A stretch of DNA of 64,000 nt from assembly GCF_000784835.1 (NCBI RefSeq), contig NZ_JSFH01000011.1, positions 62,001 to 126,000 of the forward strand, written 5' to 3'. Positions 1 through 64,000 of the stretch are shown here, in pieces. The notes beneath the pieces were generated by a model, which was not told where the DNA came from, ran no database searches, and saw nothing but the letters and a program-made list of their open reading frames with translations. This stretch comes from Thermotoga sp. Mc24. GTDB lineage: Bacteria > Thermotogota > Thermotogae > Thermotogales > Thermotogaceae. The number at the start of each line of letters is the position of its first letter. Positions within the stretch are counted from its first letter, which is position 1. Both the position numbers and the translations under genes were made by a program.

Positions 1-360
1 GGATACTACGGTGGACCTTACGGTGATTTGATAATCGTCGTTCGTGTGAGACCAGATTCCAGATTCAAAAAATCCGGTTCGGATCTCGTGTACGATGTTA
101 CAATAGACTACCTCCAGGCCATTTTGGGAACAACCGTTGAAGTTCCTCTTCCAGAAGGTGGTACGACAATGCTGAAGATTCCTCCGGGAACTCAGCCGGA
201 AACCGTCTTCAGATTGAAGGGAAAAGGCCTTCCAAACAGGTATGGAAGACGCGGAGATCTCATCGTAAATGTACACGTTGAGATACCAAAGACTCTTTCC
301 AGAGAGGAAAGAAAAGTCCTTGAAGACCTGGCGAAAAAACGCGGGGTCACGATCGGTTAA
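1..360 (+). CDS. dnaJ: DnaJ chaperone, C-terminal fragment (5' end outside window)
   Basis: The reading frame is open from base 1 and ends at TAA 358-360, so this is the 3' end of a gene that starts upstream of the window. Visible protein: a GGPYGDLIIVVRV stretch, then PLPEGGTTMLKIPPGTQPETVFRLKGKGLP, shown here only in part as the PPGTQ and RLKGKGLP motifs, which are diagnostic of the second C-terminal substrate-binding beta domain of DnaJ/Hsp40. The last ~25 residues form the dimerisation tail. The J domain and zinc-finger region are not visible. DnaJ delivers unfolded clients to DnaK and stimulates its ATPase. The stop overlaps that of the convergent yqeH on a TTAA palindrome, and I see no terminator between them. 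Confidence 0.95.
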   Translation, partial: GYYGGPYGDLIIVVRVRPDSRFKKSGSDLVYDVTIDYLQAILGTTVEVPLPEGGTTMLKIPPGTQPETVFRLKGKGLPNRYGRRGDLIVNVHVEIPKTLSREERKVLEDLAKKRGVTIG

Positions 361-1448
361 CGCTTGGGATTGACGAGTGCTTCTCTTACAACAAGCTTAA
401 CGTTATCTGGAACCGTGACTTCGACGGTGAAAGGGCCTCTTCGGACACTCATCCATCCCAGTCCTGCCACCGCCAGTTCTTCTCCTTCTTTTAATGTGAA
501 AATTTCTCTCTTCCACTTGAAGTTTTCAAATTCTGTTTTGGAACACGGAGGAATCAACAGATCTCCCAGTCTTTTTTTCATGAGTTCGTCCGCCCTCTCT
601 CTTTTCGTTTCATGGAAAGTTACCTCTTTGGAGGAGAAAAGCAGAAAGATCGGTTTCTTTTCCGTTTCATAGTGGATATCGAATCGGCACAGCCCTCCCA
701 TAAAGACGGTTCTGCCATTATCCGGCTTGAAGGTTTTCCTGGAGAGTTCTTCTCTTGGTAAAACTCTTTTTTGACATTCAGAATCCAGAAGATCGAGAAT
801 TCTATCGTTTGTCATGATACCTGGTGTATCGTAGAGATACAGATTCGCTTCTCTTACCTTTCTTCTGAGAATACCCAGAGTTGTCCCCGGGAAGGGACTT
901 ATGGTGTTCTCATGGGTACAGATCTTGTTCATCAGAGAAGATTTTCCAACGTTCGTTACTCCCACCACCAACGCCTTGTCGGTCAACAGTGAAAGATACT
1001 TCACAAGCGAGCTCAGACCAAAATTTTTTTCAGCACTGACGATCCTTATGTCATCCGGATTGTGTACTCTTATCCTTTTCTTCACCCATTCTTTGATTTC
1101 CTTCACTGTAACCACCCTTGGCAGGAGATCGACCTTGTTTATGGCGTAGATAACCCTCTTCCCCTTCAAAATTTCTGCTATATCCTCTCTGTAAGTTCCC
1201 TCGAAATCGAAAATATCGATCACCCAGACCACAACATCGAATCCTCCAAGGTACGATTTCAACTGGTTTTTGAAATCCCAATTGAATTCGACTGGCTCCA
1301 GTTTGCCGTAATGTTTCATCCGAAAGCATCTTTGACAGAGTATTTCTCTTCCTTCTTCGAGTCTTCTTTCAAAGACCTGACGTGGGATGTACCCTGGTTT
1401 TTTTGGATCCTCAAACTGAATGGCTGCTCCGCATCCGGGACACTTCAT
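357..1448 (-). CDS. yqeH: YqeH-type circularly permuted GTPase (ribosome assembly)
   Basis: This 363-residue protein starts with a zinc-finger-like CPGC ... CQRC pair (residues ~4-41). The GTPase motifs then come in permuted order: G4 NKVD (~104), G5-like SAEKN (~139), G1 GVTNVGKSS (~163), a conserved Thr (G2) in FPGTT, and G3 DTPG (~208). This order defines the YqeH/YjeQ-like permuted GTPases. A C-terminal beta-rich region follows. In other bacteria YqeH is needed for small ribosomal subunit assembly; that role here is by homology. The ATG at 1448 has GAGGTGA upstream with normal spacing. It is the last gene of the long minus-strand run and lies just behind era, another 30S assembly GTPase. 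Confidence 0.93.
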   Translation of the reverse strand: MKCPGCGAAIQFEDPKKPGYIPRQVFERRLEEGREILCQRCFRMKHYGKLEPVEFNWDFKNQLKSYLGGFDVVVWVIDIFDFEGTYREDIAEILKGKRVIYAINKVDLLPRVVTVKEIKEWVKKRIRVHNPDDIRIVSAEKNFGLSSLVKYLSLLTDKALVVGVTNVGKSSLMNKICTHENTISPFPGTTLGILRRKVREANLYLYDTPGIMTNDRILDLLDSECQKRVLPREELSRKTFKPDNGRTVFMGGLCRFDIHYETEKKPIFLLFSSKEVTFHETKRERADELMKKRLGDLLIPPCSKTEFENFKWKREIFTLKEGEELAVAGLGWMSVRRGPFTVEVTVPDNVKLVVREALVNPKR

Positions 1449-1459
1449 CGAGTCTCACC

Positions 1460-2365
1460 TCATTTTATGTCGTCTTTCAATCCTATTTCCTGTAGTATGA
1501 TGAAGTCCTTTTCTCTCCAATTTTCTTTTACCTTGACGTTCAGGTCGAGATACACTTTTCTTCCCACGAGAAACTCCAGTTCCTCACGGGCGAGCGTTCC
1601 AATCTTTTTTATCATGCTACCGTTCTTTCCTATGATAATCCCCTTCTGAGAATCACGTTCCACGTATATGTTCGCACGTATGTAGAGAACACCGTTTGGT
1701 CTATCCTTTATTTCCTCAATCACCACGGCCGTGGAGTGAGGTACCTCCTGCCTTGTGAGATGAAAGATCTTCTCCCTTATGATTTCAGCAGCCATGAAAG
1801 AGAGAGGACGATCCGTTACCATGTCCTCGGGGTAATACTGTGGTCCCTCGGGTAGCTCTTCCTTTATCTTTTCCAGAACCTCATAGACACCTTCGCCTCT
1901 CAAAGCGGATATGTAGTGAACAGCCACGGCGTTTTCCACCATGTTTTTTGCAAGTTCTCCCACCGCTTTTGCTCTTTCTTCACCCGCCACATCGATCTTG
2001 TTCACAGCGATGATAGTTTTGGTTCCAGACTCGCTCACAATCTTCGCAACATGTTCGTCTGTCTTCGTAAAGCCATCCGCCGCGTCCAGCATGAAGAGAA
2101 TCAGATCCACTCCTTTAAGAGCCTGAACAGCAGCCTTCACCATGTATTCTCCAAGTCTGTGAAGAGGTTTGTGGATACCGGGAGTATCCACAAATATGAT
2201 CTGACTATCTTTGTCCGTGTAGATACAATTTACCCTGTTCCTGGTAGTTTGTGGTTTGTCTGAGACGATCACTACTTTTCTTCCCATAACAGTATTTATG
2301 AAAGTCGATTTCCCCACATTCGGTTTTCCTGCCAGAGCGACAAAACCCGATTTAATGTTCACCAC
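1460..2365 (-). CDS. era: Era GTPase (16S rRNA processing, 30S assembly)
   Basis: Up to 301 residues. GTPase motifs are in normal order: GKPNVGKS (G1), DTPG (G3, ~60), NKID (G4, ~124) and SALRG (G5, ~155). The C-terminal KH domain contains [13 protein letters not shown] (~246-258), the RNA-binding GxxG signature that recognises the 3' end of 16S rRNA. The start is not straightforward. Two GTG codons (2365, 2362) lie inside or 2 bases from the GGGAGG ribosome site. An ATT codon at 2354-2356 sits 8 bases from GGAGG, the spacing used by neighbouring genes, and would overlap the cdd stop as ATTAA. Starting there gives 298 residues. I give the canonical-codon coordinate and treat ATT as a serious alternative. 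Confidence 0.93.
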
Positions 2366-2750
2366 CTCCCAGCCTGAACCCTCTTGGTAGAAGATCTTTC
2401 AATTTCACAACTTCGAAGTTTCCATCTTTATCTGCCATTATCACATCCAGATCATCGGAAAATTCGTAGAGAACCTGTCTGCAAGCACCGCAGGGAGTAG
2501 TCTTATCTGGAGAATCCGATGCTATTGCTATTGCCACGAACTCCCTCTCTCCTTCAGAGACAGCCTTGAACACGGCTACTCTTTCAGCGCAAACTGTAAG
2601 ACCGTAAGAAGAATTCTCCACATTCACCCCCGTGTATATTTTTCCACTCTTCGCGAGCAAAGCGGCACCTACTCTGAAACCCGAGTACTTAGCGTACGCC
2701 TTTTTCCTGGCTTCCAGAGCCATTTTCACCAGTTTCTCCGGATCCACCAT
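2352..2750 (-). CDS. cdd: Cytidine deaminase (tetrameric type)
   Basis: A 132-residue zinc enzyme that hydrolyses cytidine/deoxycytidine to uridine/deoxyuridine for pyrimidine salvage. The CAE motif (catalytic Glu, first zinc Cys) is at about residues 52-54, and PCGACRQ with the other two zinc cysteines is at ~83-89. Three cysteine ligands and the short length are typical of the homotetrameric class. A longer frame begins at TTG 2768, but its first codons contain the GGGAGGG ribosome site, so ATG 2750 is preferred. Even so, the gene overlaps the end of the upstream CorC gene by 62 bases. Its TAA overlaps the probable era start, so translation is likely coupled. Confidence 0.95.
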
Positions 2751-4056
2751 TGATCTCTTCCCTCCCAAGTATCTTTATCATGACTTTCTCTATTCTGTTT
2801 TTCCCGACAGCGAGTATTTTGAAATACAGATTTCCGATCACCGCTTCTTCTCCAACGTTTGGGATTCTCTTGAAATGCTCGAGCAGATATCCTGCTATCG
2901 TTTCGTACTCCGTTTCTGGAAATTGAACACGCAACTCCATCTCGATGTCGTTTATCGGTGTGGTGCCATCTACCACAAAAGTCCTTTCATCGATTTTTCT
3001 TATACCGGAGATCTCATCGTAGTCGTACTCGTCCATTATGTTTCCAAAGAGTTCTTCTATGATGTCTTCGAGCGTTACGATACCGGCTGTTCCTCCATAC
3101 TCATCCACAACGATCGCTATATGAATCTTCCTGGCTTTGAGGATCTTAAGGAGTTCATCTATGTTCATCGTCTCGGGAACGTACAGGGCTTCTCTCATGA
3201 TATCTTTAACTTTCATACTTTTCACTTCTTCGCAATCTTTTGCCGCCAGAATCGAAAGTACATCCTTAGCGTAGCAGATACCCACGATGTTGTCTATGGT
3301 TTCTTTATAGACGGGTATTCTGGAGTATCCTTCGTCTTCAACCAGTTCGATGAGGTCTTTCACCGTTTGATTCTCCTCTATTGCCACTATGTCAACCCGC
3401 GGTGTCATGATTTCTTTCACGGCTATCTGTTTCATCTCGAAAGCGCGCTTGATGATCCTTTCTTCTTCCTCCTCTATGACACCCATTTCTCCTCCGACCT
3501 GAACAATAGAAACGATATCCTCCTCAGTTATGAACAGATCTTCAGAGACCTTTTTTCCATGCCTCAGAGAAATGATGCCATCTGCTATTTTCACGAGTAA
3601 CCTTCCTATGGGATCCAGAACTCGTGTGAGAAATCTTATAGTTCCTATCGATCTGCGGAACACACGTTCTGGATCTGATCGGGCCAGGACCTTCGGTGTA
3701 ATCTCACCGAAGATGAGAAGGATGGTGGTAATGAAGAGAGTAGATACGATTGCCACGAACTCTTCGCTCACGTTTCTGAGCAGATTCAAGAAGATGAGAG
3801 TGGAAATAGAAGATGCGAGGAGATTGACGAGATTGTTACTTATGAGAATCGTAGTGAGATACTTGTTGAACAGGTGTATGTAACTTGCTTTTTCAGAACT
3901 TTCCTCCTTTTCTTCCAGAAACTCTTTGATCTTGACCTTACTCATGAGGGTGAGTGCGGTCTCCGAAGAAGAGAAAAAGTTCGACAGATAGATCAGGATG
4001 ACCAGCAACAGCGACTCCAGTCCAAGAGTCAAAGCATTACTGACAGGATCTTCCAC
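2689..4056 (-). CDS. CorC/HlyC-family CNNM + CBS membrane protein
   Basis: 455 residues from the chosen start. Order of domains: an N-terminal CNNM region with about four hydrophobic segments (first ~170 residues, including the ALTLMSKVKI and RVFRRSIG stretches); a CBS pair (MTPRVDIVAI ... KDIMREALYVPE ... AIVVDEYGGTAGIVTLEDIIEELFG, the last typical of CBS2); then a small C-terminal CorC_HlyC transporter-associated domain. Families of this design are linked to Mg2+/Co2+ transport or resistance; the substrate here is unknown. GTG 4056 is chosen because GGAGGTGG lies 8 bases upstream, between it and the rlmH stop; the longer ATG 4095 frame reads through that site. The last ~20 residues are a Gly/Glu/Ser-rich tail encoded over the start of cdd. 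Confidence 0.88.
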   Translation of the reverse strand: MEDPVSNALTLGLESLLLVILIYLSNFFSSSETALTLMSKVKIKEFLEEKEESSEKASYIHLFNKYLTTILISNNLVNLLASSISTLIFLNLLRNVSEEFVAIVSTLFITTILLIFGEITPKVLARSDPERVFRRSIGTIRFLTRVLDPIGRLLVKIADGIISLRHGKKVSEDLFITEEDIVSIVQVGGEMGVIEEEEERIIKRAFEMKQIAVKEIMTPRVDIVAIEENQTVKDLIELVEDEGYSRIPVYKETIDNIVGICYAKDVLSILAAKDCEEVKSMKVKDIMREALYVPETMNIDELLKILKARKIHIAIVVDEYGGTAGIVTLEDIIEELFGNIMDEYDYDEISGIRKIDERTFVVDGTTPINDIEMELRVQFPETEYETIAGYLLEHFKRIPNVGEEAVIGNLYFKILAVGKNRIEKVMIKILGREEINGGSGETGENGSGSQEKGVR

Positions 4057-4072
4057 TTCTGTTCCACCTCCA

Positions 4073-4528
4073 TCAATAGTGATAGTTTTCACCATGGATT
4101 ATTTTAAACGCTCTGAATATCTGCTCCAGTACTATCAAAACGGTCATTCCATGTGTAAAGGTCATCTTCGATAATGAAAAAACACGGTGGGCCTTCGCGA
4201 AAATCTCCTCACTCAACCCGTAAGGCCCACCTATCAGGATAGTTATATCCTTTCCTCTCATTTCCAAATCTTTGAGAAAATCAGAGAACTCTTCTGAAGA
4301 GACTTCTTCACCTTTCCTATCCATGACCACTACAGAACTTCCAGGAAGAATCCTGTTTGCCAGATCTTCCGTTTCTTTCCTGACGATTTCTTCGATGCTT
4401 CCTCTGTGGATTCGCTTTATTTCGAGAACTTCCAGCCTACAAAATCGTCTCAAGAACTTTTCGTAGTGCCCTATCCCTTCTCTGATAAAACCGTCCAGCT
4501 TTCCGTTCACCGCTATTCTTACTCTCAT
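4073..4528 (-). CDS. rlmH: RlmH, 23S rRNA pseudouridine-1915 N3-methyltransferase
   Basis: A 151-residue SPOUT-family methyltransferase, the normal length for RlmH (YbeA). Seen in sequence: the ILIGGPYG motif (~99-106) of the trefoil-knot SAM site, the later [10 protein letters not shown] stretch, and a C-terminal NYHY ending typical of the family. Established role: methylates pseudouridine 1915 in helix 69 of 23S rRNA on the 70S ribosome. The start ATG 4528 overlaps the ftcD-like stop as ATGA. Its own stop lies directly beside the ribosome site of the CorC gene. Confidence 0.95.
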
Positions 4529-5439
4529 TTCTCACTCTCTCTAACGAGTATTTCCAGAAGACTGGATTCTATGACCTTTTTAGCGTTGAGGTCCGTTCTC
4601 AGGTAGTAAGAAACCGTCTTCAACAAAGATTCGAGCGGGAAAAGTCCTACTATCTCCGATCCCAGAACCGGTACTCCGTATCTTTCGGCTTCCATCTTTA
4701 TGAGTTCGAAAACTCGATAGAGAGGTGTTTTTTTGTGATCTGTTATGTTAATAGAGACCTGGACAACTCCCTTTCCTTTCAAATCAACGCCTATCGCTTT
4801 GACGTATCTAAGTCCTCCGCTGGAGAACCTGATTGCCCTGGCTATTTTTTCGGCTATTTTCACATCTCGTGTTCCGAGGTTCACGTTAAAAGCTATGAGA
4901 AACTCTCGTGCACCAACTGCTGTTACGCCCGCTGTGGGATGTACGCGGTCGGGACCAAAATCTGGCTTCCATAGAGGATCTTTTATCTTCTCGAAAAAAC
5001 CTTCAAACTCTCCCCTTCTGATATCTGCAAGATTTTGTCTTTCAGGTCGTGTGGCAGATTTCTCGTAGAGATACACGGGGATTCCCAGTTCTTCTCCTAT
5101 CCTGCGCCCGAGTATTTTCGAATACCCCACACACTCTTCCATGGTCGTGTTGTAGAGGGGTACAAGAGGAATGACATCCGCTGCACCCATTCTGGGATGT
5201 TGACCCGTGTGATTTCTCAGATCGATGAGTTCGGCTGCCTTTTTCGTCATATCGAAGAGAGCGTTTATGAGGTTCTCCGGTTCTCCCACGAGTGTGACCA
5301 CCGATCTGTTGTGGTCCGCATCCATTGACCAGTCGAGAACCCATACCCTGTCGTATTTTTTCGCCTCCGCGACAATCTTTTCAACTACTTCCTTTCTTCT
5401 CCCTTCGCTGAAGTTTGGCACCGATTCTATCAGTTTCAA
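4525..5439 (-). CDS. Glutamate formimidoyltransferase-like protein (FTCD N-terminal domains only)
   Basis: 304 residues matching the N- and C-subdomains of formiminotransferase. [10 protein letters not shown] at the start, [17 protein letters not shown] with its catalytic-type His (~82), and [20 protein letters not shown] are hallmark motifs. The family transfers the formimino group from formiminoglutamate to tetrahydrofolate in histidine breakdown, or moves formyl groups. There is no fused cyclodeaminase domain, so it is the stand-alone form. No hut gene is nearby, so a true role in histidine catabolism is unproven and a folate one-carbon role is equally possible. It starts at TTG 5439, eight bases from GAGGGGG, and overlaps the previous stop as TTGA. 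Confidence 0.85.
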
Positions 5440-6197
5440 TTCTCATTCCCCCTCGGTTTCACCATTCTATCTTTCAGAGTTAAAATGATTTCCTCATAGG
5501 TTTTACCATCGTCCGGGTAACATACGTACGCGTAGCTGAAACGTTCGGAAAGTTTCTCTTTCATTCTCTTTGTAACGGCCTCTATTCCGTGTTTCCCCGT
5601 CAGGGTCAGTACAAACAGGTATTCGCTGGCAGAGATGGGAAATATGTAATCCGTTTCTCTGAAAAACTTCCCAATAGCCTCATAATCTCTCATGATATCT
5701 TCGAACTTAACGTACATGACGCAGAAGCGAGAACCCGTCCTGTTGGAACGTTTTATTTCTTTTCTCACAATATCTTCGAATTTAAAAGTGATCTCAAGAT
5801 CCTCGATGTTTTTTCTGAGAGAAACAGTAAGTCTAGGTGCGGAAGAAATGATTTTTTTGACTCTTTCCAAGAGATAATCAAGCTTGAAGGGTTTGAGAAT
5901 GTAGTCAACCGCACCCGCTCTCACCGAATTAATAATGAGATCTTTGTCAACGTATGCACTCAGAACCGCAATCTTTGTGTTGGGAAATTCCTCACGTATT
6001 CTTCTTATCAGGTTCAGGCTCTCTTCACCTTCGAACATATCTACAAATACGAGATCGATCTTTTCACGACGAAGGAGCGTGAACGCTTCCTGCTCATTCC
6101 TTGCCCAGATCACATTGAAACCGTCTTTTTCAAGGGCATTTTTGACAGCAAGAAAGGTGATTCTGGATTCATCCACTACCATAACCGTTGGAGTCAC
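5436..6197 (-). CDS. Response regulator: receiver domain + degenerate GGDEF domain
   Basis: 253 residues from GTG 6197, chosen because GGAGGAG lies just upstream; a longer frame to 6239 would translate the ribosome site. Residues ~1-120 form a receiver domain: acidic pair in VVDES, phosphoacceptor Asp in FVDMF, AVLSAY, and ILKPF with the conserved Lys. The remainder follows the GGDEF fold: an RTGSRFCVMYVKF strand, RETDYIFPISASEYLFVL where GGDEF would sit, and AYVCYPDDGKTYEEII near the end, equivalent to the pDGxT segment. GGDEF is replaced by SASEY, and the metal-binding Asp of the first strand is Lys, so cyclic-di-GMP synthesis is unlikely. It may bind nucleotide or act as a dimerisation module. 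It sits 38 bases after the PEGA gene. No histidine kinase is in the window. Confidence 0.82.
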   Translation of the reverse strand: MTPTVMVVDESRITFLAVKNALEKDGFNVIWARNEQEAFTLLRREKIDLVFVDMFEGEESLNLIRRIREEFPNTKIAVLSAYVDKDLIINSVRAGAVDYILKPFKLDYLLERVKKIISSAPRLTVSLRKNIEDLEITFKFEDIVRKEIKRSNRTGSRFCVMYVKFEDIMRDYEAIGKFFRETDYIFPISASEYLFVLTLTGKHGIEAVTKRMKEKLSERFSYAYVCYPDDGKTYEEIILTLKDRMVKPRGNEN

Positions 6198-6235
6198 CGT
6201 GAACTCCTCCTTATTATCACTAATTTTAACATCGA

Positions 6236-7606
6236 TCACTCTATTTTGTTCATGATGAATTTGAAGTATTCCTCTTCATCATCAAAAGTGATGGTTTTTA
6301 CGATCGTCCTGTAGCCGGGTTTCACGATCGTGATCTCGTAGGTTCCTACCTGGACATATAGAGTGATGGGGGTTTCACCGTGGTAGTACCCGTTCAGGTA
6401 TATTGCGGCTCTAGATGGGTCAGTTTCTATTCTGACTTCTGAGAAGACCACTTTCCTCTCCAGCCTTCTGAAAATCTCTTTTTCTTCTCCCGGTGCGAGA
6501 TTCACCGTGAAGCGATCTGTTTCGTATCCTTCTTTTTCCAGTTTTATCTCGTACGTTCCCGGATCGAGGATGAGATTCAAGCCGTTCTGATCGGTCGTTC
6601 CCACGTATCTTCCGTTGATATAGACGTCGACCCCAGAAGGATCTGTTCTCAGTTTCAAAGAAGACTGCGATGGTTTCAGTGCGACGTACACGGATCTGGT
6701 TTCTCCCGCACTGAGCGTTATGTTCCGGGTTTCTTCGCGGTATCCCTCTTTTCTGAACGTGACAGTGTAATTTCCGGGAGAAAGGTTCAGCGTCAGAGGA
6801 GTCTTTCCCTGATAGACTCCGTTCAGATAGACACTCGCACCGCTCGGGCTTGAACTGAGAGAGAGCTGGGCGAGAGGCAGGGTGGCTGTCACCTTTACCG
6901 TCTTGTCTCTTTCCACATAGACTTCCTTGTAGAACGTATAGTTCTCGAAATACACCGTCACGTAGTGTGTTCCTTCGTCCACCGACACCGTGACCGGTGT
7001 CTTCCCCTTGTAAGAACCGTCGATATAGACTGTCATTCCAGGAGGGGTCGAGTCAACGATCAGCGTTCCAAAAGCGGGAGCCCTTCCCACATAGAAATAA
7101 GTGAGATCGGAGACCCACTCATCACTGAGGTAAGGTTTCAACTTGTTTTGAACGTACTCTTCGACGTTGTCAGACAGCGTCGGAAAGGCTTGGGCAGTCC
7201 CAAGTTCTTTCAGCTGGTTGAAAATCGGTATCGGCCGTGCGCTCGCGATCACCTGAATGTACTCTTTTCCATACGGCGGTGAAACTCTGAGAGAGTAGGT
7301 TGATTTCGAAGGGATCTTTTTTATCTCATTCGCCCTGACGAAGTTGTCGCTTTCATATTTGTTCGGGAAGATGAGAGTCACTTTACCCTGTGCGTTGATG
7401 TCGTAGACGAGTATGTAGGCATCTTTGGAAGATTTGACGAAGATCTCCATCCTCTCTCCAACTTCATAAACGGAGCCTTCCGGTTTGTTGAGCCACACAT
7501 CCACCGTGAAGTAAGGTTTTTCGGGTACTATGATGATACTCTTTGCATCGAAAGAGAAAGCCACCATCGAGACAAGAATCAGAAGAAAAAACACATATCT
7601 CCTCAT
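6236..7606 (-). CDS. Exported protein: DUF4384-like domain plus four PEGA repeats
   Basis: 456 residues. A signal peptide is visible (MRRYVFFLLILVSMVAFSF). Residues ~30-135 resemble DUF4384: KPEGSVYEVGERMEIFVKS, AYILVYDINAQGKVTLIFPN and GKEYIQVIASARPI. Four PEGA-type beta repeats follow, starting at about 182, 252, 321 and 396, each with an 'I/V-T-x-P-x-G/R-A/V-x-V/I-Y-I/L-N/D-G' core, a Y-x-G-x-T-P-x-T element and a Y-x-I/V-T/K-V/L ending. PEGA repeats are surface or periplasmic beta modules that often link to the cell wall. An envelope structural role is inferred. ATG 7606 has GGAGGTG seven bases upstream. The product would lie in the toga/periplasm. Confidence 0.82.
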   Translation of the reverse strand: MRRYVFFLLILVSMVAFSFDAKSIIIVPEKPYFTVDVWLNKPEGSVYEVGERMEIFVKSSKDAYILVYDINAQGKVTLIFPNKYESDNFVRANEIKKIPSKSTYSLRVSPPYGKEYIQVIASARPIPIFNQLKELGTAQAFPTLSDNVEEYVQNKLKPYLSDEWVSDLTYFYVGRAPAFGTLIVDSTPPGMTVYIDGSYKGKTPVTVSVDEGTHYVTVYFENYTFYKEVYVERDKTVKVTATLPLAQLSLSSSPSGASVYLNGVYQGKTPLTLNLSPGNYTVTFRKEGYREETRNITLSAGETRSVYVALKPSQSSLKLRTDPSGVDVYINGRYVGTTDQNGLNLILDPGTYEIKLEKEGYETDRFTVNLAPGEEKEIFRRLERKVVFSEVRIETDPSRAAIYLNGYYHGETPITLYVQVGTYEITIVKPGYRTIVKTITFDDEEEYFKFIMNKIE

Positions 7607-7622
7607 GAGTCACACCTCCTCA

Positions 7623-8240
7623 TCATTTTATCCATCTGACTTCTGCACCGAGGATTTTTAATCCGCTAGGATTTTCCTGAACAAAAGCGGCAAAACCGTC
7701 AACACCACTCATAGGTCCAAGGTGATAAACTCCACTGTTATCGAGGTATATTTCGTTCTCATCTTTTATATCTACTACTTCACAGTGATTATCACGTTTG
7801 TTGAAGGTTACCACAAAAAATTTCGTGATTTTAACATCCTTCGTCAAATCTTTGACCTTCGCCTGCCACTCTCCCTGATCTGCCTGCCACCAAACATCCA
7901 CGTCGTAAGTTGGATAGTAACTGCTCCAGATCCGGTTCAAGTCGTTTTTAAGATCTGTCGTCTCAACGATTTCACCGGCTGCTGCGACGAAATCGCCACT
8001 TTGTTCATAGAATGTTTTTCTCTCATAGTAAGCGCTACCTTCATTCGGATAGTAGAGTACAATCACAGGGTGTTCCTGAACAAGATAATCACCGTAGGAT
8101 GGTTGATACCAATCCATCACATCGTAAAGATAAGTATTTCCAACCACCTCGACAATGAACTCGTGTCTTTCTTCAAATAGAGGCAGACAGGCTGTCAGAA
8201 GCAGAAAAACCACACCTACGAAAAGAAGAAATCTTTTCAT
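7623..8240 (-). CDS. Putative lipoprotein of unknown function
   Basis: 205 residues beginning MKRFLLFVGVVFLLLTACLP. This is a lipoprotein signal peptide with an LTAC lipobox, so the mature protein would start at Cys ~18 and be lipid-anchored. ATG 8240 is preferred over the GTG three codons earlier because that GTG is part of the GGGGGTGA ribosome site. The mature part is rich in Tyr, Trp and Asp and contains no motif I recognise. It is 16 bases ahead of the PEGA protein and may be expressed with it, which suggests a shared envelope function. I cannot assign a biochemical role. Confidence 0.7.
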   Translation of the reverse strand: MKRFLLFVGVVFLLLTACLPLFEERHEFIVEVVGNTYLYDVMDWYQPSYGDYLVQEHPVIVLYYPNEGSAYYERKTFYEQSGDFVAAAGEIVETTDLKNDLNRIWSSYYPTYDVDVWWQADQGEWQAKVKDLTKDVKITKFFVVTFNKRDNHCEVVDIKDENEIYLDNSGVYHLGPMSGVDGFAAFVQENPSGLKILGAEVRWIK

Positions 8241-8288
8241 TTTCTTCACCCCCTCGAATCTAAGACCTTCGGTAGTGAGAAAGAGTTC

Positions 8289-9356
8289 TCAAAGTTTCTT
8301 CTCCACTCTTGCAAGTGCGATTCCCTTGAGAATGAGTCCTATGAAAATGGAAAACACAAGTGTGGAGGTTCCTCCATAGCTGATAAAGGGAAGAGGAACA
8401 CCTGTGACTGGAAGGAGTCCAAAGTTCATTGAGACGTTTTCGAAGACGTGAAACCATATCAATCCACACGCAGAAACCATCAGTATCTCCCAGTATTCAT
8501 CCTTCACATTCAGGATCCATCGAGAAACCTCGAAGAACAGAAGACCAAAGAGTGAAAGCAAAAAGACTATCCCGACGAAACCGAACTCTTCGCCAATCAC
8601 CGAGACGATGAAATCGGTGTACGAAACGGGGACGTACCCCATAAGGTTCGCCTTTCCTTTCATGTATCCCGTTCCAAAGAGTCCACCGGCTCCAATCGCG
8701 TGAATCGACTGCAGGACGTTGTAAGAGTAACTCTCACCGTACTCTTCCGGGTTGAGAAAAGAGAGTATCCTTGCTCTTTGATAGTCCTTCAACCCAAAGA
8801 AAAAGAAAACAGGGATAAACACAAGGACAAATATCAACAGAATCACAAGGGGCTTCTTATTCACATTCGAGGCCAGAACCGCAAACAACCAGATCAATCC
8901 CACGGAAAGCGTGGTGCCAAGATCAGGTTCAAGAAATATGAGAACAGCGGGGACAACCGTGAGGAAAAGACTTCTCCAGAACCACTTCTTCTCCAGAAGG
9001 TAAGGGAGCAGAACGATGAGAGAAAGCTTTGCAAAATCTGAAGGCTGGAAACTGAATCCCATGATTCTGAACCATCTCTTTGAACCACCGATGGGTGTCC
9101 CCTTTACAAGGAGAACTACCAGTAAAACGATGGAGAAAACGTAGAGAATGATCGAAAAATTTCTAATCGTTCTGTCTTTGATGAACAAAATCAGAAACAT
9201 CAACGAGAAACCGGCTACATCCCACACAATCTGCCTTGTGAAGAGTTGCTCGTTTTCCCCATAAGTTGCGCTTCTCAAAGTGGTAAGCCCGAACAACATT
9301 AAGACAGCCACAAGAACAACTACGATCCAATCTATTCTTTTGTTTTCGTGTGGTAT
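8289..9356 (-). CDS. rodA: RodA/FtsW-family SEDS peptidoglycan polymerase
   Basis: A SEDS-family integral membrane protein, 355 residues from the proposed start, with about ten hydrophobic segments. Conserved landmarks are GGSKRWFRI ... SFQPSDFAKLSLI, LEPDLGTTL and a C-terminal GVPLPFISYGGTS. SEDS proteins polymerise lipid II glycan strands with a partner class B PBP; the element ~340-370 residues long with this context is usually RodA. The first canonical codon (GTG 9311) lies inside transmembrane helix 1 and has no ribosome site. Upstream, in frame, ENKRIDWIVVV matches the usual RodA start. The only suitably placed codon is ATA 9354-9356, seven bases after GAGG in GAGGTGAGACC. I therefore propose an AUA start; if wrong, the gene ends at 9311. 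Confidence 0.85.
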   Translation of the reverse strand: MPHENKRIDWIVVVLVAVLMLFGLTTLRSATYGENEQLFTRQIVWDVAGFSLMFLILFIKDRTIRNFSIILYVFSIVLLVVLLVKGTPIGGSKRWFRIMGFSFQPSDFAKLSLIVLLPYLLEKKWFWRSLFLTVVPAVLIFLEPDLGTTLSVGLIWLFAVLASNVNKKPLVILLIFVLVFIPVFFFFGLKDYQRARILSFLNPEEYGESYSYNVLQSIHAIGAGGLFGTGYMKGKANLMGYVPVSYTDFIVSVIGEEFGFVGIVFLLSLFGLLFFEVSRWILNVKDEYWEILMVSACGLIWFHVFENVSMNFGLLPVTGVPLPFISYGGTSTLVFSIFIGLILKGIALARVEKKL

Positions 9357-9365
9357 GGTCTCACC

Positions 9366-10571
9366 TCACTCTGAAACGACTATCTCCATTTCCTTCATCA
9401 GCCTGTCTTCTTCACTTTCTATCACAACGATGAGTTTGTAAGTTCCGGGAGTTTCGAGTTTTATGATATCGTAACTGGTCGTTTTAAAAATCTCTCTCGA
9501 AGAGTATCCATCTATCGTCATCCTGTATTCTTCGGGATAGGCATACGAAAACACAGGTTCTTTGTGTGTCAAAACGATCATGATGTTTCTCAAAATTATA
9601 TACTTCCGTTTCCTTTCTTCATTCAGAAGTTTCACAGAGAAATCGTATCTTTCACCCGATCCCGTGAACCTTTTCCCTTCGATGACGAGAGTGAGTCCCT
9701 CCAAATTTTTCTGATCCTCCTGCGTCACGAAAAGAGGTATCGAGCTTTCTATCAAACCATCTTTTGTCTTCAATTTCAATTCAACGATGTAATCTCCAGA
9801 TTCTTTTGGGACGGAAAAGCTCACTTCGTGGATCTGCTCGACCATCATTGGATTTACCATGAAGTCTTTTTCTATTGGAATATCTCTTTCAAAGACAGTC
9901 TCGTTCCCCTTAAGGATAATAAGGCTGATCGACTCCACGTGAATTTTTCGACTCTTCGAACTTATGTTTTCCAAATAGACGGAAAAATGCGCATCTTCGT
10001 AAGGGAAATAAAAATCCTTCAGGCCTTCAACCTCGATTTGCCATTTTTCAATCACCGAAACACTCTTACTGATAACCACCCTCTGGCCATTCAACTTGAC
10101 AGAAACTGTGATCGTGTAATTTCCTCCAGGCAGATTTGACAGCTCTTCCTCCCTCAGGAGATCAAAGACCAGTACACTTTCAAAAGCTTCCATCTCTTTT
10201 TCCACACGCTGTGGAAAATGAAATCCGTACACTGTGTCATTTCCTCTTTTGATGGAAAATACGAAGTCTTCCAGCACAAGATTCTCTTTTTTTCTCTCTC
10301 TGTTGAACACTTTCACCCGCACATCGAGAAGATCACTTGGAAGGTAGGACTCCTCTGTTTCTATCACCAGCTGGAAGGGACCGATCACACCTTCCGGTTT
10401 GTTAGAAAAAAACGCTTTTGTGAAAAACATCAGGAAAACTACTATCACAAGATTCACAACAAGAATAAAATTCGCCCTGCGGCGAATTCTGTCTTTTCTG
10501 TTTCTGAACTCTCTTTCTCTTTCTTCGTCTCTTTTTTGCCACTCTTCAGGGCTCTTAGAAAAATACCTCAT
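9366..10571 (-). CDS. Single-pass membrane protein with tandem beta-sandwich-like domains, unknown
   Basis: 401 residues. The first ~32 are very charged (EWQKRDEEREREFRNRKDR), then a single transmembrane helix (ILVVNLVIVVFLMFFTKAFF, ~36-55), then ~345 residues outside the cytoplasm. The outer part looks like three consecutive Ig-like or 'intracellular proteinase inhibitor'-like beta modules. Each has a pattern such as 'LVIETEESYLPSDLLDVRVKVFN', 'GNYTITVSVKLNGQ', 'GDYIVELKLKTKDG' and 'GTYKLIVVIESEE' (quoted in pieces). Its ATG overlaps the pilB stop as ATGA and its TGA overlaps the rodA ribosome site, so it is translationally placed between a secretion ATPase and a cell-wall polymerase. I do not recognise a named family. 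An envelope-assembly role is inferred only from position. Confidence 0.72.
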   Translation of the reverse strand: MRYFSKSPEEWQKRDEEREREFRNRKDRIRRRANFILVVNLVIVVFLMFFTKAFFSNKPEGVIGPFQLVIETEESYLPSDLLDVRVKVFNRERKKENLVLEDFVFSIKRGNDTVYGFHFPQRVEKEMEAFESVLVFDLLREEELSNLPGGNYTITVSVKLNGQRVVISKSVSVIEKWQIEVEGLKDFYFPYEDAHFSVYLENISSKSRKIHVESISLIILKGNETVFERDIPIEKDFMVNPMMVEQIHEVSFSVPKESGDYIVELKLKTKDGLIESSIPLFVTQEDQKNLEGLTLVIEGKRFTGSGERYDFSVKLLNEERKRKYIILRNIMIVLTHKEPVFSYAYPEEYRMTIDGYSSREIFKTTSYDIIKLETPGTYKLIVVIESEEDRLMKEMEIVVSE

Positions 10572-12274
10572 AGTGGTGTGGTCACCCTGAAAACTTCTTC
10601 GATACTCGTCTGCCCGAGAAGGACTTTCTCGAGGGCATCCTGGAACATAGTGCGCATACCTTTTTTCACAGCGAGCTTTGCAATCTCTGTTTCACTCACT
10701 CTGGAAGAGATCAGTTCTCTCAACTCTTCGTCCACAATTAAAACTTCTCCTATAGCCATTCTTCCTCTGTATCTCATTCCCCTACAGGCAGGACATCCCT
10801 CTTCTGAAGGATAGTAAATTTGATCCGGAACCTTTCCAAAGAATCGTTCGAAATGGGCTTTCATCTGTTCATCCCGGATTTCCCCGGGCACTTTACACTC
10901 ATTACAGAGTTTTCTAACCAGCCTTTGACCTATGACTCCGATGAGAGAGGCTCCAAGAAGGTGAGGGTCTATTCCCATTTCTATGAGCCTTGAAACAGCA
11001 CCGGCGGCGGTGTTGGTGTGAAGTGTACTCAAAACCAGGTGACCTGTAAGAGAGGCTTCCACCGCAAGTTGTGCGGTCTCTCTGTCTCGAATTTCTCCCA
11101 CCATGATGATGTCGGGGTCCTGTCTGAGGAAAGCTCTCAAGTACCGAGCAAACGTGAGACCTATTTCCGGGAAAACCTGACACTGAGTAACCCCTTCGAT
11201 GGTGTATTCCACCGGATCCTCAGCTGTTACTATGTTTACACTCTCATTCCTCAAATAATTTATCATGGCAACAAGTGTGGTAGATTTTCCACTTCCTGTT
11301 GGTCCGGTGACCAGGATGATACCGTATGGTTTTTCAAGTAATGATAGTATTCGTTTCAAGTTGTATTCACTGTACCCGAGTTCCTCAAGACGTCTGTTCG
11401 CATCGGATACCTTCAATATTCTCAGCACGACTTTCTCTCCGAAGGTGGAAGGCATGGTTGATACACGAAAGTCGTACTGCTCTCCACCTTTTATCGTGTA
11501 AAACTTTCCGTCCTGCGGGAGCCTTCTTTCCGACACATCAAGGCTGCTCATAATCTTGATGCGTGCCACAACGGAGTTGTGTTGAAGTTTTTGATACTCA
11601 AGAACCTTTCTCAAAACGCCATCTACTCTGAATCTCACTCTCACGGTTCTCTTCATCGGTTCTATGTGGATATCACTCGCTCCCATCTCTATGGCACGGT
11701 TTATGATGTTGTTGACGAGTCGGACGATGGGAGCTTCTTCTATTTCTCTTTCTTCTCCTGTCTCTTCCTCTTCTTCAACCTGATCCGCTGTTTCTTCTAT
11801 GGCAACGTAGGGTTCTTCGAAAAGTTCGAGTGGTACACCGAGCACGTAGGTTTGGTATAGAACTGAAAAATCTCTACTCGTTACAAGATAAATCTCCGGA
11901 TTTTTTCCCGTGAGAAAACGAATTTCCTGTTTGATCCTCGGAATGTTCGTCCCGTTATCCGTCACCACCACGAGAGTTCCGTCTTCCTTCTTTTCTATAG
12001 GAATGATGTGCAAAGATTCGATAATGTTCTTTGGAATAGAACCCACCACGTTGAGTGGTATGTTTTTTGGCAATTCTTTCAAGATTGGAACCCCGTACTG
12101 CTCACTCAAAGCCTCCAGCAGTTGATCTTCCGTGATGTACCCAGTCTCAATTAAAACTTCCCCGAGTGGCTTCTTTTCCTCTTTTTGAATTTCAAGAGCC
12201 CTCTCTAACTCTTCTCTGGTTATGAACCCTTTCTCCACAAGAATTTCTCCCAGCTTTCTGTATCTTCTCAGCAT
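10568..12274 (-). CDS. pilB: PilB/GspE-type type IV pilus or type II secretion ATPase
   Basis: 568 residues, the normal size for PilB/GspE. Order: N-terminal T2SSE_N domain (LGEILVEKGFITREELERAL, LLEALSEQYGVP); an acidic linker (~160-185); ASDIHIEP; Walker A GPTGSGKSTT (~325); Asp box; Walker B-type IIMVGEIRDRETAQLA (~389); His box LVLSTLHTN (~418); and a zinc site CNEC ... CPAC (~466 to ~504). It powers assembly of pili or pseudopili at the inner membrane. No pilin, PilC or PilQ gene is in the window. ATG 12274 overlaps the ftsZ stop as TGATG, with GGAGGGG upstream. Location between ftsZ and a rodA-type gene is unusual outside this lineage. Confidence 0.93.
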   Translation of the reverse strand: MLRRYRKLGEILVEKGFITREELERALEIQKEEKKPLGEVLIETGYITEDQLLEALSEQYGVPILKELPKNIPLNVVGSIPKNIIESLHIIPIEKKEDGTLVVVTDNGTNIPRIKQEIRFLTGKNPEIYLVTSRDFSVLYQTYVLGVPLELFEEPYVAIEETADQVEEEEETGEEREIEEAPIVRLVNNIINRAIEMGASDIHIEPMKRTVRVRFRVDGVLRKVLEYQKLQHNSVVARIKIMSSLDVSERRLPQDGKFYTIKGGEQYDFRVSTMPSTFGEKVVLRILKVSDANRRLEELGYSEYNLKRILSLLEKPYGIILVTGPTGSGKSTTLVAMINYLRNESVNIVTAEDPVEYTIEGVTQCQVFPEIGLTFARYLRAFLRQDPDIIMVGEIRDRETAQLAVEASLTGHLVLSTLHTNTAAGAVSRLIEMGIDPHLLGASLIGVIGQRLVRKLCNECKVPGEIRDEQMKAHFERFFGKVPDQIYYPSEEGCPACRGMRYRGRMAIGEVLIVDEELRELISSRVSETEIAKLAVKKGMRTMFQDALEKVLLGQTSIEEVFRVTTPL

Positions 12275-13329
12275 CAGAGAAGCCCCTCCAGGCCGTATCT
12301 GTAAATGGCCGGTATGTCGCCCTCTGGGAAGAGGATCTTTTCTTCATCTGGAAATCTCGTAGCTATGAAGATTACACGTATTTCGTCATCGGGTATCTCA
12401 TCGTCGAAGATGAGGCCGAATTTAACATCCGCATCCTCACTGCTGTTCTGCCTTATGATCATGGCTGCCTCGTGTACTTCCTCCATTCTGATGTTACTGG
12501 GCGCAGTTATATTGAACACGATAGAACTCGCGTTTTCCACAGGATGCTCTATCAACTTGCTCTCCATGGCTTTCTTTGCGGCTTCTCTTGCTCTGTGTTC
12601 ACCCTTTCCGACACCTATACCAAGGATCGCCGCACCGGCATCTTTCATCACCGATTCTATGTCTGCAAAGTCGAGATTTATGTAACCCCTCTTCGTTATC
12701 AGTTCCGAGATTCCCTTTACTCCTTGATGAAGAGTCTCGTCGGCCTTCAGAAAAGCATCTTTTATCTTGACATCCCTCGGCAGTTCTTCCATGAGTTTGT
12801 TGTTGGATATCTTTATGAGAGTATCCACATGTTTTCGAAGTTTTTTGAGCCCCTCTATCGCTTTTCTGAGCCTTTCCGGGCCTTCGAAATAGAAGGGAGT
12901 TGTCACTATGGCCACTGTCAAAATTCCCATTTCCTTGGCAATCCTTGCTATGACGGGAGAAGCTCCTGTTCCTGTTCCCCCACCAAACCCTGCAGTTATA
13001 AAGACCATGTGGGTGTCTTGGAGCACTTCTTTGATTTTTTCCTCGCTCTCGAGAGCGGCCTGCTCTCCTATATCGGGGCGTCCTCCCGCACCAAGGCCCC
13101 GTGTGATGTTCTCACCGATCTGAATCTTCACATCAGCATTGGAAGCTTCCAGTACCTGAAGATCGGTGTTCACCGCAACAAATTCGACACCGTGTATCCC
13201 AATCTCTATCATCCTGTTTATGGCATTGTTTCCGGCACCGCCGACTCCTATGACTTTTATTTTCAAATTGTTCGCCTGGGGGATGTTTCTATTTTCCCTT
13301 TTTTTCTCAACATCAAGGTCAAATCCCAT
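12274..13329 (-). CDS. ftsZ: FtsZ, tubulin-like cell division GTPase
   Basis: 351 residues. The N-terminal GTPase domain carries [14 protein letters not shown], the tubulin signature [10 protein letters not shown] (~115-124), [12 protein letters not shown], the T7-loop [11 protein letters not shown] and a synergy Asp. The second domain contains [13 protein letters not shown] and ends FIATRF. The C-terminal tail is [15 protein letters not shown], the usual FtsA/ZipA-binding peptide in the hyperthermophile form. FtsZ polymerises at midcell as the divisome scaffold. ATG 13329 has GGGAGG upstream, 16 bases after ftsA. Residues are consistent with T. maritima FtsZ as I recall it. Confidence 0.98.
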
Positions 13330-13345
13330 ACTTTTAACCTCCCGT

Positions 13346-14605
13346 TCACTCCATCAATTCTTTGAAGAGCCTGAAGATTCTCTTCAACGGATTTTCGTTT
13401 TTTACTGGAGTTTCCTCGTAAGGATTCTCTGAGACGGCAAAAACATTTCCAAACGCCGCAGCAAAGGAAGGATCACTGGCAACTTCATCCGCGTTGATAA
13501 TGGACGGTCTGTCGGAATTTGCGTAACAACCTGTTCTCACCGGAGATTTAAACACCTCTGTGGCCAGTTCGTTTATTCGTGGAATTTTGGCCCCTCCCCC
13601 AGTGAGAACCACACCACCAGGTATCCCTATTTCCCCTTCCTCTATTATCTTCGCTTCAACTTCCCTGAAAAATTTCTTGGATTTGCTCATTATCTCTCTG
13701 AGACGTGCGTGTATAATGACAGAAAGTTTTTTCGCAGTGGTCGTTTTTATGGTGTTTCCGTCGAGTCCTCTGTACTGGATTTCCTCCTCTTTCAAATCGC
13801 TGTAAACAGCATTTCCATGTGTTATAATGAGTCTTTCCGACTCTTCAAAAGAGGTGTCAAGGACAGCGGAAACATCTTTTATAACATGTTTCATCCCCAC
13901 GGGGACGTAGGATATCTTTATGGGAACACCGTTTTTGTACGCTATCAACCCGGTGAAGTTGTAACCCAGATTCACGACCACTACACCCCGATCTTTCTCG
14001 GGCGTGGTGAGAACTCCTTCGGCAGTTGAAACAAGAGAAGACTTCAACTGAAATGGGCTTTTAACGGTATCCTGCAAGAAATTGTAGAACATCTCATAAA
14101 CTTTCAAAGGTACGACAATGGAGGTGTACTCGATGGTTATTTTTGAAGCCTTCATATCGAGGGGGTTGAAAACGATCCTTTCACCATCCAAGAGATATCT
14201 TTTCGAAAATATGTGGAGAGGAGTCTTCCCATTTTCTTTCAACCTTTCAAGGGCTTCCGATTGCATCTCACTTAAGATATCCAGAGTGATGGATCGTTTC
14301 TCCTCACCAAAGTCTCTTTCAATCACGGTATCTTCTCGTTCAAAGCTCACACTACTGAAAGATATTACAAAATCACTTCTCAGAGATTTTTGCAGCTGCT
14401 CTTCGAGCTCCTTGAGCAAGGTGTTCACAGATTCTTTGAAAGCGATAGCGTCTTTTATTTCACCCTCATCCAGCCCTCTCGATTTCACACTCGAAAAGGC
14501 AAGTGTCTCCCATTCCTGATCGCGTTTTCCAAGAACGAGTCCCTTTATGTATCTTGAACCTATATCGATCGAGGTATAATAGACGGTGCGTGACAAGTCA
14601 ATCAC
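13346..14605 (-). CDS. ftsA: FtsA, actin-like divisome membrane anchor for FtsZ
   Basis: 419 residues of the actin/Hsp70 ATPase superfamily: SIDIGSRYIKGLV (phosphate 1), VVVNLGYNFTG (phosphate 2), GGVVLTGGGAKIP (adenosine motif) and an SHS2/1C domain inserted between ~83 and ~165. The C-terminal KRIFRLFKELME is an amphipathic membrane-targeting helix. FtsA tethers FtsZ filaments to the membrane. The frame begins at GTG 14605, but GGGGTGA overlaps that codon; TTG 14596 lies 5 bases beyond the ribosome site and may be the real start (416 residues). It overlaps the FtsQ-like gene by 8 bases and precedes ftsZ by 16. Confidence 0.97.
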   Translation of the reverse strand: MIDLSRTVYYTSIDIGSRYIKGLVLGKRDQEWETLAFSSVKSRGLDEGEIKDAIAFKESVNTLLKELEEQLQKSLRSDFVISFSSVSFEREDTVIERDFGEEKRSITLDILSEMQSEALERLKENGKTPLHIFSKRYLLDGERIVFNPLDMKASKITIEYTSIVVPLKVYEMFYNFLQDTVKSPFQLKSSLVSTAEGVLTTPEKDRGVVVVNLGYNFTGLIAYKNGVPIKISYVPVGMKHVIKDVSAVLDTSFEESERLIITHGNAVYSDLKEEEIQYRGLDGNTIKTTTAKKLSVIIHARLREIMSKSKKFFREVEAKIIEEGEIGIPGGVVLTGGGAKIPRINELATEVFKSPVRTGCYANSDRPSIINADEVASDPSFAAAFGNVFAVSENPYEETPVKNENPLKRIFRLFKELME

Positions 14606-15152
14606 CCCTTATCCACATCAATCTTCCATCTTCTGTCAGAAAATACTTTTCCTTTGCCTTCAATTTCTCAAATTGCTCCATTATTATTTGGAAATTTTCA
14701 ACAAGATCCTTCCACTCTTCAAAAACAATTATGGCCCCCTTCAACAAAACGATCTCTTTTGACTCAAAAAAAACAGCAGATACCATAGAACTTCTCAGAA
14801 CAGGAATCAATATATCCAGAATCTCACTGTCTCTCTTTGAAAGTCGAAGCCCTTCAAGCCTGACTTCTAAAAATAGTGGATAGAATTTAAACAACTCCTT
14901 CTTCGACAGTGAAACCACCAAACTTCCATCTTCAGCACACAGATAGTAATTCCCTTCATAGAAAACTATTCCTACGGTCTTTTTCGAATCTATTATAATA
15001 CTTTTTGGAGAAATGTTAAAATTTTCTATCAAATATGAATACACTCTTTCCGGGACCCTCACGCGTTCTCTGCGATTCTGAAAAGTGAAATCCACAAAGA
15101 ACAGAGTGTAAAGAACAATCATCGTGATGAGGAGAACTCTCAAGGATCTCAT
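14598..15152 (-). CDS. Short FtsQ/DivIB-like divisome protein (candidate)
   Basis: 184 residues: a short cytoplasmic start, one transmembrane helix (VLLITMIVLYTLFFVDF, ~6-22), then an outside domain. It lies directly before ftsA-ftsZ, the place of ftsQ in many bacteria. Similarities to the FtsQ beta domain: NYYLCAEDGSLVVSL resembles 'yYLVDedG', and EIVLLKGAIIVFEEWKDLVENF followed by EKLKAKEKYFLTEDGRLMW (quoted in parts) resembles the closing 'vlLknGvkv.lG...l.eKl..l' and 'iDlR....v' strands. The POTRA segment between helix and beta domain seems shortened: the protein is ~60 residues smaller than usual FtsQ. Function in recruiting FtsL/FtsB is inferred from order, topology and these weak motifs. 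Confidence 0.65.
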   Translation of the reverse strand: MRSLRVLLITMIVLYTLFFVDFTFQNRRERVRVPERVYSYLIENFNISPKSIIIDSKKTVGIVFYEGNYYLCAEDGSLVVSLSKKELFKFYPLFLEVRLEGLRLSKRDSEILDILIPVLRSSMVSAVFFESKEIVLLKGAIIVFEEWKDLVENFQIIMEQFEKLKAKEKYFLTEDGRLMWIRGD

Positions 15153-15154
15153 GG

Positions 15155-17347
<2,193 letters not shown>

Positions 17348-17351
<4 letters not shown>

Positions 17352-18169
17352 ATTCCCACCCAGTTTTCTTCAAGGTTTAAGATAAAAGGCTCAAAGTTTT
17401 CCATCAAAGTCGCTGTCACAGGTCCTGGTTCTTCTTCGAAAAACAAGTGTTCGTTCAACCTTCTAACAGGAACCACTCCCACACTCGTGTGTGTGAGAAA
17501 CATTTCATCCGCTTCGAACAGTTCCCAAACCCAAACCACTCTTTCTTCAATGGGTATCTCAAGATTTTTTGCAAGCTTTATAACATTTTCCCGCGTGATG
17601 CCATCCAGAATACCGCTGTCGAGCGAAGGTGTAACCAATTTGCCTTCTTTCACCAGAAACACGTTGCTGAAGCTTCCTTCACAAACCTGCCCGTTCAAAC
17701 CAAGCAGAATTACATCGTAGCAGTCCACTATTTCCATTCTGGCGAGCACTATGTCGGTACGTCCAGTTATTTTGAGAGCCGGTGGGGTGGAGAGATCAGG
17801 TATTCTTCGAATACTCGAGATTTTCACGTCAACCCCTGACTCTACATCTGGCACATTGAGTGGTGAAAACACAAAGAGGGTCTCCCCGGAATCAGGAAAA
17901 AGATAGACTTTGATTCTCACTTCCTGTTTGAATTCCTGAGCACCTGTCTTCAGCACTTCTGAAAACTCATCAAAACCCAAAGAAAAGGGGATTTTGAAGA
18001 AATCGACAGATCTCTTCAATCTGGAATAATGTTTGTAAGCTGCAAACGGGATTCCATTGTAAGTTCTCAAGGTTTCGTACACTGCTCCCTGGAGTGATTT
18101 TTCAAACAGGGAGAAATCCAGCGAAATTTCATCCGCGCGCTGAAACTTTCCCCTCCACCATATCAACAC
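17348..18169 (-). CDS. Class IV PLP aminotransferase / aminodeoxychorismate lyase-like
   Basis: 273 residues of the fold-type IV PLP family. Landmarks: IWWRGKF start, VYETLRTYNGIPF ... HYSRLKRS (usual 'FEtlr.ynG..f.l..Hl.RL..Sa'), the PLP-linked Lys probably in PALKITGRTDIVLARM (~139), CEGSFSNVFLVKEGKLVTP with the cofactor Glu, and SGILDGITRENVI. The family includes D-amino-acid and branched-chain aminotransferases and 4-amino-4-deoxychorismate lyase; the sequence does not let me choose among them. The usual 'D.g..yGdgvFE' loop is altered. It starts at GTG 18169 (or TTG 18166) within the end of mtaB, a 41-base overlap. The alternative later starts would cut off the conserved IWWRGKF strand. 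Confidence 0.82.
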
Positions 18170-19433
18170 GACAGGAAATCACTCCCTCTTCCGAAAGGGA
18201 TTTCACTCTTACGCTATGAAATTCACCCACACTGTCCCCCACGAACTCGTGCTTCACGTAATACTCGTCATAACCAGAGAGAACACCCTTCATGACGTAC
18301 CATTCGGCGAGAACTTTTCTTTCTTTCCCAATGATTCTCTTCCTGTATCTGATAGAAACATCTTTCGCTTTCTTCTTCAAAACTTCCAGACGTTCTTTCT
18401 TCTTCGATTCGGGAACGCTTCCAACGATTCTACTCGCTGGAGTTCCGGGGCGCGGTGAAAATCTGAAGATATGTATCCTGCTGAACTCCACTTTTTCAAC
18501 CAGATCCAGAGTCCTCTGAAAATCGTCATCCGTCTCTCCAGGAAAACCGACGATTATATCCGTTGTTATTGAAAAATCTGGATCGATGCTTTTCAATTTG
18601 TCAACAACACGCATGAAATCAGAGATTTTGTATTTTCTTCCCATCTTTTTCAGCACATCATCGGATCCACTCTGAACCGAAATGTGAAGATGCGGGCACA
18701 ACCTGGGATTTTGTTTGAAAGCTTCCACAATCTCTTCATTCACGTCTTCCACATTTATAGAGCTGAGACGCACTCGATAATCCCCAGGAATCTTCTCGAT
18801 ACTTTTCAGAAGTTCGGCAAGTGAAGAACCCATGTCTTTACCGTACTTTCCAAGGTTGACCCCGGTTATCACGATCTCTTTGTAACCCTTTGCCACCATC
18901 TCGACAAATTCATCTTTGAATATTTCGAGCGGCTTGCTTCTGATCTTTGTGCCACGAGCCAATCTGATGGCGCAGTAGGTACAGGTGTTGTCACACCCGT
19001 CTTCGACCTTTATGTAAGAACGGGTTCTGTTTTCGAAACTTCCCTTCACTTTCTCGTAAACAGGCCTGCCGGGTTCAGATACAACAATCTGTTGTTTCCC
19101 GTTCAGGGAGTTAATATGATCCACTATGTGTTTTTTCTCATCGATTCCCAGAACCATGTTCACTGGAAGGTTCTTTGCCTCATCCGGAGAAAGCTGAGCA
19201 AAACAACCGGTGAGGATGATTTTTGCGTTTCTGTTCCTGTTTCTGATGCTCTTTATCAATCTCTTCACTTTCTTCTCGACTTCTTTAGTAACGGCACATG
19301 AGTTCACTATATAGTAAGAAGCATCACCATCGGGTAAAACCACGTACCCGGCTTTTTCTAACTGTTCAGCCATGTATTCACTTTCGTACTGATTCACCTT
19401 ACAGCCGAAGGTCTCTATCCTGACAGTTTTCAT
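18129..19433 (-). CDS. mtaB: MtaB-type tRNA t6A37 methylthiotransferase (radical SAM)
   Basis: 434 residues with three domains. UPF0004: cysteines in FGCKVNQYES (~11), NSCAV (~47) and GCFAQ (~77) ligate the auxiliary 4Fe-4S cluster. Radical SAM: DGCDNTCTYCAIRLARG (CxxxCxxC, ~146-162) binds the SAM cluster, followed by ITGVNLGKYG and HISVQSGSDDVLKKMGRKY. C-terminal TRAM-like beta domain (~370-434). GCKVNQ rather than GCQMN is typical of the MtaB/e-MtaB branch that makes ms2t6A37 in tRNA decoding ANN codons, rather than of MiaB or RimO. ATG 19433 overlaps the CBS gene stop as ATATGA. Confidence 0.93.
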   Translation of the reverse strand: MKTVRIETFGCKVNQYESEYMAEQLEKAGYVVLPDGDASYYIVNSCAVTKEVEKKVKRLIKSIRNRNRNAKIILTGCFAQLSPDEAKNLPVNMVLGIDEKKHIVDHINSLNGKQQIVVSEPGRPVYEKVKGSFENRTRSYIKVEDGCDNTCTYCAIRLARGTKIRSKPLEIFKDEFVEMVAKGYKEIVITGVNLGKYGKDMGSSLAELLKSIEKIPGDYRVRLSSINVEDVNEEIVEAFKQNPRLCPHLHISVQSGSDDVLKKMGRKYKISDFMRVVDKLKSIDPDFSITTDIIVGFPGETDDDFQRTLDLVEKVEFSRIHIFRFSPRPGTPASRIVGSVPESKKKERLEVLKKKAKDVSIRYRKRIIGKERKVLAEWYVMKGVLSGYDEYYVKHEFVGDSVGEFHSVRVKSLSEEGVISCRVDMVEGKVSARG

Positions 19434-19882
19434 ATCTCCAGCTTTCCCTCCGAAACCACCCTCAGAATGTCTATTCTTCTCACTATGCCAACGAGCTGCA
19501 TAGCTTCATCGACAACAGGAAGCGATTTAAAACCATGTCTTATGAGATAATCCGCTGCTACAATGAGCGGATCTTCTTCTTTCACAACGACAGGAGGTTT
19601 GTTCATAAAATCAGATACGGGTCTGTCCTTTATTTTGACTACGTTTCTTATCAGCTGGTTGGTATCTGGAATGAAAGAAGCGGATCTCAAAAGCGAGAAA
19701 TAACTGGGCACAAGGGCCTTTATGAGATCGCTCTCACTGACAAAACCAACCACTCTCATATCGTGGTCGACAACGGGAATTCCTGAGAGGTTCTGCCTGG
19801 AAAGAAGTTTTATCACTGTTTCAACCGTTTCATCCTCGAAAACAGCGGAAATATCATAGATGACGGCTTCCTTTACCCTCAT
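19430..19882 (-). CDS. Two-CBS-domain protein
   Basis: 150 residues made almost entirely of two CBS motifs: ETVIKLLSRQNLSGIPVVDHDMRVVGFVSESDLIKAL (in parts) and DFMNKPPVVVKEEDPLIVAADYLIRHGFKSLPVVDEAMQLVGIVRRIDILR (in parts). Together they form one Bateman module that commonly binds AMP, ATP or SAM. There is no attached enzyme or channel domain, so the partner is unknown. GAGGGTGA precedes the ATG. The start is one base from the PfkB kinase stop and the end overlaps mtaB by 4 bases, so it belongs to the same transcript; energy sensing is only a guess. Confidence 0.88.
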   Translation of the reverse strand: MRVKEAVIYDISAVFEDETVETVIKLLSRQNLSGIPVVDHDMRVVGFVSESDLIKALVPSYFSLLRSASFIPDTNQLIRNVVKIKDRPVSDFMNKPPVVVKEEDPLIVAADYLIRHGFKSLPVVDEAMQLVGIVRRIDILRVVSEGKLEI

Positions 19883-20842
19883 TTACTTCACCCTCTCTAC
19901 GGTGAAGTGATCGTACTCCTTCTTTATCACCTCGAGGTCGGGCATGTACTTCTCTTTTCTTCGAGTGGCAGCCAGTGCGGAAGCGAAACCAAATTTTGCC
20001 ATTTCAAGGAAATTGGCCCCATGATTGATGAAGTAATAAACCATACCGGCAACGTACGCATCCCCCGCACCCAAAAGATGTGATGTGTCTATTTCTTCTT
20101 TGGATTTTATAAGCCAGATCCCTTCTCTTGTCGCGACAATATCGTTCTTCACTTCATAAGACACCACGGAAACTTGTGATTTTTCGGCGAGTTTTTCGGC
20201 GAGTTTCACATAATCATCAAAGGTTTTCAATTCAACACCAAGAAAAGAAGCATGATTACCTCTCAAATCTGGTTTCACAACGTTGGGATACTCCGGTCCT
20301 TCATAGATTCTCTCAAGCAATCTGGGAGTCTGTTCGACGAAGACGAAGATTCCCTTTTCACGTGCGAGCCTCACCAGTTCATTGCATATTCCCTCGTTCA
20401 CTCCCGGCGGAATACTTCCTGATATGACAACGCAATCGACTTTTGAAAGCGTCATCTTGTATCTTCTCAGAAAGTGTTTCACATCCATCTCTGTAACATT
20501 CGGACCGGGAAAATTTATAGCAGTTATCGTTTTATTCTTTTCGTCGATTATCTCTATGTTTTCCCTCGTTTCTCCTTCTACATAAACAAAATTCGTTGTG
20601 ATCAGCTTTGAAATTTTTCTCAATTCCTCCACAAGAATCTTTCCCATGTATCCTCCCACGAATCCGGTGGCGACTGACGGTACCCCCAGTTTGGAAAGGG
20701 CTATAGAAACGTTTATCCCCTTTCCACCTGGAGACATTTGAGTTTTAGAAAGATCTCTTATTCTGTACAACCGGTTCACCCGAAAATCTTCTATAAAAAT
20801 TTCCCTGTCTAAAGCAGGATTAAGGGTCACCGTCAGGACCAT
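19883..20842 (-). CDS. PfkB-family kinase, 1-phosphofructokinase-like
   Basis: 319 residues. VTLNPALDREIFIEDF at the N-terminus and SPGGKGINVSIALSKLG (~37-53) are the first PfkB signature of the FruK/LacC/tagatose-6-phosphate kinase branch. SGSIPPGV follows, and the second signature LLGAGDAYVAGMVYYF (~253) contains the catalytic Asp and the anion hole GAGD. This branch phosphorylates sugar phosphates such as fructose 1-phosphate. No fructose PTS gene is nearby, so the true substrate is unsettled. ATG 20842 has GAGGTGA upstream. It is followed, one base after its stop, by the CBS protein. Confidence 0.88.
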   Translation of the reverse strand: MVLTVTLNPALDREIFIEDFRVNRLYRIRDLSKTQMSPGGKGINVSIALSKLGVPSVATGFVGGYMGKILVEELRKISKLITTNFVYVEGETRENIEIIDEKNKTITAINFPGPNVTEMDVKHFLRRYKMTLSKVDCVVISGSIPPGVNEGICNELVRLAREKGIFVFVEQTPRLLERIYEGPEYPNVVKPDLRGNHASFLGVELKTFDDYVKLAEKLAEKSQVSVVSYEVKNDIVATREGIWLIKSKEEIDTSHLLGAGDAYVAGMVYYFINHGANFLEMAKFGFASALAATRRKEKYMPDLEVIKKEYDHFTVERVK

Positions 20843-20871
20843 ACAATCACCTCGAAATCAAAAGTGGGGAA

Positions 20872-21576
20872 TCACATTTTTAAAACAAAATCCTTGGGAC
20901 TCCCAACATAATTGATTTTACCATTATTCAGTATCACCAACAAATCGGCGATGTAGAGAAACCTCTGGAGGATACGAGTGGATATGATAAATGTTCGTTC
21001 CTCCTTTATTTTGAGGAACATGTCCATTATCTTCTCCAGATTTTCATCGTCAAGGTGATCCAGCAGACAATCCATCAAAATGATACGGGGTTTTTTCTGT
21101 TCGAGAATGAAAAGAAGGAGGGAGATCTTTTCGGCAGGGGAGAAGACAGAAAGGGGTGTCTTTCGGCCGCGGATGAGCATTCTCAGTATTCCAAGATCAT
21201 CGAGTTTCTCGGAAAAATCCTCCAGAGAAATTTTCCTTTTCAGGGCAAGCTTAAGAAACTCATCGAAAGTGTAGTGATTCATCGCATCGATGAAACTCGT
21301 ATCAAGGTACAGAGCGTTTTTCCTGAGGTAGATATCGTCGAGATCCTGAACATTTTGATCGAATAAATAGACAGAACCGCTTCTGGAAATCTCGTTGAAT
21401 ATTTCAACGTTCAATTTGACGATAGATCTGAGAAGAAAAGATTTTCCGGATCCTCTTGGACCATAAAGAACGTTCATTCCTTCAACAAAGGAAACAGTTA
21501 TATTCTCAAGTACACTTTTACCATCCACAGATATGGAAAACTTTTCAAACCTTATCGGAAACTTTTCGCTTTTCAT
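20872..21576 (-). CDS. ABC-type ATPase with degenerate catalytic motifs
   Basis: 234 residues. Walker A is intact (YGPRGSGKSFLL, ~36-47). The other motifs are not: the signature LSGGQ region reads VFSPAEKISLLLF (~128), Walker B reads IILMDCLLDHLDDENL with Cys where the catalytic Glu should be (~155), and the H-loop 'iisTHd' reads IISTRIL with Arg for His (~198). ATP binding is plausible, but turnover should be weak. No permease gene adjoins it. The frame starts ATG 21576, 32 bases inside the end of a 56-codon ORF. It could be a regulatory or structural ABC protein, or one half of a heterodimer with a partner encoded elsewhere. Confidence 0.8.
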   Translation of the reverse strand: MKSEKFPIRFEKFSISVDGKSVLENITVSFVEGMNVLYGPRGSGKSFLLRSIVKLNVEIFNEISRSGSVYLFDQNVQDLDDIYLRKNALYLDTSFIDAMNHYTFDEFLKLALKRKISLEDFSEKLDDLGILRMLIRGRKTPLSVFSPAEKISLLLFILEQKKPRIILMDCLLDHLDDENLEKIMDMFLKIKEERTFIISTRILQRFLYIADLLVILNNGKINYVGSPKDFVLKM

Positions 21577-21715
21577 CGTTATCTCTTTCTTTCTTCTCGT
21601 CGAGCCCCAAACGTCTTTTTATCTCCCTGAGAGCACTTTCATCCCCATCAGTCATCATTTTGAGCAAATCTATTTGCGATAGAACACGAGGATTTTTGGA
21701 TATTTTTTTCTCCAA
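21545..21715 (-). CDS. Small 56-residue ORF ahead of the degenerate ABC ATPase
   Basis: TTG 21715 lies 6 bases after AGGTGA within GAGGTGATGCCCC, a normal start for this genome, and the frame runs to TGA 21545. The product is charged and helical: SKNPRVLSQIDLLKMMTDGD, then ALREIKRRLGLDEKKERDND and a basic end. There is no membrane segment. It overlaps the ABC ATPase start by 32 bases, which suggests translational coupling. It is the first gene of the long minus-strand run. I recognise no family. Support comes from the ribosome site, composition and coupling only. Confidence 0.6.
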   Translation of the reverse strand: MEKKISKNPRVLSQIDLLKMMTDGDESALREIKRRLGLDEKKERDNDEKRKVSDKV

Positions 21716-21808
21716 GGGGCATCACCTCGTTTTTGATTCTAACCCCAAACCTTTAATTGGACTTGTATGGATCATTACAATTAGAACCAGGAAAATGTAA
21801 TAAAACGT

Positions 21809-21834
21809 CTCCAGGGTTAAAATCTATCCTGGAG
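21809..21834 (+). promoter_or_regulatory. Hairpin covering half of the ribosome site of the first radical-SAM gene
   Basis: CTCCAGG (21809-21815) is a perfect 7-base complement of CCTGGAG (21828-21834), leaving a 12-base A/T-rich loop. The right arm includes the first four bases of the GGAGGTGAT ribosome site that serves ATG 21843. In RNA this would hide part of the site. It may control translation, or act as a simple temperature-sensitive element. Inference from sequence only. Confidence 0.5.
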
Positions 21835-21842
21835 GTGATCGA

Positions 21843-22814
21843 ATGCGAAATCCACCTTTCATCGTGGAATACGAACTGACACTGCGATGCAACTTCAGAT
21901 GCAAACACTGCTACTGCGAGGCTGGAAAGTCCCATCCCGAAGAGTTGAGCTTCGAAGAAATAAAGGAACTGATACTCGACATGAAAGAACTGGGTACCTG
22001 GGCTCTCGATATCATAGGTGGTGAACCTCTTCTTCATCCTCAAATACTGGATATTCTCGCTTTTGGAAAGAAAGTTGGGCAGCGTCTCATGATCAACACC
22101 AACGGTTCGCTCGCCACCAGGGAAATGGTACAAAAAATAAAAAAGGCCAATTCCGACGTGCTTGTCGGTGTTTCTCTTGAAGGCCCAGATCCTGAGATCA
22201 ACGATTTTGTGAGAGGGGCCGGAAGCTTTGAAAGAGCAGTTCAGGGCATTAAAAACTTCGTGAATGAAGGTTTTCAAGTCACCATTTTGAACGTGATAAA
22301 CAGGAGAAACTGGAGAAAGTTTGAGAATATGGTAAAACTCGCACTGGAACTGGGAGTTAATGCTCTGTACGTAGATAGGTTCATACCAGTCGGAAGGGGC
22401 ATGATCCATGCAAGAGAACTGGATATGAATCCCGACGAGTGGAAAGTGGCCATAAAACACGTTCTTGGAGTGATAGAAAACTACAAAGACCGTTTGACAT
22501 TTTACGTGGAAGAGTCTATATCAGGAAGGCCATGCACTGCCGGTATCACACACGCGTCGGTTCTGGCCAATGGCACGGTTGTTCCCTGTGGGCACTTCAG
22601 GTACAGCAAGGAATTCTACATGGGGAATGTGAGAGAAAAGAAATTCTCGGAAATCTGGCGCGAATACACTCCCGTTCCTTCCCCGGCTTCCTGCCAGCAG
22701 TGTCCCATCCTGAACAAATGTGGTGGTGGTTGCAAGGCTTATTATCTGCTGAGAGGACACGAAAAAGATGAAGCTATCTGTTTTCTGAACAAAGAGCGGT
22801 ACAACATAAAGTAA
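21843..22814 (+). CDS. Radical SAM / SPASM protein
   Basis: 323 residues. Radical SAM cluster motif CNFRCKHC (CxxxCxxC, ~17-24) after an ELTL strand, then IIGGEPLLHP (GGEP, SAM-amino contact) and VSLEGPDPEIND. The C-terminal SPASM-type region holds further cysteines: GRPCTAG, VVPCGHF, CQQCPILNKCGGGCKAYYL and AICFL, enough for one or two auxiliary 4Fe-4S clusters. Such proteins modify peptides or act in cofactor assembly (PqqE/AlbA/NirJ-like). I see no peptide substrate gene beside it. ATG 21843 follows GGAGGTGAT. It is divergent from the small ORF/ABC run and upstream of a second radical-SAM gene. Confidence 0.87.
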   Translation: MRNPPFIVEYELTLRCNFRCKHCYCEAGKSHPEELSFEEIKELILDMKELGTWALDIIGGEPLLHPQILDILAFGKKVGQRLMINTNGSLATREMVQKIKKANSDVLVGVSLEGPDPEINDFVRGAGSFERAVQGIKNFVNEGFQVTILNVINRRNWRKFENMVKLALELGVNALYVDRFIPVGRGMIHARELDMNPDEWKVAIKHVLGVIENYKDRLTFYVEESISGRPCTAGITHASVLANGTVVPCGHFRYSKEFYMGNVREKKFSEIWREYTPVPSPASCQQCPILNKCGGGCKAYYLLRGHEKDEAICFLNKERYNIK

Positions 22815-22830
22815 CTTAAATGAAACTTGA

Positions 22831-22871
22831 TTGTCACTGTGTGTGCATAGAATATTTTTACCGACTGGTAA
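22831..22871 (+). promoter_or_regulatory. Candidate promoter with overlapping TetR-type operator
   Basis: TTGTCA (22831-22836), a 16-base spacer and TATTTT (22853-22858) make a moderate promoter 37 bases ahead of the second radical-SAM start. TTACC-GACT-GGTAA (22858-22871), an inverted repeat with 5-base arms flanked by T and A runs, begins at the last base of the -10 and covers the expected transcription start. The TetR gene two cistrons later is the obvious candidate to bind it. Both are read from sequence, not tested. Confidence 0.42.
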
Positions 22872-22894
22872 GTAAAAAATATGGAGGTGGTTGG

Positions 22895-24343
22895 ATGGCA
22901 GTAGGTGGAATCAAAGGAATGATCTATCGCCAGGCAGGAAAACTCGTCGGTTCATTCGTTAAAAACGCTGAAGTGGAAACTCTTGGAAGGATCTTCGGTA
23001 CTTTGAGCATGTTCACAAAAGAACCCGCGAAAAGCGGTCTCAGAAAACTAGCTGACCTCGCAAAAGAAAGACATCCCATGGTGATGTCATGGGTGAACGT
23101 TTTCAAAAAAGCGAGCCCAAAATGTGTTGAAGGGGTTATAAACAACCTGATCATCAACGAATTCGCCCTTGGAGAACCCATCAGGCAGGAAAAGATGCAC
23201 GAGTACAAAACGGTACTCCCAAAACTCCTCGTTCTGAGCCCCACATACGCCTGTAATCTGAACTGTGTTGGATGTTACGCGGGACTTTACGGTAGAAAAT
23301 ACGAACTCTCTCACGACGAAGTCAGAGACATCTTGAAACAGGCCAACGATCTGGGAATTTACTTCTTCATCATCACCGGTGGTGAACCCTTCTTCTGGCC
23401 TCACCTGATGGACATATTCGAAGAATTCAAAGACAGCTACTTCCTGGTCTACAGCAACGGAACTCTGATAAAAGAAGAAACGGCCAAGAAACTCGCAGAT
23501 CTTGGAAATGTGACGATCTCCATATCTGTGGAGGGTTTCGAAACTGACACAGACTGGAGAAGAGGAAGGGGAATATTCAAGAGAGTCCTCGAAGCCTGGG
23601 AAAGGCTCAGAAGACACGGTGTGATTTTCGGAGCTTCTGTGACGGCAACACGAATGAACCACGACACCATAATGAAGGATGAATTCTGGGACTTCCTCGA
23701 AGAACAGGGAGTTTCTTACGTGTGGGTATACCAGTTCATGCCTGTGGGAATGAATCCAACGATAGACCTCGTTCCCACACCACAGCAGAGATACGAAAGA
23801 TTCCAAAAACTTGAACAGCTCAGACTCAGCGGAAGATTCGCCTTCGTCGCCGACTTCTGGAACCACGGGTTCCTCACCAACGGCTGTCTCGCAGCGGGTG
23901 CTAAGTACCTCCACATAAACGCGAAAGGTTACGTGGAACCCTGTGTCTTCCAGCAGTTCGCGGTGGACAGCATTCGCGAGAAAAAGCTCATCGACATTCT
24001 GAGATCGCCGTTCTTCGAAGCCTACAAGAGGATGATTCCTTACAGCGACAATCTCTTCAGACCGTGTCCGATAATTGACAACCCGAAAGTCTTCAGAGCC
24101 ATGGTGAGAGCCTTCAACGCAAAACCACAGCACGAGGGATCCGAAAGGGTCATCACAGATCTTGCACCCGAGCTGGACAAACTCGCAGCCGAATGGAAGA
24201 AATACGCAGACAAACTCTGGTATGAAGAAGGTTACTCCGAAATCTATCCAGCCAACAGAGGAGTTTACAGCTACGAAGTGAGAATGAGAAGATATGCAGA
24301 CAAAGAAAAACTCCTCGCGGTGGACAAACGTTACAGGAACTGA
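22895..24343 (+). CDS. Radical SAM protein with SPASM-like C-terminus
   Basis: 482 residues from ATG 22895, chosen for GGAGGTGG just upstream; a longer frame to 22820 would translate the promoter region. The first ~100 residues are a helical extension (YRQAGKLVGSFVKNAEVE). The radical SAM core follows: SPTYACNLNCVGCYAG (CxxxCxxC, ~117-124), FFIITGGEPFFWP and ISISVEGFETDTD. Later cysteines occur in TNGCLAAG, VEPCVFQQF and FRPCPIIDN, which suggests an auxiliary cluster. Resembles the large radical-SAM proteins often found with TetR regulators in anaerobes; the product is unknown to me. The tetR gene follows 15 bases later. Confidence 0.87.
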   Translation: MAVGGIKGMIYRQAGKLVGSFVKNAEVETLGRIFGTLSMFTKEPAKSGLRKLADLAKERHPMVMSWVNVFKKASPKCVEGVINNLIINEFALGEPIRQEKMHEYKTVLPKLLVLSPTYACNLNCVGCYAGLYGRKYELSHDEVRDILKQANDLGIYFFIITGGEPFFWPHLMDIFEEFKDSYFLVYSNGTLIKEETAKKLADLGNVTISISVEGFETDTDWRRGRGIFKRVLEAWERLRRHGVIFGASVTATRMNHDTIMKDEFWDFLEEQGVSYVWVYQFMPVGMNPTIDLVPTPQQRYERFQKLEQLRLSGRFAFVADFWNHGFLTNGCLAAGAKYLHINAKGYVEPCVFQQFAVDSIREKKLIDILRSPFFEAYKRMIPYSDNLFRPCPIIDNPKVFRAMVRAFNAKPQHEGSERVITDLAPELDKLAAEWKKYADKLWYEEGYSEIYPANRGVYSYEVRMRRYADKEKLLAVDKRYRN

Positions 24344-24358
24344 TGTGGAGGGATCGAA

Positions 24359-24931
24359 TTGAGCTCCGAAACAAGGAGGAAAATCCTCGAAGCGGCGAGG
24401 AAGGCATTCTCAAAATATGGCTACGATGGAGTCAGTATGGAAGAAATCGCACGTGAGGCCGGTGTGAAAAAGGCTCTCATCTACTACTATTTTCCAAGCA
24501 AGGACAAACTTTTTGAAGAGGTCTGGAGAGAAGCACTCGAGGAACTGGAGAGTCATCTTTTTTCCGTCACTGAAGAGACGAACTCCTACTTTGCGAAAAT
24601 AAAAAAGTTTCTGAAGTCCTACGTCGACTTTGTTCTGAATAAGACCGTTTTGAACGAAATCATCGAGAAAGAAAAATCGACCGTCAGATTCGAGGAAGAA
24701 AAATGGTCGAAACTCAGAGAACGTTATGAAAGCTTTATAAAGCGAGTCGAAGAACTCATAGAAGAAGGGAAGAAACAAAACTACGTTTACAAAGATCTCG
24801 ATTCCCGGGCTGCCGCGGAGCTGATAGTCAACTCGTTCGGAGACGTTCCAAAGGATAAAAGACTGCTTCAGAACATCCAGGAAATGATACTCAGAGGATT
24901 GCTCAATGTGAAAACAGAAGAGGGGCGTTAG
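24359..24931 (+). CDS. TetR/AcrR-family transcriptional regulator
   Basis: 190 residues. The N-terminal helix-turn-helix has the full TetR signature: KILEAARKAFSKYGYDGVSMEEIAREAGV then KALIYYYFPSKDKLFEEVW (in parts, ~6-55). The rest is an all-helical ligand/dimer domain of usual length with no clear ligand clue. TTG 24359 is the start: GGAGG lies 7 bases upstream, directly after the previous stop. It probably represses its own operon through the inverted repeat at 22858-22871. The gene's last codons form the left arm of the terminator hairpin. Confidence 0.92.
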   Translation: MSSETRRKILEAARKAFSKYGYDGVSMEEIAREAGVKKALIYYYFPSKDKLFEEVWREALEELESHLFSVTEETNSYFAKIKKFLKSYVDFVLNKTVLNEIIEKEKSTVRFEEEKWSKLRERYESFIKRVEELIEEGKKQNYVYKDLDSRAAAELIVNSFGDVPKDKRLLQNIQEMILRGLLNVKTEEGR

Positions 24932-24940
24932 CCCCTCTTC
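24917..24940. terminator. Bidirectional terminator between tetR and pheT
   Basis: GAAGAGGGGC (24917-24926), loop GTTA, GCCCCTCTTC (24931-24940): a perfect 10-base stem lying between convergent genes and including the tetR stop codon. The T-runs on either side are short (ATCTTAATCT on plus, TGTTTTC on minus), so it may serve both directions with moderate strength. Confidence 0.78.
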
Positions 24941-24949
24941 ATCTTAATC

Positions 24950-27316
24950 TCAGAATCTTCTTCTTATTCCAAACTCCTCTTCCGCTTTCTGTACCATCTC
25001 TTCGAAAATTCTGTTCACTTCTTCGTCGGTCAGAGTTCTTTCCGGGTGCCTGAACACCACATAGAATGTAACACTCACCATATCCTCCGGGATTCCTCTT
25101 CCTTCATAGACATCAAACACTCCCACTTCCTCCACCAGATCTCCTCCACTCTCTCTGAAAAGCTCGATGATCTTCACAGACTCAAATCCCTTCGGAAGCA
25201 GGAAGGAGATATCTCTTCTCACAGCGGGAAATCTCGGTGTAGGCCTGTAGGCGGGTCTCTTCGATGCGCATTCTCTCAGAAGTTCCATGTCTACCTCGAA
25301 GAAGTAGGTATTCTCTTTCACATCGTACTCATCAAGGAGCTTTGGATCTACCATTCCAATAAAACCGATCTCCCAGTTTTCCACGTAGATACGAGCGGAT
25401 CTGGTTGGGAACAATCCAGGTATCTTTGCGGCTCTGTATTCGACGTTCACTCCGAGTCTGAAGAAGAGTTCATCGAGAACACCCTTGATTGTGTAGAAGG
25501 ACACGTTTCTTTTATCGGTGTAGTCTCCCGGATTTTCCAATCCACAGCTCATGGCAGAAAGCGTCTCTATCTCCCTGAAATTTCCATTTTCCTCGAAGTA
25601 AACCTTTCCGATTTCGAAGAGCTTCAGATCTCTGTTCTGCCTCTTGAAATTTTCAGCGAGCACTTGTATAAGGCTGTAAAATTGTGACGTCCTCATCACA
25701 TCCATATCTGAAACGATAGGATTGGAGAGAGTTATGGGTTCTCTACCCACCAGAGGCCATCTTTTAACCTTCTGGGAATCCACAAAAGAGAAAGTCACCA
25801 CTTCATCGAAACCCATTCCTTTCATGAATTGAGAAATTTCCCTTCTGAAGAGCTGTTTCTCATCCCAGCCACGGTTTATTGCAGGAACGCTTATCACCTT
25901 CGATTCGACTTTCTCGTACCCGTAAATCCTTCCTATCTCTTCTATGAGGTCTATCTCCCTTTCAACGTCCGGTCTGAAGGTGGGAACAAGAACTTCGTAA
26001 CTGTCTCCTCTGTCCTCCACCTGGAATTCAAGGTGTTTGAGAATATTGCCCGGCTCTTCAACTTTCGTTCCCAGTATCTTTTCGATTCTGGCTTTTCTGA
26101 GCATCACCTTTTTGGATTCTATCTTTCGAGGATAAACATCCCAGAATTTCCCAAGAACATGACCGCCGGCCAGCTTTTGAATCAATTCTGCAAGCCTCAA
26201 AGACACAAGTTCCACATCGTTCGGATCCACACCTCGTTCGAACCTGTAAGAAGACTCAGAACTGATTCCAAGCGCTTTGGATGCCTTTCTTATCCTCACA
26301 GGATCGAAGTAAGCCACTTCCAGCACCAGGTCTCTGGTGTCATCGTACACACCAGATTCCATTCCCCCCATGATTCCGCCAAGTGCGAGGACGTTCTCAC
26401 CGTCCGTTATCAGGACTTCTCCGCCCTTCAGCTCGTACTCCCTTTCGTCGAGCAGCAGGACTCTTTCTCCACCCTTTGCAGCCTTCACGATAATTCTTTT
26501 GTTTTTTAGCCTGTTCAGGTCGAACGCGTGAACGGGATGCCCCAGTTCGAGCATCACGTAGTTCGTGGCATCGACCACGTTGTTCAAAGAACGAACCCCT
26601 GCCGCTACAAGCCTTGCTTTCATCCAGAGTGGCGAATCTTTCACGGTGACGCCTTTCATTATTCGAGCGGAGTATCTCGGGCAACCCTCCACGTCTTCTA
26701 TCTCCACATCGAACTGAACATCTTCATCCACAAAAGAAACATCGGGTTGAGGCTTTTTCAAAGGCCTTCCGCTGAGGGCAGAGAGTTCTCTTGCAACACC
26801 AATGATCGAAAGACAATCGGGTCTGTTCGGAGTTATCTCTATGTCCAAGACCCTTTCGTTGAGTCCGTATTTCTCTATCACGTTCACACCGAGTTCCACG
26901 GGTTCAGGGAAACGATAAACCCGGTCGGATTTTTCCTCAAGACCCAGTTCTTCAAGTGAGCAAAGCATGCCCTCCGAGACGACTCCTTTGAATTCACGAG
27001 GCTCTATTTTGAGGCCGTTGTTCAGAGTGGCTCCTTCGAGAGCCAGTATGACGTAATCCCCCTCGTTCACAGTCTTATCGGCTGTGATGACCGTGTAGAT
27101 CCTTTTTCCGGTGTCCACCTTGCACACGATGATCTTTTCTGAGGCGGGATGATCAAGCCGTTCTATCACCTTCGCTGTGATTATCTCTCCGGAGACACTG
27201 AACGGTCTCAGAATATCTTCCACACTCGTTCCAGAAAAAGTGAGTCTTTCCGCTATCTGCTCAATGTCCCAATCGAGATCTATGAATTCTCTGAGCCAGG
27301 ATTCGGGAACTCTCAC
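24950..27316 (-). CDS. pheT: Phenylalanyl-tRNA synthetase beta subunit
   Basis: 788 residues, normal for bacterial PheT. N-terminal RVPESWLREFIDLD; an EMAP/OB tRNA-binding insert (~40-150) with KVDTGKRIYTVITAD; B3/B4 editing domain (NYVMLELGHPVHAFDLNRL); B5 domain (RKARIEKILG); catalytic-like domain with EIGRIYGYEKV; and a C-terminal FDX-ACB anticodon domain (RFPAVRRDISFLLP). It pairs with PheS as an alpha2-beta2 enzyme that charges tRNA-Phe and edits Tyr-tRNA-Phe. GTG 27316 follows GGGGG by 9 bases and lies 15 bases after pheS. Confidence 0.97.
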   Translation of the reverse strand: MRVPESWLREFIDLDWDIEQIAERLTFSGTSVEDILRPFSVSGEIITAKVIERLDHPASEKIIVCKVDTGKRIYTVITADKTVNEGDYVILALEGATLNNGLKIEPREFKGVVSEGMLCSLEELGLEEKSDRVYRFPEPVELGVNVIEKYGLNERVLDIEITPNRPDCLSIIGVARELSALSGRPLKKPQPDVSFVDEDVQFDVEIEDVEGCPRYSARIMKGVTVKDSPLWMKARLVAAGVRSLNNVVDATNYVMLELGHPVHAFDLNRLKNKRIIVKAAKGGERVLLLDEREYELKGGEVLITDGENVLALGGIMGGMESGVYDDTRDLVLEVAYFDPVRIRKASKALGISSESSYRFERGVDPNDVELVSLRLAELIQKLAGGHVLGKFWDVYPRKIESKKVMLRKARIEKILGTKVEEPGNILKHLEFQVEDRGDSYEVLVPTFRPDVEREIDLIEEIGRIYGYEKVESKVISVPAINRGWDEKQLFRREISQFMKGMGFDEVVTFSFVDSQKVKRWPLVGREPITLSNPIVSDMDVMRTSQFYSLIQVLAENFKRQNRDLKLFEIGKVYFEENGNFREIETLSAMSCGLENPGDYTDKRNVSFYTIKGVLDELFFRLGVNVEYRAAKIPGLFPTRSARIYVENWEIGFIGMVDPKLLDEYDVKENTYFFEVDMELLRECASKRPAYRPTPRFPAVRRDISFLLPKGFESVKIIELFRESGGDLVEEVGVFDVYEGRGIPEDMVSVTFYVVFRHPERTLTDEEVNRIFEEMVQKAEEEFGIRRRF

Positions 27317-27331
27317 CTCATCACACCCCCA

Positions 27332-28309
27332 TCAATAGCTGCTGAGAAATCTCACGTCGTTTCTGACGAACTCTCTTATGTCCGTTATGCCGTACTTCAA
27401 CATGGCGATCCTTTCCACTCCCATTCCGAACGCGTAACCCGTCCATTCTTCCGGATCGTATCCTACGTTCAAAAAGACGTTTGGATCCACCATCCCCGCT
27501 CCCAAAATCTCCAACCATCCGTAACCAGAAAGATAGACATCCACTTCGAAACTCGGCTCTGTGAATGGGAAAAAGCTCGGTCTCAAACGAACTCTCGCGT
27601 TCTTGCCGAACATTCTTCGCGCGAACTCTTCGAGTGTGAATTTCAAATGAGCCACGCTGAGATCTCTATCCACATGCAATCCTTCCACCTGATGGAACAT
27701 GGGAAGGTGCGTCGCATCGTAGTCTCTTCTGTAAACTTTTCCGGGCGATATGATAGCGATGGGGGGTTTTCTCTCGAGCATCGTTCTGATCTGGACAGGA
27801 GAAGTGTGGGTTCTGAGAAGGAGATCATCCGTTATGTAGAAAGAATCGTGTTCGTCCCTGGCTGGATGCCATTCCGGTGTGTTCAGCGCGTCGAAGTTGT
27901 GCCAGGTTGTTTCGATTTCCGGCCCCTCTACCACATCGAATCCCATCGATACAAAGATCCTCTCTATCTCTTCCATAACCTTCAAGACAGGGTGAGAATG
28001 TCCCAGTTTCCTCCTTGCTCCCGGTATCGTGACGTCTATTCTCATTTTTTCCATCTTTTCCTGTTCGAGAAGCTTTTGAATTTGCTGTTTCTTTTCCTCG
28101 AAGAGTTTTTCTATCTTCTCACGGAGTTCGTTCACTCTTTTACCGTAGGCGGGTCTTTCTTCAGGAGGGAGATTCTTGAGATTTTTCATCAATTCTGTGA
28201 TCTTGCCCTTCTTTCCGAGAAATTCTATCCTGAAACTTTCCAGCTCCTGAACATTCGATATCTTTGATAATTTCTCGAGGGCTTCCTTCTCGACGACTTC
28301 TATCTCCAT
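27332..28309 (-). CDS. pheS: Phenylalanyl-tRNA synthetase alpha subunit
   Basis: 325 residues. An N-terminal coiled coil (~1-95, Glu/Lys-rich) is followed by a class II core: [17 protein letters not shown], motif 2-type [34 protein letters not shown], and motif 3-type [14 protein letters not shown]. It is the catalytic subunit for phenylalanyl-adenylate formation. ATG 28309 is preceded by a G-rich site about 8 bases upstream. It lies 28 bases downstream of the tRNA-Ser gene on the same strand. I see no separate strong promoter in between, so co-transcription with the tRNA is likely. Confidence 0.96.
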
Positions 28310-28337
28310 CTCTCATACCCCCTGTTATACAAAAAAA

Positions 28338-28426
28338 TGGCGGAGGCGGTGGGACTCGAACCCACAAGGGCCTCACGGCCCACCGGTTTTCGAGACCGGC
28401 TCCTTAGCCAGTTCGGACACGCCTCC
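28338..28426 (-). tRNA. tRNA-Ser(CGA)
   Basis: An 89-base type II tRNA read on the minus strand, with encoded CCA (28338-28340). Acceptor GGAGGCG pairs with CGCCTCC, discriminator G. The anticodon arm is CCGGT-CTCGAAA-ACCGG, giving anticodon CGA for UCG codons. A long variable arm (GGGCC-GTGA-GGCCC) and T-loop GTTCGAGTC are present. A run of T follows the CCA end, and pheS starts 28 bases later. Confidence 0.97.
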
Positions 28427-28444
28427 GCGTCCTTCCATCTTCAT

Positions 28445-28473
28445 ATTTTATTTCATTTCGCCGCTAATTTCAA
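28445..28473 (-). promoter_or_regulatory. Promoter of tRNA-Ser (and probably pheST)
   Basis: On the minus strand TTGAAA (28468-28473), 17-base spacer, TAAAAT (28445-28450): close to sigma-A consensus. The predicted start is ~12 bases before the tRNA 5' end. The promoter lies across the stop codon of the alcohol dehydrogenase gene. Confidence 0.7.
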
Positions 28474-29640
28474 TATTTCACGAACGTCTTCTCTTTCGAG
28501 CACCATTATTCTTCCCAAACTCGCTCCCTTGGGTTTCAGATTCTTTTCCACAAGGAGCATGACGTTGTCCACGATCTTGTCTATATCTTCCTCTGGAATT
28601 CCCGCATCCCTGAGGGATACAGGAGCTCCCACCTTCTTCAGCCAGTTTTTGAAAGCCTCGATCCCTTTCAGAATCAGTTCCTCACCTTCACCTTCAAGTC
28701 CAAAGATCTTCCTTGCAAACCTTTCGAACTGCGCAGGATTCTCTCTGTACACGTACTTCATCCATGCCGGAAACACAATGGCGAGACCCGCTCCGTGTGC
28801 GATGTCGTAGAGAGCGCTGAGAGAGTGCTCGATCCTGTGGCAAGCCCACTCTCCGCCCCTTCTTCCAACCGCCATCGTTCCATTGAGAGCGATCGTTGCA
28901 GACCACGCGAGATTTGCCCTTGCTTCGTAGTCGTCTGGTTTCTCTATCAACCTTTCTGTCATTTTCATGATCGTTCTGATAGTACCTTCCGCTATTTCGT
29001 TGGAGATCTCAGGACTGCTCCCATCGAAATAGTACTCGAGAATGTGTGAGATCGCATCCACAGCACCATAAACTGTTTGTTCTTTTGGAAGAGTGAATTG
29101 AACAGATGGATCGATTATGGATACTTTTGGATAGAGAGCCTTTGAACTCACTCCATATTTTTCTTTCGTTTTCTCGTTCGTTATCACGGCGTTACCGTTC
29201 ATCTCCGTTCCTGTTGCCGAAATTGTGAGTACATCGAAAACAGGAAGAGCTCTCTCGATCTGGTATTCACCAATGAAAGCATCCCATATGTCACCCTCGT
29301 AGAGAGCACCGGCTGCTACCGCTTTTGCAGAATCCACAACGCTTCCCCCACCGACTCCAAGAACGGCCTCCACCTTTTCTCTCTTTGCCACCTCAACAGC
29401 TTCATAGACCTTGGAGAGAACTGGATTCGGCTTGACACCAGATACTTCTATCCATTCTATTCCGTGCTTTTTCAGTGAATCGACAACCTGATCATAGACA
29501 CCGTTTCTCTTTATCGATCCACCACCGTAGAGGAAAAGAATCTTTCTGATTCCTGCGCTTTTTATTTCTTCTCCTATTTTTGGAATCGTTCCTCTTCCAA
29601 AGACGATCTTCGTGGGATTGTGGAAGACGAAGTTCTCCAT
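28453..29640 (-). CDS. Iron-type NAD(P)H-dependent alcohol/butanol dehydrogenase
   Basis: 395 residues of the group III (Fe) alcohol dehydrogenase family, BDH-like. Nucleotide fold: FLYGGGSIKRNGVYDQV, VLGVGGGSVVDSAKAVAAG. Metal-binding region: GAVDAISHILEYYFDGSSPE with Asp and His ligands (~195-200), and CHRIEHSLSALYDIAHGAGLAIVFPAW (in part, ~266-290) with the remaining His ligands. It probably reduces aldehydes to alcohols in fermentation with NADPH. The start is ATG 29640 with GGAGGTGG upstream. It follows uraA by 38 bases with no terminator seen. Confidence 0.93.
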   Translation of the reverse strand: MENFVFHNPTKIVFGRGTIPKIGEEIKSAGIRKILFLYGGGSIKRNGVYDQVVDSLKKHGIEWIEVSGVKPNPVLSKVYEAVEVAKREKVEAVLGVGGGSVVDSAKAVAAGALYEGDIWDAFIGEYQIERALPVFDVLTISATGTEMNGNAVITNEKTKEKYGVSSKALYPKVSIIDPSVQFTLPKEQTVYGAVDAISHILEYYFDGSSPEISNEIAEGTIRTIMKMTERLIEKPDDYEARANLAWSATIALNGTMAVGRRGGEWACHRIEHSLSALYDIAHGAGLAIVFPAWMKYVYRENPAQFERFARKIFGLEGEGEELILKGIEAFKNWLKKVGAPVSLRDAGIPEEDIDKIVDNVMLLVEKNLKPKGASLGRIMVLEREDVREILKLAAK

Positions 29641-29678
29641 CGATTACCACCTCCTCATTTCGATTGTATCACGATAAC

Positions 29679-30878
29679 TCAATCCCTATCTGGAAGGATC
29701 AGGTTCAGGAAGATGCCTACGAGGGCAGCAAGTCCTATTCCCTTCAATTCAACTCTACCTACCTTCAAAACCGCACCACCGATACCCACAGTGAGCATCA
29801 GGGCAGTGATCATGAGGTTTCTCGGTTTGGAAAAATCCACTTCCGCGTTCACCATGGTTCTCACACCAATAGAGGTGATCATACCGAAGAGAATGAGGCT
29901 CACTCCACCCATCACCGCCTGAGGAATCGTCTGGAGGATCGCGCCGAACTTCGACACAAAGGCAGCGAATATGGCCACAAGAGCGGCTCCTCTGAGAACG
30001 GAAGGATCGTACACTCTCGTGAGGGCCAGCACTCCCGTGTTTTCACTGTAAGTGGTGTTCGCAGGACCTCCAAGAAGACCGGCCACAGCCGTTGCAAGTC
30101 CATCACCGAGGAGTGTTCTATGAAGACCAGGTTTGTCGAAGAAATTCTTTCCGACAACCGCTCCGTTGGTAGTGATGTCTCCAAGATGTTCCATGAAGGT
30201 GGCAAGGGTCACCGGAACGACCATGAATATCGCTCCGTAATCGAACTTTGGGAGCATCACTTTCGGTACGCTGAAGAGAGGGGTGTTCAATATCGCACTG
30301 GTGTCGATCTTTCCCATGAAAAGCCCCGCGATGTATCCAACAACGACTCCTGTGATCACCGGAACCATGCTGAAGAATCCCCTCGTCATGGTTGAGACGA
30401 AAACGACAGTGGCTATGACGATGAGGGCGAGTGGCCAGTCACTCGATGCCATCTGGATGGCAACGGGGCTGAGTGTGAGTCCTATCACCATGATCATACT
30501 TCCGGTGACAACAGGAGGGAGAATCTTTTTCACCTTTTCTGGGCCAACTGCCTTCACTATAAGAGCGTACAGAGCATAGAACAGACCTGCCACGAAGATT
30601 CCGCCCGTCGCGTAGGCGAGATCTCCATAGATCTCTTTCACTGCCAATATTGGAGCGATGAAGGCAAAGCTCGACCCAAGAAAGACGGGCACAATTCCAC
30701 CGGTCACAAAATGGAAGATGAGCGTGCCGACTCCCGCGGTGAGGAGCGCCACAAGAGGATCGAGCCCCGTGATGAGAGGAACCAACACAGTGGCACCGAA
30801 CATGGCCACGAAGTGCTGAAGTGCCAGCAGGAACCATCTCCATCCACTGACCTTGGTAACCGCTCCTTCGAACTCCAT
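29679..30878 (-). CDS. uraA: Uracil permease, NCS2/UraA family
   Basis: 399 residues with 12-14 hydrophobic segments. [25 protein letters not shown] at the start is typical of UraA/Rut[14 protein letters not shown] is the NCS2 substrate loop in TM3, and [35 protein letters not shown] (in part, ~255-285) carries the catalytic Glu and the conserved NTTYSEN signature. It imports uracil by proton symport. ATG 30878 is chosen because AGGAGGTG lies 5 bases upstream; a frame to 30896 would include that site. It lies immediately downstream of a terminator that ends wecG. Confidence 0.92.
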
Positions 30879-30905
30879 GAGAACACCTCCTGACATTTAA
30901 AAATA

Positions 30906-30927
30906 AAGGCTCTTTGAAAAGAGCCTT
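30906..30927 (-). terminator. Intrinsic terminator after the WecG/TagA gene, just ahead of uraA
   Basis: Minus-strand AAGGCTCTTT / AAAGAGCCTT (30918-30927 and 30906-30915), a tight loop, then TATTTTT. The first stem base lies in the glycosyltransferase stop codon. Only ~20 bases separate the T-run from the uraA ribosome site. Confidence 0.8.
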
Positions 30928-31658
30928 CAGTTTCTGTTTTTCAATTTTTCTCTCAAAACGAAGAAGACGAACTTTGAAACCTGAACGGGAACTTTTCTTT
31001 TACTCAAAGGAGACTGGAAAAACCTGTAAAGCCACTCCAGGTTCATCCTCTGAACCCACTCCGGTGCGCGTTTCTTTTTGCCCGATACGACGTCTATGGA
31101 TCCTCCAACTCCCATGGCGAGCTTCACGTTCAGCTGTGGAAAGTTCCTGTATATCCACTCTTCCTGACGGGGAACACCCATTCCGACGAAGAGAAGATCG
31201 GTCGAGTTTCTGTTTATGTCTTCAACGATCTTCGGTGATTCTTTTTCGAAGAAGAAGCCATCGTGACAGCCCACAACCTTCACTCCCGATTTCTCCAGCA
31301 CTTCTTTTGCCTTTTCAACGATTTCCTTTTTCGTTCCAAGAAGATACACCTTCCAACCTTTTTCCTTTGATCTTTCACAGAGGTGCTTCATGATCTCTAT
31401 TCCAGGCAGTCTCTCGGTCATCTCTCCCGTGAGGGTTTTCATGGCCCAGACAACACCAAAACCATCAGGTACAACGAGGTCTGCAGAGTTCACGATAGCC
31501 CTATATCCTGCATCTTCTATGGCCTGCAATAGAATCGAAGCGTTCATGGTAACAACAAAGGTTTTGATGTTCTTCTCTATTCTCTCTTCGATTGTGTTCA
31601 GAAATTCCCGTCTTGTCCCAGATAAAACCTTCGTTCCGAAAAGTTCGATCTCTTTCAC
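30927..31658 (-). CDS. WecG/TagA/CpsF-family (GT26) glycosyltransferase
   Basis: 243 residues from GTG 31658, selected because GGAGG sits 8 bases upstream; a longer frame runs through the tRNA and terminator and is not credible. Family motifs: TFVVTMNASILLQAIED, NSADLVVPDGFGVVWAMK with the catalytic-type Asp (~60), RLPGIEIM, VYLLGTKKEIVEKA, LLFVGMGVPRQEEWI (~165) and AMGVGGSIDVVSGKKKRAPEW. GT26 enzymes transfer ManNAc or related sugars to undecaprenyl-linked acceptors at the membrane. The acceptor here is unknown. Together with the WecA-like enzyme at 47594 it points to a surface glycan pathway. Confidence 0.9.
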   Translation of the reverse strand: MKEIELFGTKVLSGTRREFLNTIEERIEKNIKTFVVTMNASILLQAIEDAGYRAIVNSADLVVPDGFGVVWAMKTLTGEMTERLPGIEIMKHLCERSKEKGWKVYLLGTKKEIVEKAKEVLEKSGVKVVGCHDGFFFEKESPKIVEDINRNSTDLLFVGMGVPRQEEWIYRNFPQLNVKLAMGVGGSIDVVSGKKKRAPEWVQRMNLEWLYRFFQSPLSKRKVPVQVSKFVFFVLREKLKNRN

Positions 31659-31671
31659 CCCGTTTTCCTCC

Positions 31672-31701
31672 AAAAAAAAGCGGAGGGAAGACCTCCGCTT
31701 T
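31672..31701 (-). terminator. Intrinsic terminator of tRNA-Leu
   Basis: On the minus strand AAAGCGGAGG (31692-31701) pairs with CCTCCGCTTT (31677-31686) around a five-base loop, followed by a T-run (31672-31679). It lies four bases after the encoded CCA and before the glycosyltransferase ribosome site. Confidence 0.88.
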
Positions 31702-31705
31702 CTGC

Positions 31706-31792
31706 TGGTGCCGAGGGCGGGACTTGAACCCGCACGGGGAAACCCCCACATGATCCTGAGTCATGCGCGTCTGCCAGTTCCGCCACCTCGGC
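31706..31792 (-). tRNA. tRNA-Leu(CAG)
   Basis: An 87-base type II tRNA with encoded CCA (31706-31708). Acceptor GCCGAGG pairs with CCTCGGC, discriminator A. Anticodon arm CATGA-CTCAGGA-TCATG gives anticodon CAG for CUG codons. A long variable arm (GTGGGGG-TTT-CCCCGT region) and T-loop GTTCAAGTC are present. Confidence 0.97.
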
Positions 31793-31810
31793 ACTCCTCT
31801 CCGTTCAGAT

Positions 31811-31839
31811 AGTTTAGCACCTTCTTCCGCGAGCGTCAA
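31811..31839 (-). promoter_or_regulatory. Promoter of tRNA-Leu
   Basis: Minus strand: TTGACG (31834-31839), 17-base spacer, TAAACT (31811-31816). The predicted transcript starts ~13 bases before the tRNA. The -35 element overlaps the last codon and stop of the MMPL exporter gene. Confidence 0.75.
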
Positions 31840-33038
31840 GAGTTTTCCCTCTTTTCCAGTATCATAGGCTGGACGATCAGCGTGAAAACAGCCCCAACCC
31901 CTATCCCAAGCATCATGAGTAGAGATATGTTTTTAAAGAGTGCGAGTTCAGAGAAGAGAAGAACGGCGAATCCCGAGATCAATCCCAGCGCGTTTGTGAG
32001 AACAGATGGTCCCACGTTCTTGACCACAAGGTACGGATCTCTCAGCCTCTTCTCTTCCGAAGCAATGTGAATGGAATAATCTATCACAAGACCCATGAGA
32101 ATACCGGAGGTGATCGATGTTGACACATCCAGACTGATCCCAAAGAGGGCCATGAACAGGAAGTTGAACACCGTCGTGAAAGCGATTGGAACCATCACAC
32201 TGAGTGTGGTGAGCGGTCTTCGGAATATGATGAAGACCATGGCAAAGATCAGAACTGAAGCAATGACGATGCTCTGTATCTGTGATTTCATGATGCTTTC
32301 GTTGATATCGTCCCAGATCAGAACGGATCCCGCCACATAGTGTGACCAGCCCGTTTCGCTCATCACTTTGTTGATCAGATCTACCACTTTTTTCACATGT
32401 TCGTATCCTTCCGGTGTGAGATTGACGATCAACCTTATCCTGTTTCTATCTCCGATGAAGGTCTTGAGAAACGGGTTCGTTCTGGAGAGCGCGTACATTA
32501 TCGGAACGGGAATATCCACAGGAAACACCACACTGGAGACGTACTCGCTCTTTTCTATCTTTTCGATTAGCTCTTTCAAGGTCTTGGAATCCGTCCCAAC
32601 GAATGGAACAGTTTTCTCCAGCACCAGATAGATCGGCTCTCTCGTGTTGAACTTTTCCACGATGAGGTCGTAAGCTTTTCTGAGTTCGGAATCCCTGTCG
32701 AAATAAGACACCATATCCGAACCCACCTGTACTCTTTTGAGCAGAAACGGTGAAAGAACCGCTATCACCAGGAAGACAACGAGGACGATCAGAGCGATCT
32801 TTCTTCCCACGTACTTCATACCAAAGTTCCTCGGAGTTCTCTTTGGAGTGTAGTTTCTGAAGATCTCCACACCGGATGTGAATATCACAAGAACCACAAC
32901 AGCGAGTCCGGAAGAAACCAGAATTCCGAGTTCTCTGAACGCCCTTATATCGATGAAGACGAAAGACATGAATCCCGCTGCGGTGGTGAGCATCGAAAAA
33001 AGTATGGGTTTGAAGATGTGTTTTACCGCCTCTTTTTT
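31836..33038 (-). CDS. MMPL/RND-type exporter, C-terminal part (-1 frame)
   Basis: This is the second half of an MMPL/RND transporter. From ~33038 the frame reads EAVKHIFKPILFSMLTTAAGFMSFVFIDI, a classical MMPL segment that continues the N-terminal half without a gap. It then has a large outside domain (GSDMVSYFDRDSELRKAYD ... LVLEKTVPFVGTDS) and a closing block of five hydrophobic segments with a GILMGLVIDYSIHIASEEK motif. The first ATG (32993) lies in a transmembrane segment and has no ribosome site, so independent initiation is unlikely. Expression should depend on a -1 shift at 33032-33038, giving a 674-residue protein. Otherwise the locus is a pseudogene or carries a base-calling error. 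Confidence 0.8.
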   Translation of the reverse strand, partial: KKEAVKHIFKPILFSMLTTAAGFMSFVFIDIRAFRELGILVSSGLAVVVLVIFTSGVEIFRNYTPKRTPRNFGMKYVGRKIALIVLVVFLVIAVLSPFLLKRVQVGSDMVSYFDRDSELRKAYDLIVEKFNTREPIYLVLEKTVPFVGTDSKTLKELIEKIEKSEYVSSVVFPVDIPVPIMYALSRTNPFLKTFIGDRNRIRLIVNLTPEGYEHVKKVVDLINKVMSETGWSHYVAGSVLIWDDINESIMKSQIQSIVIASVLIFAMVFIIFRRPLTTLSVMVPIAFTTVFNFLFMALFGISLDVSTSITSGILMGLVIDYSIHIASEEKRLRDPYLVVKNVGPSVLTNALGLISGFAVLLFSELALFKNISLLMMLGIGVGAVFTLIVQPMILEKRENS

Positions 33039-33859
33039 TCACTGAACCTGAACAGCGCGTTGTAGAAGTGAAGCCCGTACGCAGAGCCGATGATGAGGAG
33101 AAAGGTGATGGTCATCACGGTCATGGTGTTGAGGCTCTTTCCCATAGCGAAAAACACAGCGAACACAAAAAACGTGGACAGCACAGGAACCATCAAAGAA
33201 AAGAGTGCTGCTCTGAAGGATCTCAGCTGGTAGTAGAAGAGAAGAAAGATCACAAGAAACATGAAAATAGGATAAACGAAAGTCTGCCTCACCAGCTCTT
33301 TGAAAAGAGCGCTGTCTATCACTGGTTCACCAAACAGGTAATTTTTCTCGAAGTAGCCGGACACGAGACTTTTTATCTCGGGTATTTTGTCCCTTGCGTT
33401 GACACCTTCTTTGAATATCACGTTCAAAAGCGCGTACTTCCCATCTTCTGTGATGAAACTCTTCGCGTTCGGGTCATTCAAAACGTCGTTTGAAATTTTC
33501 CCATCTTTGAAGTAATAGTCCATTCTGAAACCAGAAAACCTTGGAAGGTTCACGGGACTCATAACACTCGAGATGTCTTCTCTTTTTTCCAGAGCCTCGT
33601 GGAGTTCGTACAGAGCCCTTGCGTCTTCGAAGAAGTTCTTATCACCTTCGACAACGATCACAATCGAGGAACTTCCGCCGAACTCCCTGTTCACACGAAA
33701 GAGGTTCTTCACGTTTTCGTTCGTGGTCTTTTCAGGATCTCCATTGTAACCTGGAAGGAACACCTCAGGACCGGTCTCTATCTTTCCAAGAGAAAAAACA
33801 ACAAGGAACGAAAGGAAAACCAGCACCACGTATATTGTGGTGAAGAAGTACCTTCTCAT
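33023..33859 (-). CDS. MMPL/RND-type exporter, N-terminal part (0 frame)
   Basis: 278 residues. MRRYFFTTIYVVLVFLSFLVVF is the first membrane helix. An outside domain follows with NRTFGG-like FRVNREFGGSSSIVIVVEGD and DYYFKDG. Then come membrane helices from ~200 (YPIFMFLVIFLLFYYQLRS, VPVLSTFFVFAVFF) and TITFLLIIGSAYGLHFYNALFRF, the paired MMPL motif. The frame stops at TAA 33023 four codons after a run of seven A. ATG 33859 is one base after the marR stop, so the two genes are co-expressed. RND/MMPL proteins use the proton gradient to export lipids or drugs; the substrate is unknown. Confidence 0.83.
   Translation of the reverse strand: MRRYFFTTIYVVLVFLSFLVVFSLGKIETGPEVFLPGYNGDPEKTTNENVKNLFRVNREFGGSSSIVIVVEGDKNFFEDARALYELHEALEKREDISSVMSPVNLPRFSGFRMDYYFKDGKISNDVLNDPNAKSFITEDGKYALLNVIFKEGVNARDKIPEIKSLVSGYFEKNYLFGEPVIDSALFKELVRQTFVYPIFMFLVIFLLFYYQLRSFRAALFSLMVPVLSTFFVFAVFFAMGKSLNTMTVMTITFLLIIGSAYGLHFYNALFRFSEKKRR
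33032..33038 (-). other. Slippery heptamer A AAA AAG, candidate -1 frameshift site
   Basis: Zero-frame codons are GAA AAA AAG AGG CGG TAA. Slipping back one base at A AAA AAG gives AAA AAA GAG GCG GTA and joins the two halves of the MMPL gene. This heptamer is the same as the E. coli dnaX frameshift site. I see no clear strong downstream stem-loop. Confidence 0.55.
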
Positions 33860-33860
33860 G

Positions 33861-34289
33861 CTACCTTCCCTCCCTCGACAAGGCTTCCACCATTCGATTG
33901 AATCCTTCGCTCACCACTTTGAGATCTTCCTCGGAAAATTTCTCAAGAACACTTTTCAAAAGACTTTCGAAGTTCGAAAGAATCTCTTCGAAGATTTTCT
34001 TTCCCTTTTCGGTCAAGACCACCCGGTACGTTCTTCTATCAACAGGGTCCATCTCTCTGACGACCAAGCCTCTTTTCTCCAGAGAATCCACCACGTTCGT
34101 TACGTTGCTCTTCGTTGTGGAAAGAAACTCCGCTATCTCCTTCATCTTTTTTGGACCGAAGAGAGCCACGTAGAGGAACGCGTAGAGCTCCGTTGTTTTC
34201 ATGTCAGAGACCTCCTCGTTCGATGGAAGATAACTGGAAAACCTCATCACGAGCGAAAAGAGTGTTCTGAATATCTCCAGAGCATCCAT
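33861..34289 (-). CDS. MarR-family transcriptional regulator
   Basis: 142 residues from ATG 34289, chosen for GGGGTGA upstream (an earlier in-frame ATG would translate it). Winged helix: MKEIAEFLSTTKSNVTNVVDSLEKRGLV (in parts, ~55-85) and the wing MDPVDRRTYRVVLTEKGKKIFEE, with the highly conserved DRR. Flanking helices provide dimerisation. It is the first gene of a marR-MMPL operon and divergent from a MATE exporter. Two GTTC-N7-GAAC sites overlap the two promoters, so it likely represses both and responds to a substrate of the pumps. Confidence 0.92.
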   Translation of the reverse strand: MDALEIFRTLFSLVMRFSSYLPSNEEVSDMKTTELYAFLYVALFGPKKMKEIAEFLSTTKSNVTNVVDSLEKRGLVVREMDPVDRRTYRVVLTEKGKKIFEEILSNFESLLKSVLEKFSEEDLKVVSEGFNRMVEALSREGR

Positions 34290-34313
34290 ATCTTCACCCC
34301 CCATTTTTTGACA

Positions 34314-34380
34314 GTTCAATTATAGAACAGTTCAATTATTTTACCAAATGGTTCACCATCCGAACTATTTGTTGTAGAAT
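34314..34380. promoter_or_regulatory. Divergent marR / MATE promoters with paired candidate MarR operators
   Basis: Minus (marR): TTGGTA (34342-34347), 17 bases, TATAAT (34319-34324). Plus (MATE): TTCACC (34352-34357), 17 bases, TAGAAT (34375-34380). Site 1, GTTC-N7-GAAC at 34314-34328, covers the marR -10. Site 2, the same pattern at 34351-34365, covers the MATE -35. A direct repeat of AGTTCAATTAT (34313 and 34329) adds a half site between them. The promoter and motif calls are read directly; binding by MarR is inferred. Confidence 0.62.
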
Positions 34381-34397
34381 AAGAACCGGTGATGAGA

Positions 34398-35792
34398 ATG
34401 AGATATTCACTCTTTAAGAATTACCTTCCAAAGGAAGAAGTACCGGAGATCAGAAAGGAACTCATAAAATTGGCACTTCCTGCCATGGGAGAAAACGTGC
34501 TTCAGATGCTCTTTGGAATGGCAGACACCGCCTTTTTGGGACATTACTCCTGGAAAGCGATGAGCGGTGTGGGGCTCTCCAACCAGATATTCTGGGTGGT
34601 TCAGGTCGTCCTGATAGCCGCCAGTATGGGAGCCACCGTAACGATAGCGAACGCCATCGGAGCGGGCAACAGGAAAGCTGTGAGATCCCTTGCCTGGAAC
34701 AGTGTCTTTCTTGCCATATTCACGGGTGTTATTCTCACCGTTCTCACACCGCTCTCCGATGTGTTGATAAACATCTTTCCGAATCTGGAAGGAGAAATAG
34801 AAGCATCCGCGAAGGAGTATCTGAAAATCATCCTTTCCGGCTCCATGGGATTTTCCATCATGGCCGTGTTCTCCGCGATGCTCAGAGGTGCCGGTGACAC
34901 AAGAACGCCGATGATCGTCACCGGCCTCACAAACTTTTTGAACATCTTCCTCGATTACGCCATGATCTTTGGAAAGTTCGGATTCCCGGAGATGGGAGTC
35001 GGAGGAGCAGCTCTCGCAACGATCCTCTCAAGATTCGTGGGAGCAGCGATTCTCACGTACGTGATATTCAAAAGAGAGGAGTTTCAGCTCAGAAAAGGAT
35101 TCGTTCCTCCCAGATGGTCCAGCCAGAGGGAAATTCTCCGTGTTGGATTTCCAACTGCCATAGAGAACTTCGTCTTTTCCACAGGTGTTCTGATGTTCGC
35201 GAACATCCTGCTCATCGCAGGAGCGGAAGCGTACGCCGGACACAGAATAGGTATAAACGTCGAGTCTCTCTCCTTCATGCCCGCGTTTGGAATCTCGGTT
35301 GCCATCACCACACTGGTTGGAAGATACAACGGGATGGGAAACAGGGAACACGTCCTTGGAGTCATCCGGCAGGGCTGGATCCTGAGTCTTCTGTTTCAGG
35401 TGACGGTTGGTATCATTATCTTTCTTTTTCCAGAGCCACTGATTCGCATCTTCACCAGCGATCCACAGATAATAGAGATCGCAAAGCTCCCTGTCAAGAT
35501 AATCGGGCTATTCCAGTTTTTCCTCGCAATAGACTCAACCATGAACGGTGCCCTCAGGGGGACGGGAAACACCCTTCCACCGATGATCATCACCTTCATA
35601 TCCATCTGGACCGCGAGGCTCCCCGTCGCCTTCGTGATGGTGAAGTACTTCCAGCTCGGACTTTTCGGTGCCTGGATCGGTATGATCGCAGACATCATCT
35701 TTCGAAGCACACTGAAGCTCCTCTTCTTCCTCTCCGGCAAGTGGGAAAAGAGAGCCGCCCTCACACGGGAGAGAGTGAAGGAACTGGGATAA
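34398..35792 (+). CDS. MATE-family multidrug/cation exporter
   Basis: About 465 residues with twelve hydrophobic segments. LALPAMGENVLQMLFGMADTAFLGHYS (in part) matches the NorM/MATE TM1 signature, followed by VVLIAASMGATVTIANAIGAGN, MLRGAGDTRTPMIVTGLTNFLNIFLDY (in parts) and a second half with GINVESLSFMPAFGISVAITTLVGRYNG. MATE proteins export drugs or metabolites using Na+ or H+. Starts at GTG 34389, ATG 34392 and ATG 34398 are possible; the last is 4 bases from GGTGAT, matching spacing elsewhere. It lies divergent from marR and is probably under its control. Confidence 0.92.
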   Translation: MRYSLFKNYLPKEEVPEIRKELIKLALPAMGENVLQMLFGMADTAFLGHYSWKAMSGVGLSNQIFWVVQVVLIAASMGATVTIANAIGAGNRKAVRSLAWNSVFLAIFTGVILTVLTPLSDVLINIFPNLEGEIEASAKEYLKIILSGSMGFSIMAVFSAMLRGAGDTRTPMIVTGLTNFLNIFLDYAMIFGKFGFPEMGVGGAALATILSRFVGAAILTYVIFKREEFQLRKGFVPPRWSSQREILRVGFPTAIENFVFSTGVLMFANILLIAGAEAYAGHRIGINVESLSFMPAFGISVAITTLVGRYNGMGNREHVLGVIRQGWILSLLFQVTVGIIIFLFPEPLIRIFTSDPQIIEIAKLPVKIIGLFQFFLAIDSTMNGALRGTGNTLPPMIITFISIWTARLPVAFVMVKYFQLGLFGAWIGMIADIIFRSTLKLLFFLSGKWEKRAALTRERVKELG

Positions 35793-35797
35793 TTCAT

Positions 35798-36892
35798 TCA
35801 TCTGGATCGAAAAACAACCTCACCCTCTTTGATCGTCATCACAACGTTCAAACCTTCGTCGAGAAGAACAAGATCTGCCCTCGCTCCTTCGGCTATTCTT
35901 CCTCTATCAGCCAGCCCCAGTTCAACACAGCTGTTGTACGAGGAAACCTTCGCAAGTTCTGTAAGAGAACACCCCGTAAACTTTCTGAAGTTCTTCACGG
36001 CCTGTGAGAAAAGGAGCGTGCTTCCCGCGAGTGTACCATCTTCCAACCTCGGAACACCGCCTTCCACCTTCACCACGAGATCTCCCAGGGTGGTCGTTCC
36101 ATCTTTGAGACCCGCCGCAGATATAGAATCTGTGACCAGAACGATTCCATCCGCTTTTTTCACTTTGTAGACGAGTTTCACCATCTCCTTAGAAAGATGT
36201 ACCCCGTCGCAGATGAGCTCCAGCTTCACATCGTCCAACAAAAGTCCCGCCCCCGTGATTCCTATCTCTCTGTGATGAAGTGGCTTCAATCCGTTCGGAA
36301 AGTGTGTGATTCTTTTGACTCCCTTTTCGTAAAATTTCCTGAACTCCTCAAAAGTAGCGATGGAATGTCCTGCTGAAAGAACGATGCCTTTTTCCACGAG
36401 TCTCAAAAGAAGTTCGGAGCTTTCTATTTCAGGTGCGAAGGTGAGCATCTTCACCGGAGAATCGATTTCCCTCAGTTCTTCTTCTGAAGGTGGTCTTATG
36501 TGTCCTTCTGAGTGCGCCCCTTTCTTTTCTTTGGAGATGTACGGTCCTTCCAGATGAATGCCAAGTAGCGATGTTGACGGGTTTTCAAGGATGTATTCCT
36601 TCGCTTTTCTCAAAATTTCTTTCATACTTCCAAATGAAGTGGAAACAGTTGTGGCAAGAAACGTGGTGATTCCTTGTGAGTAGAGAAATTCTTCCATTTC
36701 AGAAAAGTCGCAGTTCATGGTGTCTGCACCCATCACACCGTGGATGTGCGGATCGACAAACCCGGGCATGAGAACACCCCGTGGAATGCATTCTCTCTTT
36801 TCAACTTTCACGACCTTTCCCTCTTCTATCTCCACGTCCCCAGTGAACTCTCCATCAACGGGATCAACGATCAGAACTTTCTCAACAACCAT
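35798..36892 (-). CDS. nagA: N-acetylglucosamine-6-phosphate deacetylase
   Basis: 364 residues from ATG 36892 (GAGGTG upstream); an apparent longer frame lacks support. Amidohydrolase landmarks: PGFVDPHIHGVMG (metal His-x-His, ~50-56), GIHLEGPYISKEKKGAH (Glu ligand), SAGHSIA, THFPNGLKPLHHREIG, VTDSISAAGL with the catalytic Asp (~265), and a closing ADLVLLD. It converts GlcNAc-6-phosphate to glucosamine-6-phosphate and acetate. It is the last gene of the amino-sugar operon, 10 bases after the SIS gene. It converges with the MATE gene with 5 bases between stops and no clear terminator. Confidence 0.95.
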   Translation of the reverse strand: MVVEKVLIVDPVDGEFTGDVEIEEGKVVKVEKRECIPRGVLMPGFVDPHIHGVMGADTMNCDFSEMEEFLYSQGITTFLATTVSTSFGSMKEILRKAKEYILENPSTSLLGIHLEGPYISKEKKGAHSEGHIRPPSEEELREIDSPVKMLTFAPEIESSELLLRLVEKGIVLSAGHSIATFEEFRKFYEKGVKRITHFPNGLKPLHHREIGITGAGLLLDDVKLELICDGVHLSKEMVKLVYKVKKADGIVLVTDSISAAGLKDGTTTLGDLVVKVEGGVPRLEDGTLAGSTLLFSQAVKNFRKFTGCSLTELAKVSSYNSCVELGLADRGRIAEGARADLVLLDEGLNVVMTIKEGEVVFRSR

Positions 36893-36902
36893 AGAACACA
36901 CC

Positions 36903-37895
36903 TCACAGAACAACGGTCTTTTCCAGATGGGGAGGATTGTCTGGTGAGATACCCTTGGAAATCGCCTTCTGATACCCAAGAATCTGAGCGGGAACAGTCC
37001 TCAAAAAGGCAGATCTCCAGTCGTTGCTCACCGGGATATCTCCATCTTCTCCCACCTCCAGAACGGTGGCACCGAATGATTCGAGTTCTTTTTTCAATCG
37101 CTTCTCCTGTTCATCCATTCCCGACACTTTTTGCATGAAGACGAGAGCGCCTTTTTTCACCAGTGCCTTTGGACCGTGCCTGTACTCGAGCGTCGAATAC
37201 GCTTCCGAGAAAGTGAGAGACATCTCAATACATTTTAAAGCCGATTCAAGGCTGATTCCAAAAAACTCTGACATGCCAAGGAACACGAAGTGATCGTGTT
37301 CTTTCAGATCGATCTTTTCAATCACCTTCCAAGAGATATCGAAGAACTCGGACGAATACCCGACGAGCTCTGAGAACCGCTCCGTTGAATTTCCGGCTAT
37401 TCTGTCTGCCAGAAACATCAAAGAGAGCAGGATCATGTTGAAAGACTTCGTCATCACGATCGCTTCTTCTCGTATGGGAAACACGAGTGGAAGATCACTC
37501 TCTTTTGCGAGTCTCGATTCTTCTTCTATAGTGATCCCTACTGTTCTGTAGTTTCGTTTCCTCAGAACATCGTTTGCGAGAAGTACCTCCGTTGTGTTCC
37601 CGGTTCTCGAGAAAAGAAAGGCCAGTCCTTCCTCCTTGAGATCTGGAACCTTCTGGAAAGCCACCTCACCCGCCGGGATTGCTCTTGTTCTTATCTTTAA
37701 AACTCTCTCGAAATAATTGGAGATGGTGAGGGCGAGGTTGTACGAACTCCCACATCCCACAAAGAACACTTCATCAGCCAGATTCTTCTGTATTTCACTG
37801 AAGATTTCCGTTTTTTCCAAGTTCAGAACAAAGTTCTCGAAGAACTCTTTCAACTCGTTTCTCTGGTCTGTGATCTCTTTCAGTGTTTTGCTCAT
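36903..37895 (-). CDS. SIS-domain protein, probable glucosamine-6-phosphate deaminase/isomerase
   Basis: 330 residues with two SIS domains, like the isomerase half of GlmS but with no glutaminase domain. First SIS: EVFFVGCGSSYNLALTISNYFE and FLFSRTGNTTEVLLAN with the phosphosugar-binding Ser/Thr cluster. Second SIS: FVFLGMSEFFGISLESALKCIEMS, AYSTLEYRHGPKAL (Glu-His of the active site). By position before nagA it should turn glucosamine-6-phosphate into fructose-6-phosphate and ammonia, replacing NagB. ATG 37895 follows GGAGGG. The deaminase direction is inferred from context. Confidence 0.87.
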   Translation of the reverse strand: MSKTLKEITDQRNELKEFFENFVLNLEKTEIFSEIQKNLADEVFFVGCGSSYNLALTISNYFERVLKIRTRAIPAGEVAFQKVPDLKEEGLAFLFSRTGNTTEVLLANDVLRKRNYRTVGITIEEESRLAKESDLPLVFPIREEAIVMTKSFNMILLSLMFLADRIAGNSTERFSELVGYSSEFFDISWKVIEKIDLKEHDHFVFLGMSEFFGISLESALKCIEMSLTFSEAYSTLEYRHGPKALVKKGALVFMQKVSGMDEQEKRLKKELESFGATVLEVGEDGDIPVSNDWRSAFLRTVPAQILGYQKAISKGISPDNPPHLEKTVVL

Positions 37896-37908
37896 AATCT
37901 TCCCTCCT

Positions 37909-38724
37909 TCAGTATTTCACGCCGCCGGCAATAGCGTTTATTATGTACCTCTGAGCGAAGATGAACAGTAATACAACAGGAAGTATCGCCAGAACGATTC
38001 CAGCTGCGGTGTATCTGAAATTCACTTGGAAAGTGCTGTTCAGATAAACGAGTGCCACAGAGAGAGGATACTTGTTGGAATCGGACAGAACTATGAGAGG
38101 CCACAGGAAATTGTCCCACCAGGTGATCACCTGGAACACAACGAGAGTGGCGATGTCCGGCTTTATTAGAGGTGTGATTATCCTCCACCATATGTAGAGT
38201 TCTCCGGCACCATCTATCCTCGCAGCGTCTTCGAAGCTCTTCGGAACACTCAAATAAGCCTGTCTCATCATGAAGATACCGAAGATCGTAACGGCCTGAG
38301 GAAGAATCACACCGGTGTAGGTGTTCAGAAGACCGAGTTTTCTGAGGGTGAGGTAGTTGACTATCAAAGTGTTCTGAACTGGAATCATCATTGGAAGAAG
38401 AATCAGAAAGAGCACCAGCTGTTTCCCTTTGAAGTCTATTCTGGCGAGAGGATAGGCCACCATCAGCGAGAAAAGCACGTTCAAAAGTGTGCCAAAACCC
38501 GCTATTATAATCGTGTTCAGATAGTAATTTCCAAGTTTCACTGTCTTCCATGCCCCAATGTAGTTTGAAAAGGTTGCCGGGTACGGGATGAGACTTGGTG
38601 GGTACTTGTACACATTGCCCCCTGCCTCGAAAGAGGTCTTCGCAATCCAGTAAAACGGCCACACTGAGAGAAGCGAAAAAAGGACAAGGACCACATAAGT
38701 CAAGACCTTTCTGATCTTAGGCAT
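37909..38724 (-). CDS. ABC sugar transporter permease, MalG type
   Basis: 271 residues and six membrane segments. The EAA loop reads EDAARIDGAGELYIWWRIITPLIKPDI (in parts, ~185-210), which contacts the ATPase. VVLFSLLSVWPFYWIAKTSFE at the start and IPVQNTLIVNYLTLRKLGLLNTYTGVILPQA (in parts) are characteristic of carbohydrate-uptake CUT1 permeases. It overlaps the other permease gene by 8 bases. With the binding protein and the MalF-type permease it forms an importer for an amino-sugar oligomer such as chitobiose; the substrate is deduced from NagZ, NagA and the SIS enzyme. Confidence 0.92.
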   Translation of the reverse strand: MPKIRKVLTYVVLVLFSLLSVWPFYWIAKTSFEAGGNVYKYPPSLIPYPATFSNYIGAWKTVKLGNYYLNTIIIAGFGTLLNVLFSLMVAYPLARIDFKGKQLVLFLILLPMMIPVQNTLIVNYLTLRKLGLLNTYTGVILPQAVTIFGIFMMRQAYLSVPKSFEDAARIDGAGELYIWWRIITPLIKPDIATLVVFQVITWWDNFLWPLIVLSDSNKYPLSVALVYLNSTFQVNFRYTAAGIVLAILPVVLLFIFAQRYIINAIAGGVKY

Positions 38725-39619
38725 AATAGCTCTTCAAACCTCCTTCCCTGAACAAGTAGAAGTTCAGAAGCGAAAATGCAATCACAACGAAGCTGAACAG
38801 AACAGCGGCAGCGTTCGAATATCCGAACTGGAGATATTCAAAAGCTCGATTGTATATGAAAATTCCCATTGTTTCCGTTGCATGAACTGGTCCACCCTTT
38901 GTCATGGCATAAATCTCTCCGAAGACGTTCAAAGCTGCTATGGATGACATGGTTGAGCAAAACAGGATGTACGGTTTCAGAAGGGGGATCGTCACTTTGA
39001 AAAAGACTTGAGAAGGTTTCGCACCGTCAACCCTGGCAGCCTCTATCAATTCCTTGGGAATGCTCTGGAGTCCTGCCAGATATATGACCATGTAGTAACC
39101 GAATCCCTTCCACATGGTGACGAACATGATAGCGAAGAGAGCTATCTTGGGATCTGAGAGGAAAGCAATCGACTCGTCTATAATATGAAGTGATTGAAGC
39201 AAAAAGTTGATGAATCCCTTTTCTCTGTACATCCACTGCCACGTGATCGCAGCAATAGTGATGGGAGTAACCACTGGAAGAAAAATGAGAGTCCTGAAAA
39301 GATTCCTACCCTTTATGGCCCTGTCGAGCAGAACCGCAAGCAGTATAGAAACGAGCTGGAGTGGAGGTACAACAAGTAGGTACAAAAGACTGTTCTTGAA
39401 GGCGTTCCAGAATAAAGGATCGCGAAGCAGATCGACGTAGTTTTTCAGTCCTATGTAAAGAGATTCTCCGACTATGTCGTACTGGTAAAAGGAAATCTTG
39501 ATACCGAACACGAGAGGATAATATATGAAAAGCACCATGAGGAGAGTGGGGGTCGTTATGAAGAAGAATGCAAGGAGAAGCTGTTTTTTTCTCAGACTTT
39601 TGTAGTACCTTCCTGGCAT
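38717..39619 (-). CDS. ABC sugar transporter permease, MalF/UgpA type
   Basis: 300 residues and six membrane segments. MVLFIYYPLVFGIKISFYQYD follows the first helix, FRTLIFLPVVTPITIAAITWQWMY is typical, and the EAA loop is ELIEAARVDGAKPSQVFFKVTIPLL (in part, ~195-220). It is the MalF-like partner of the downstream permease. ATG 39619 has AAAGGAGAG upstream. A G/C hairpin separates it from the binding-protein gene, probably lowering its expression compared with that gene. Confidence 0.92.
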   Translation of the reverse strand: MPGRYYKSLRKKQLLLAFFFITTPTLLMVLFIYYPLVFGIKISFYQYDIVGESLYIGLKNYVDLLRDPLFWNAFKNSLLYLLVVPPLQLVSILLAVLLDRAIKGRNLFRTLIFLPVVTPITIAAITWQWMYREKGFINFLLQSLHIIDESIAFLSDPKIALFAIMFVTMWKGFGYYMVIYLAGLQSIPKELIEAARVDGAKPSQVFFKVTIPLLKPYILFCSTMSSIAALNVFGEIYAMTKGGPVHATETMGIFIYNRAFEYLQFGYSNAAAVLFSFVVIAFSLLNFYLFREGGLKSYYA

Positions 39620-39637
39620 TTTCTCTCTCCTTTCGAA

Positions 39638-39660
39638 AGGGAGGGGGCATGCCCCTCCCT
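39638..39660 (-). terminator. Hairpin between binding-protein and permease genes (attenuator or mRNA stabiliser)
   Basis: AGGGAGGGG-CATG-CCCC(C)TCCCT, a near-perfect ten-base stem with one bulge, just after the binding-protein stop on the minus strand. No T-run follows, so it is more likely to protect the upstream mRNA from 3' decay or to cause partial termination than to end transcription. Confidence 0.6.
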
Positions 39661-39667
39661 ATCTTTT

Positions 39668-40930
39668 TCATTTCGATTGCTGAGTCTGAATGAGATATCT
39701 CCAGTACTTCGCGGTCTCTTCGAGCGCTGTTTCGGGATCTTTTTGTCCAAGGAACACCTGAATAATGGCATCCTTCAATTTGTCGAACGCTTCTTTTCTG
39801 AATGGTATGTCATCGTTGTAGAACGTGATGTTCTCAAGATACTTAGCTCCCATGATCCTGGCTTTGGCAGCGAGCGTTCCATCATCTTTTGAGAACCATG
39901 GGTCGTTCACCGCTGTTTTAAGAGTTGGGAATATGGTCACAAGCTTACAGAATGCGATCTGGTTCTCGAGGTTTGCAACGAATGCTGCGAATTTTGCGGC
40001 TTCCTTAGGATTTTTGGATCCTCTGACCACGTTCAGCGTTGAGTACCATCCACTCATTCTCACACCCGGCTTTGGAGCCGGAATGGGAGCAACATCGGAC
40101 TTTTCATATATTTCTGGGGCGTTCCATTTCACTCTGTCCGCGAACTGAACACCAGTGATCAACATGGCGAGCTCCCCAGCCTGATAGAGTTCTGTGGCTC
40201 TCGTCCATTCTCCACCCTGGACGATTTCGCTCGGGATGTACTTCTGTTTGTAGAGAGTGGCCCATTTGTTGAGAGTGTGAGCGTATTCCAGCCTGTCGAA
40301 GAGTACTTCTTTTATTCTGTTGTTTTCATCCACAGTGTAGAGATTCAACCCGTCCCAGTTGAAGATCGCAGAAGGATCTTGGAAGATCGTTGGAAGAGCC
40401 CCATATTTCCCCGTTTTTTCCTTGATCAAAACTGAGTAGAGGAGTATTTCATCCCAGGTTCGAGGTGGATACTTCGGATCCAGTCCAGCTTTTTCGAAGA
40501 TCTCTTTGTTGTAGAATATCACGTCCACCGCTGTGTACCAGGGAATCCCGTAAATTCCGCCTTTCCAGGTGAGCCCTTTGATCATGTTGTCGAAATACTG
40601 ATTGATAACTTCTTCGGGTAGCAAATCGTTCAACGGGAACAGAACTTTCTTCTGAGCGAATTCAATGGTCCATTGAGCGTTCAGGTTCACGACATCGGGT
40701 GGGTTTCCAGAAGAGAAGGCTGCAAGAAGCTTCTGTTGGAGAACGTCCCACGGAACATCTTCCCAGACAATTTCAACATCCGGGTTCAACTCTTCGTACC
40801 TGTCGATGATACCCTGAATGAAATCTGTGAAGGTCGGTTTCAGCGACATGGTCCAGAAGACTATCTTGGTTTTGGACAGTGCCAGAACTGCGAGAAGAAC
40901 TACCAAAAGAATGACCACGAACTTCCTCAT
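39668..40930 (-). CDS. ABC transporter sugar-binding protein
   Basis: 420 residues. Signal peptide MRKFVVILLVVLLAVLALSKT, then a family 1 extracellular solute-binding fold: KIVFWTMSLKPTFTDFIQGII, NPDVEIVWEDVPWDVLQQKLLAAFSSGNPPDVVNLN (in parts), YGIPWYTAVDVIFYNKEIFEKAGLDPKYPPRTWDE (in parts) and PAPKPGVRMSGWYSTLNVVRGSKNPKEAAKFAAF (in parts). It captures sugar outside the membrane for the two permeases downstream. GGGGAGGTG precedes ATG 40930, which overlaps the NagZ-like stop as ATGA. The substrate is probably a GlcNAc oligomer, by context. Confidence 0.92.
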   Translation of the reverse strand: MRKFVVILLVVLLAVLALSKTKIVFWTMSLKPTFTDFIQGIIDRYEELNPDVEIVWEDVPWDVLQQKLLAAFSSGNPPDVVNLNAQWTIEFAQKKVLFPLNDLLPEEVINQYFDNMIKGLTWKGGIYGIPWYTAVDVIFYNKEIFEKAGLDPKYPPRTWDEILLYSVLIKEKTGKYGALPTIFQDPSAIFNWDGLNLYTVDENNRIKEVLFDRLEYAHTLNKWATLYKQKYIPSEIVQGGEWTRATELYQAGELAMLITGVQFADRVKWNAPEIYEKSDVAPIPAPKPGVRMSGWYSTLNVVRGSKNPKEAAKFAAFVANLENQIAFCKLVTIFPTLKTAVNDPWFSKDDGTLAAKARIMGAKYLENITFYNDDIPFRKEAFDKLKDAIIQVFLGQKDPETALEETAKYWRYLIQTQQSK

Positions 40931-42324
40931 GAATCACACCTCCCCGAAAGATGTTCTAAGGATTTATAGATAGAAATAGGTTTCGTCGATCTTGTGATGA
41001 CAATCTTTCTTCCTTCGAAATACCTGGCATCGAACGGATTTCTCAGAATGAAGTAAACAGTCTTTTCTGCCGGCAAGCTCAGATGGGCTTTCAGAGCCTT
41101 TTCGTTCGATATGTCGGCTACAAAATCGAAGATCAAATCACCTTCAACTGGATCGGGACCGTCTTCTACGGTGTATCGAACAACATTCTCGACCTTGAAA
41201 AATCTGGAAACGATCTCTGGAATCTGGTCGTAATCGCCCCCCGTGGTGTCCGCTGGACTCAAATTCTCACTGGATGGAACGAGAAGAGTCACTTCACTGG
41301 TACGATCTATCTTTTCAAAGCCGAGGAATTCCACGGCGTTCATTGAAACATCGGCAAGAAAACCAACACCGTTGTTTTTCTTCACAAGAGCCAGGTATTT
41401 TTCCACCGTTCTTATGGAGCGCTCCACTCTGTCCTTCTGGACCTTTCCATCTTTGAGAAGCTTCACCAGCGTTTCATAGTAAACCGGAAGGTTTCTGTAA
41501 TCACCAAGAAGGATCATGTTTCCTCCCGCGTTCAGAAAGAGACCCACAATCTCTTCAACAGAGAAATTGTTCGACACAGCACTCATCTCCATAGCATCGC
41601 TGATCACAAGACCATCGAAGCCGATCTTCTCTCTGAGAACATCCGTTATGATCTTCTCCGAAAGAGTAGCTGGGAGAATGTCTATCGCAGAGTATCTGAC
41701 GTGAGCCGTCATGACCGTGACCTTTTTCTCCCTTTCCAGCACCTTTCTGAACGGCAGAAGATCCTCTCCCCAGAGTTTTTCAAAGGATGCATCGACCACA
41801 GGAAGAGTGAGGTGAGAGTCTTCTCTTGCTTTTCCGTGACCTGGAAAGTGCTTGATACAGGGGATAACCCCTCCTTCCAGATAACCTTCACAGGCCTTTG
41901 TTCCATGCTCGGCTACGATTTTGGGATCTGAGCCGTAGCTTCTCATGTCGATCACCGAAGAACTCTCTTCAGAAAGAAGATCAAGCACAGGAGCAAAAAC
42001 CATGTTGAACCCTACAATCTCCATGATTCTTCCTGCAATCTTGGAATATCTGTAAGTCACATCCGATGAGTTTTTTCCAAAGACAAGGTTTCCCGGAGAC
42101 GAGGGAACGTATCTCAGCACCTCAAGCTGACCACCCTCGTGATCGGAACTGATGAGAAAATTCCCTTCCTTCGATAGAAAACTCATGAAATCCATCAGAA
42201 GATACTCTTTCGAAAGAATTCCTGGATAGATCAAAATACCAGCTGGTCTGTATTTTCTGATTATTTCCTTGACTTCTTCGTTGAAGTCGTTGAAACCGCA
42301 GAAGAACAGCTTTCCAAGATCCAC
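40927..42324 (-). CDS. Glycoside hydrolase family 3 beta-N-acetylhexosaminidase (NagZ/CbsA-like)
   Basis: 465 residues from GTG 42324, eight bases from GGAG; an ATG two codons earlier is only two bases from that site. GH3 N-domain: LISSDHEGGQLEVL, PCIKHFPGHGKAREDSHLTLP (KHFPGHG and the family His/Asp acid-base pair), TAHVRYSAIDILPATLS, and FDGLVISDAMEMSAVS with the nucleophile Asp (~240). The short length, no signal peptide and operon mates suggest a cytoplasmic enzyme that splits imported chitobiose or muropeptide-type GlcNAc units. There is a C-terminal ~120-residue domain of weaker similarity. Confidence 0.9.
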   Translation of the reverse strand: MDLGKLFFCGFNDFNEEVKEIIRKYRPAGILIYPGILSKEYLLMDFMSFLSKEGNFLISSDHEGGQLEVLRYVPSSPGNLVFGKNSSDVTYRYSKIAGRIMEIVGFNMVFAPVLDLLSEESSSVIDMRSYGSDPKIVAEHGTKACEGYLEGGVIPCIKHFPGHGKAREDSHLTLPVVDASFEKLWGEDLLPFRKVLEREKKVTVMTAHVRYSAIDILPATLSEKIITDVLREKIGFDGLVISDAMEMSAVSNNFSVEEIVGLFLNAGGNMILLGDYRNLPVYYETLVKLLKDGKVQKDRVERSIRTVEKYLALVKKNNGVGFLADVSMNAVEFLGFEKIDRTSEVTLLVPSSENLSPADTTGGDYDQIPEIVSRFFKVENVVRYTVEDGPDPVEGDLIFDFVADISNEKALKAHLSLPAEKTVYFILRNPFDARYFEGRKIVITRSTKPISIYKSLEHLSGRCDS

Positions 42325-42337
42325 GTTCATCACTCCT

Positions 42338-43390
42338 TCATTTCAGAATCCTGCTGGCGAATTCGTAGTCTTCCAGAATCCTTTTCCAGAAAGCTTTTGC
42401 TGCACCGAAGGCCACCGTCCAGAGCCCTCTTTCGTCGAAGAGAATCTCAACGTCAGAGATGCGTCTCTTCTCAAGGCGATCCTGAACGTTCTTTGCCAGC
42501 CTACTATGAAACTCCTGAGAAAACAGCGTTATGTCTCCACCAAAAATCACGGTTTCGGGATCTAAAAGATAGCTAACGAAAGAAGCAACTTCTGAAAGCT
42601 TTGAAAGAAGTTTCAAGAGCGAACCAGAAAACAGGTTTTTCAAATCTACTTCATCGATCGTGGCTGGTTCAGACAGAATGGATGGCAGGATGTCAATTTC
42701 AAATTCACCCGCAGCACCGTTGGAACCCTGGTACAAATTCCCCTCTAGCCAGAGCCCTGCTCCAACACCCACCGGCTGGTTCAGATAATAAGGAACAGAG
42801 AGCAGAAAATAAACCACATTTTTCTTTTGAAAGCCGTATCCTACAACTGCTGCGTTGGCATCGTTCAGAACAAAAATCTCTGTCCCAAATTCCCTGGAGA
42901 GAATTTCTCCGAGATCGAGATCTTCAATACCGAGGGCCGAAGAAAAGATCACCTTGTTTTCTTTTATGATTCCAGGCATACCGATGGAAATTCCTACTGT
43001 GTTCAAATACTTTTCTTTAAAAGGTTCTATACAATCAACAAGAGCGTTCACGATCTCTTCTCCTCGAAAACTTCTGTGTATCTCACTTTTTTCAACCACA
43101 TTTCCCTTCGCATCGATCACCACGCCGATCAATCTGTTCTGCTCAACCCCAATCCCCAGAATGAAGAACTTATTTGGGTTTGCCGTATAAAGAGCGGTTT
43201 TCCTACCCCCCGACGAACCGGGAGACGCTTCTTCGACCTTCAAAACAAAACCCGATTCCTGCAGAGATCGAAAATTTCTGGATACGGTGGACATGTTCAC
43301 AGAAAGCTTCTCGCTGATTTCTCTCATCGATATCTTTTCGTTTTCTACGAGAAGTTTGAGAATCTTGTGTTGAGTGGGTGAAATGTTCAA
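42338..43390 (-). CDS. ROK-family transcriptional regulator of amino-sugar genes
   Basis: 350 residues. Winged helix-turn-helix ISMREISEKLSVNMSTVSRNFRSLQESGFV (in parts, ~20-48), then the ROK sugar-kinase-like fold: ILGIGVEQNRLIGVVID, GISIGMPGIIKENKV, FVLNDANAAVVGYGF, and GSNGAAGEFEIDILPS. The usual 'GHm...C.CG..GC' zinc site after GAAGE is missing: no cysteines occur in the equivalent stretch. Starting at TTG 43390 (GGAGG upstream), it heads the operon for NagZ-like, ABC importer, SIS and NagA proteins. An inducer such as GlcNAc, its phosphate or chitobiose is inferred. Confidence 0.88.
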   Translation of the reverse strand: MNISPTQHKILKLLVENEKISMREISEKLSVNMSTVSRNFRSLQESGFVLKVEEASPGSSGGRKTALYTANPNKFFILGIGVEQNRLIGVVIDAKGNVVEKSEIHRSFRGEEIVNALVDCIEPFKEKYLNTVGISIGMPGIIKENKVIFSSALGIEDLDLGEILSREFGTEIFVLNDANAAVVGYGFQKKNVVYFLLSVPYYLNQPVGVGAGLWLEGNLYQGSNGAAGEFEIDILPSILSEPATIDEVDLKNLFSGSLLKLLSKLSEVASFVSYLLDPETVIFGGDITLFSQEFHSRLAKNVQDRLEKRRISDVEILFDERGLWTVAFGAAKAFWKRILEDYEFASRILK

Positions 43391-43500
43391 GAGAGGTCCC
43401 TCCCATCAATTAGTTGCATGCCGCAAACAACTTCATGAATTATTGTCAACCAATGTGTCACACTTTGTCAAGTTACAGTTTCATTTCGTTAACTGATGGA
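43391..43500 (-). promoter_or_regulatory. Upstream region of the amino-sugar operon with repeated TGTCA boxes
   Basis: This is the only gap of size before the operon. On the plus strand TGTCA occurs at 43444-43448, 43456-43460 and 43466-43470, i.e. at 12 and 10 base steps, about one helical turn each. TTGC-ATGCC-GCAA (43413-43425) is an inverted repeat nearer the gene. Two minus-strand TTGACA boxes could be -35 elements, but I see no convincing -10 at 17 bases. Probably promoter plus ROK operator. Confidence 0.4.
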
Positions 43501-43522
43501 AGAATCTAAGGAGGAAAAAACG

Positions 43523-43547
43523 AAAAAGTGGTCCCGGAAGGGACCAC
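43523..43547 (-). terminator. Intrinsic terminator of the peroxiredoxin gene
   Basis: Minus-strand GTGGTCCC-TTCC-GGGACCAC (43528-43547), a perfect eight-base stem, followed by TTTTTCGTTTTTT. It lies 25 bases after the peroxiredoxin stop and separates it from the ROK operon. Confidence 0.88.
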
Positions 43548-43571
43548 CTGCTTTCTTGTTTTTATCTTCCG

Positions 43572-44219
43572 TTATGCCTTCCTGTAACAGAACCACCAGT
43601 CGTAACACTCGAAATCTTTCGATTCCAGCCTTTTTCTTGCTTCCTCAACGCTGCTTGCCGGCGGAACGATCACAGAATCGTTTATGAGTTCGTTGTCTGG
43701 CCAGTTGGCAGGAATGGCAACTCCTTTTTCATCGGACGTCTGAAGAGCTCTCACCGCTCTGAGAATCTCATCGATGTTTCTCCCAACCTCCTGCGGGTAA
43801 TAGATGATGGCCCTTATGATCCCGTTTGAATCGACTATGAAAACAGCTCTCACCGTGTTTGTTCCCTTGTTGGGATGAATCAATCCGAGCCTCTTGGAAA
43901 CTTCTCCTAAGTCATCTGCTATAACAGGAAATTCGATTTCGACTCCCAGTTTTTCCTTGATCCACTCGATCCACTTGATGTGTGAAAACACCTGGTCGAT
44001 GCTGAGACCTATGAGTTCCGTGTTGAGTTTTCTGAACTTATCGTACCTCTTCTGAAACGCAACGAACTCGGTAGTACACACCGGAGTAAAATCAGCCGGA
44101 TGACTGAAAAGAACGAACCACTTTCCGCTGAAGTCGTCCGGAAGAACCTTCTTTCCCTGAGTGGTCTTCACTTCCATCCTTGGAAACTTTTCACCTATGA
44201 GAGGAATCCTTCCTTCCAT
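43572..44219 (-). CDS. Peroxiredoxin, 1-Cys/archaeal Prx6 type
   Basis: 215 residues from ATG 44219 (GAGGAGG upstream); earlier in-frame codons lack a ribosome site. [11 protein letters not shown] (~42-51) holds the peroxidatic Cys with the conserved Pro/Thr. [17 protein letters not shown] and [15 protein letters not shown] are typical. The family's C-terminal extension ([20 protein letters not shown]) is present, and two more cysteines lie near the end in [11 protein letters not shown], as in archaeal Prx6 enzymes where they serve as resolving residues. It reduces H2O2 and organic peroxides in this strict anaerobe. It has its own terminator; its promoter should lie in the A/T-rich 44220-44340, where I could not fix the boxes. 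Confidence 0.93.
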
Positions 44220-44351
44220 ACACAGCGCCTCCTCGTAAATTTTTAAAATTGTTCTAATTTGATATTCGCTCTCAATAATACACGCATTGTGTTTCGTGAA
44301 TTTTTCTGTTCTGTATCGATTTTGAATCATTAAAAATTGTGCACAGAGAAC

Positions 44352-44377
44352 AAAAAACAGGGAGATTCTCCCCCTGT
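44352..44377 (-). terminator. Intrinsic terminator of the Wzy-like gene
   Basis: Minus-strand ACAGGGGGA-GAA-TCTCCCTGT (44357-44377) with one G-T pair, followed by TTTTTTG. It lies three bases after the stop of the large membrane protein gene. Confidence 0.8.
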
Positions 44378-44379
44378 CC

Positions 44380-47300
44380 TTACAAACTTTCCTCTATCGA
44401 TTTCAGAAATTCTTCTGATTTCTTCAATCGTTCCAGCACTTGCTTTTTCGTTTCAAACTTCTCATCGTTCCAGAGGTCCACACCCCAGTCTTCCAGTATC
44501 ATCTTCCACTCCTCATCCGAAGCCACGCTGTAGGCTTTTTCCAAAGTGTTCAGGTAATTCTTCGCATCGTTCAGGATGAGCCTGTATTGTTCGAGGAATC
44601 TTATGTATCTTTCGAAAACAAGAACATCGCTGAGTTCGTACAAATCATTGTAGATCCTGGAGAGCACTTCGTTGATTCTGGAAGATTCAACATTTCTTTG
44701 CTTCATATAGCTTTCGAAGTTTTTCATCTTTTCCATGAGGAGTTCCATCCACGGATTCAACTTGTACGTGTATTTCTTCTCTGCTATGAATTTGTTCATC
44801 TCCTGAACGTTGATGGACAGCCAGTTCAGATTCTTGAAGCTTTCAAAAAGATCCTTGAAGAGTTCTTCAAATTGATTCGCGTATTCTTTTCCCAGATCAC
44901 TTCCGATGTATTCCTTCAGTCCCTTCAAAACACTTTCAAATGTCTTTTCTGCCCTACTTTCGTACAGCGATATAGATTCTTTTGCTTTTTTGTAACTCTC
45001 ATTGTAAATCTTCAGGACGTCTTCGGATGCGAACAAGGCCTCCTGACGATTGTTCGAAGAGGCGTATTCGAAAGGCATCGCGTGCAGAAAATCGAGAACA
45101 CCATCTGGAACTCCCCAGACACCTGCTTTGTTCATGCTTTCAACTGCCCAGATTTCTCTTTTAGCAAGGTAAAATAGAAACTCTCTGTTCTTTTGAACGG
45201 TGAGTGGTTGAGCTTCAGCAGCTTTTGTGGCGAAATATCTGTAGATATCCTGCCCCGCAACTGCTTTCCTTAGATCATAGTGTTTCCAGTCGGGAAATCT
45301 GTTCCACGCACCCGGAAGGATCTTCACTGTGAGCTTCGCGTAATTTGTGAAACTATCGAAATATTTTGATGTTAACTCAGCGAAGGCTTTCTGTGTCAAA
45401 TCGTCCTGGGCTTTCGAGAACAAAATCTTCATGATTTGGTGAAGCCCCACATACCTTGTTGCAAGTCCTCTGTATGTGTTCCTCTCGTTGAAAGACTTCA
45501 AAGAAGAAAGGTACAGAGAAACGGAATCAAGAAGGACCTGAGCGGTGATGAGATTGTCCACCCCCAGATCGTTAATCGTTGGAAGACTCGCGTTCTCAAG
45601 AAACGTTAGATCAGTCTTTTTCACATCCGGAAAGATCACCTTCTGGTAATCATCGAAGTTTTGTTCAAAAAACGCATTGTAATCCTCTTTTGTCTTCAGT
45701 GTCGCTTTTAATTCATTGATTCGGAACTCGCTCGCTGCAAGCGACGAGAGGTAGAAATAAGATCTTCCATACGTTTTGTTCACTTGAACGGATTTCAGGA
45801 AGTACTCTTTCGCTTTCCTGTAGAGTTCTATCTTTTGATTTGTTAGTTGATCCCTATAAGATGCTATCTGCTGAAGAGCGTTCTGCAATTTCTGCCTTTC
45901 TTTTTGAATGGTCTCGAGCCTTAATCTTTCTATCTCCAGGTTAGAAAGCTTCACCGGAAGGTTCTGACTTTCAACAAACTTTTTAAATTCGTCGGGTTTC
46001 AGGTAATTGTAACGCCCACTCAGAGAGCTCAGCTCTTCCATGGCTGTCTTTACCTGCTGTTCGTAGCTGTCCAGTTTGGCCATGTCTTCTTCCACTTTCC
46101 TTATAGAAAGATAGGCAGAATTTCCCCATTTGAAATAAACTTCAGAGATGAAATAGTTCCATTTCAAGTAAGCGGAAACGACACCAACCAGAAGAACGAT
46201 CGTTCCAAACACAGCGGCCTTCTTTCGTTCGATCTCCGCTTTCCTTCCGTCGTAGAAGTATCTACCAACCGCTGTGGAAGCGACAGTCATCACAAGAAAG
46301 CCATTTGGAAGGAGATGCGCTGGAAAGCTGAACGCGCTGTGCATCATGAACGTGATGAAAGAACTGGCAAGTGCCAGAAAGAGCAAAAGATCGTCCCGCA
46401 CCGTGATTCTTCGAATTATTTTGAAGAACAGTATCCCAAGTGACAGAGCGAGAAAGACGATGGAAACAAATCCGACTATTCCTGTTTCTCCAAGGACCTG
46501 AAGGTAATCGTTGTGCGTTCTCTTGAAATTGTTCCATCCGTACATAAAAATTGGGTGGTCTTCTATAACATCTCCCATGTAGTTTATCGTGAGAATCTGA
46601 TACGTTCCGATTCCGGTACCAAGAATCTTGTGTGTCCTCCACTGGTATATCGATGAGAACCAGGACAGAAGCCTTTCATGCCAGGAGCTCACCTCGGCAA
46701 CGGCCTGAATCCTTCCCGCGGGAGATACCATTCCGTAACCGTTCAGAGGAGAGGGAAGATTGTAGAGAACAACGAGGACGATCGAGGTGATCAGAACGAA
46801 AGTCGTGAGAGTTTTACTCATACTTAGAACTTCTCTGTCCGTTTCTTTCGAAACATTCTTCTTTCTGAAGATCATGTAGAACGCAGCGAAAATACAAAGG
46901 GAGATGATGTTCGCAACGTACAGCGTTCTCGTCTGAGATACCAGTATTCCCGAAACCATGAGAAGTGCAGAAACTGAGGCTATCACCTTGATCACGGACG
47001 CTTCTTTTCTTCTGAAATCGGCTGACGCTATAAGGTAAATAGCGAGCGGAAGGTTCAGAGAGAGAAAGTTCGAGACGAAGTTCACGTTTCCTATTGTCGC
47101 TTTTACAGTTGCCCTCGAAAAGGGACTCCCCACACTTCCAAGAAAAACATCGACACCGCCGTAGAAGTTCAAAAGCGCATCGAAAGCTATGAATCCTGCA
47201 AGAGTCGCACTGACCGTGAGAAATCTTTTTATTCTTTCTTTTGTGACGAAGAAGTTCGAGATGAAGATCGATGTGAAGAACATGAGAAGAACGTAGATCG

Positions 47301-47577
47301 CTATGTCAAAAGAATACCTGAAATAGACAGGATTATCGCGATAGACGTTTATCGTAGATAGAAGAGCGGAAATAGCGAAGGCAAAGAAGGCAACATGGGC
47401 CGTGTTGAATCTGATTTCCAGTTTCTCTTTCCTGAGAATTTTCATCAGGATCATGAGGAACATAACGCTCAGAAACACCGTGATCAGAGCATACTTTGGA
47501 ACGCTGAACTCGTACGTGAGTTTCCTGGACGAGAAAAGGGCAACGACAATGTACATGATGTAAAACAGAATCTCCAT
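44380..47577 (-). CDS. Large membrane protein: O-antigen ligase/polymerase-like (Wzy/WaaL) with long helical C-terminus
   Basis: 1065 residues from ATG 47577, with GGGAGGG upstream. Residues ~1-475 contain 11-13 membrane segments and an outside loop with [28 protein letters not shown] and [20 protein letters not shown] (both in part). The HNDYLQxxxExGixG motif is diagnostic of the Wzy_C/O-antigen ligase superfamily. Residues ~490-1065 are almost all helix, rich in Lys, Glu, Tyr and Leu ([40 protein letters not shown]). They may form TPR-like or coiled-coil repeats and lie outside the membrane. The wecA-like gene is directly upstream, so it may polymerise or transfer a lipid-linked surface glycan. 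The long tail is unusual. Confidence 0.8.
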
Positions 47578-47593
47578 AAGTTTTCCCTCCCGC

Positions 47594-48517
47594 TCAATCG
47601 TAATGAAGAAGCCCGAGGCTTTTGATAAGAACAAAAGAAAATACACCGGCTAAAACAAGCGTCACCACACTCATCACAATATTTTCCAGAGCTCCAAAGC
47701 TGAATCCACAGAAAACAGCGTGCGTTACGATCATGACGAGGAGCGCTCTTTTCACTCCGAATCTTCGAGAGAGCTTGTCGTACATATGGTCTCTGTCTCC
47801 ACTGAAGATCGATTTTTTGTTCCTGTACCTTCTCAGAACACTTGCCAGAAAATCCAGAAAGAAGATCCAGAGAGGAAAAACCATCGAGAGAAATGTATCG
47901 AAAGAGGCAAATCGATTCTGGGAAAGAACGATCGTGGATAGCAAAACAGCCATCAGATAGCTCCCCGCATCGCCCATGAAGATCCTCGCGGGTGGAAAAT
48001 TGAAAACAAGATAGCCAAGAGAAGCGCCGAGAAAGGAGAGAGAGAGGTTTTCGAAGAACACGCCTCTCACCAGAAAGAAATAGGAAAGTGATGACAGGGC
48101 CACAAGACTTCCACAGAGCCCATCCATACCGTCCATCATGTTCACGGAATTTATGAGAACAACAACGAAGAACAACCAAAAAGCGGAAGCCAGTAAATTC
48201 TCAAAACCGATGAATCGCCACATGAGCAGAAGCGATATGCCGAATTCTGCGATCAACCTTAAAAAAGGAGAAATAGAGAACAGATCATCCATCAATCCCA
48301 GAGCAAGAGCGAACGATGCCGAAAGTAGAACCACCGTGTCGTTCCACAAGAATGGAAGGACCCCTACAAATATTCCCAGTCCACCCAGGTAAGGTGTTTC
48401 TCTCCCGTGAGGCTTCAGCACACCGTTTGGCCTGTCCACAATGTTCAGCTTCTTTGCCACTCTTCCGAAGAACCAGACACCGAACAAACTCAAAAGAAAA
48501 CTCAAAAGAAAAGCCAT
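47594..48517 (-). CDS. WecA/TagO/MraY-family undecaprenyl-phosphate sugar-1-phosphate transferase
   Basis: 307 residues with ten or eleven membrane segments. RPNGVLKPHGRETPYLGGLGIF, GLMDDLFSISPFLRLIAEF (DDxx motif, ~76), NSVNMMDGMDGLCGSLVAL (NxxNxxDGxDGL, ~124) and FMGDAGSYLMAVLLS (GDxGS), then SGDRDHMYDKLSRRFG (the HxxH-like loop of WecA/TagO: here DHMYDKL). It couples UDP-GlcNAc or a related nucleotide sugar to undecaprenyl phosphate, the first step of a surface polymer. The GlcNAc-type branch is favoured over MraY by the DHMYDKL loop. The downstream Wzy-like gene starts 16 bases later. Confidence 0.92.
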   Translation of the reverse strand: MAFLLSFLLSLFGVWFFGRVAKKLNIVDRPNGVLKPHGRETPYLGGLGIFVGVLPFLWNDTVVLLSASFALALGLMDDLFSISPFLRLIAEFGISLLLMWRFIGFENLLASAFWLFFVVVLINSVNMMDGMDGLCGSLVALSSLSYFFLVRGVFFENLSLSFLGASLGYLVFNFPPARIFMGDAGSYLMAVLLSTIVLSQNRFASFDTFLSMVFPLWIFFLDFLASVLRRYRNKKSIFSGDRDHMYDKLSRRFGVKRALLVMIVTHAVFCGFSFGALENIVMSVVTLVLAGVFSFVLIKSLGLLHYD

Positions 48518-48521
48518 TCCT

Positions 48522-49223
48522 TCACCTCGATTTCACGGTAACGAGTCTTTTCCCATCGACGACGAGGTACTCAAAATCGAACTTTTTGAGTTCCTTCATG
48601 ACCTCTTCTATTCCTCGACCTATATGTTGTGATTCGTGTGCATCCGAACCGATTGTTACGATCCTCCCTCCAAGGTCGTAGTACATCTCCACTATCCAAT
48701 AGTCCGGGTTGGGTTTTCCGTGCTTGAAAAGACCAGCGGTGTTGATTTCGAGGGCTTTTTCGTTTTTCACGAGGAATATCAAGATCTTTTCTATCAAATC
48801 TCTGTTCGCTTTGAAATCTGCCTTCACGTATCTTGCCGGATAGTCCAGATGCGCAAGCGTGTGGAATTTCACCCTTTCCATCACAAAGAGTGTTCGCTCC
48901 AGATAGTCCCTCGCAAGCTCATCTGGTGGAAAGTTCTCATCGTACCGATGTATCCCAAGGAGAAGGTAGTCAAAACCTTCGGGAAAAACCGCCTCTCCCA
49001 CACCATCCCAGCTGATTTCCGCTCCCTTCGAAAGATCATATTTCTCCATGGTGAGAAAGTACTCCTCCACGTTGAAATTGTGAACGAATTCTCCGTTTTC
49101 GTACTCGTAGTGATCCGTGATACAGAAATGTTCGATACCGAGCTTCTGCACTTGGGAGATTATGTCGTCTATTTCCGCCTTTCCATCGTAGGAGAACGTG
49201 GAGTGAAGATGCATGTCTATCAT
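48522..49223 (-). CDS. PHP-domain phosphoesterase (HisK-type histidinol phosphatase-like)
   Basis: 233 residues forming one PHP domain. [18 protein letters not shown] (metal His-x-His and Asp), FCITDHYEYENGE, FDYLLLGIHRYDENFP, HTLAHLDYPARYVKADF, LEINTAGLFKHGKPNPD and IGSDAHESQHIG all match the histidinol-phosphate phosphatase/PolX-type metal centre. No his gene is adjacent, so either histidine synthesis or another phosphoester substrate (for instance in glycan synthesis, given its neighbours) is possible. ATG 49223 overlaps the pyrG stop as ATGA; wecA-like starts 4 bases after its end. Confidence 0.87.
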   Translation of the reverse strand: MIDMHLHSTFSYDGKAEIDDIISQVQKLGIEHFCITDHYEYENGEFVHNFNVEEYFLTMEKYDLSKGAEISWDGVGEAVFPEGFDYLLLGIHRYDENFPPDELARDYLERTLFVMERVKFHTLAHLDYPARYVKADFKANRDLIEKILIFLVKNEKALEINTAGLFKHGKPNPDYWIVEMYYDLGGRIVTIGSDAHESQHIGRGIEEVMKELKKFDFEYLVVDGKRLVTVKSR

Positions 49224-50794
49224 TGCGATCCCTCCAGGATTTTTCTCAAATATACAAATATCGGGTGCGGTGCCCCTACTTTGCTCTTGTACTCAGGATG
49301 GAACTGAACGCCAACAAAGAAAGGATGATCTTCAAGCTCAACGGCCTCTATGAAGTCGGATTTTGCAGACACGACAAGCTTGTACCCTTCTTCTCCCGGT
49401 TTTTTGAACAGCTCCGGAAATGCCTCTTCGTTGGCCTCGTATCTGTGCCTGTGCCTTTCAGAAACTTCTTCAACTCCACCGTAAACTTCGTAGAGTTTCG
49501 TTTTTGGGAAAATTTTCACCTTCTGAGCTCCAAGCCTCATCGTACCACCGAGCTTCAATATTCTCTTCTGCTCTTCCATGAGATCCACAACAGGATAAGG
49601 GGTGTTCGGATCGAACTCAGTGGAATTGGCTTCTTTGTAGCCGAAAACGTTGCGTGCGAACTCTATGACCATGAGCTGCATACCGAGGCATATTCCAAGT
49701 ATGGGTTTCTTGTTCTCACGTGCGTACTTTATGGCTTTTATCTTGCCTTCCACACCCCTTCTTCCGAATCCACCAGGTATGATGAGAGCGTCGTATTCGT
49801 CGAGCATTTTCTTTACTTCTTCATCGTTCATCTCTTCGAGCATTTGACTGTCCACCACGGTGGGTTTTTCTATTCCAGTCAGAAAGATCGACTCTATGAT
49901 GCTCTTGTACGCGTCGTCCGTTCCCAGATATTTTCCAACGAGTGCTATCCTGTAGGGTTTAAAAGCTTTGGGATAGGACCAGTTGAACGTGGATTTTTTC
50001 AATTCAACGTTCAACTTGAAAGCGATCTTTTCGTGTAAACCCATGTCCCTCAATATTTCAGGAACTTCATACACGTTTTTCGTGTCGGGCAGGTTTATCA
50101 CAAAATCGCGTGGAACACCGGAGAAAAGGGCCACCTTGTTCATACTGGGGACATCGAGAGGAAACTCGCTTCTCACGATGACCATATCCGGTGTGATCCC
50201 TATTCTTCTCAAAAGCTGAACAGACTGTTGAGTGGGTTTCGTCTTGAACTCGTTGGTTGTTCGAAGGTAAGGAACGTACGTGACGTGGGCGAAAAGAAAG
50301 TTTTCCTTTCCTTCTTCCATCTGGAGTTCTCTCACGGCTTCCAGGAAGACTTCCCCTTCGATGTCTCCGACAGTGCCTCCTATCTCGACCACGAGAAGTT
50401 CCGCCTCGAGTGTCCTTATTCTGTCCTTTATCTCCTCGGTGAGATGCGGGACAATCTGGACAGTGTTTCCAAGATATCTTCCTTGTCTTTCCTTTTCTAT
50501 GACGCGAAGGTACACCTGTCCTGCCGTCATGTTGTTCTGCCTCGTCATATCTCTTCCGAGGAATCTCTCGTAGTGACCGAGGTCCAGATCTGCCTCGTAA
50601 CCATCTTCGGTGACGAAGACCTCTCCGTGCTGGTTGGGATTCATGGTACCAGCGTCCACGTTGAGATAGGGATCGATTTTCAGTACGTTCACATCGACAC
50701 CGTGTTCTTTCATCAACCTCGCCAAAGAAGCCGAGAATATTCCCTTTCCAATACCGCTGAGGACTCCTCCCGTCACAATCACGTACTTTTTCAT
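49220..50794 (-). CDS. pyrG: CTP synthase
   Basis: 524 residues, slightly short of the ~535-545 typical of the family. N-terminal synthetase domain: [54 protein letters not shown], and ATPase contacts. C-terminal glutaminase: [18 protein letters not shown] with the nucleophile Cys (~375), and [12 protein letters not shown] with the catalytic His/Glu. It makes CTP from UTP, ATP and glutamine. The family's conserved RHRHRYE is present as [19 protein letters not shown] precedes ATG 50794. It is divergent from the fab operon. Confidence 0.97.
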
Positions 50795-50873
50795 CCTATT
50801 CCCTCCTTCTTCTCAATATGTTATCACTTGGAGAGTAAATTTCTCATTTCCTTAACATGAGAGAACACCGGGA

Positions 50874-50903
50874 TTGTAAGCAAATATGGAATTATGGTAT
50901 AAT
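50874..50903 (+). promoter_or_regulatory. Promoter of the fab operon
   Basis: TTGTAA (50874-50879), 18-base spacer, TATAAT (50898-50903). This perfect -10 lies 32 bases ahead of the fabF start. The remaining 50795-50870 must hold the divergent pyrG promoter, whose boxes I could not settle. Confidence 0.65.
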
Positions 50904-50935
50904 CATGCCAGATTTTTTTGTCAGGAGGTGGTATT

Positions 50936-52174
50936 TTGAGGCGAGTGGTTATCACGGGTATGGGAATCGTGAGTCCCTTTGGTGTTGGAAAAGAGAAAAA
51001 TTTAGAAGGACTTAGAGAAACTAAAGTAACGATAGATCGGATATCTTCTTTTGACGCTTCTAATCTTCCAGTCCAGATCGCAGCAGAGGTGAGGGATTTC
51101 AAACCAGAAGAGTACATAAATCCGAAATTAGTCAAAAGAACAGACCGTTTCGTTCATTTCGCATTGGCCAGCACGAAAGAAGCTGTGGAAGACGCCAGTA
51201 TAAATTTCGAGCCGTACGCCGACAGGACGGCCACCATCATAGGATCGGGCATGGGAGGATTTTTGACGCTCGACAATGAGAACAACAAATTCCTGAGTCA
51301 GGGTCCGGGCAGGGTCAGTCCGTTCCTGATTCCGATGATCCTCATCGACATGGCTTCCGGTGTTGTTGCAATGGAATACGGACTGAGAGGACCGAACTTC
51401 TCTTCTGTGAGCGCTTGCGCTTCTTCCCTCCACGCAGTGGCTCTCGGCGCTCTCCTCATAAGACACGGATACGCGGATGTGGCTGTCGTCGGTGGAACAG
51501 AAGCAACAATTGCTCCGCTTCCTATCACTGGGTTCGCCAACATGAGAGCGCTTTCAAAGAGGAACGACGATCCAAAACGTGCTTCCCGACCATTCGATAA
51601 GGACAGAGACGGCTTTGTGATGGGTGAAGGCGGTGCGGTTCTCATACTCGAAGCCGAGGAAGTGGCAAAATCGAGAGGAGCTAAAATTCTCGCGGAGATC
51701 AAAGGAGTGGGTATGACGGACGACGCGTACCACTTCAGCGCTCCAGATCCAGAGGGCAGAGGGGCGGCAGAGGCCATGAAACTCGCCCTGAAGGAATCCG
51801 GTCTGGCTGTCGAAGATATCGACTATGTGAGCTGTCACGCCACGAGCACACCAGCAGGTGACGAAGCGGAACTCAAAGCGATAAAGAGAGTACTCGGTGA
51901 ACACGTGCGAAACGTCGCCATAAATTCCTCGAAAGCCCTGATAGGACATCTCCTTGGCGCCGCCGGTGCTTCTGAACTCGTTCTTGCCATCCTTCAAATG
52001 CAAAACTCTTTCGTCCATGGCATGCCGAACCTTGACAACCCGATCGATGAAGCGAAAGGGACCGGGCTTGTTGGTAAAGAGCCAGTTCAAATGGAGATCA
52101 AAAACTTCATAAAGAACTCCTTCGGTTTCGGTGGGCACAACGTGTCCATCGTGGTGGGGAGGTATGAACCATGA
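50936..52174 (+). CDS. fabF: 3-oxoacyl-ACP synthase II (FabF)
   Basis: 412 residues from TTG 50936, placed 7 bases after AGGAGG; the frame to 50918 would translate the ribosome site. Start VVITGMGIVSPFGVG is typical KAS. SVSACASSLHAVALGALLI holds the nucleophile Cys (~161) and CHATSTPAGDEAE and ALIGHLLGAAGASEL the two catalytic His; FNSFGFGGHN-like NSFGFGGHNVSIV ends the fold. It extends acyl-ACP with malonyl-ACP during fatty acid synthesis and is first of a five-gene operon. Each following gene overlaps the previous one by 4-7 bases. Confidence 0.96.
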   Translation: MRRVVITGMGIVSPFGVGKEKNLEGLRETKVTIDRISSFDASNLPVQIAAEVRDFKPEEYINPKLVKRTDRFVHFALASTKEAVEDASINFEPYADRTATIIGSGMGGFLTLDNENNKFLSQGPGRVSPFLIPMILIDMASGVVAMEYGLRGPNFSSVSACASSLHAVALGALLIRHGYADVAVVGGTEATIAPLPITGFANMRALSKRNDDPKRASRPFDKDRDGFVMGEGGAVLILEAEEVAKSRGAKILAEIKGVGMTDDAYHFSAPDPEGRGAAEAMKLALKESGLAVEDIDYVSCHATSTPAGDEAELKAIKRVLGEHVRNVAINSSKALIGHLLGAAGASELVLAILQMQNSFVHGMPNLDNPIDEAKGTGLVGKEPVQMEIKNFIKNSFGFGGHNVSIVVGRYEP

Positions 52175-52584
52175 ACATAGATTACGTGAAGTCTATTCTT
52201 CCACACAGGTATCCATTTCTCCTCGTTGACGGTGTGATAGAAGAGTCGGAGGACAGGATCGTCGCCTTTAAGAACATCAGCATCTCCGATCCCGTCTTCC
52301 AGGGGCATTTTCCGGAGTATCCGATATACCCGGGTGTTCTCATCGTAGAGGGCCTCGCACAGACCGCTGGAATCCTTCTTTTGAAGAGTGTGGAAGGAAT
52401 CCCCCTGTTTCTTGGAATAGACGAAGCGCGTTTCAAGAAAGAGGTACGTCCGGGTGACAGGCTGATCTACGAGGTGAGAAAGCTCAGTGAAAAACTTGGC
52501 ACGGTTCAGGTGGAAGGAGTTGCAAAGGTCGATGACAAAATCGTGGCGAAAGCCAGGCTTTTGCTGGGGGTGAAAAAGAAATGA
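52171..52584 (+). CDS. fabZ: 3-hydroxyacyl-ACP dehydratase (FabZ)
   Basis: 137 residues with a hot-dog fold. ILPHRYPFLLVDGVIE, then FQGHFPEYPIYPGVLIVEGLAQTAG with the catalytic His (~49) and Glu (~63) and the conserved GHFP...PG pattern. FKKEVRPGDRLIYEV follows. It removes water from 3-hydroxyacyl-ACP to give trans-2-enoyl-ACP. Its ATG overlaps the fabF stop as ATGA, and its stop overlaps fabK similarly, so all three enzymes of the cycle are translationally linked. Confidence 0.96.
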   Translation: MNIDYVKSILPHRYPFLLVDGVIEESEDRIVAFKNISISDPVFQGHFPEYPIYPGVLIVEGLAQTAGILLLKSVEGIPLFLGIDEARFKKEVRPGDRLIYEVRKLSEKLGTVQVEGVAKVDDKIVAKARLLLGVKKK

Positions 52585-53525
52585 TCGTGAAAACAAGAGT
52601 GACAGAACTTCTGGGAATAGAGCATCCAATCCTCATGGGTGGAATGGCTTGGGCGGGAACTCCCACCCTCGCAGCAGCGGTATCGGAAGCGGGGGGGCTT
52701 GGGATCATCGGATCCGGCGCCATGAAACCGGACGACCTGAGAAAAGCGATCTCCGAACTCAGACAGAAGACGAACAAACCCTTCGGTGTGAACATAATCC
52801 TTGTGTCTCCGTGGGTAGACGATCTCGTCAAGGCGTGTATAGAGGAGAAAGTACCTGTCGTCACGTTCGGTGCAGGAAATCCAACGAAGTACATAAGGGA
52901 ACTCAAGGAAAACGGAGCAAAGGTGATACCAGTCGTCGCTTCCGACTCTCTAGCAAAGATGGTGGAAAGAGCAGGAGCGGACGCGGTGATAGCAGAAGGG
53001 ATGGAGTCAGGTGGACACATAGGTGAAGTCACAACCTTCGTTCTCGTCAACAAAGTCTCCAGGAGTGTAAACATCCCCGTGATCGCAGCTGGAGGCATCG
53101 CCGATGGAAGAGGTATGGCAGCTGCCTTTGCACTCGGAGCGGAAGCCATTCAGATGGGAACCAGGTTCGTGGCGAGTGTAGAAAGCGACGTGCACCCGGT
53201 TTACAAAGAAAAGATCGTCAAGGCCTCCATAAGGGACACCGTTGTGACAGGAGCCAAACTTGGACACCCCGCACGCGTTCTCAGAACTCCCTTTTCGAGG
53301 AAGATCCAGGAGATGGAGTTTGAAAACCCCATGCAGGCTGAAGAAATGCTGGTGGGAAGCCTCAGAAGGGCGGTTGTTGAGGGAGATCTGGAGAGAGGAT
53401 CCTTCATGGTAGGACAGAGCGCCGGCTTGATCGACGAAATAAAACCGGTGAAGCAGATCATAGAAGATATCCTGAAGGAGTTCAAAGAAACGGTGGAGAA
53501 GCTGGGGGGGTACATCAAATGGTGA
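52581..53525 (+). CDS. fabK: FMN-dependent enoyl-ACP reductase II (FabK)
   Basis: 314 residues, TIM-barrel flavoprotein of the nitronate monooxygenase/FabK family. EHPILMGGMAWAGTPTLAAAVSEAGGLGIIGSG (in parts) at the start, VVTFGAGNP, KVIPVVASDSLAKMVERAGADAVIAEGMESGGHIGE (in parts) with the FabK His, and PVIAAGGIADGRGMAAAFALGAEAIQMGTRFVAS (in parts), an FMN phosphate site. It reduces enoyl-ACP with NAD(P)H in place of FabI. Its location in the fab operon supports FabK over nitronate monooxygenase. Confidence 0.95.
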   Translation: MIVKTRVTELLGIEHPILMGGMAWAGTPTLAAAVSEAGGLGIIGSGAMKPDDLRKAISELRQKTNKPFGVNIILVSPWVDDLVKACIEEKVPVVTFGAGNPTKYIRELKENGAKVIPVVASDSLAKMVERAGADAVIAEGMESGGHIGEVTTFVLVNKVSRSVNIPVIAAGGIADGRGMAAAFALGAEAIQMGTRFVASVESDVHPVYKEKIVKASIRDTVVTGAKLGHPARVLRTPFSRKIQEMEFENPMQAEEMLVGSLRRAVVEGDLERGSFMVGQSAGLIDEIKPVKQIIEDILKEFKETVEKLGGYIKW

Positions 53526-54031
53526 GACAACTCATAAAGGCAGGGATTTTCACGGCTCTTATCGTGGTAGGGGCGTGGATCTCGATCCCTCTGGGGCCTG
53601 TTCCTTTTACCCTTCAGGTGTTTTTCATCTTTCTTTCAGCGTACGTTCTGGGAAAGAAATATGGAACTCTTTCAGTTGCAACGTATGTTCTGCTTGGAGC
53701 TATAGGACTTCCTGTTTTTGCAAATTTCAAAGGTGGTGCGCAGGTCCTTGTGGGGCCGACTGGTGGGTATCTCTTTGGATTCATACTCGGAGCGTTTGTG
53801 ATAGGACTTCTGGCTGAAAGGAAAGAAAGTTTCGCCTGGTATCTCGTTTCCGGGATAGCAGGACTCGGCATCATCTATGCGTTCGGCGTCTTTGTATTGA
53901 ACTTCTACGTTCACGACATCAGGAAAGCAATTTCCGTGGGATTCGTTCCCTTTATCTGGTTTGATCTGATAAAACTGGTCGTTGCCGCTCTGATAGCGCT
54001 GAGACTCAGAAAAATGGGGGTGAAACGGTGA
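53519..54031 (+). CDS. bioY: BioY, biotin ECF transporter substrate-binding protein
   Basis: 170 residues with six membrane helices. ARG-type BioY motifs: WISIPLGPVPFTLQVFFIFLSAYVLGKKYG (in parts), YVLLGAIGLPVFANFKGGAQVLVGPTGGYLFGFILGAFVIG (in parts). GxxGGYLxGF is highly diagnostic. BioY captures biotin, alone or with EcfA/T energising proteins. No EcfA/T genes are here, so it would use shared ones. Biotin is needed for acetyl-CoA carboxylase, which makes malonyl units for the surrounding fab genes. Start ATG 53519 overlaps fabK by 7 bases and its end overlaps fabD by 4. Confidence 0.94.
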   Translation: MVRQLIKAGIFTALIVVGAWISIPLGPVPFTLQVFFIFLSAYVLGKKYGTLSVATYVLLGAIGLPVFANFKGGAQVLVGPTGGYLFGFILGAFVIGLLAERKESFAWYLVSGIAGLGIIYAFGVFVLNFYVHDIRKAISVGFVPFIWFDLIKLVVAALIALRLRKMGVKR

Positions 54032-54909
54032 GGGCGTTCGTCTTCCCCGGACAGGGGTCACAATACTCCGGAATGGCTAACGATTTTTCCGTTTACGAGT
54101 CCTCGAAAGAAATATTCGAAAGAGCAAAGAAAGTACTTGGCTTTGACATCACGGAGATCATGAACGGTGACGAAGAAACACTGAAACTCACGGAGAACGC
54201 CCAGCCTTCCATCTACATAACAAGTTACATCGCTTTTCTCGAGCTGGAGAAGATAGGTATCCTGCCCGATGTTGTGGCAGGACACAGCCTCGGAGAGTAC
54301 ACCGCCCTGGCAGTGGCAGGGGTCTACGATTTCGAGACGGGGCTTTACCTTGTAAGAAAAAGGGGAGAGTACATGTCAAAGGCATTGGAACCAGGGAAGG
54401 GCACGATGGCCGCCGTCATAGGACTCAACATTGAAACCATAGAGGAAGTGGTGAACTCTATCGAAGGAGTTTACATAGCGAACTACAATTCCCATGACCA
54501 GGTAGTAATCAGTGGGTTGAAGGAATCGGTTGAAAAAGCCTTGGAGATTCTCAAAGAGAAGGGAGCTCGTCGTGTCGTTGAACTCATGGTCTCAAGCCCG
54601 TTCCACACACCGTTTCTGGAGTATGCCAGAGAGAAAATGAAGGAAGAAGTGGAGAAGGTAGACTTCAAAAAGCCGAGATGGCCCATCTTTATGAACTCGA
54701 CGGCAAAACCAACGGAAAACCCTGAAGAGATAAAGAGAAACATAATCGAACAGATCACAGGACCGGTTCTATGGAAACAGTCGGTTGACACTATGAAAGA
54801 AATGGGTGTAACCGAGTTCGTTGAAGTTGGTCCAAAGACTGTTTTGAAAAACCTATGTAGAAGAATGGGAGCGGATGCAAAACACTTCACAGAACTTCTC
54901 TCGGAATGA
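54028..54909 (+). CDS. fabD: Malonyl-CoA:ACP transacylase (FabD)
   Basis: 293 residues. AFVFPGQGSQYSGM at the start, TENAQPSIYITSYI, VAGHSLGEYTALAVAG with the nucleophile Ser (~89), KRGEYM, NYNSHDQVVISG, SSPFHTPFLE with the catalytic His (~190), and EVGPKTVLKNL near the end. It loads malonyl groups on acyl carrier protein. GTG 54028 overlaps the bioY stop as GTGA. It is the last gene of the fab operon and its last 23 bases overlap the end of the convergent ComB-like gene, with no clear terminator. Confidence 0.96.
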   Translation: MRAFVFPGQGSQYSGMANDFSVYESSKEIFERAKKVLGFDITEIMNGDEETLKLTENAQPSIYITSYIAFLELEKIGILPDVVAGHSLGEYTALAVAGVYDFETGLYLVRKRGEYMSKALEPGKGTMAAVIGLNIETIEEVVNSIEGVYIANYNSHDQVVISGLKESVEKALEILKEKGARRVVELMVSSPFHTPFLEYAREKMKEEVEKVDFKKPRWPIFMNSTAKPTENPEEIKRNIIEQITGPVLWKQSVDTMKEMGVTEFVEVGPKTVLKNLCRRMGADAKHFTELLSE

Positions 54910-55570
54910 ACGCACCGTTCATGAGAACGGGTACCGTTTTGAAAAGATCTTCAGTCGTACAGAATTCGACATCTTTTCCGAATCCAAGAGAAATCAGCTT
55001 TTTCGCGTGGGAGGAGTGTCTTTTGATCTCCTCCCTTGTGTTTTCCACAGACTCAAAATACCTCTTCGCCCCGTGAGCGCCATCACCAAGATCGCTTCGC
55101 TTTAGCTTCTTCACTATCGCGCCAGCGAGCAGAAAATCCTCTAAGGAGAATCTGCCGTTCGTTCCAGCGCACACGAGTACTATGTCTTCTTTGCTTTTCA
55201 AATATTCAACGACCGCTGATAAGTTCAGAAAAGAAGCCGCCACTGTCTCTTCACTTCTGATCTTCTCGATAACCTGAGTGCCGTTTGTGGTTGTGAGAAC
55301 GATGGTTTTTCCAGATATCTTTTCCTTTCTGTACTCCAGAGGAGAATTTCCAAGGTCGAATCCTTCCGGTCTTTGCGCGTTCCTCTCTCCACAGATCAGA
55401 ACGCCTTCTTTTCTCCTCTCCAGAGCCTCTTCGATGGTTTTCACGGGTATCACACCAGAGGCACCGTTCGAAAGAGCGGTCACTATGGTGCTCGTTGCCC
55501 TCAGAACATCTATCACAACCGCCGTTTTACACTCCACAGGTGAGCATGGTACCATCACGACGTCTACCAT
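54887..55570 (-). CDS. ComB-family phosphatase (2-phosphosulfolactate phosphatase-like)
   Basis: 227 residues. VVIDVLRATSTIVTALSNGASGVIPVKTIEEAL (in parts), GNSPLEY, KTIVLTTTNGTQVI, LVCAGTNGRFSLEDFLLAGAIV and DGAHGAKRYFES match the ComB fold and Mg2+/phosphate site. ComB removes phosphate from 2-phosphosulfolactate in coenzyme M synthesis in methanogens, but homologs occur in bacteria without coenzyme M, where the substrate is unknown. ATG 55570 overlaps the DUF1611 gene by 7 bases, so the two are coupled. The real substrate here is open. Confidence 0.88.
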   Translation of the reverse strand: MVDVVMVPCSPVECKTAVVIDVLRATSTIVTALSNGASGVIPVKTIEEALERRKEGVLICGERNAQRPEGFDLGNSPLEYRKEKISGKTIVLTTTNGTQVIEKIRSEETVAASFLNLSAVVEYLKSKEDIVLVCAGTNGRFSLEDFLLAGAIVKKLKRSDLGDGAHGAKRYFESVENTREEIKRHSSHAKKLISLGFGKDVEFCTTEDLFKTVPVLMNGAFIPREVL

Positions 55571-56580
55571 TCCATCGCCCTCTCCAGCATCTCGTCGAGG
55601 TCATCTGTGTTGAACGGATCGTAAACGGGAAGATCCGTTTCGAATTTTCCGTTGAGAGATACCCCACTTATCACTTTTGCGTTGGACAAAGTCTCTATCA
55701 GTCTTCTCTCTTCTTCAAAATCCGGTTTTTTTGGAATTTGCGGGAAAGATTCGAAATGGTCTCTGCCCGGATCGTGGACCAGGAAAACCAAGTCAGGATT
55801 AGAACCGTACAGAAGACCGAGGGTGACCTGACCATAAGCAGGATGTCTCAGGGCTCCTTGCCCCTCCACGAAGACGATTTCCTTTCCCATTTTTTCGAGT
55901 TTCAGGATAGCTTTTTCCACCACACCGGGAACGAAATCTGCAGGAACAGCGTCGATCACGTACCCCGCATCCGCTCCTATGAGGATCCCTGTCTGTCCTG
56001 TTGCAAGAAAACCCGCTTTGATCCCTTTCTCCAGGGCTCTTTCCCAGAGTTGAACAGCGGTGGTCCTTTTACCTACCACGCAGTCGGTTCCGAAGACACC
56101 AACGACTTTTATCTTCTTTTGGTATATACCTCCCCTGAGAACGTCGAGCTCGAGAGGTGGGATCCGAACATCTATTATTCTCGCACCGTTTTCATAAGCA
56201 ATCTTCAAAAATTCTGTTTGCTGTGAGATTTTGAAATGAAGACCAGAAATGACGTCCATACCAAGCGAGAGTGCCTCTTTTACGAGAGACGCTATTTGCT
56301 CTTCCAGATATCCTCCAGGGTTCGACACTCCAATTATCAGGACCTCGGCTCCCATTGCTTTCGCCTTTTCAACAGAGGAGACCACGAGCACGTCGTATCG
56401 AACGGGCTTCACAAAGTCACTCACCATCTTCCCTTCGTGTTCAGCAACTATACAAACGGGTTTGAAGAGTCTGCTGTGCCTTAAAAGTCCGTAGGTGGTT
56501 TTGGCATGAGGTGTTCCCAGCTGTCCCCACGCTACGATCGCCGCTGGTGTGCCGGGTTGGTATAATTTCCAGAGATCCAT
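55564..56580 (-). CDS. DUF1611-family protein with P-loop-like motif
   Basis: 338 residues from ATG 56580 (GGAGGG upstream). The N-terminal part resembles a Rossmann fold: PAAIVAWGQLGTPHAKTTYGLLRH, VLVVSSVEKAKAMGAEVLIIGVSNPGGYL (in parts). The C-terminal part has a P-loop-type VVGVFGTDCVVGKRTTAVQLWE (~175-195), then FLATGQTGILIG and FVEGQGALRHPAYGQVTLGLLYGS. DUF1611 proteins include D-glutamate N-acetyltransferase (DgcN) in some bacteria and proteins paired with dipeptide epimerases. Which applies here I cannot tell. It is coupled to the ComB-like phosphatase. Confidence 0.82.
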   Translation of the reverse strand: MDLWKLYQPGTPAAIVAWGQLGTPHAKTTYGLLRHSRLFKPVCIVAEHEGKMVSDFVKPVRYDVLVVSSVEKAKAMGAEVLIIGVSNPGGYLEEQIASLVKEALSLGMDVISGLHFKISQQTEFLKIAYENGARIIDVRIPPLELDVLRGGIYQKKIKVVGVFGTDCVVGKRTTAVQLWERALEKGIKAGFLATGQTGILIGADAGYVIDAVPADFVPGVVEKAILKLEKMGKEIVFVEGQGALRHPAYGQVTLGLLYGSNPDLVFLVHDPGRDHFESFPQIPKKPDFEEERRLIETLSNAKVISGVSLNGKFETDLPVYDPFNTDDLDEMLERAMEW

Positions 56581-56606
56581 TCTCTTTCCCTCCGTTTTTT
56601 TAAAAG

Positions 56607-56635
56607 ATTCTATCACGGGAGGTTTCTACTTTGAA
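56607..56635 (-). promoter_or_regulatory. Candidate promoter of the DUF1611-comB pair
   Basis: Minus strand TTCAAA (56630-56635), 17-base spacer, TAGAAT (56607-56612), about 27 bases ahead of the DUF1611 start. It overlaps the first codons of the divergent PfkB-family gene. Confidence 0.5.
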
Positions 56636-57443
56636 GATAGCTGTTGTGGGTGGTACCTTCTGGGACATCTTCGTCTTTGGTGAAAAGCCCCACTCTTCGA
56701 TAATAAAGGAATCACCGGGAGGATCCGGGCTCAACGTGGCTTATGGCTTATTCCTTTTGGGTCACACCGTGGATTTCTACTCGAACATTGGAGATGACTG
56801 GAGAGGAAAACAAACAACAGAAATCCTGGAAAGGGCAAGTTTCGACATCTCACACATGTTCACCATCCAAGGTGGAAAAACGGGGATTTTCATCGCCCAA
56901 GACGACAGACCCATCGCCGTCGACCCGGGTGTGAACAGAAGAGAAATGAAACTGTCCTCTTTGAGCGAATACGACCTTGTTTTTGTGACTGGTGAGGTTT
57001 CGGAAAAAGCGATAAGAAAGATCTGTGAAAACGCCAGAAACGTGATCCTGGATGTAGGACCAGGTGCAAGATTCGACACTACCAATCTGAACGCACTCGT
57101 GATAGGAAACGAACACGAGTGTTCTTTCAGAAGGTGCGACGTTGTGAAGATGGATTCGAAAGGTGCAAGATGGGGAGAAGTGTACGTTCCAGGAAACGGC
57201 ATTCTATATCCTTACTCGATCGGACTGGGTGATCTGTTCGACATCGTCTTCGTGCACAATCTTCTCCTTGGAAAGTCAAAGAAAGAGATTCTCGAAGAAG
57301 CCGTGAAGTGCTCTCAGACCCTCGGCCAAAAAGAAAACGTGACACCCTTTGAGAGAATTTCACTCCTCGAGTCGCTCAGTGCGAAAGACGATACGCTTAA
57401 AAGCCCAGGTGAATCCAAAGACGCTTCCCACCACGGTGACTAA
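56631..57443 (+). CDS. PfkB-family carbohydrate/nucleoside kinase
   Basis: 270 residues, TTG 56631 start with GGGAGG seven bases upstream. KIAVVGGTFWDIFVFGE, ESPGGSGLNVAYGLFLLGH (first signature, ~28-46), IGDDWRGK and GLGDLFDIVFVHNLLLG at the end, where the usual 'GAGD' reads GLGD with the catalytic Asp kept. It is short: the family is usually ~300 residues, and the lid and C-terminal helices look trimmed. Substrate unknown. Its last 84 bases overlap the end of the convergent ABC permease gene, an unusually long overlap. The residues past about 243 (LSAKDDTLKSPGESKDASHH) look non-conserved. Confidence 0.78.
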   Translation: MKIAVVGGTFWDIFVFGEKPHSSIIKESPGGSGLNVAYGLFLLGHTVDFYSNIGDDWRGKQTTEILERASFDISHMFTIQGGKTGIFIAQDDRPIAVDPGVNRREMKLSSLSEYDLVFVTGEVSEKAIRKICENARNVILDVGPGARFDTTNLNALVIGNEHECSFRRCDVVKMDSKGARWGEVYVPGNGILYPYSIGLGDLFDIVFVHNLLLGKSKKEILEEAVKCSQTLGQKENVTPFERISLLESLSAKDDTLKSPGESKDASHHGD

Positions 57444-58772
57444 CAGGATCGAGAAGAACATCAGGTGAGAGCCCGTTGAAAGAGCGTACCCGAGCACACC
57501 GACAGCACCTATGGCCACAAGCTGTAGAAGGAGTGTTTCAGGACCAGAAAAGACCTTCGCCGGATTCGCGAGGCTTCCTGTTTTTTCCCATTTGGAAAGA
57601 AGGAGCCCAAGAGCCGAGACGAAAAGAAGCAGACTCAAACTCGCCGGTATGAAGAAAATGTAGAACAATTGCTTTTGATAAATCGCCAGAAAGATCACAA
57701 AAGCAGAAACGACAGCCGAGTTCAGCAGAGATGAGACAAGTATCTTCGAAATCATCACATCACTCATTTTGACGGGTAAAACCTTCGGGAGCGGCCACAC
57801 TTCCATTTCTTTTTTCCACAGCATAGCGCTCATTGTAGCGTTGTAGAGCACTGCGATACCGATCGCAAAAATCAATCCAAAATCGGGACTTCCAACGAAC
57901 GTCATGAGAACACCAAAACCAATTGGGTACAAAAGAAGGTAAAGCGATCTTTCTTCGCGAAAGAGCGTGATGAGATCTTTCTTGAAAAATCCCTTACCTG
58001 GAAACCTCGTGGGTTTTTCAGCAGACGTTCTTTCTTTGCGCAGAACAGGTTCGAACATGACGGTTTTGGAGATCATCCGAAAGACGAGGAAAGTTCCAAA
58101 ACATATCAGAATTTCATAAAGAAGAAAGATCGGATTTTCTCTTGAAAAAACAGCGTACGCAAAAACGTTCCATTTCGAGAGGAACCATTTTCCAAATGAT
58201 ACGGAGAAACCAGGGAGATTGACGAGGATCAGGAACAGAAACACAGCGAGAAGTTGAATCAATGAGTAAAGCTTCCGCGACAGCGATGTTCTCAAGAGCC
58301 TTCCAAACAGAACTGAAAAAATGGCTCCCCCGAGGAGCAGAAAAACGGTGTGAAACACTCCAGTGACGAAGGGTACCCAGTTGTTCATCAAAAGCGAGTA
58401 CATGAAGAGATTAAGAACCATCATTATGAGAATGAAAGACTGATAGAAGAGGGATATCAACAGCTGATAGATCACTATCGTGCTCCTCTCAATGGGAAGG
58501 GTGAGCAGAAACTCGATCTCTCCTTCCAGAACGAACGAATTGGAAAGATAAAAAGACACACCGAGAAGAAACATCACAGAAAACATGGTGGTCGAAAAGG
58601 AAAGCGAAGCAGAGAAGGCTTCTTTCCCGAATTCTTCGAGTATCGCTTTGAAATTGTTCCCCATGAGCGAGTAAAACAGAAAACCTGTTATCAAAACAGA
58701 GATAAGAACAGAGTAGAGTCCTTTCCTCCCACGAGCCGGAGCGTATCTGAGCAAAACGGAAAGCTTCCTCAT
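57360..58772 (-). CDS. ABC-2-type exporter permease
   Basis: 470 residues from ATG 58772 (GGGAG upstream); a longer frame overlapping the ATPase gene is Arg-rich and unlikely. About 12 hydrophobic segments in two blocks, e.g. GLYSVLISVLITGFLFYSLMG, EFLLTLPIERSTIVIYQLLISLFY, GAIFSVLFGRLLRTSLSRKL and EVWPLPKVLPVKMSDVMISKIL (some in part). The LTLPIERS and LPKVLPVKMSD segments resemble the coupling loops of ABC-2 permeases such as those in YhaP/NatB-like transporters. Cargo unknown. It is two bases after the ATPase gene, forming one exporter. Confidence 0.83.
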   Translation of the reverse strand: MRKLSVLLRYAPARGRKGLYSVLISVLITGFLFYSLMGNNFKAILEEFGKEAFSASLSFSTTMFSVMFLLGVSFYLSNSFVLEGEIEFLLTLPIERSTIVIYQLLISLFYQSFILIMMVLNLFMYSLLMNNWVPFVTGVFHTVFLLLGGAIFSVLFGRLLRTSLSRKLYSLIQLLAVFLFLILVNLPGFSVSFGKWFLSKWNVFAYAVFSRENPIFLLYEILICFGTFLVFRMISKTVMFEPVLRKERTSAEKPTRFPGKGFFKKDLITLFREERSLYLLLYPIGFGVLMTFVGSPDFGLIFAIGIAVLYNATMSAMLWKKEMEVWPLPKVLPVKMSDVMISKILVSSLLNSAVVSAFVIFLAIYQKQLFYIFFIPASLSLLLFVSALGLLLSKWEKTGSLANPAKVFSGPETLLLQLVAIGAVGVLGYALSTGSHLMFFSILLVTVVGSVFGFTWAFKRIVFRTERLEE

Positions 58773-58774
58773 TT

Positions 58775-59527
58775 TCACAGCTCCCTTATGATCTCTTCTA
58801 TCTCTTCTCCCTCTGCGGTGAGCTGAAGGAACAGATCCTCCAGACTGGCCTCTTTCTGACCGGCGAGCTTTCTGAGCTCTTCCATGGTACCCTCCGCTAT
58901 CAGTCTGCCTTTGTTTATAATGCCTATTCTGTCGCACATCTTTTCTGCGATCTCCAATATGTGGGTGGTGAGAAATATCGTGGCTTCCTCGTCAGCGTAC
59001 TTTCTCAAAAGGAGTTTCAATATCTTGGCACTCTTCGCGTCGAGCCCCACCGTGGGTTCATCGAGAAATATCACCTTCGGCTTTCTCATGAAAACACTGA
59101 CCAGCATGAGTTTCTGTTTCATACCGTGGGACATCTCGCCTACTCTCTTTCCAAGGTAATCCACTTTGAAGGCTTCGCAGAGTTCCGCTATCCTTTTATC
59201 GATCTCTTCTTCTTTCAGATCGTAAATCTCGATGATGAAATCCAAAAACTCTTTTCCCGTCAGATGTGAATAGATCTTTGGCTCGTCCGGTATCACGCCG
59301 ATACTCTTCTTTATCTCGATCTCGTGGGTGCTCATTTTCATGCCGAGAATTTCCACTTCTCCTTCCGTTGGTTTCAAAACACCGGTGAGCATCTTTATCG
59401 TGGTGGTTTTCCCCGCACCGTTCGGCCCCAAAAAACCGTATATCTCCCCCGGCCTCACCGAAAGATCGATGTGATCGACCGCGGTGAAATCTCCGAACTT
59501 CCTGGTTAGTCCTCTTGCGACTATCAA
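58775..59527 (-). CDS. ABC exporter ATP-binding protein
   Basis: 250 residues from TTG 59527 with GGAG nine bases upstream; an upstream frame overlaps the Vut gene and is not credible. All motifs are standard: GFLGPNGAGKTTTIKMLTG (Walker A, ~38), Q-loop region near GVIPDEPKIYSHLTG, MSHGMKQKLMLVSVF (signature SHGMKQ), KVIFLDEPTVGLDAKS (Walker B/D-loop) and IFLTTHILEIAE (H-loop). The CcmA/NatA-like type pairs with ABC-2 permeases. It powers the membrane protein encoded next. The Vut gene ends 5 bases before it. Confidence 0.93.
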   Translation of the reverse strand: MIVARGLTRKFGDFTAVDHIDLSVRPGEIYGFLGPNGAGKTTTIKMLTGVLKPTEGEVEILGMKMSTHEIEIKKSIGVIPDEPKIYSHLTGKEFLDFIIEIYDLKEEEIDKRIAELCEAFKVDYLGKRVGEMSHGMKQKLMLVSVFMRKPKVIFLDEPTVGLDAKSAKILKLLLRKYADEEATIFLTTHILEIAEKMCDRIGIINKGRLIAEGTMEELRKLAGQKEASLEDLFLQLTAEGEEIEEIIREL

Positions 59528-59532
59528 TGAAA

Positions 59533-60171
59533 TCAGCTCCCTTCTTTCACTGTCCACTGGCCGCTGATCAGTTTCACACCAAGATACACGAAGGGGGTGT
59601 CGATCAGTGCCATGATCAGTTTCACCACGTACTGGGAAAAGATCATCTGAACAAGAACGTTCCCCGGGATCGTTCCAACGAACGCCAATGTGATGAAGGT
59701 GAGCGTGTCTATGAACTGAGAGACCATCGTGGACAGGTTGTTTCTGAGCCACAGGTGTGATCCTTTGGTAAGCTTTTTCCAGAAGTGGAATGCCCAGACG
59801 TCGTGAGTCTGTGAAAGAATGTAAGCCAGAATGCTCGCGATCACGATCCTCGGAGTTGATCCAAAAACCTTCACGAAGGCATCATTGTTCGCAAATATGG
59901 GAGCGGGAGGATAGAAGACGGCTATTTGGGAATAGATCACCAGAATCAGAGACGTGAAGAAACCCGTCCAGACCACCTTCTGGGCTGTTCTTTTCCCGTA
60001 GACTTCCGATACGATATCCGTTACAGCAAACGTGATAGGGTAACACAAAACCGCCACCGGGACAAGGAAAGGCCCTAAGTTCACCAGCTTCCCCGCGATC
60101 ACGTTGGATATGATCAAAGCAGAGACGAATATTCCCGTCAGGAGAATGAGTTTTTCATTCGACTTTTCCAC
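59533..60171 (-). CDS. VUT/YhhQ-family queuosine precursor transporter
   Basis: 212 residues with six hydrophobic segments. [26 protein letters not shown] at the start, [30 protein letters not shown] (in part), [41 protein letters not shown] (in parts) and [28 protein letters not shown] (in parts) give a confident match. YhhQ proteins import preQ0 or preQ1. The gene overlaps queF by 17 bases, which strongly links it to queuosine salvage. Start GTG 60171 with GGAGGGG upstream. Confidence 0.92.
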
Positions 60172-60568
60172 TCTCTTTCCCCTCCAGTGAACCTATCTGA
60201 GTGGTTGTCTTTATGCCACCCCTTATGTTGTAGATCACTGTAACTCTGATTCGGTCGGTTTTGAGAAGATTCTTCAAATCTTCGTAGATTCTCTTCGTCG
60301 CTTCTTCCTGGTATATACCAACGTTTCTGAAGCTGACGAAGTAGTACTTCAACGATTTGAGTTCGACGATTTTCCCGCCGTCCGGGTAGTACTCTATGAT
60401 CACTCTTCCGATGTCTGGAAGACCGGAGAAGGGACAGACTGCGGAGAACTCGTCGGTCTCTATCTTTATGTACTCGTCTTTCCCATCGAAATCGATCGCC
60501 TCGAGAAAATCCGTCCTTATCGCGTCGTGTCCTTTGAAGTCGAAGATCCTTCCCTCTGCCTTCGGCAT
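60155..60568 (-). CDS. queF: QueF, preQ0 reductase (type I)
   Basis: 137 residues, the short unimodular type. [25 protein letters not shown] has the catalytic Cys (~45) and the following Asp; [22 protein letters not shown] is the QueF ES/KS-type signature, here reading VELKSLKYY. It reduces 7-cyano-7-deazaguanine to 7-aminomethyl-7-deazaguanine with NADPH for queuosine at tRNA wobble position 34. Start ATG 60568 lies 2 bases after the thiDN stop TGA, itself inside the GGAGGAG ribosome site. So queuosine and thiamine genes share one transcript. Confidence 0.96.
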
Positions 60569-60572
60569 AGGA

Positions 60573-61769
60573 TCACTCCTCCACCATGAGTTTTATTTTC
60601 TCAAGAACCTCTTCGGGATTTCTTCCGAACACCCTTATCATCGCTTCTTTTCCCCACCAACCTTCATCATATATCACATCTGGAGGTGATTTCAACTCCG
60701 CTATCGCCTGCTCGATCATCCACACCATAGACTGCCCCTCTTTCTCCTGAATCTCCTTCGGTTCTTTTGACCGGTCGTAGTGGAAAACCTTCAATCCCCG
60801 CTTCTTCGCTCTCTCAACGTACTCTTTCTCATATCGAACGTTCACCACGCACCTCATGTGAGGATGATACCTCATCATCGTGACAACCATACGTGTCGTG
60901 TGGGATCTATCCTTGAAAGAAGCACAGGACACCACCACCGCTTTTCCTTCTTTGAGTCTTATCCTTCCGGGAAACTTTCCCACCTCGAATTCGTTCTTCG
61001 CCCACGGGAGAGCATAGGAAACGTTCTGTCCCACCTCCGGCACCGTGAGATGGCCGATCTCGAGGAACTCCGGAAGAATCTCGTCGAGTGTGCTCAGGGT
61101 GTCGTACCTGTACCAGTCCCGAAGGAGTTTTTCCGTCTCCACCACACCCGAGGATCTTTCAAGAATTTTTTTCAAAAGCTCCATGGCGGATCTGATGGCC
61201 TCTTCCACCGGGTAGTTCATCGCTAAAAACCCTGAAACGGCACTGGAAAAGGCACAACCTGTTCCATGGAACTCTCCAGGAACCCTGGGAACTTCAAAAA
61301 CGAAATCCTTGTACCTCACCTTCACCGTGTCACCTTTTTCGTGCCCGCCGGTGACGATGAAGTTATTGTATTCACCGAGTTTTTTCGCCTCTTCACTGTT
61401 CAGGATCACATAATCAGCGTATCCCACGAATTTCTTCACTTCCTCCGGATCCTGAAACCTGAAACCTGAAGACGATTCGAGAACCACGTTCCAGACGATC
61501 GTTGAATCCGGGAACATTTCCCTCAGTTTTTTCACCGTCTCCGGTGCAGAGAGTCCTACCTTTATCACCTGCGGGGGTGTCAGGACTTCTATCTCTCTTC
61601 TCATTTCTTCCCAGTCTCTGAAGTTCACTGAAAACACCCTGTTTTCATTCTGCACGGTCAGAGCAGAGATCACCGCGTGAGTTTTCACACCGAGAGCCGA
61701 GAGGATCTTCACATCCTGAATTATCCCCGCACCTCCAGAAGGATCAAAGCCCGCAACTACAAGAACCAT
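60573..61769 (-). CDS. thiDN: ThiD-ThiN fusion: HMP(-P) kinase + thiamine-phosphate synthase
   Basis: 398 residues from ATG 61769, which overlaps the previous stop as TGATG and has GGAGGG upstream. ThiD part (~1-225): [67 protein letters not shown] (anion hole and catalytic Asp replaced locally by GTGCAFSS typical of ThiD). ThiN part (~230-398): [57 protein letters not shown] (in parts). ThiN replaces ThiE in joining HMP-PP and thiazole phosphate, as in archaea and Thermotogae. Confidence 0.94.
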
Positions 61770-62515
61770 CAGAGATCCCTCCAGCATTCGAAGAGTTTTT
61801 CCAGACCTTCTTCGCATTCCGGTGTTGGTTCCAGAACGAAATCCACGTCGAAACCCTTTATGAACTCCAGCACTTCAAAAAATTCTTTCGACTCACCCCA
61901 GGGAGCGTGGTGACACCTTCTGTAGGTTTCGAGATCCGCGTAGTAAATGTGGAATTCTTCTACAAAATCAGTGAGTCTTTCTATGAATTCGACGGGAGAA
62001 AAGCCGTAGATTTCGGCATCCAGAAGGAGGTGGCCGATGTCAACACACATCTTACATCCCGTGTTTTCAAGAAAGACTCTGTAGTCTTCAGCGGAGTGAA
62101 AATGATCGTTTCCATAAACGTTCTCCACTCGAACGTTGATGACGCCTGCGAGTTCAGAAAACTCTCTCTCTACTTCTCTGTAGATGGAAAGCCAGTTTTC
62201 TTTCTGAAGGGTGTTCGGGAAGTGAGCTATCATGTATTCTGCACCAATCTTCCTGGCAAACTCAGCACATTTTCTGTTCACAGAAAAGGTGTCTTCTCTT
62301 TTTTCCTCGTTCAGAGAGGTCGGATTCGGGTGGTGGTATCTGTACCTGTAGATGAAGGGAGCGTGAATTCCAAAATTTTTGTCGCGAAAAAAGTGGAGGA
62401 CCCTCTCGAGGTCTTCCACTTTGAAAAAGCCCAGTTCGTAAAGTTCCGCTTCTGGGAGTGTTTCAAGCAGATCGGGATCACTTCTTATGATGCTCGTGGA
62501 TACACCCTTTCTCAA
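61769..62515 (-). CDS. TIM-barrel sugar-phosphate-isomerase/AP-endonuclease-2-like protein in the thiamine operon
   Basis: 248 residues from TTG 62515 (GGAGGAG upstream), overlapping the thiC stop as TTGA and the thiDN start as TGATG. Xylose-isomerase-like TIM-barrel pattern: [45 protein letters not shown] (Glu ligand), [18 protein letters not shown] (Asp-x-x-His), [11 protein letters not shown] and [10 protein letters not shown] (Glu ligand). A full set of candidate metal ligands is present, so it is probably active. I do not know a thiamine enzyme of this type. Coupling on both sides makes a thiamine-related role likely. Confidence 0.8.
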
Positions 62516-63786
62516 GAGAACTCCTCCGCTATCTTTATCGCGCAGAACGGTCCACACATGGAACAACCCTTGTCGGGATACGGTCTTTCTTCGTACTTCC
62601 TTTTCGCGATGTCCTTTCCCAGCGAAAGGCTGAACATCGTCTCCCAGTCAAAATTCTTTCTTGCGAGGGCCATCTTTTTCTCGAGTTCCCAGGCTTTTTT
62701 GTTTCCGCGCGCCACATCCGCAACCACAGCCGCTATCTTAGAGGCTATCACACCTTCTCTCACATCTTCAACATCCGGAAGTGAGATGTGTTCTGAAGGG
62801 GTCACGTAACAAAGAAAGTCAGCTCCGTAGTAACCCGCCAGCGCACCACCTATCGCGCAGGCTATGTGATCATATCCCGTGGCTCTATCTGTTGGAAGCG
62901 GGCCGAGAAGAAAGATGGGGGCTCCCTTTCCGATCTTTTTCATGAGCCTCACGTTCATCTCCACCTCATTCAGCGGAACGTGCCCCGGCCCTTCCAGCAT
63001 CACTTGAACTCCCTTTTCTCTCGCTCTCTCAACGAGTTCCCCCATCACGAATAGCTCCTCGAACTGCTGGGCATCACTCGCGTCCACCACAGCTCCGGGT
63101 CTCATGCCATCACCAAGACTCAGAGTGATGTCGTAATCTTTTGCGATGTCTAAGAGTTCATCGAAGTGTTCATAGAACGGATTTTCCCTGTTGTTTTTTA
63201 TCATCCATCCTGCAATGATCGCTCCTCCTCTGCTCACGATCTTCAAAACCCGTTTTGAACTTTTTATTCTTTCAAGCACCTTTCTTGTCACACCAACGTG
63301 GATCGTCATGAAGTCTATCCCGTCCTCCGCATGCGCTATGACCATATCGAAAAAGTCCTTCTCTGAAAAATCCACCACGTTCTTCTTCATCTGATAGCTC
63401 TTCACGGCGGAATCGTATATGGGCACCGAACCAACTGGAACGGGAGACATTTCCACGATGGCCCTTCTGATCTCCCTCAGGTCCCCCCACGTGGAGAGGA
63501 CCATGAGGGAGTCAGCACCGTATTCTATCGCTACTCTTGCCTTCTCTTTTTCCTCTTCGAGTGAAGAAAATCCTTGGGAGGTTCCTATGTTCGCGTTCAC
63601 CTTTACACTGAAACCTTCTCCAACGATCATTGGCCTTTCTATCCTGTGAAGTCTGTTCTTTGGAAGAACCGCTCTGCCTTCCGCAAGCTTTTGTCTGACG
63701 ATCTCGACATCCACACCTTCGTACTCCGCTACCTTCTTCATCTCATCGGAAACAACACCCTTTCTGGCCATTTCCATTTGGGTCAT
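62512..63786 (-). CDS. thiC: ThiC, HMP-phosphate synthase (radical SAM, non-canonical)
   Basis: 424 residues. [47 protein letters not shown]-type stretch, [65 protein letters not shown] and the C-terminal cluster motif CSMCGPFCA (CxxCx4C variant: CSMCGPFC). It turns aminoimidazole ribotide into HMP-phosphate using a 4Fe-4S cluster and SAM. ATG 63786 follows GAGGTGA. It lies 4 bases after thi4 and overlaps the TIM-barrel gene. Confidence 0.97.
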
Positions 63787-63790
63787 GATC

Positions 63791-64000
63791 TCACCTCAGC
63801 CTTTCGCTCACAATTTTCGCCACTTTCTGACCGGACAGAATCATTCCGCCGAAGATGGGGCCCATCCTTGGTCCACCGTAAACAGCGCAAACTGCCATCC
63901 CTGAAACGAGAAGCCCCGGGAAGATCTCACCGGTGTTATCCACCACGAATTTTTCCGCTTCATCGGCATCCATAGGAAACTCTGTTTTCATCTCTACGAG
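63791..64000 (-). CDS. thi4: Thi4-family thiazole synthase, C-terminal fragment (5' end outside window)
   Basis: The frame is open to base 64000, so only the last 69 residues are seen. [32 protein letters not shown], in parts, and [20 protein letters not shown] are strongly conserved in Thi4 and its archaeal homologs, which make the thiazole unit of thiamine from NAD, glycine and sulfide or a cysteine sulfur. The residue that decides suicidal or catalytic type is outside the window. It is 4 bases from thiC. Any thiamine riboswitch would lie upstream of the window. Confidence 0.92.

Follow-up and report, generated by a model that had tools for sequence, protein, structure and literature searches.

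A one-base contraction of an A-run very probably explains the split MMPL transporter gene of Thermotoga sp. Mc24 and its slippery-looking heptamer

Introduction

In E. coli, slippage at the heptamer A_AAA_AAG depends on a sole tRNA-Lys (UUU) together with stimulators. The heptamer is the frameshift site of E. coli dnaX (PMC5009743). Where two lysine tRNAs are present, the AAG-cognate tRNA is expected to pair tightly, and this may bear on the use of transcriptional slippage at dnaX in Thermus (PMC5009743). E. coli shift-prone heptamers that lack stimulators reach levels only 2–10 times above a background of ~0.05% (PMC4066793). Slippage of the RNA polymerase on poly-A is a second known route to a restored reading frame, e.g. 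at the A11 run of Citrobacter tssM with ~20–25% (PMC4256274), and it has been described in endosymbiont genes as well (PMC5009743). The run length cited for this process is n>7 (PMC3711429), and the bacterial cases in the papers cited here use longer runs (A9–A11). A frame break can also mark an ordinary pseudogene formed by contraction of a homopolymer.

The gene considered here belongs with the MMPL (PF03176) and HAE3-like RND transporters, of which 5khn and MmpL4 (9b43) are solved examples. It lies in a 64,000 nt stretch of the Thermotoga sp. Mc24 genome, called the window below. An earlier note had described the gene as an MMPL/RND exporter split at a dnaX-like slippery site and had listed programmed frameshifting, transcriptional slippage, a pseudogene and a homopolymer error as possible causes. 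The locus was compared with homologues from eight relatives: six other Thermotoga species, one other genus of the family and one distant MAG. Codes G001–G006 and G010 refer to genomes of these relatives and G000 to the Mc24 genome.

Results

The MMPL gene and its frame break

The features of the locus, in window coordinates, are:

33861–34319, minus strand: MarR-family regulator gene, immediately upstream of the MMPL gene
33023–33859, minus strand: N-terminal MMPL fragment, an open reading frame of 278 codons and TAA, with TM1, an extracytoplasmic domain and TM2–TM4 (hydropathy)
33033–33039, minus strand: A7 run; G004, the closest relative, has A8 here and the other species have no run
33032–33038, minus strand: zero-frame heptamer A AAA AAG, probably the residue of one A lost from GAA AAA AAA G
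33023–33025, minus strand: early TAA stop that results from the frame break
31836–32993, minus strand: C-terminal MMPL part, read in the −1 frame; 385 aa when counted from the first ATG, covering the start of TM5 to the end
31700–34200, no strand: tract ~99% identical to G004, with flanks of ~93%; edges approximate

On the minus strand the sequence at the break reads TTC AGT GAA AAA AAG AGG CGG TAA. The earlier note placed the stop four codons after the A7; the premature stop is present, but the distance is slightly shorter, the AAG being followed by two codons and then TAA. In the −1 frame, reading can continue from immediately past the A-run as far as 31836. Its first possible start is the ATG at 32993, and no SD-like sequence is found ahead of this codon, which bears out the statement that the downstream half has no ribosome site. 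The whole MMPL span, 33859–31836, is 2024 nt, and one added base gives 675 codons (674 aa and a stop). This calculation, also made in the note, agrees with the intact G004 copy of 2025 nt and 674 aa.

From the hydropathy profile, the frame is lost in the first half of the transporter, within the TM4–TM5 loop. Because the break falls here, the 278-aa product is no natural half-transporter. One base separates the end of the MarR-family regulator gene from the start of the MMPL gene, and from this spacing the two probably form one operon. TM4 of the first half (residues ~260–263) carries GSAYGLHF and lacks the Asp of the matching second-half site, GLVIDYSIHI; the GSAY form is common to all aligned homologues.

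Assignment as an MMPL gene is confirmed for both fragments, which match Pfam MMPL (PF03176) at 2.2e-06 (N-terminal, 27.3 bits) and 1.9e-15 (C-terminal, 57.1 bits). The intact G004 homologue, with its two MMPL-type halves, matches at 7.5e-28 (97.9 bits). All three scores are above the Pfam gathering cut-off of 20.5 bits, used here as the threshold for membership. The intact homologue is similar in sequence to 5khn, but with the HAE3 model TIGR00921 it scores 154.3 bits, under the curated cut-off of 351.9. What also sets the Mc24 gene apart from other MMPL/HAE3-like transporters is the frame broken between TM4 and TM5.

Homologues at the break site

Of the homologues, that of G004 is the closest to the Mc24 gene (98.9% identity), and it is open in one frame. 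It has A8 where Mc24 has A7 and reads SEKKEAVKHIFKP in the single 674-aa frame; in the 60 bp around the A-run the two sequences are otherwise identical. The N-terminal Mc24 fragment shares a 99.6% identity with residues 1–277 of the intact G004 protein, and the C-terminal part 99.0% with residues 290–674. Apart from the lost base, the two genes differ by 22 substitutions, 18 of them synonymous and 4 not, which are too few for separating decay from constraint.

More distant homologues are also continuous, and they have no slippery run at the site. The corresponding codons are GAT AAA AGA GAG in G006, GAC AGA AAA GAG in G005, GAT AGA AAA GAA in G003, GAT AAG AAA GAG in G002 and GAC AAG AGA GAA in G010. 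The distant MAG (45% identical, the sole match to a genome contig) has GAT AAT AAT GAA. All eight homologues are thus open in one frame through the break point; none has the two-frame arrangement with the slippery heptamer, and the heptamer is not conserved. The earlier note had named continuous A8 genes in the relatives as the sign of an error or a mutation in Mc24. Continuity at the break point is what was found in every relative, with A8 itself in G004 only, and the pseudogene-or-error branch of that note is upheld.

The G001 gene, open at this position, is broken elsewhere. A one-base loss at the position of G004 nt 1592 ends the G001 open reading frame at 536 aa. This loss is independent of the Mc24 lesion and is outside any homopolymer.

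Surroundings of the gene

Identity between Mc24 and G004 in the MMPL region is ~92–93%, but rises to ~99% over ~31.7–34.2 kb of the window. The likeliest reading of this pattern is that a tract of ~2.5 kb holding the MMPL gene was recently exchanged with a G004-like lineage. Since the gene sits in the recently exchanged tract, the loss of the A probably came after the exchange. Over the part of the genome compared, identity between Mc24 and G004 is bimodal, with a mode at ~92% and about one quarter of the 1-kb windows at 98% or more. The Mc24 genome is a mosaic with respect to G004, suggestive of extensive recent homologous exchange.

The heptamer and lysine tRNAs in Mc24

Counts were made over 1,539 open reading frames (1.61 Mb) of the Mc24 genome. 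The zero-frame A_AAA_AAG is found 190 times, and codon-shuffled sequences have 194 on average (range 163–214). It is neither avoided nor enriched, as expected if the heptamer is not very shifty in Mc24. Runs of A7 or longer number 362 in the sense strand of the open reading frames.

At the MMPL site, the 70 and 100 nt that follow the heptamer fold like shuffled sequence (z = −0.51 and +0.31). No clear SD-like stimulator was seen by eye upstream of it, only AGG. Two tRNA-Lys genes are found in the genome:

G000:C12:276340–276415 and G000:C8:58493–58568: the two tRNA-Lys genes, UUU and CUU

The tRNA-Lys(UUU), which could re-pair with AAA, is thus not the sole lysine tRNA, as it is in E. coli. 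Since tRNA-Lys(CUU) is encoded beside it, A_AAA_AAG slippage of the dnaX type is disfavoured anywhere in the Mc24 genome.

Other one-base breaks in the assembly

The Mc24 assembly is a draft of 12 contigs and G004 is a single contig. The two were compared in both directions over ~0.8 Mb of coding DNA, with 960 kb of G004 (about half of the genome) included. Mc24 shows two internal 1-nt breaks, in the MMPL gene and in the reverse gyrase gene, and the reverse test gives a similar number of broken open reading frames in G004. A/T runs of 5–7 are balanced, 7 being shorter and 6 longer in Mc24. When G/C runs are pooled with A/T runs of at least 8, Mc24 has the shorter run in 7 cases and the longer one in a single case.

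G000:C4:118308–121615, minus strand: reverse gyrase gene (locus L206), break at 118644, A7 to A6

With this contraction, ~100 residues are lost from the C-terminal end of the topoisomerase domain; A7 is present in both G004 and G006. If the reverse gyrase break is not an assembly error, it is a very surprising loss for a hyperthermophile.

An apparent third break at C4:136758 (G6 to G5, in a RemA-like gene) was dropped, as the RemA-like profile match begins past the G-run. The G-run is thus probably part of the ribosome-binding region that precedes the RemA-like start. Several other candidates were upstream extensions or antisense shadow open reading frames.

Discussion

The frame break in the Mc24 MMPL gene is an ordinary one-base frameshift, and with high confidence we attribute it to a one-base contraction with no programmed recoding. 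The ancestral state would be a continuous 674-codon gene for an MMPL/RND-type transporter downstream of the MarR regulator. Its A8 run (GAA AAA AAA GAG) would have become A7, by DNA polymerase slippage on the A8 if the mutation is real, and the reading frame would now end after codon 278, between TM4 and TM5. The slippery-looking heptamer would be a by-product of this change. The A AAA AAG at the site needs no explanation of its own, because GAA AAA AAA G minus one A always leaves the heptamer. The locus resembles other homopolymer-contraction pseudogenes in being one base off the A8 of G004, in having relatives that are continuous in frame, and in the presence of another lineage-specific break, that of G001. 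The only difference is that the remaining run, by chance, looks like a slippery site.

A programmed −1 ribosomal frameshift in the manner of dnaX, yielding products of 278 and 674 aa, is very improbable and is rejected. The earlier note was correct that A AAA AAG, a heptamer of the X XXY YYZ form and the same as in E. coli dnaX, precedes the stop in the zero frame (33038–33032), and the −1 frame can be read up to the natural gene end. However, no relative examined conserves the heptamer, its genome-wide frequency is that of chance, and it has neither a downstream stem-loop nor a clear SD-like element. Mc24 also encodes a second lysine tRNA (CUU), for which tight pairing with AAG is expected (PMC5009743), and E. 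coli shift-prone heptamers that lack stimulators shift only 2–10 times above background (PMC4066793). A further difference from dnaX is that in the MMPL case the ancestral protein corresponds to the frameshifted product and not to the short one. It is also improbable that an exporter of the MarR operon is tuned by a genuine A7 allele with useful low-level −1 slippage in spite of the cognate tRNA-Lys(CUU), or by a tract that switches on and off between A7 and A8. Transcriptional slippage adding one A to some of the transcripts, and so partly rescuing a real A7 lesion, has precedent in the poly-A rescues of Citrobacter tssM and the endosymbionts, but we consider it improbable here. The A7 run does not exceed the n>7 limit and is short of the runs usually cited, and strong slipping at A7 would be costly to a genome with 362 such runs in its open reading frames.

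The two origins of a contraction are closer in probability. The A7 may be a base-calling or assembly error, the strain being truly A8 with an intact gene and the draft having lost one A. The lesion is in a homopolymer of a 12-contig draft, and the lean of the longer A/T runs and the G/C runs toward the shorter state is in the direction of undercalling. This origin keeps its weight because the assembly also contains a reverse gyrase gene broken through a homopolymer contraction. On the other hand, Mc24 has two breaks over the ~0.8 Mb of coding DNA compared, about as many as the single-contig G004; we therefore reject a general burst of homopolymer errors, and the A/T runs of 5–7 are balanced. 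The break in G001 also argues against an error. Real dispensability is favoured because G001 has independently broken the same gene, at a non-homopolymer site; with a background of a few broken open reading frames per 800, a given gene would, by a rough estimate, have a probability of a few per cent of being broken as well in one or more of six other genomes. From this second break the MMPL gene looks dispensable. An undercall is a reasonable second choice. Our first choice, held with modest confidence from the comparison of sequences, is a real and recent mutation, probably a null mutation, in a dispensable gene.

Outside annotation, the MMPL case is of little consequence. It illustrates that a slippery heptamer beside a frame break is not to be read as recoding until relatives have been compared. 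The Mc24 draft may carry homopolymer undercalls, reverse gyrase being broken in a like manner. For the organism itself, both tRNA-Lys species and the lack of avoidance of A_AAA_AAG suggest that slippage of the dnaX type is weak in Mc24.
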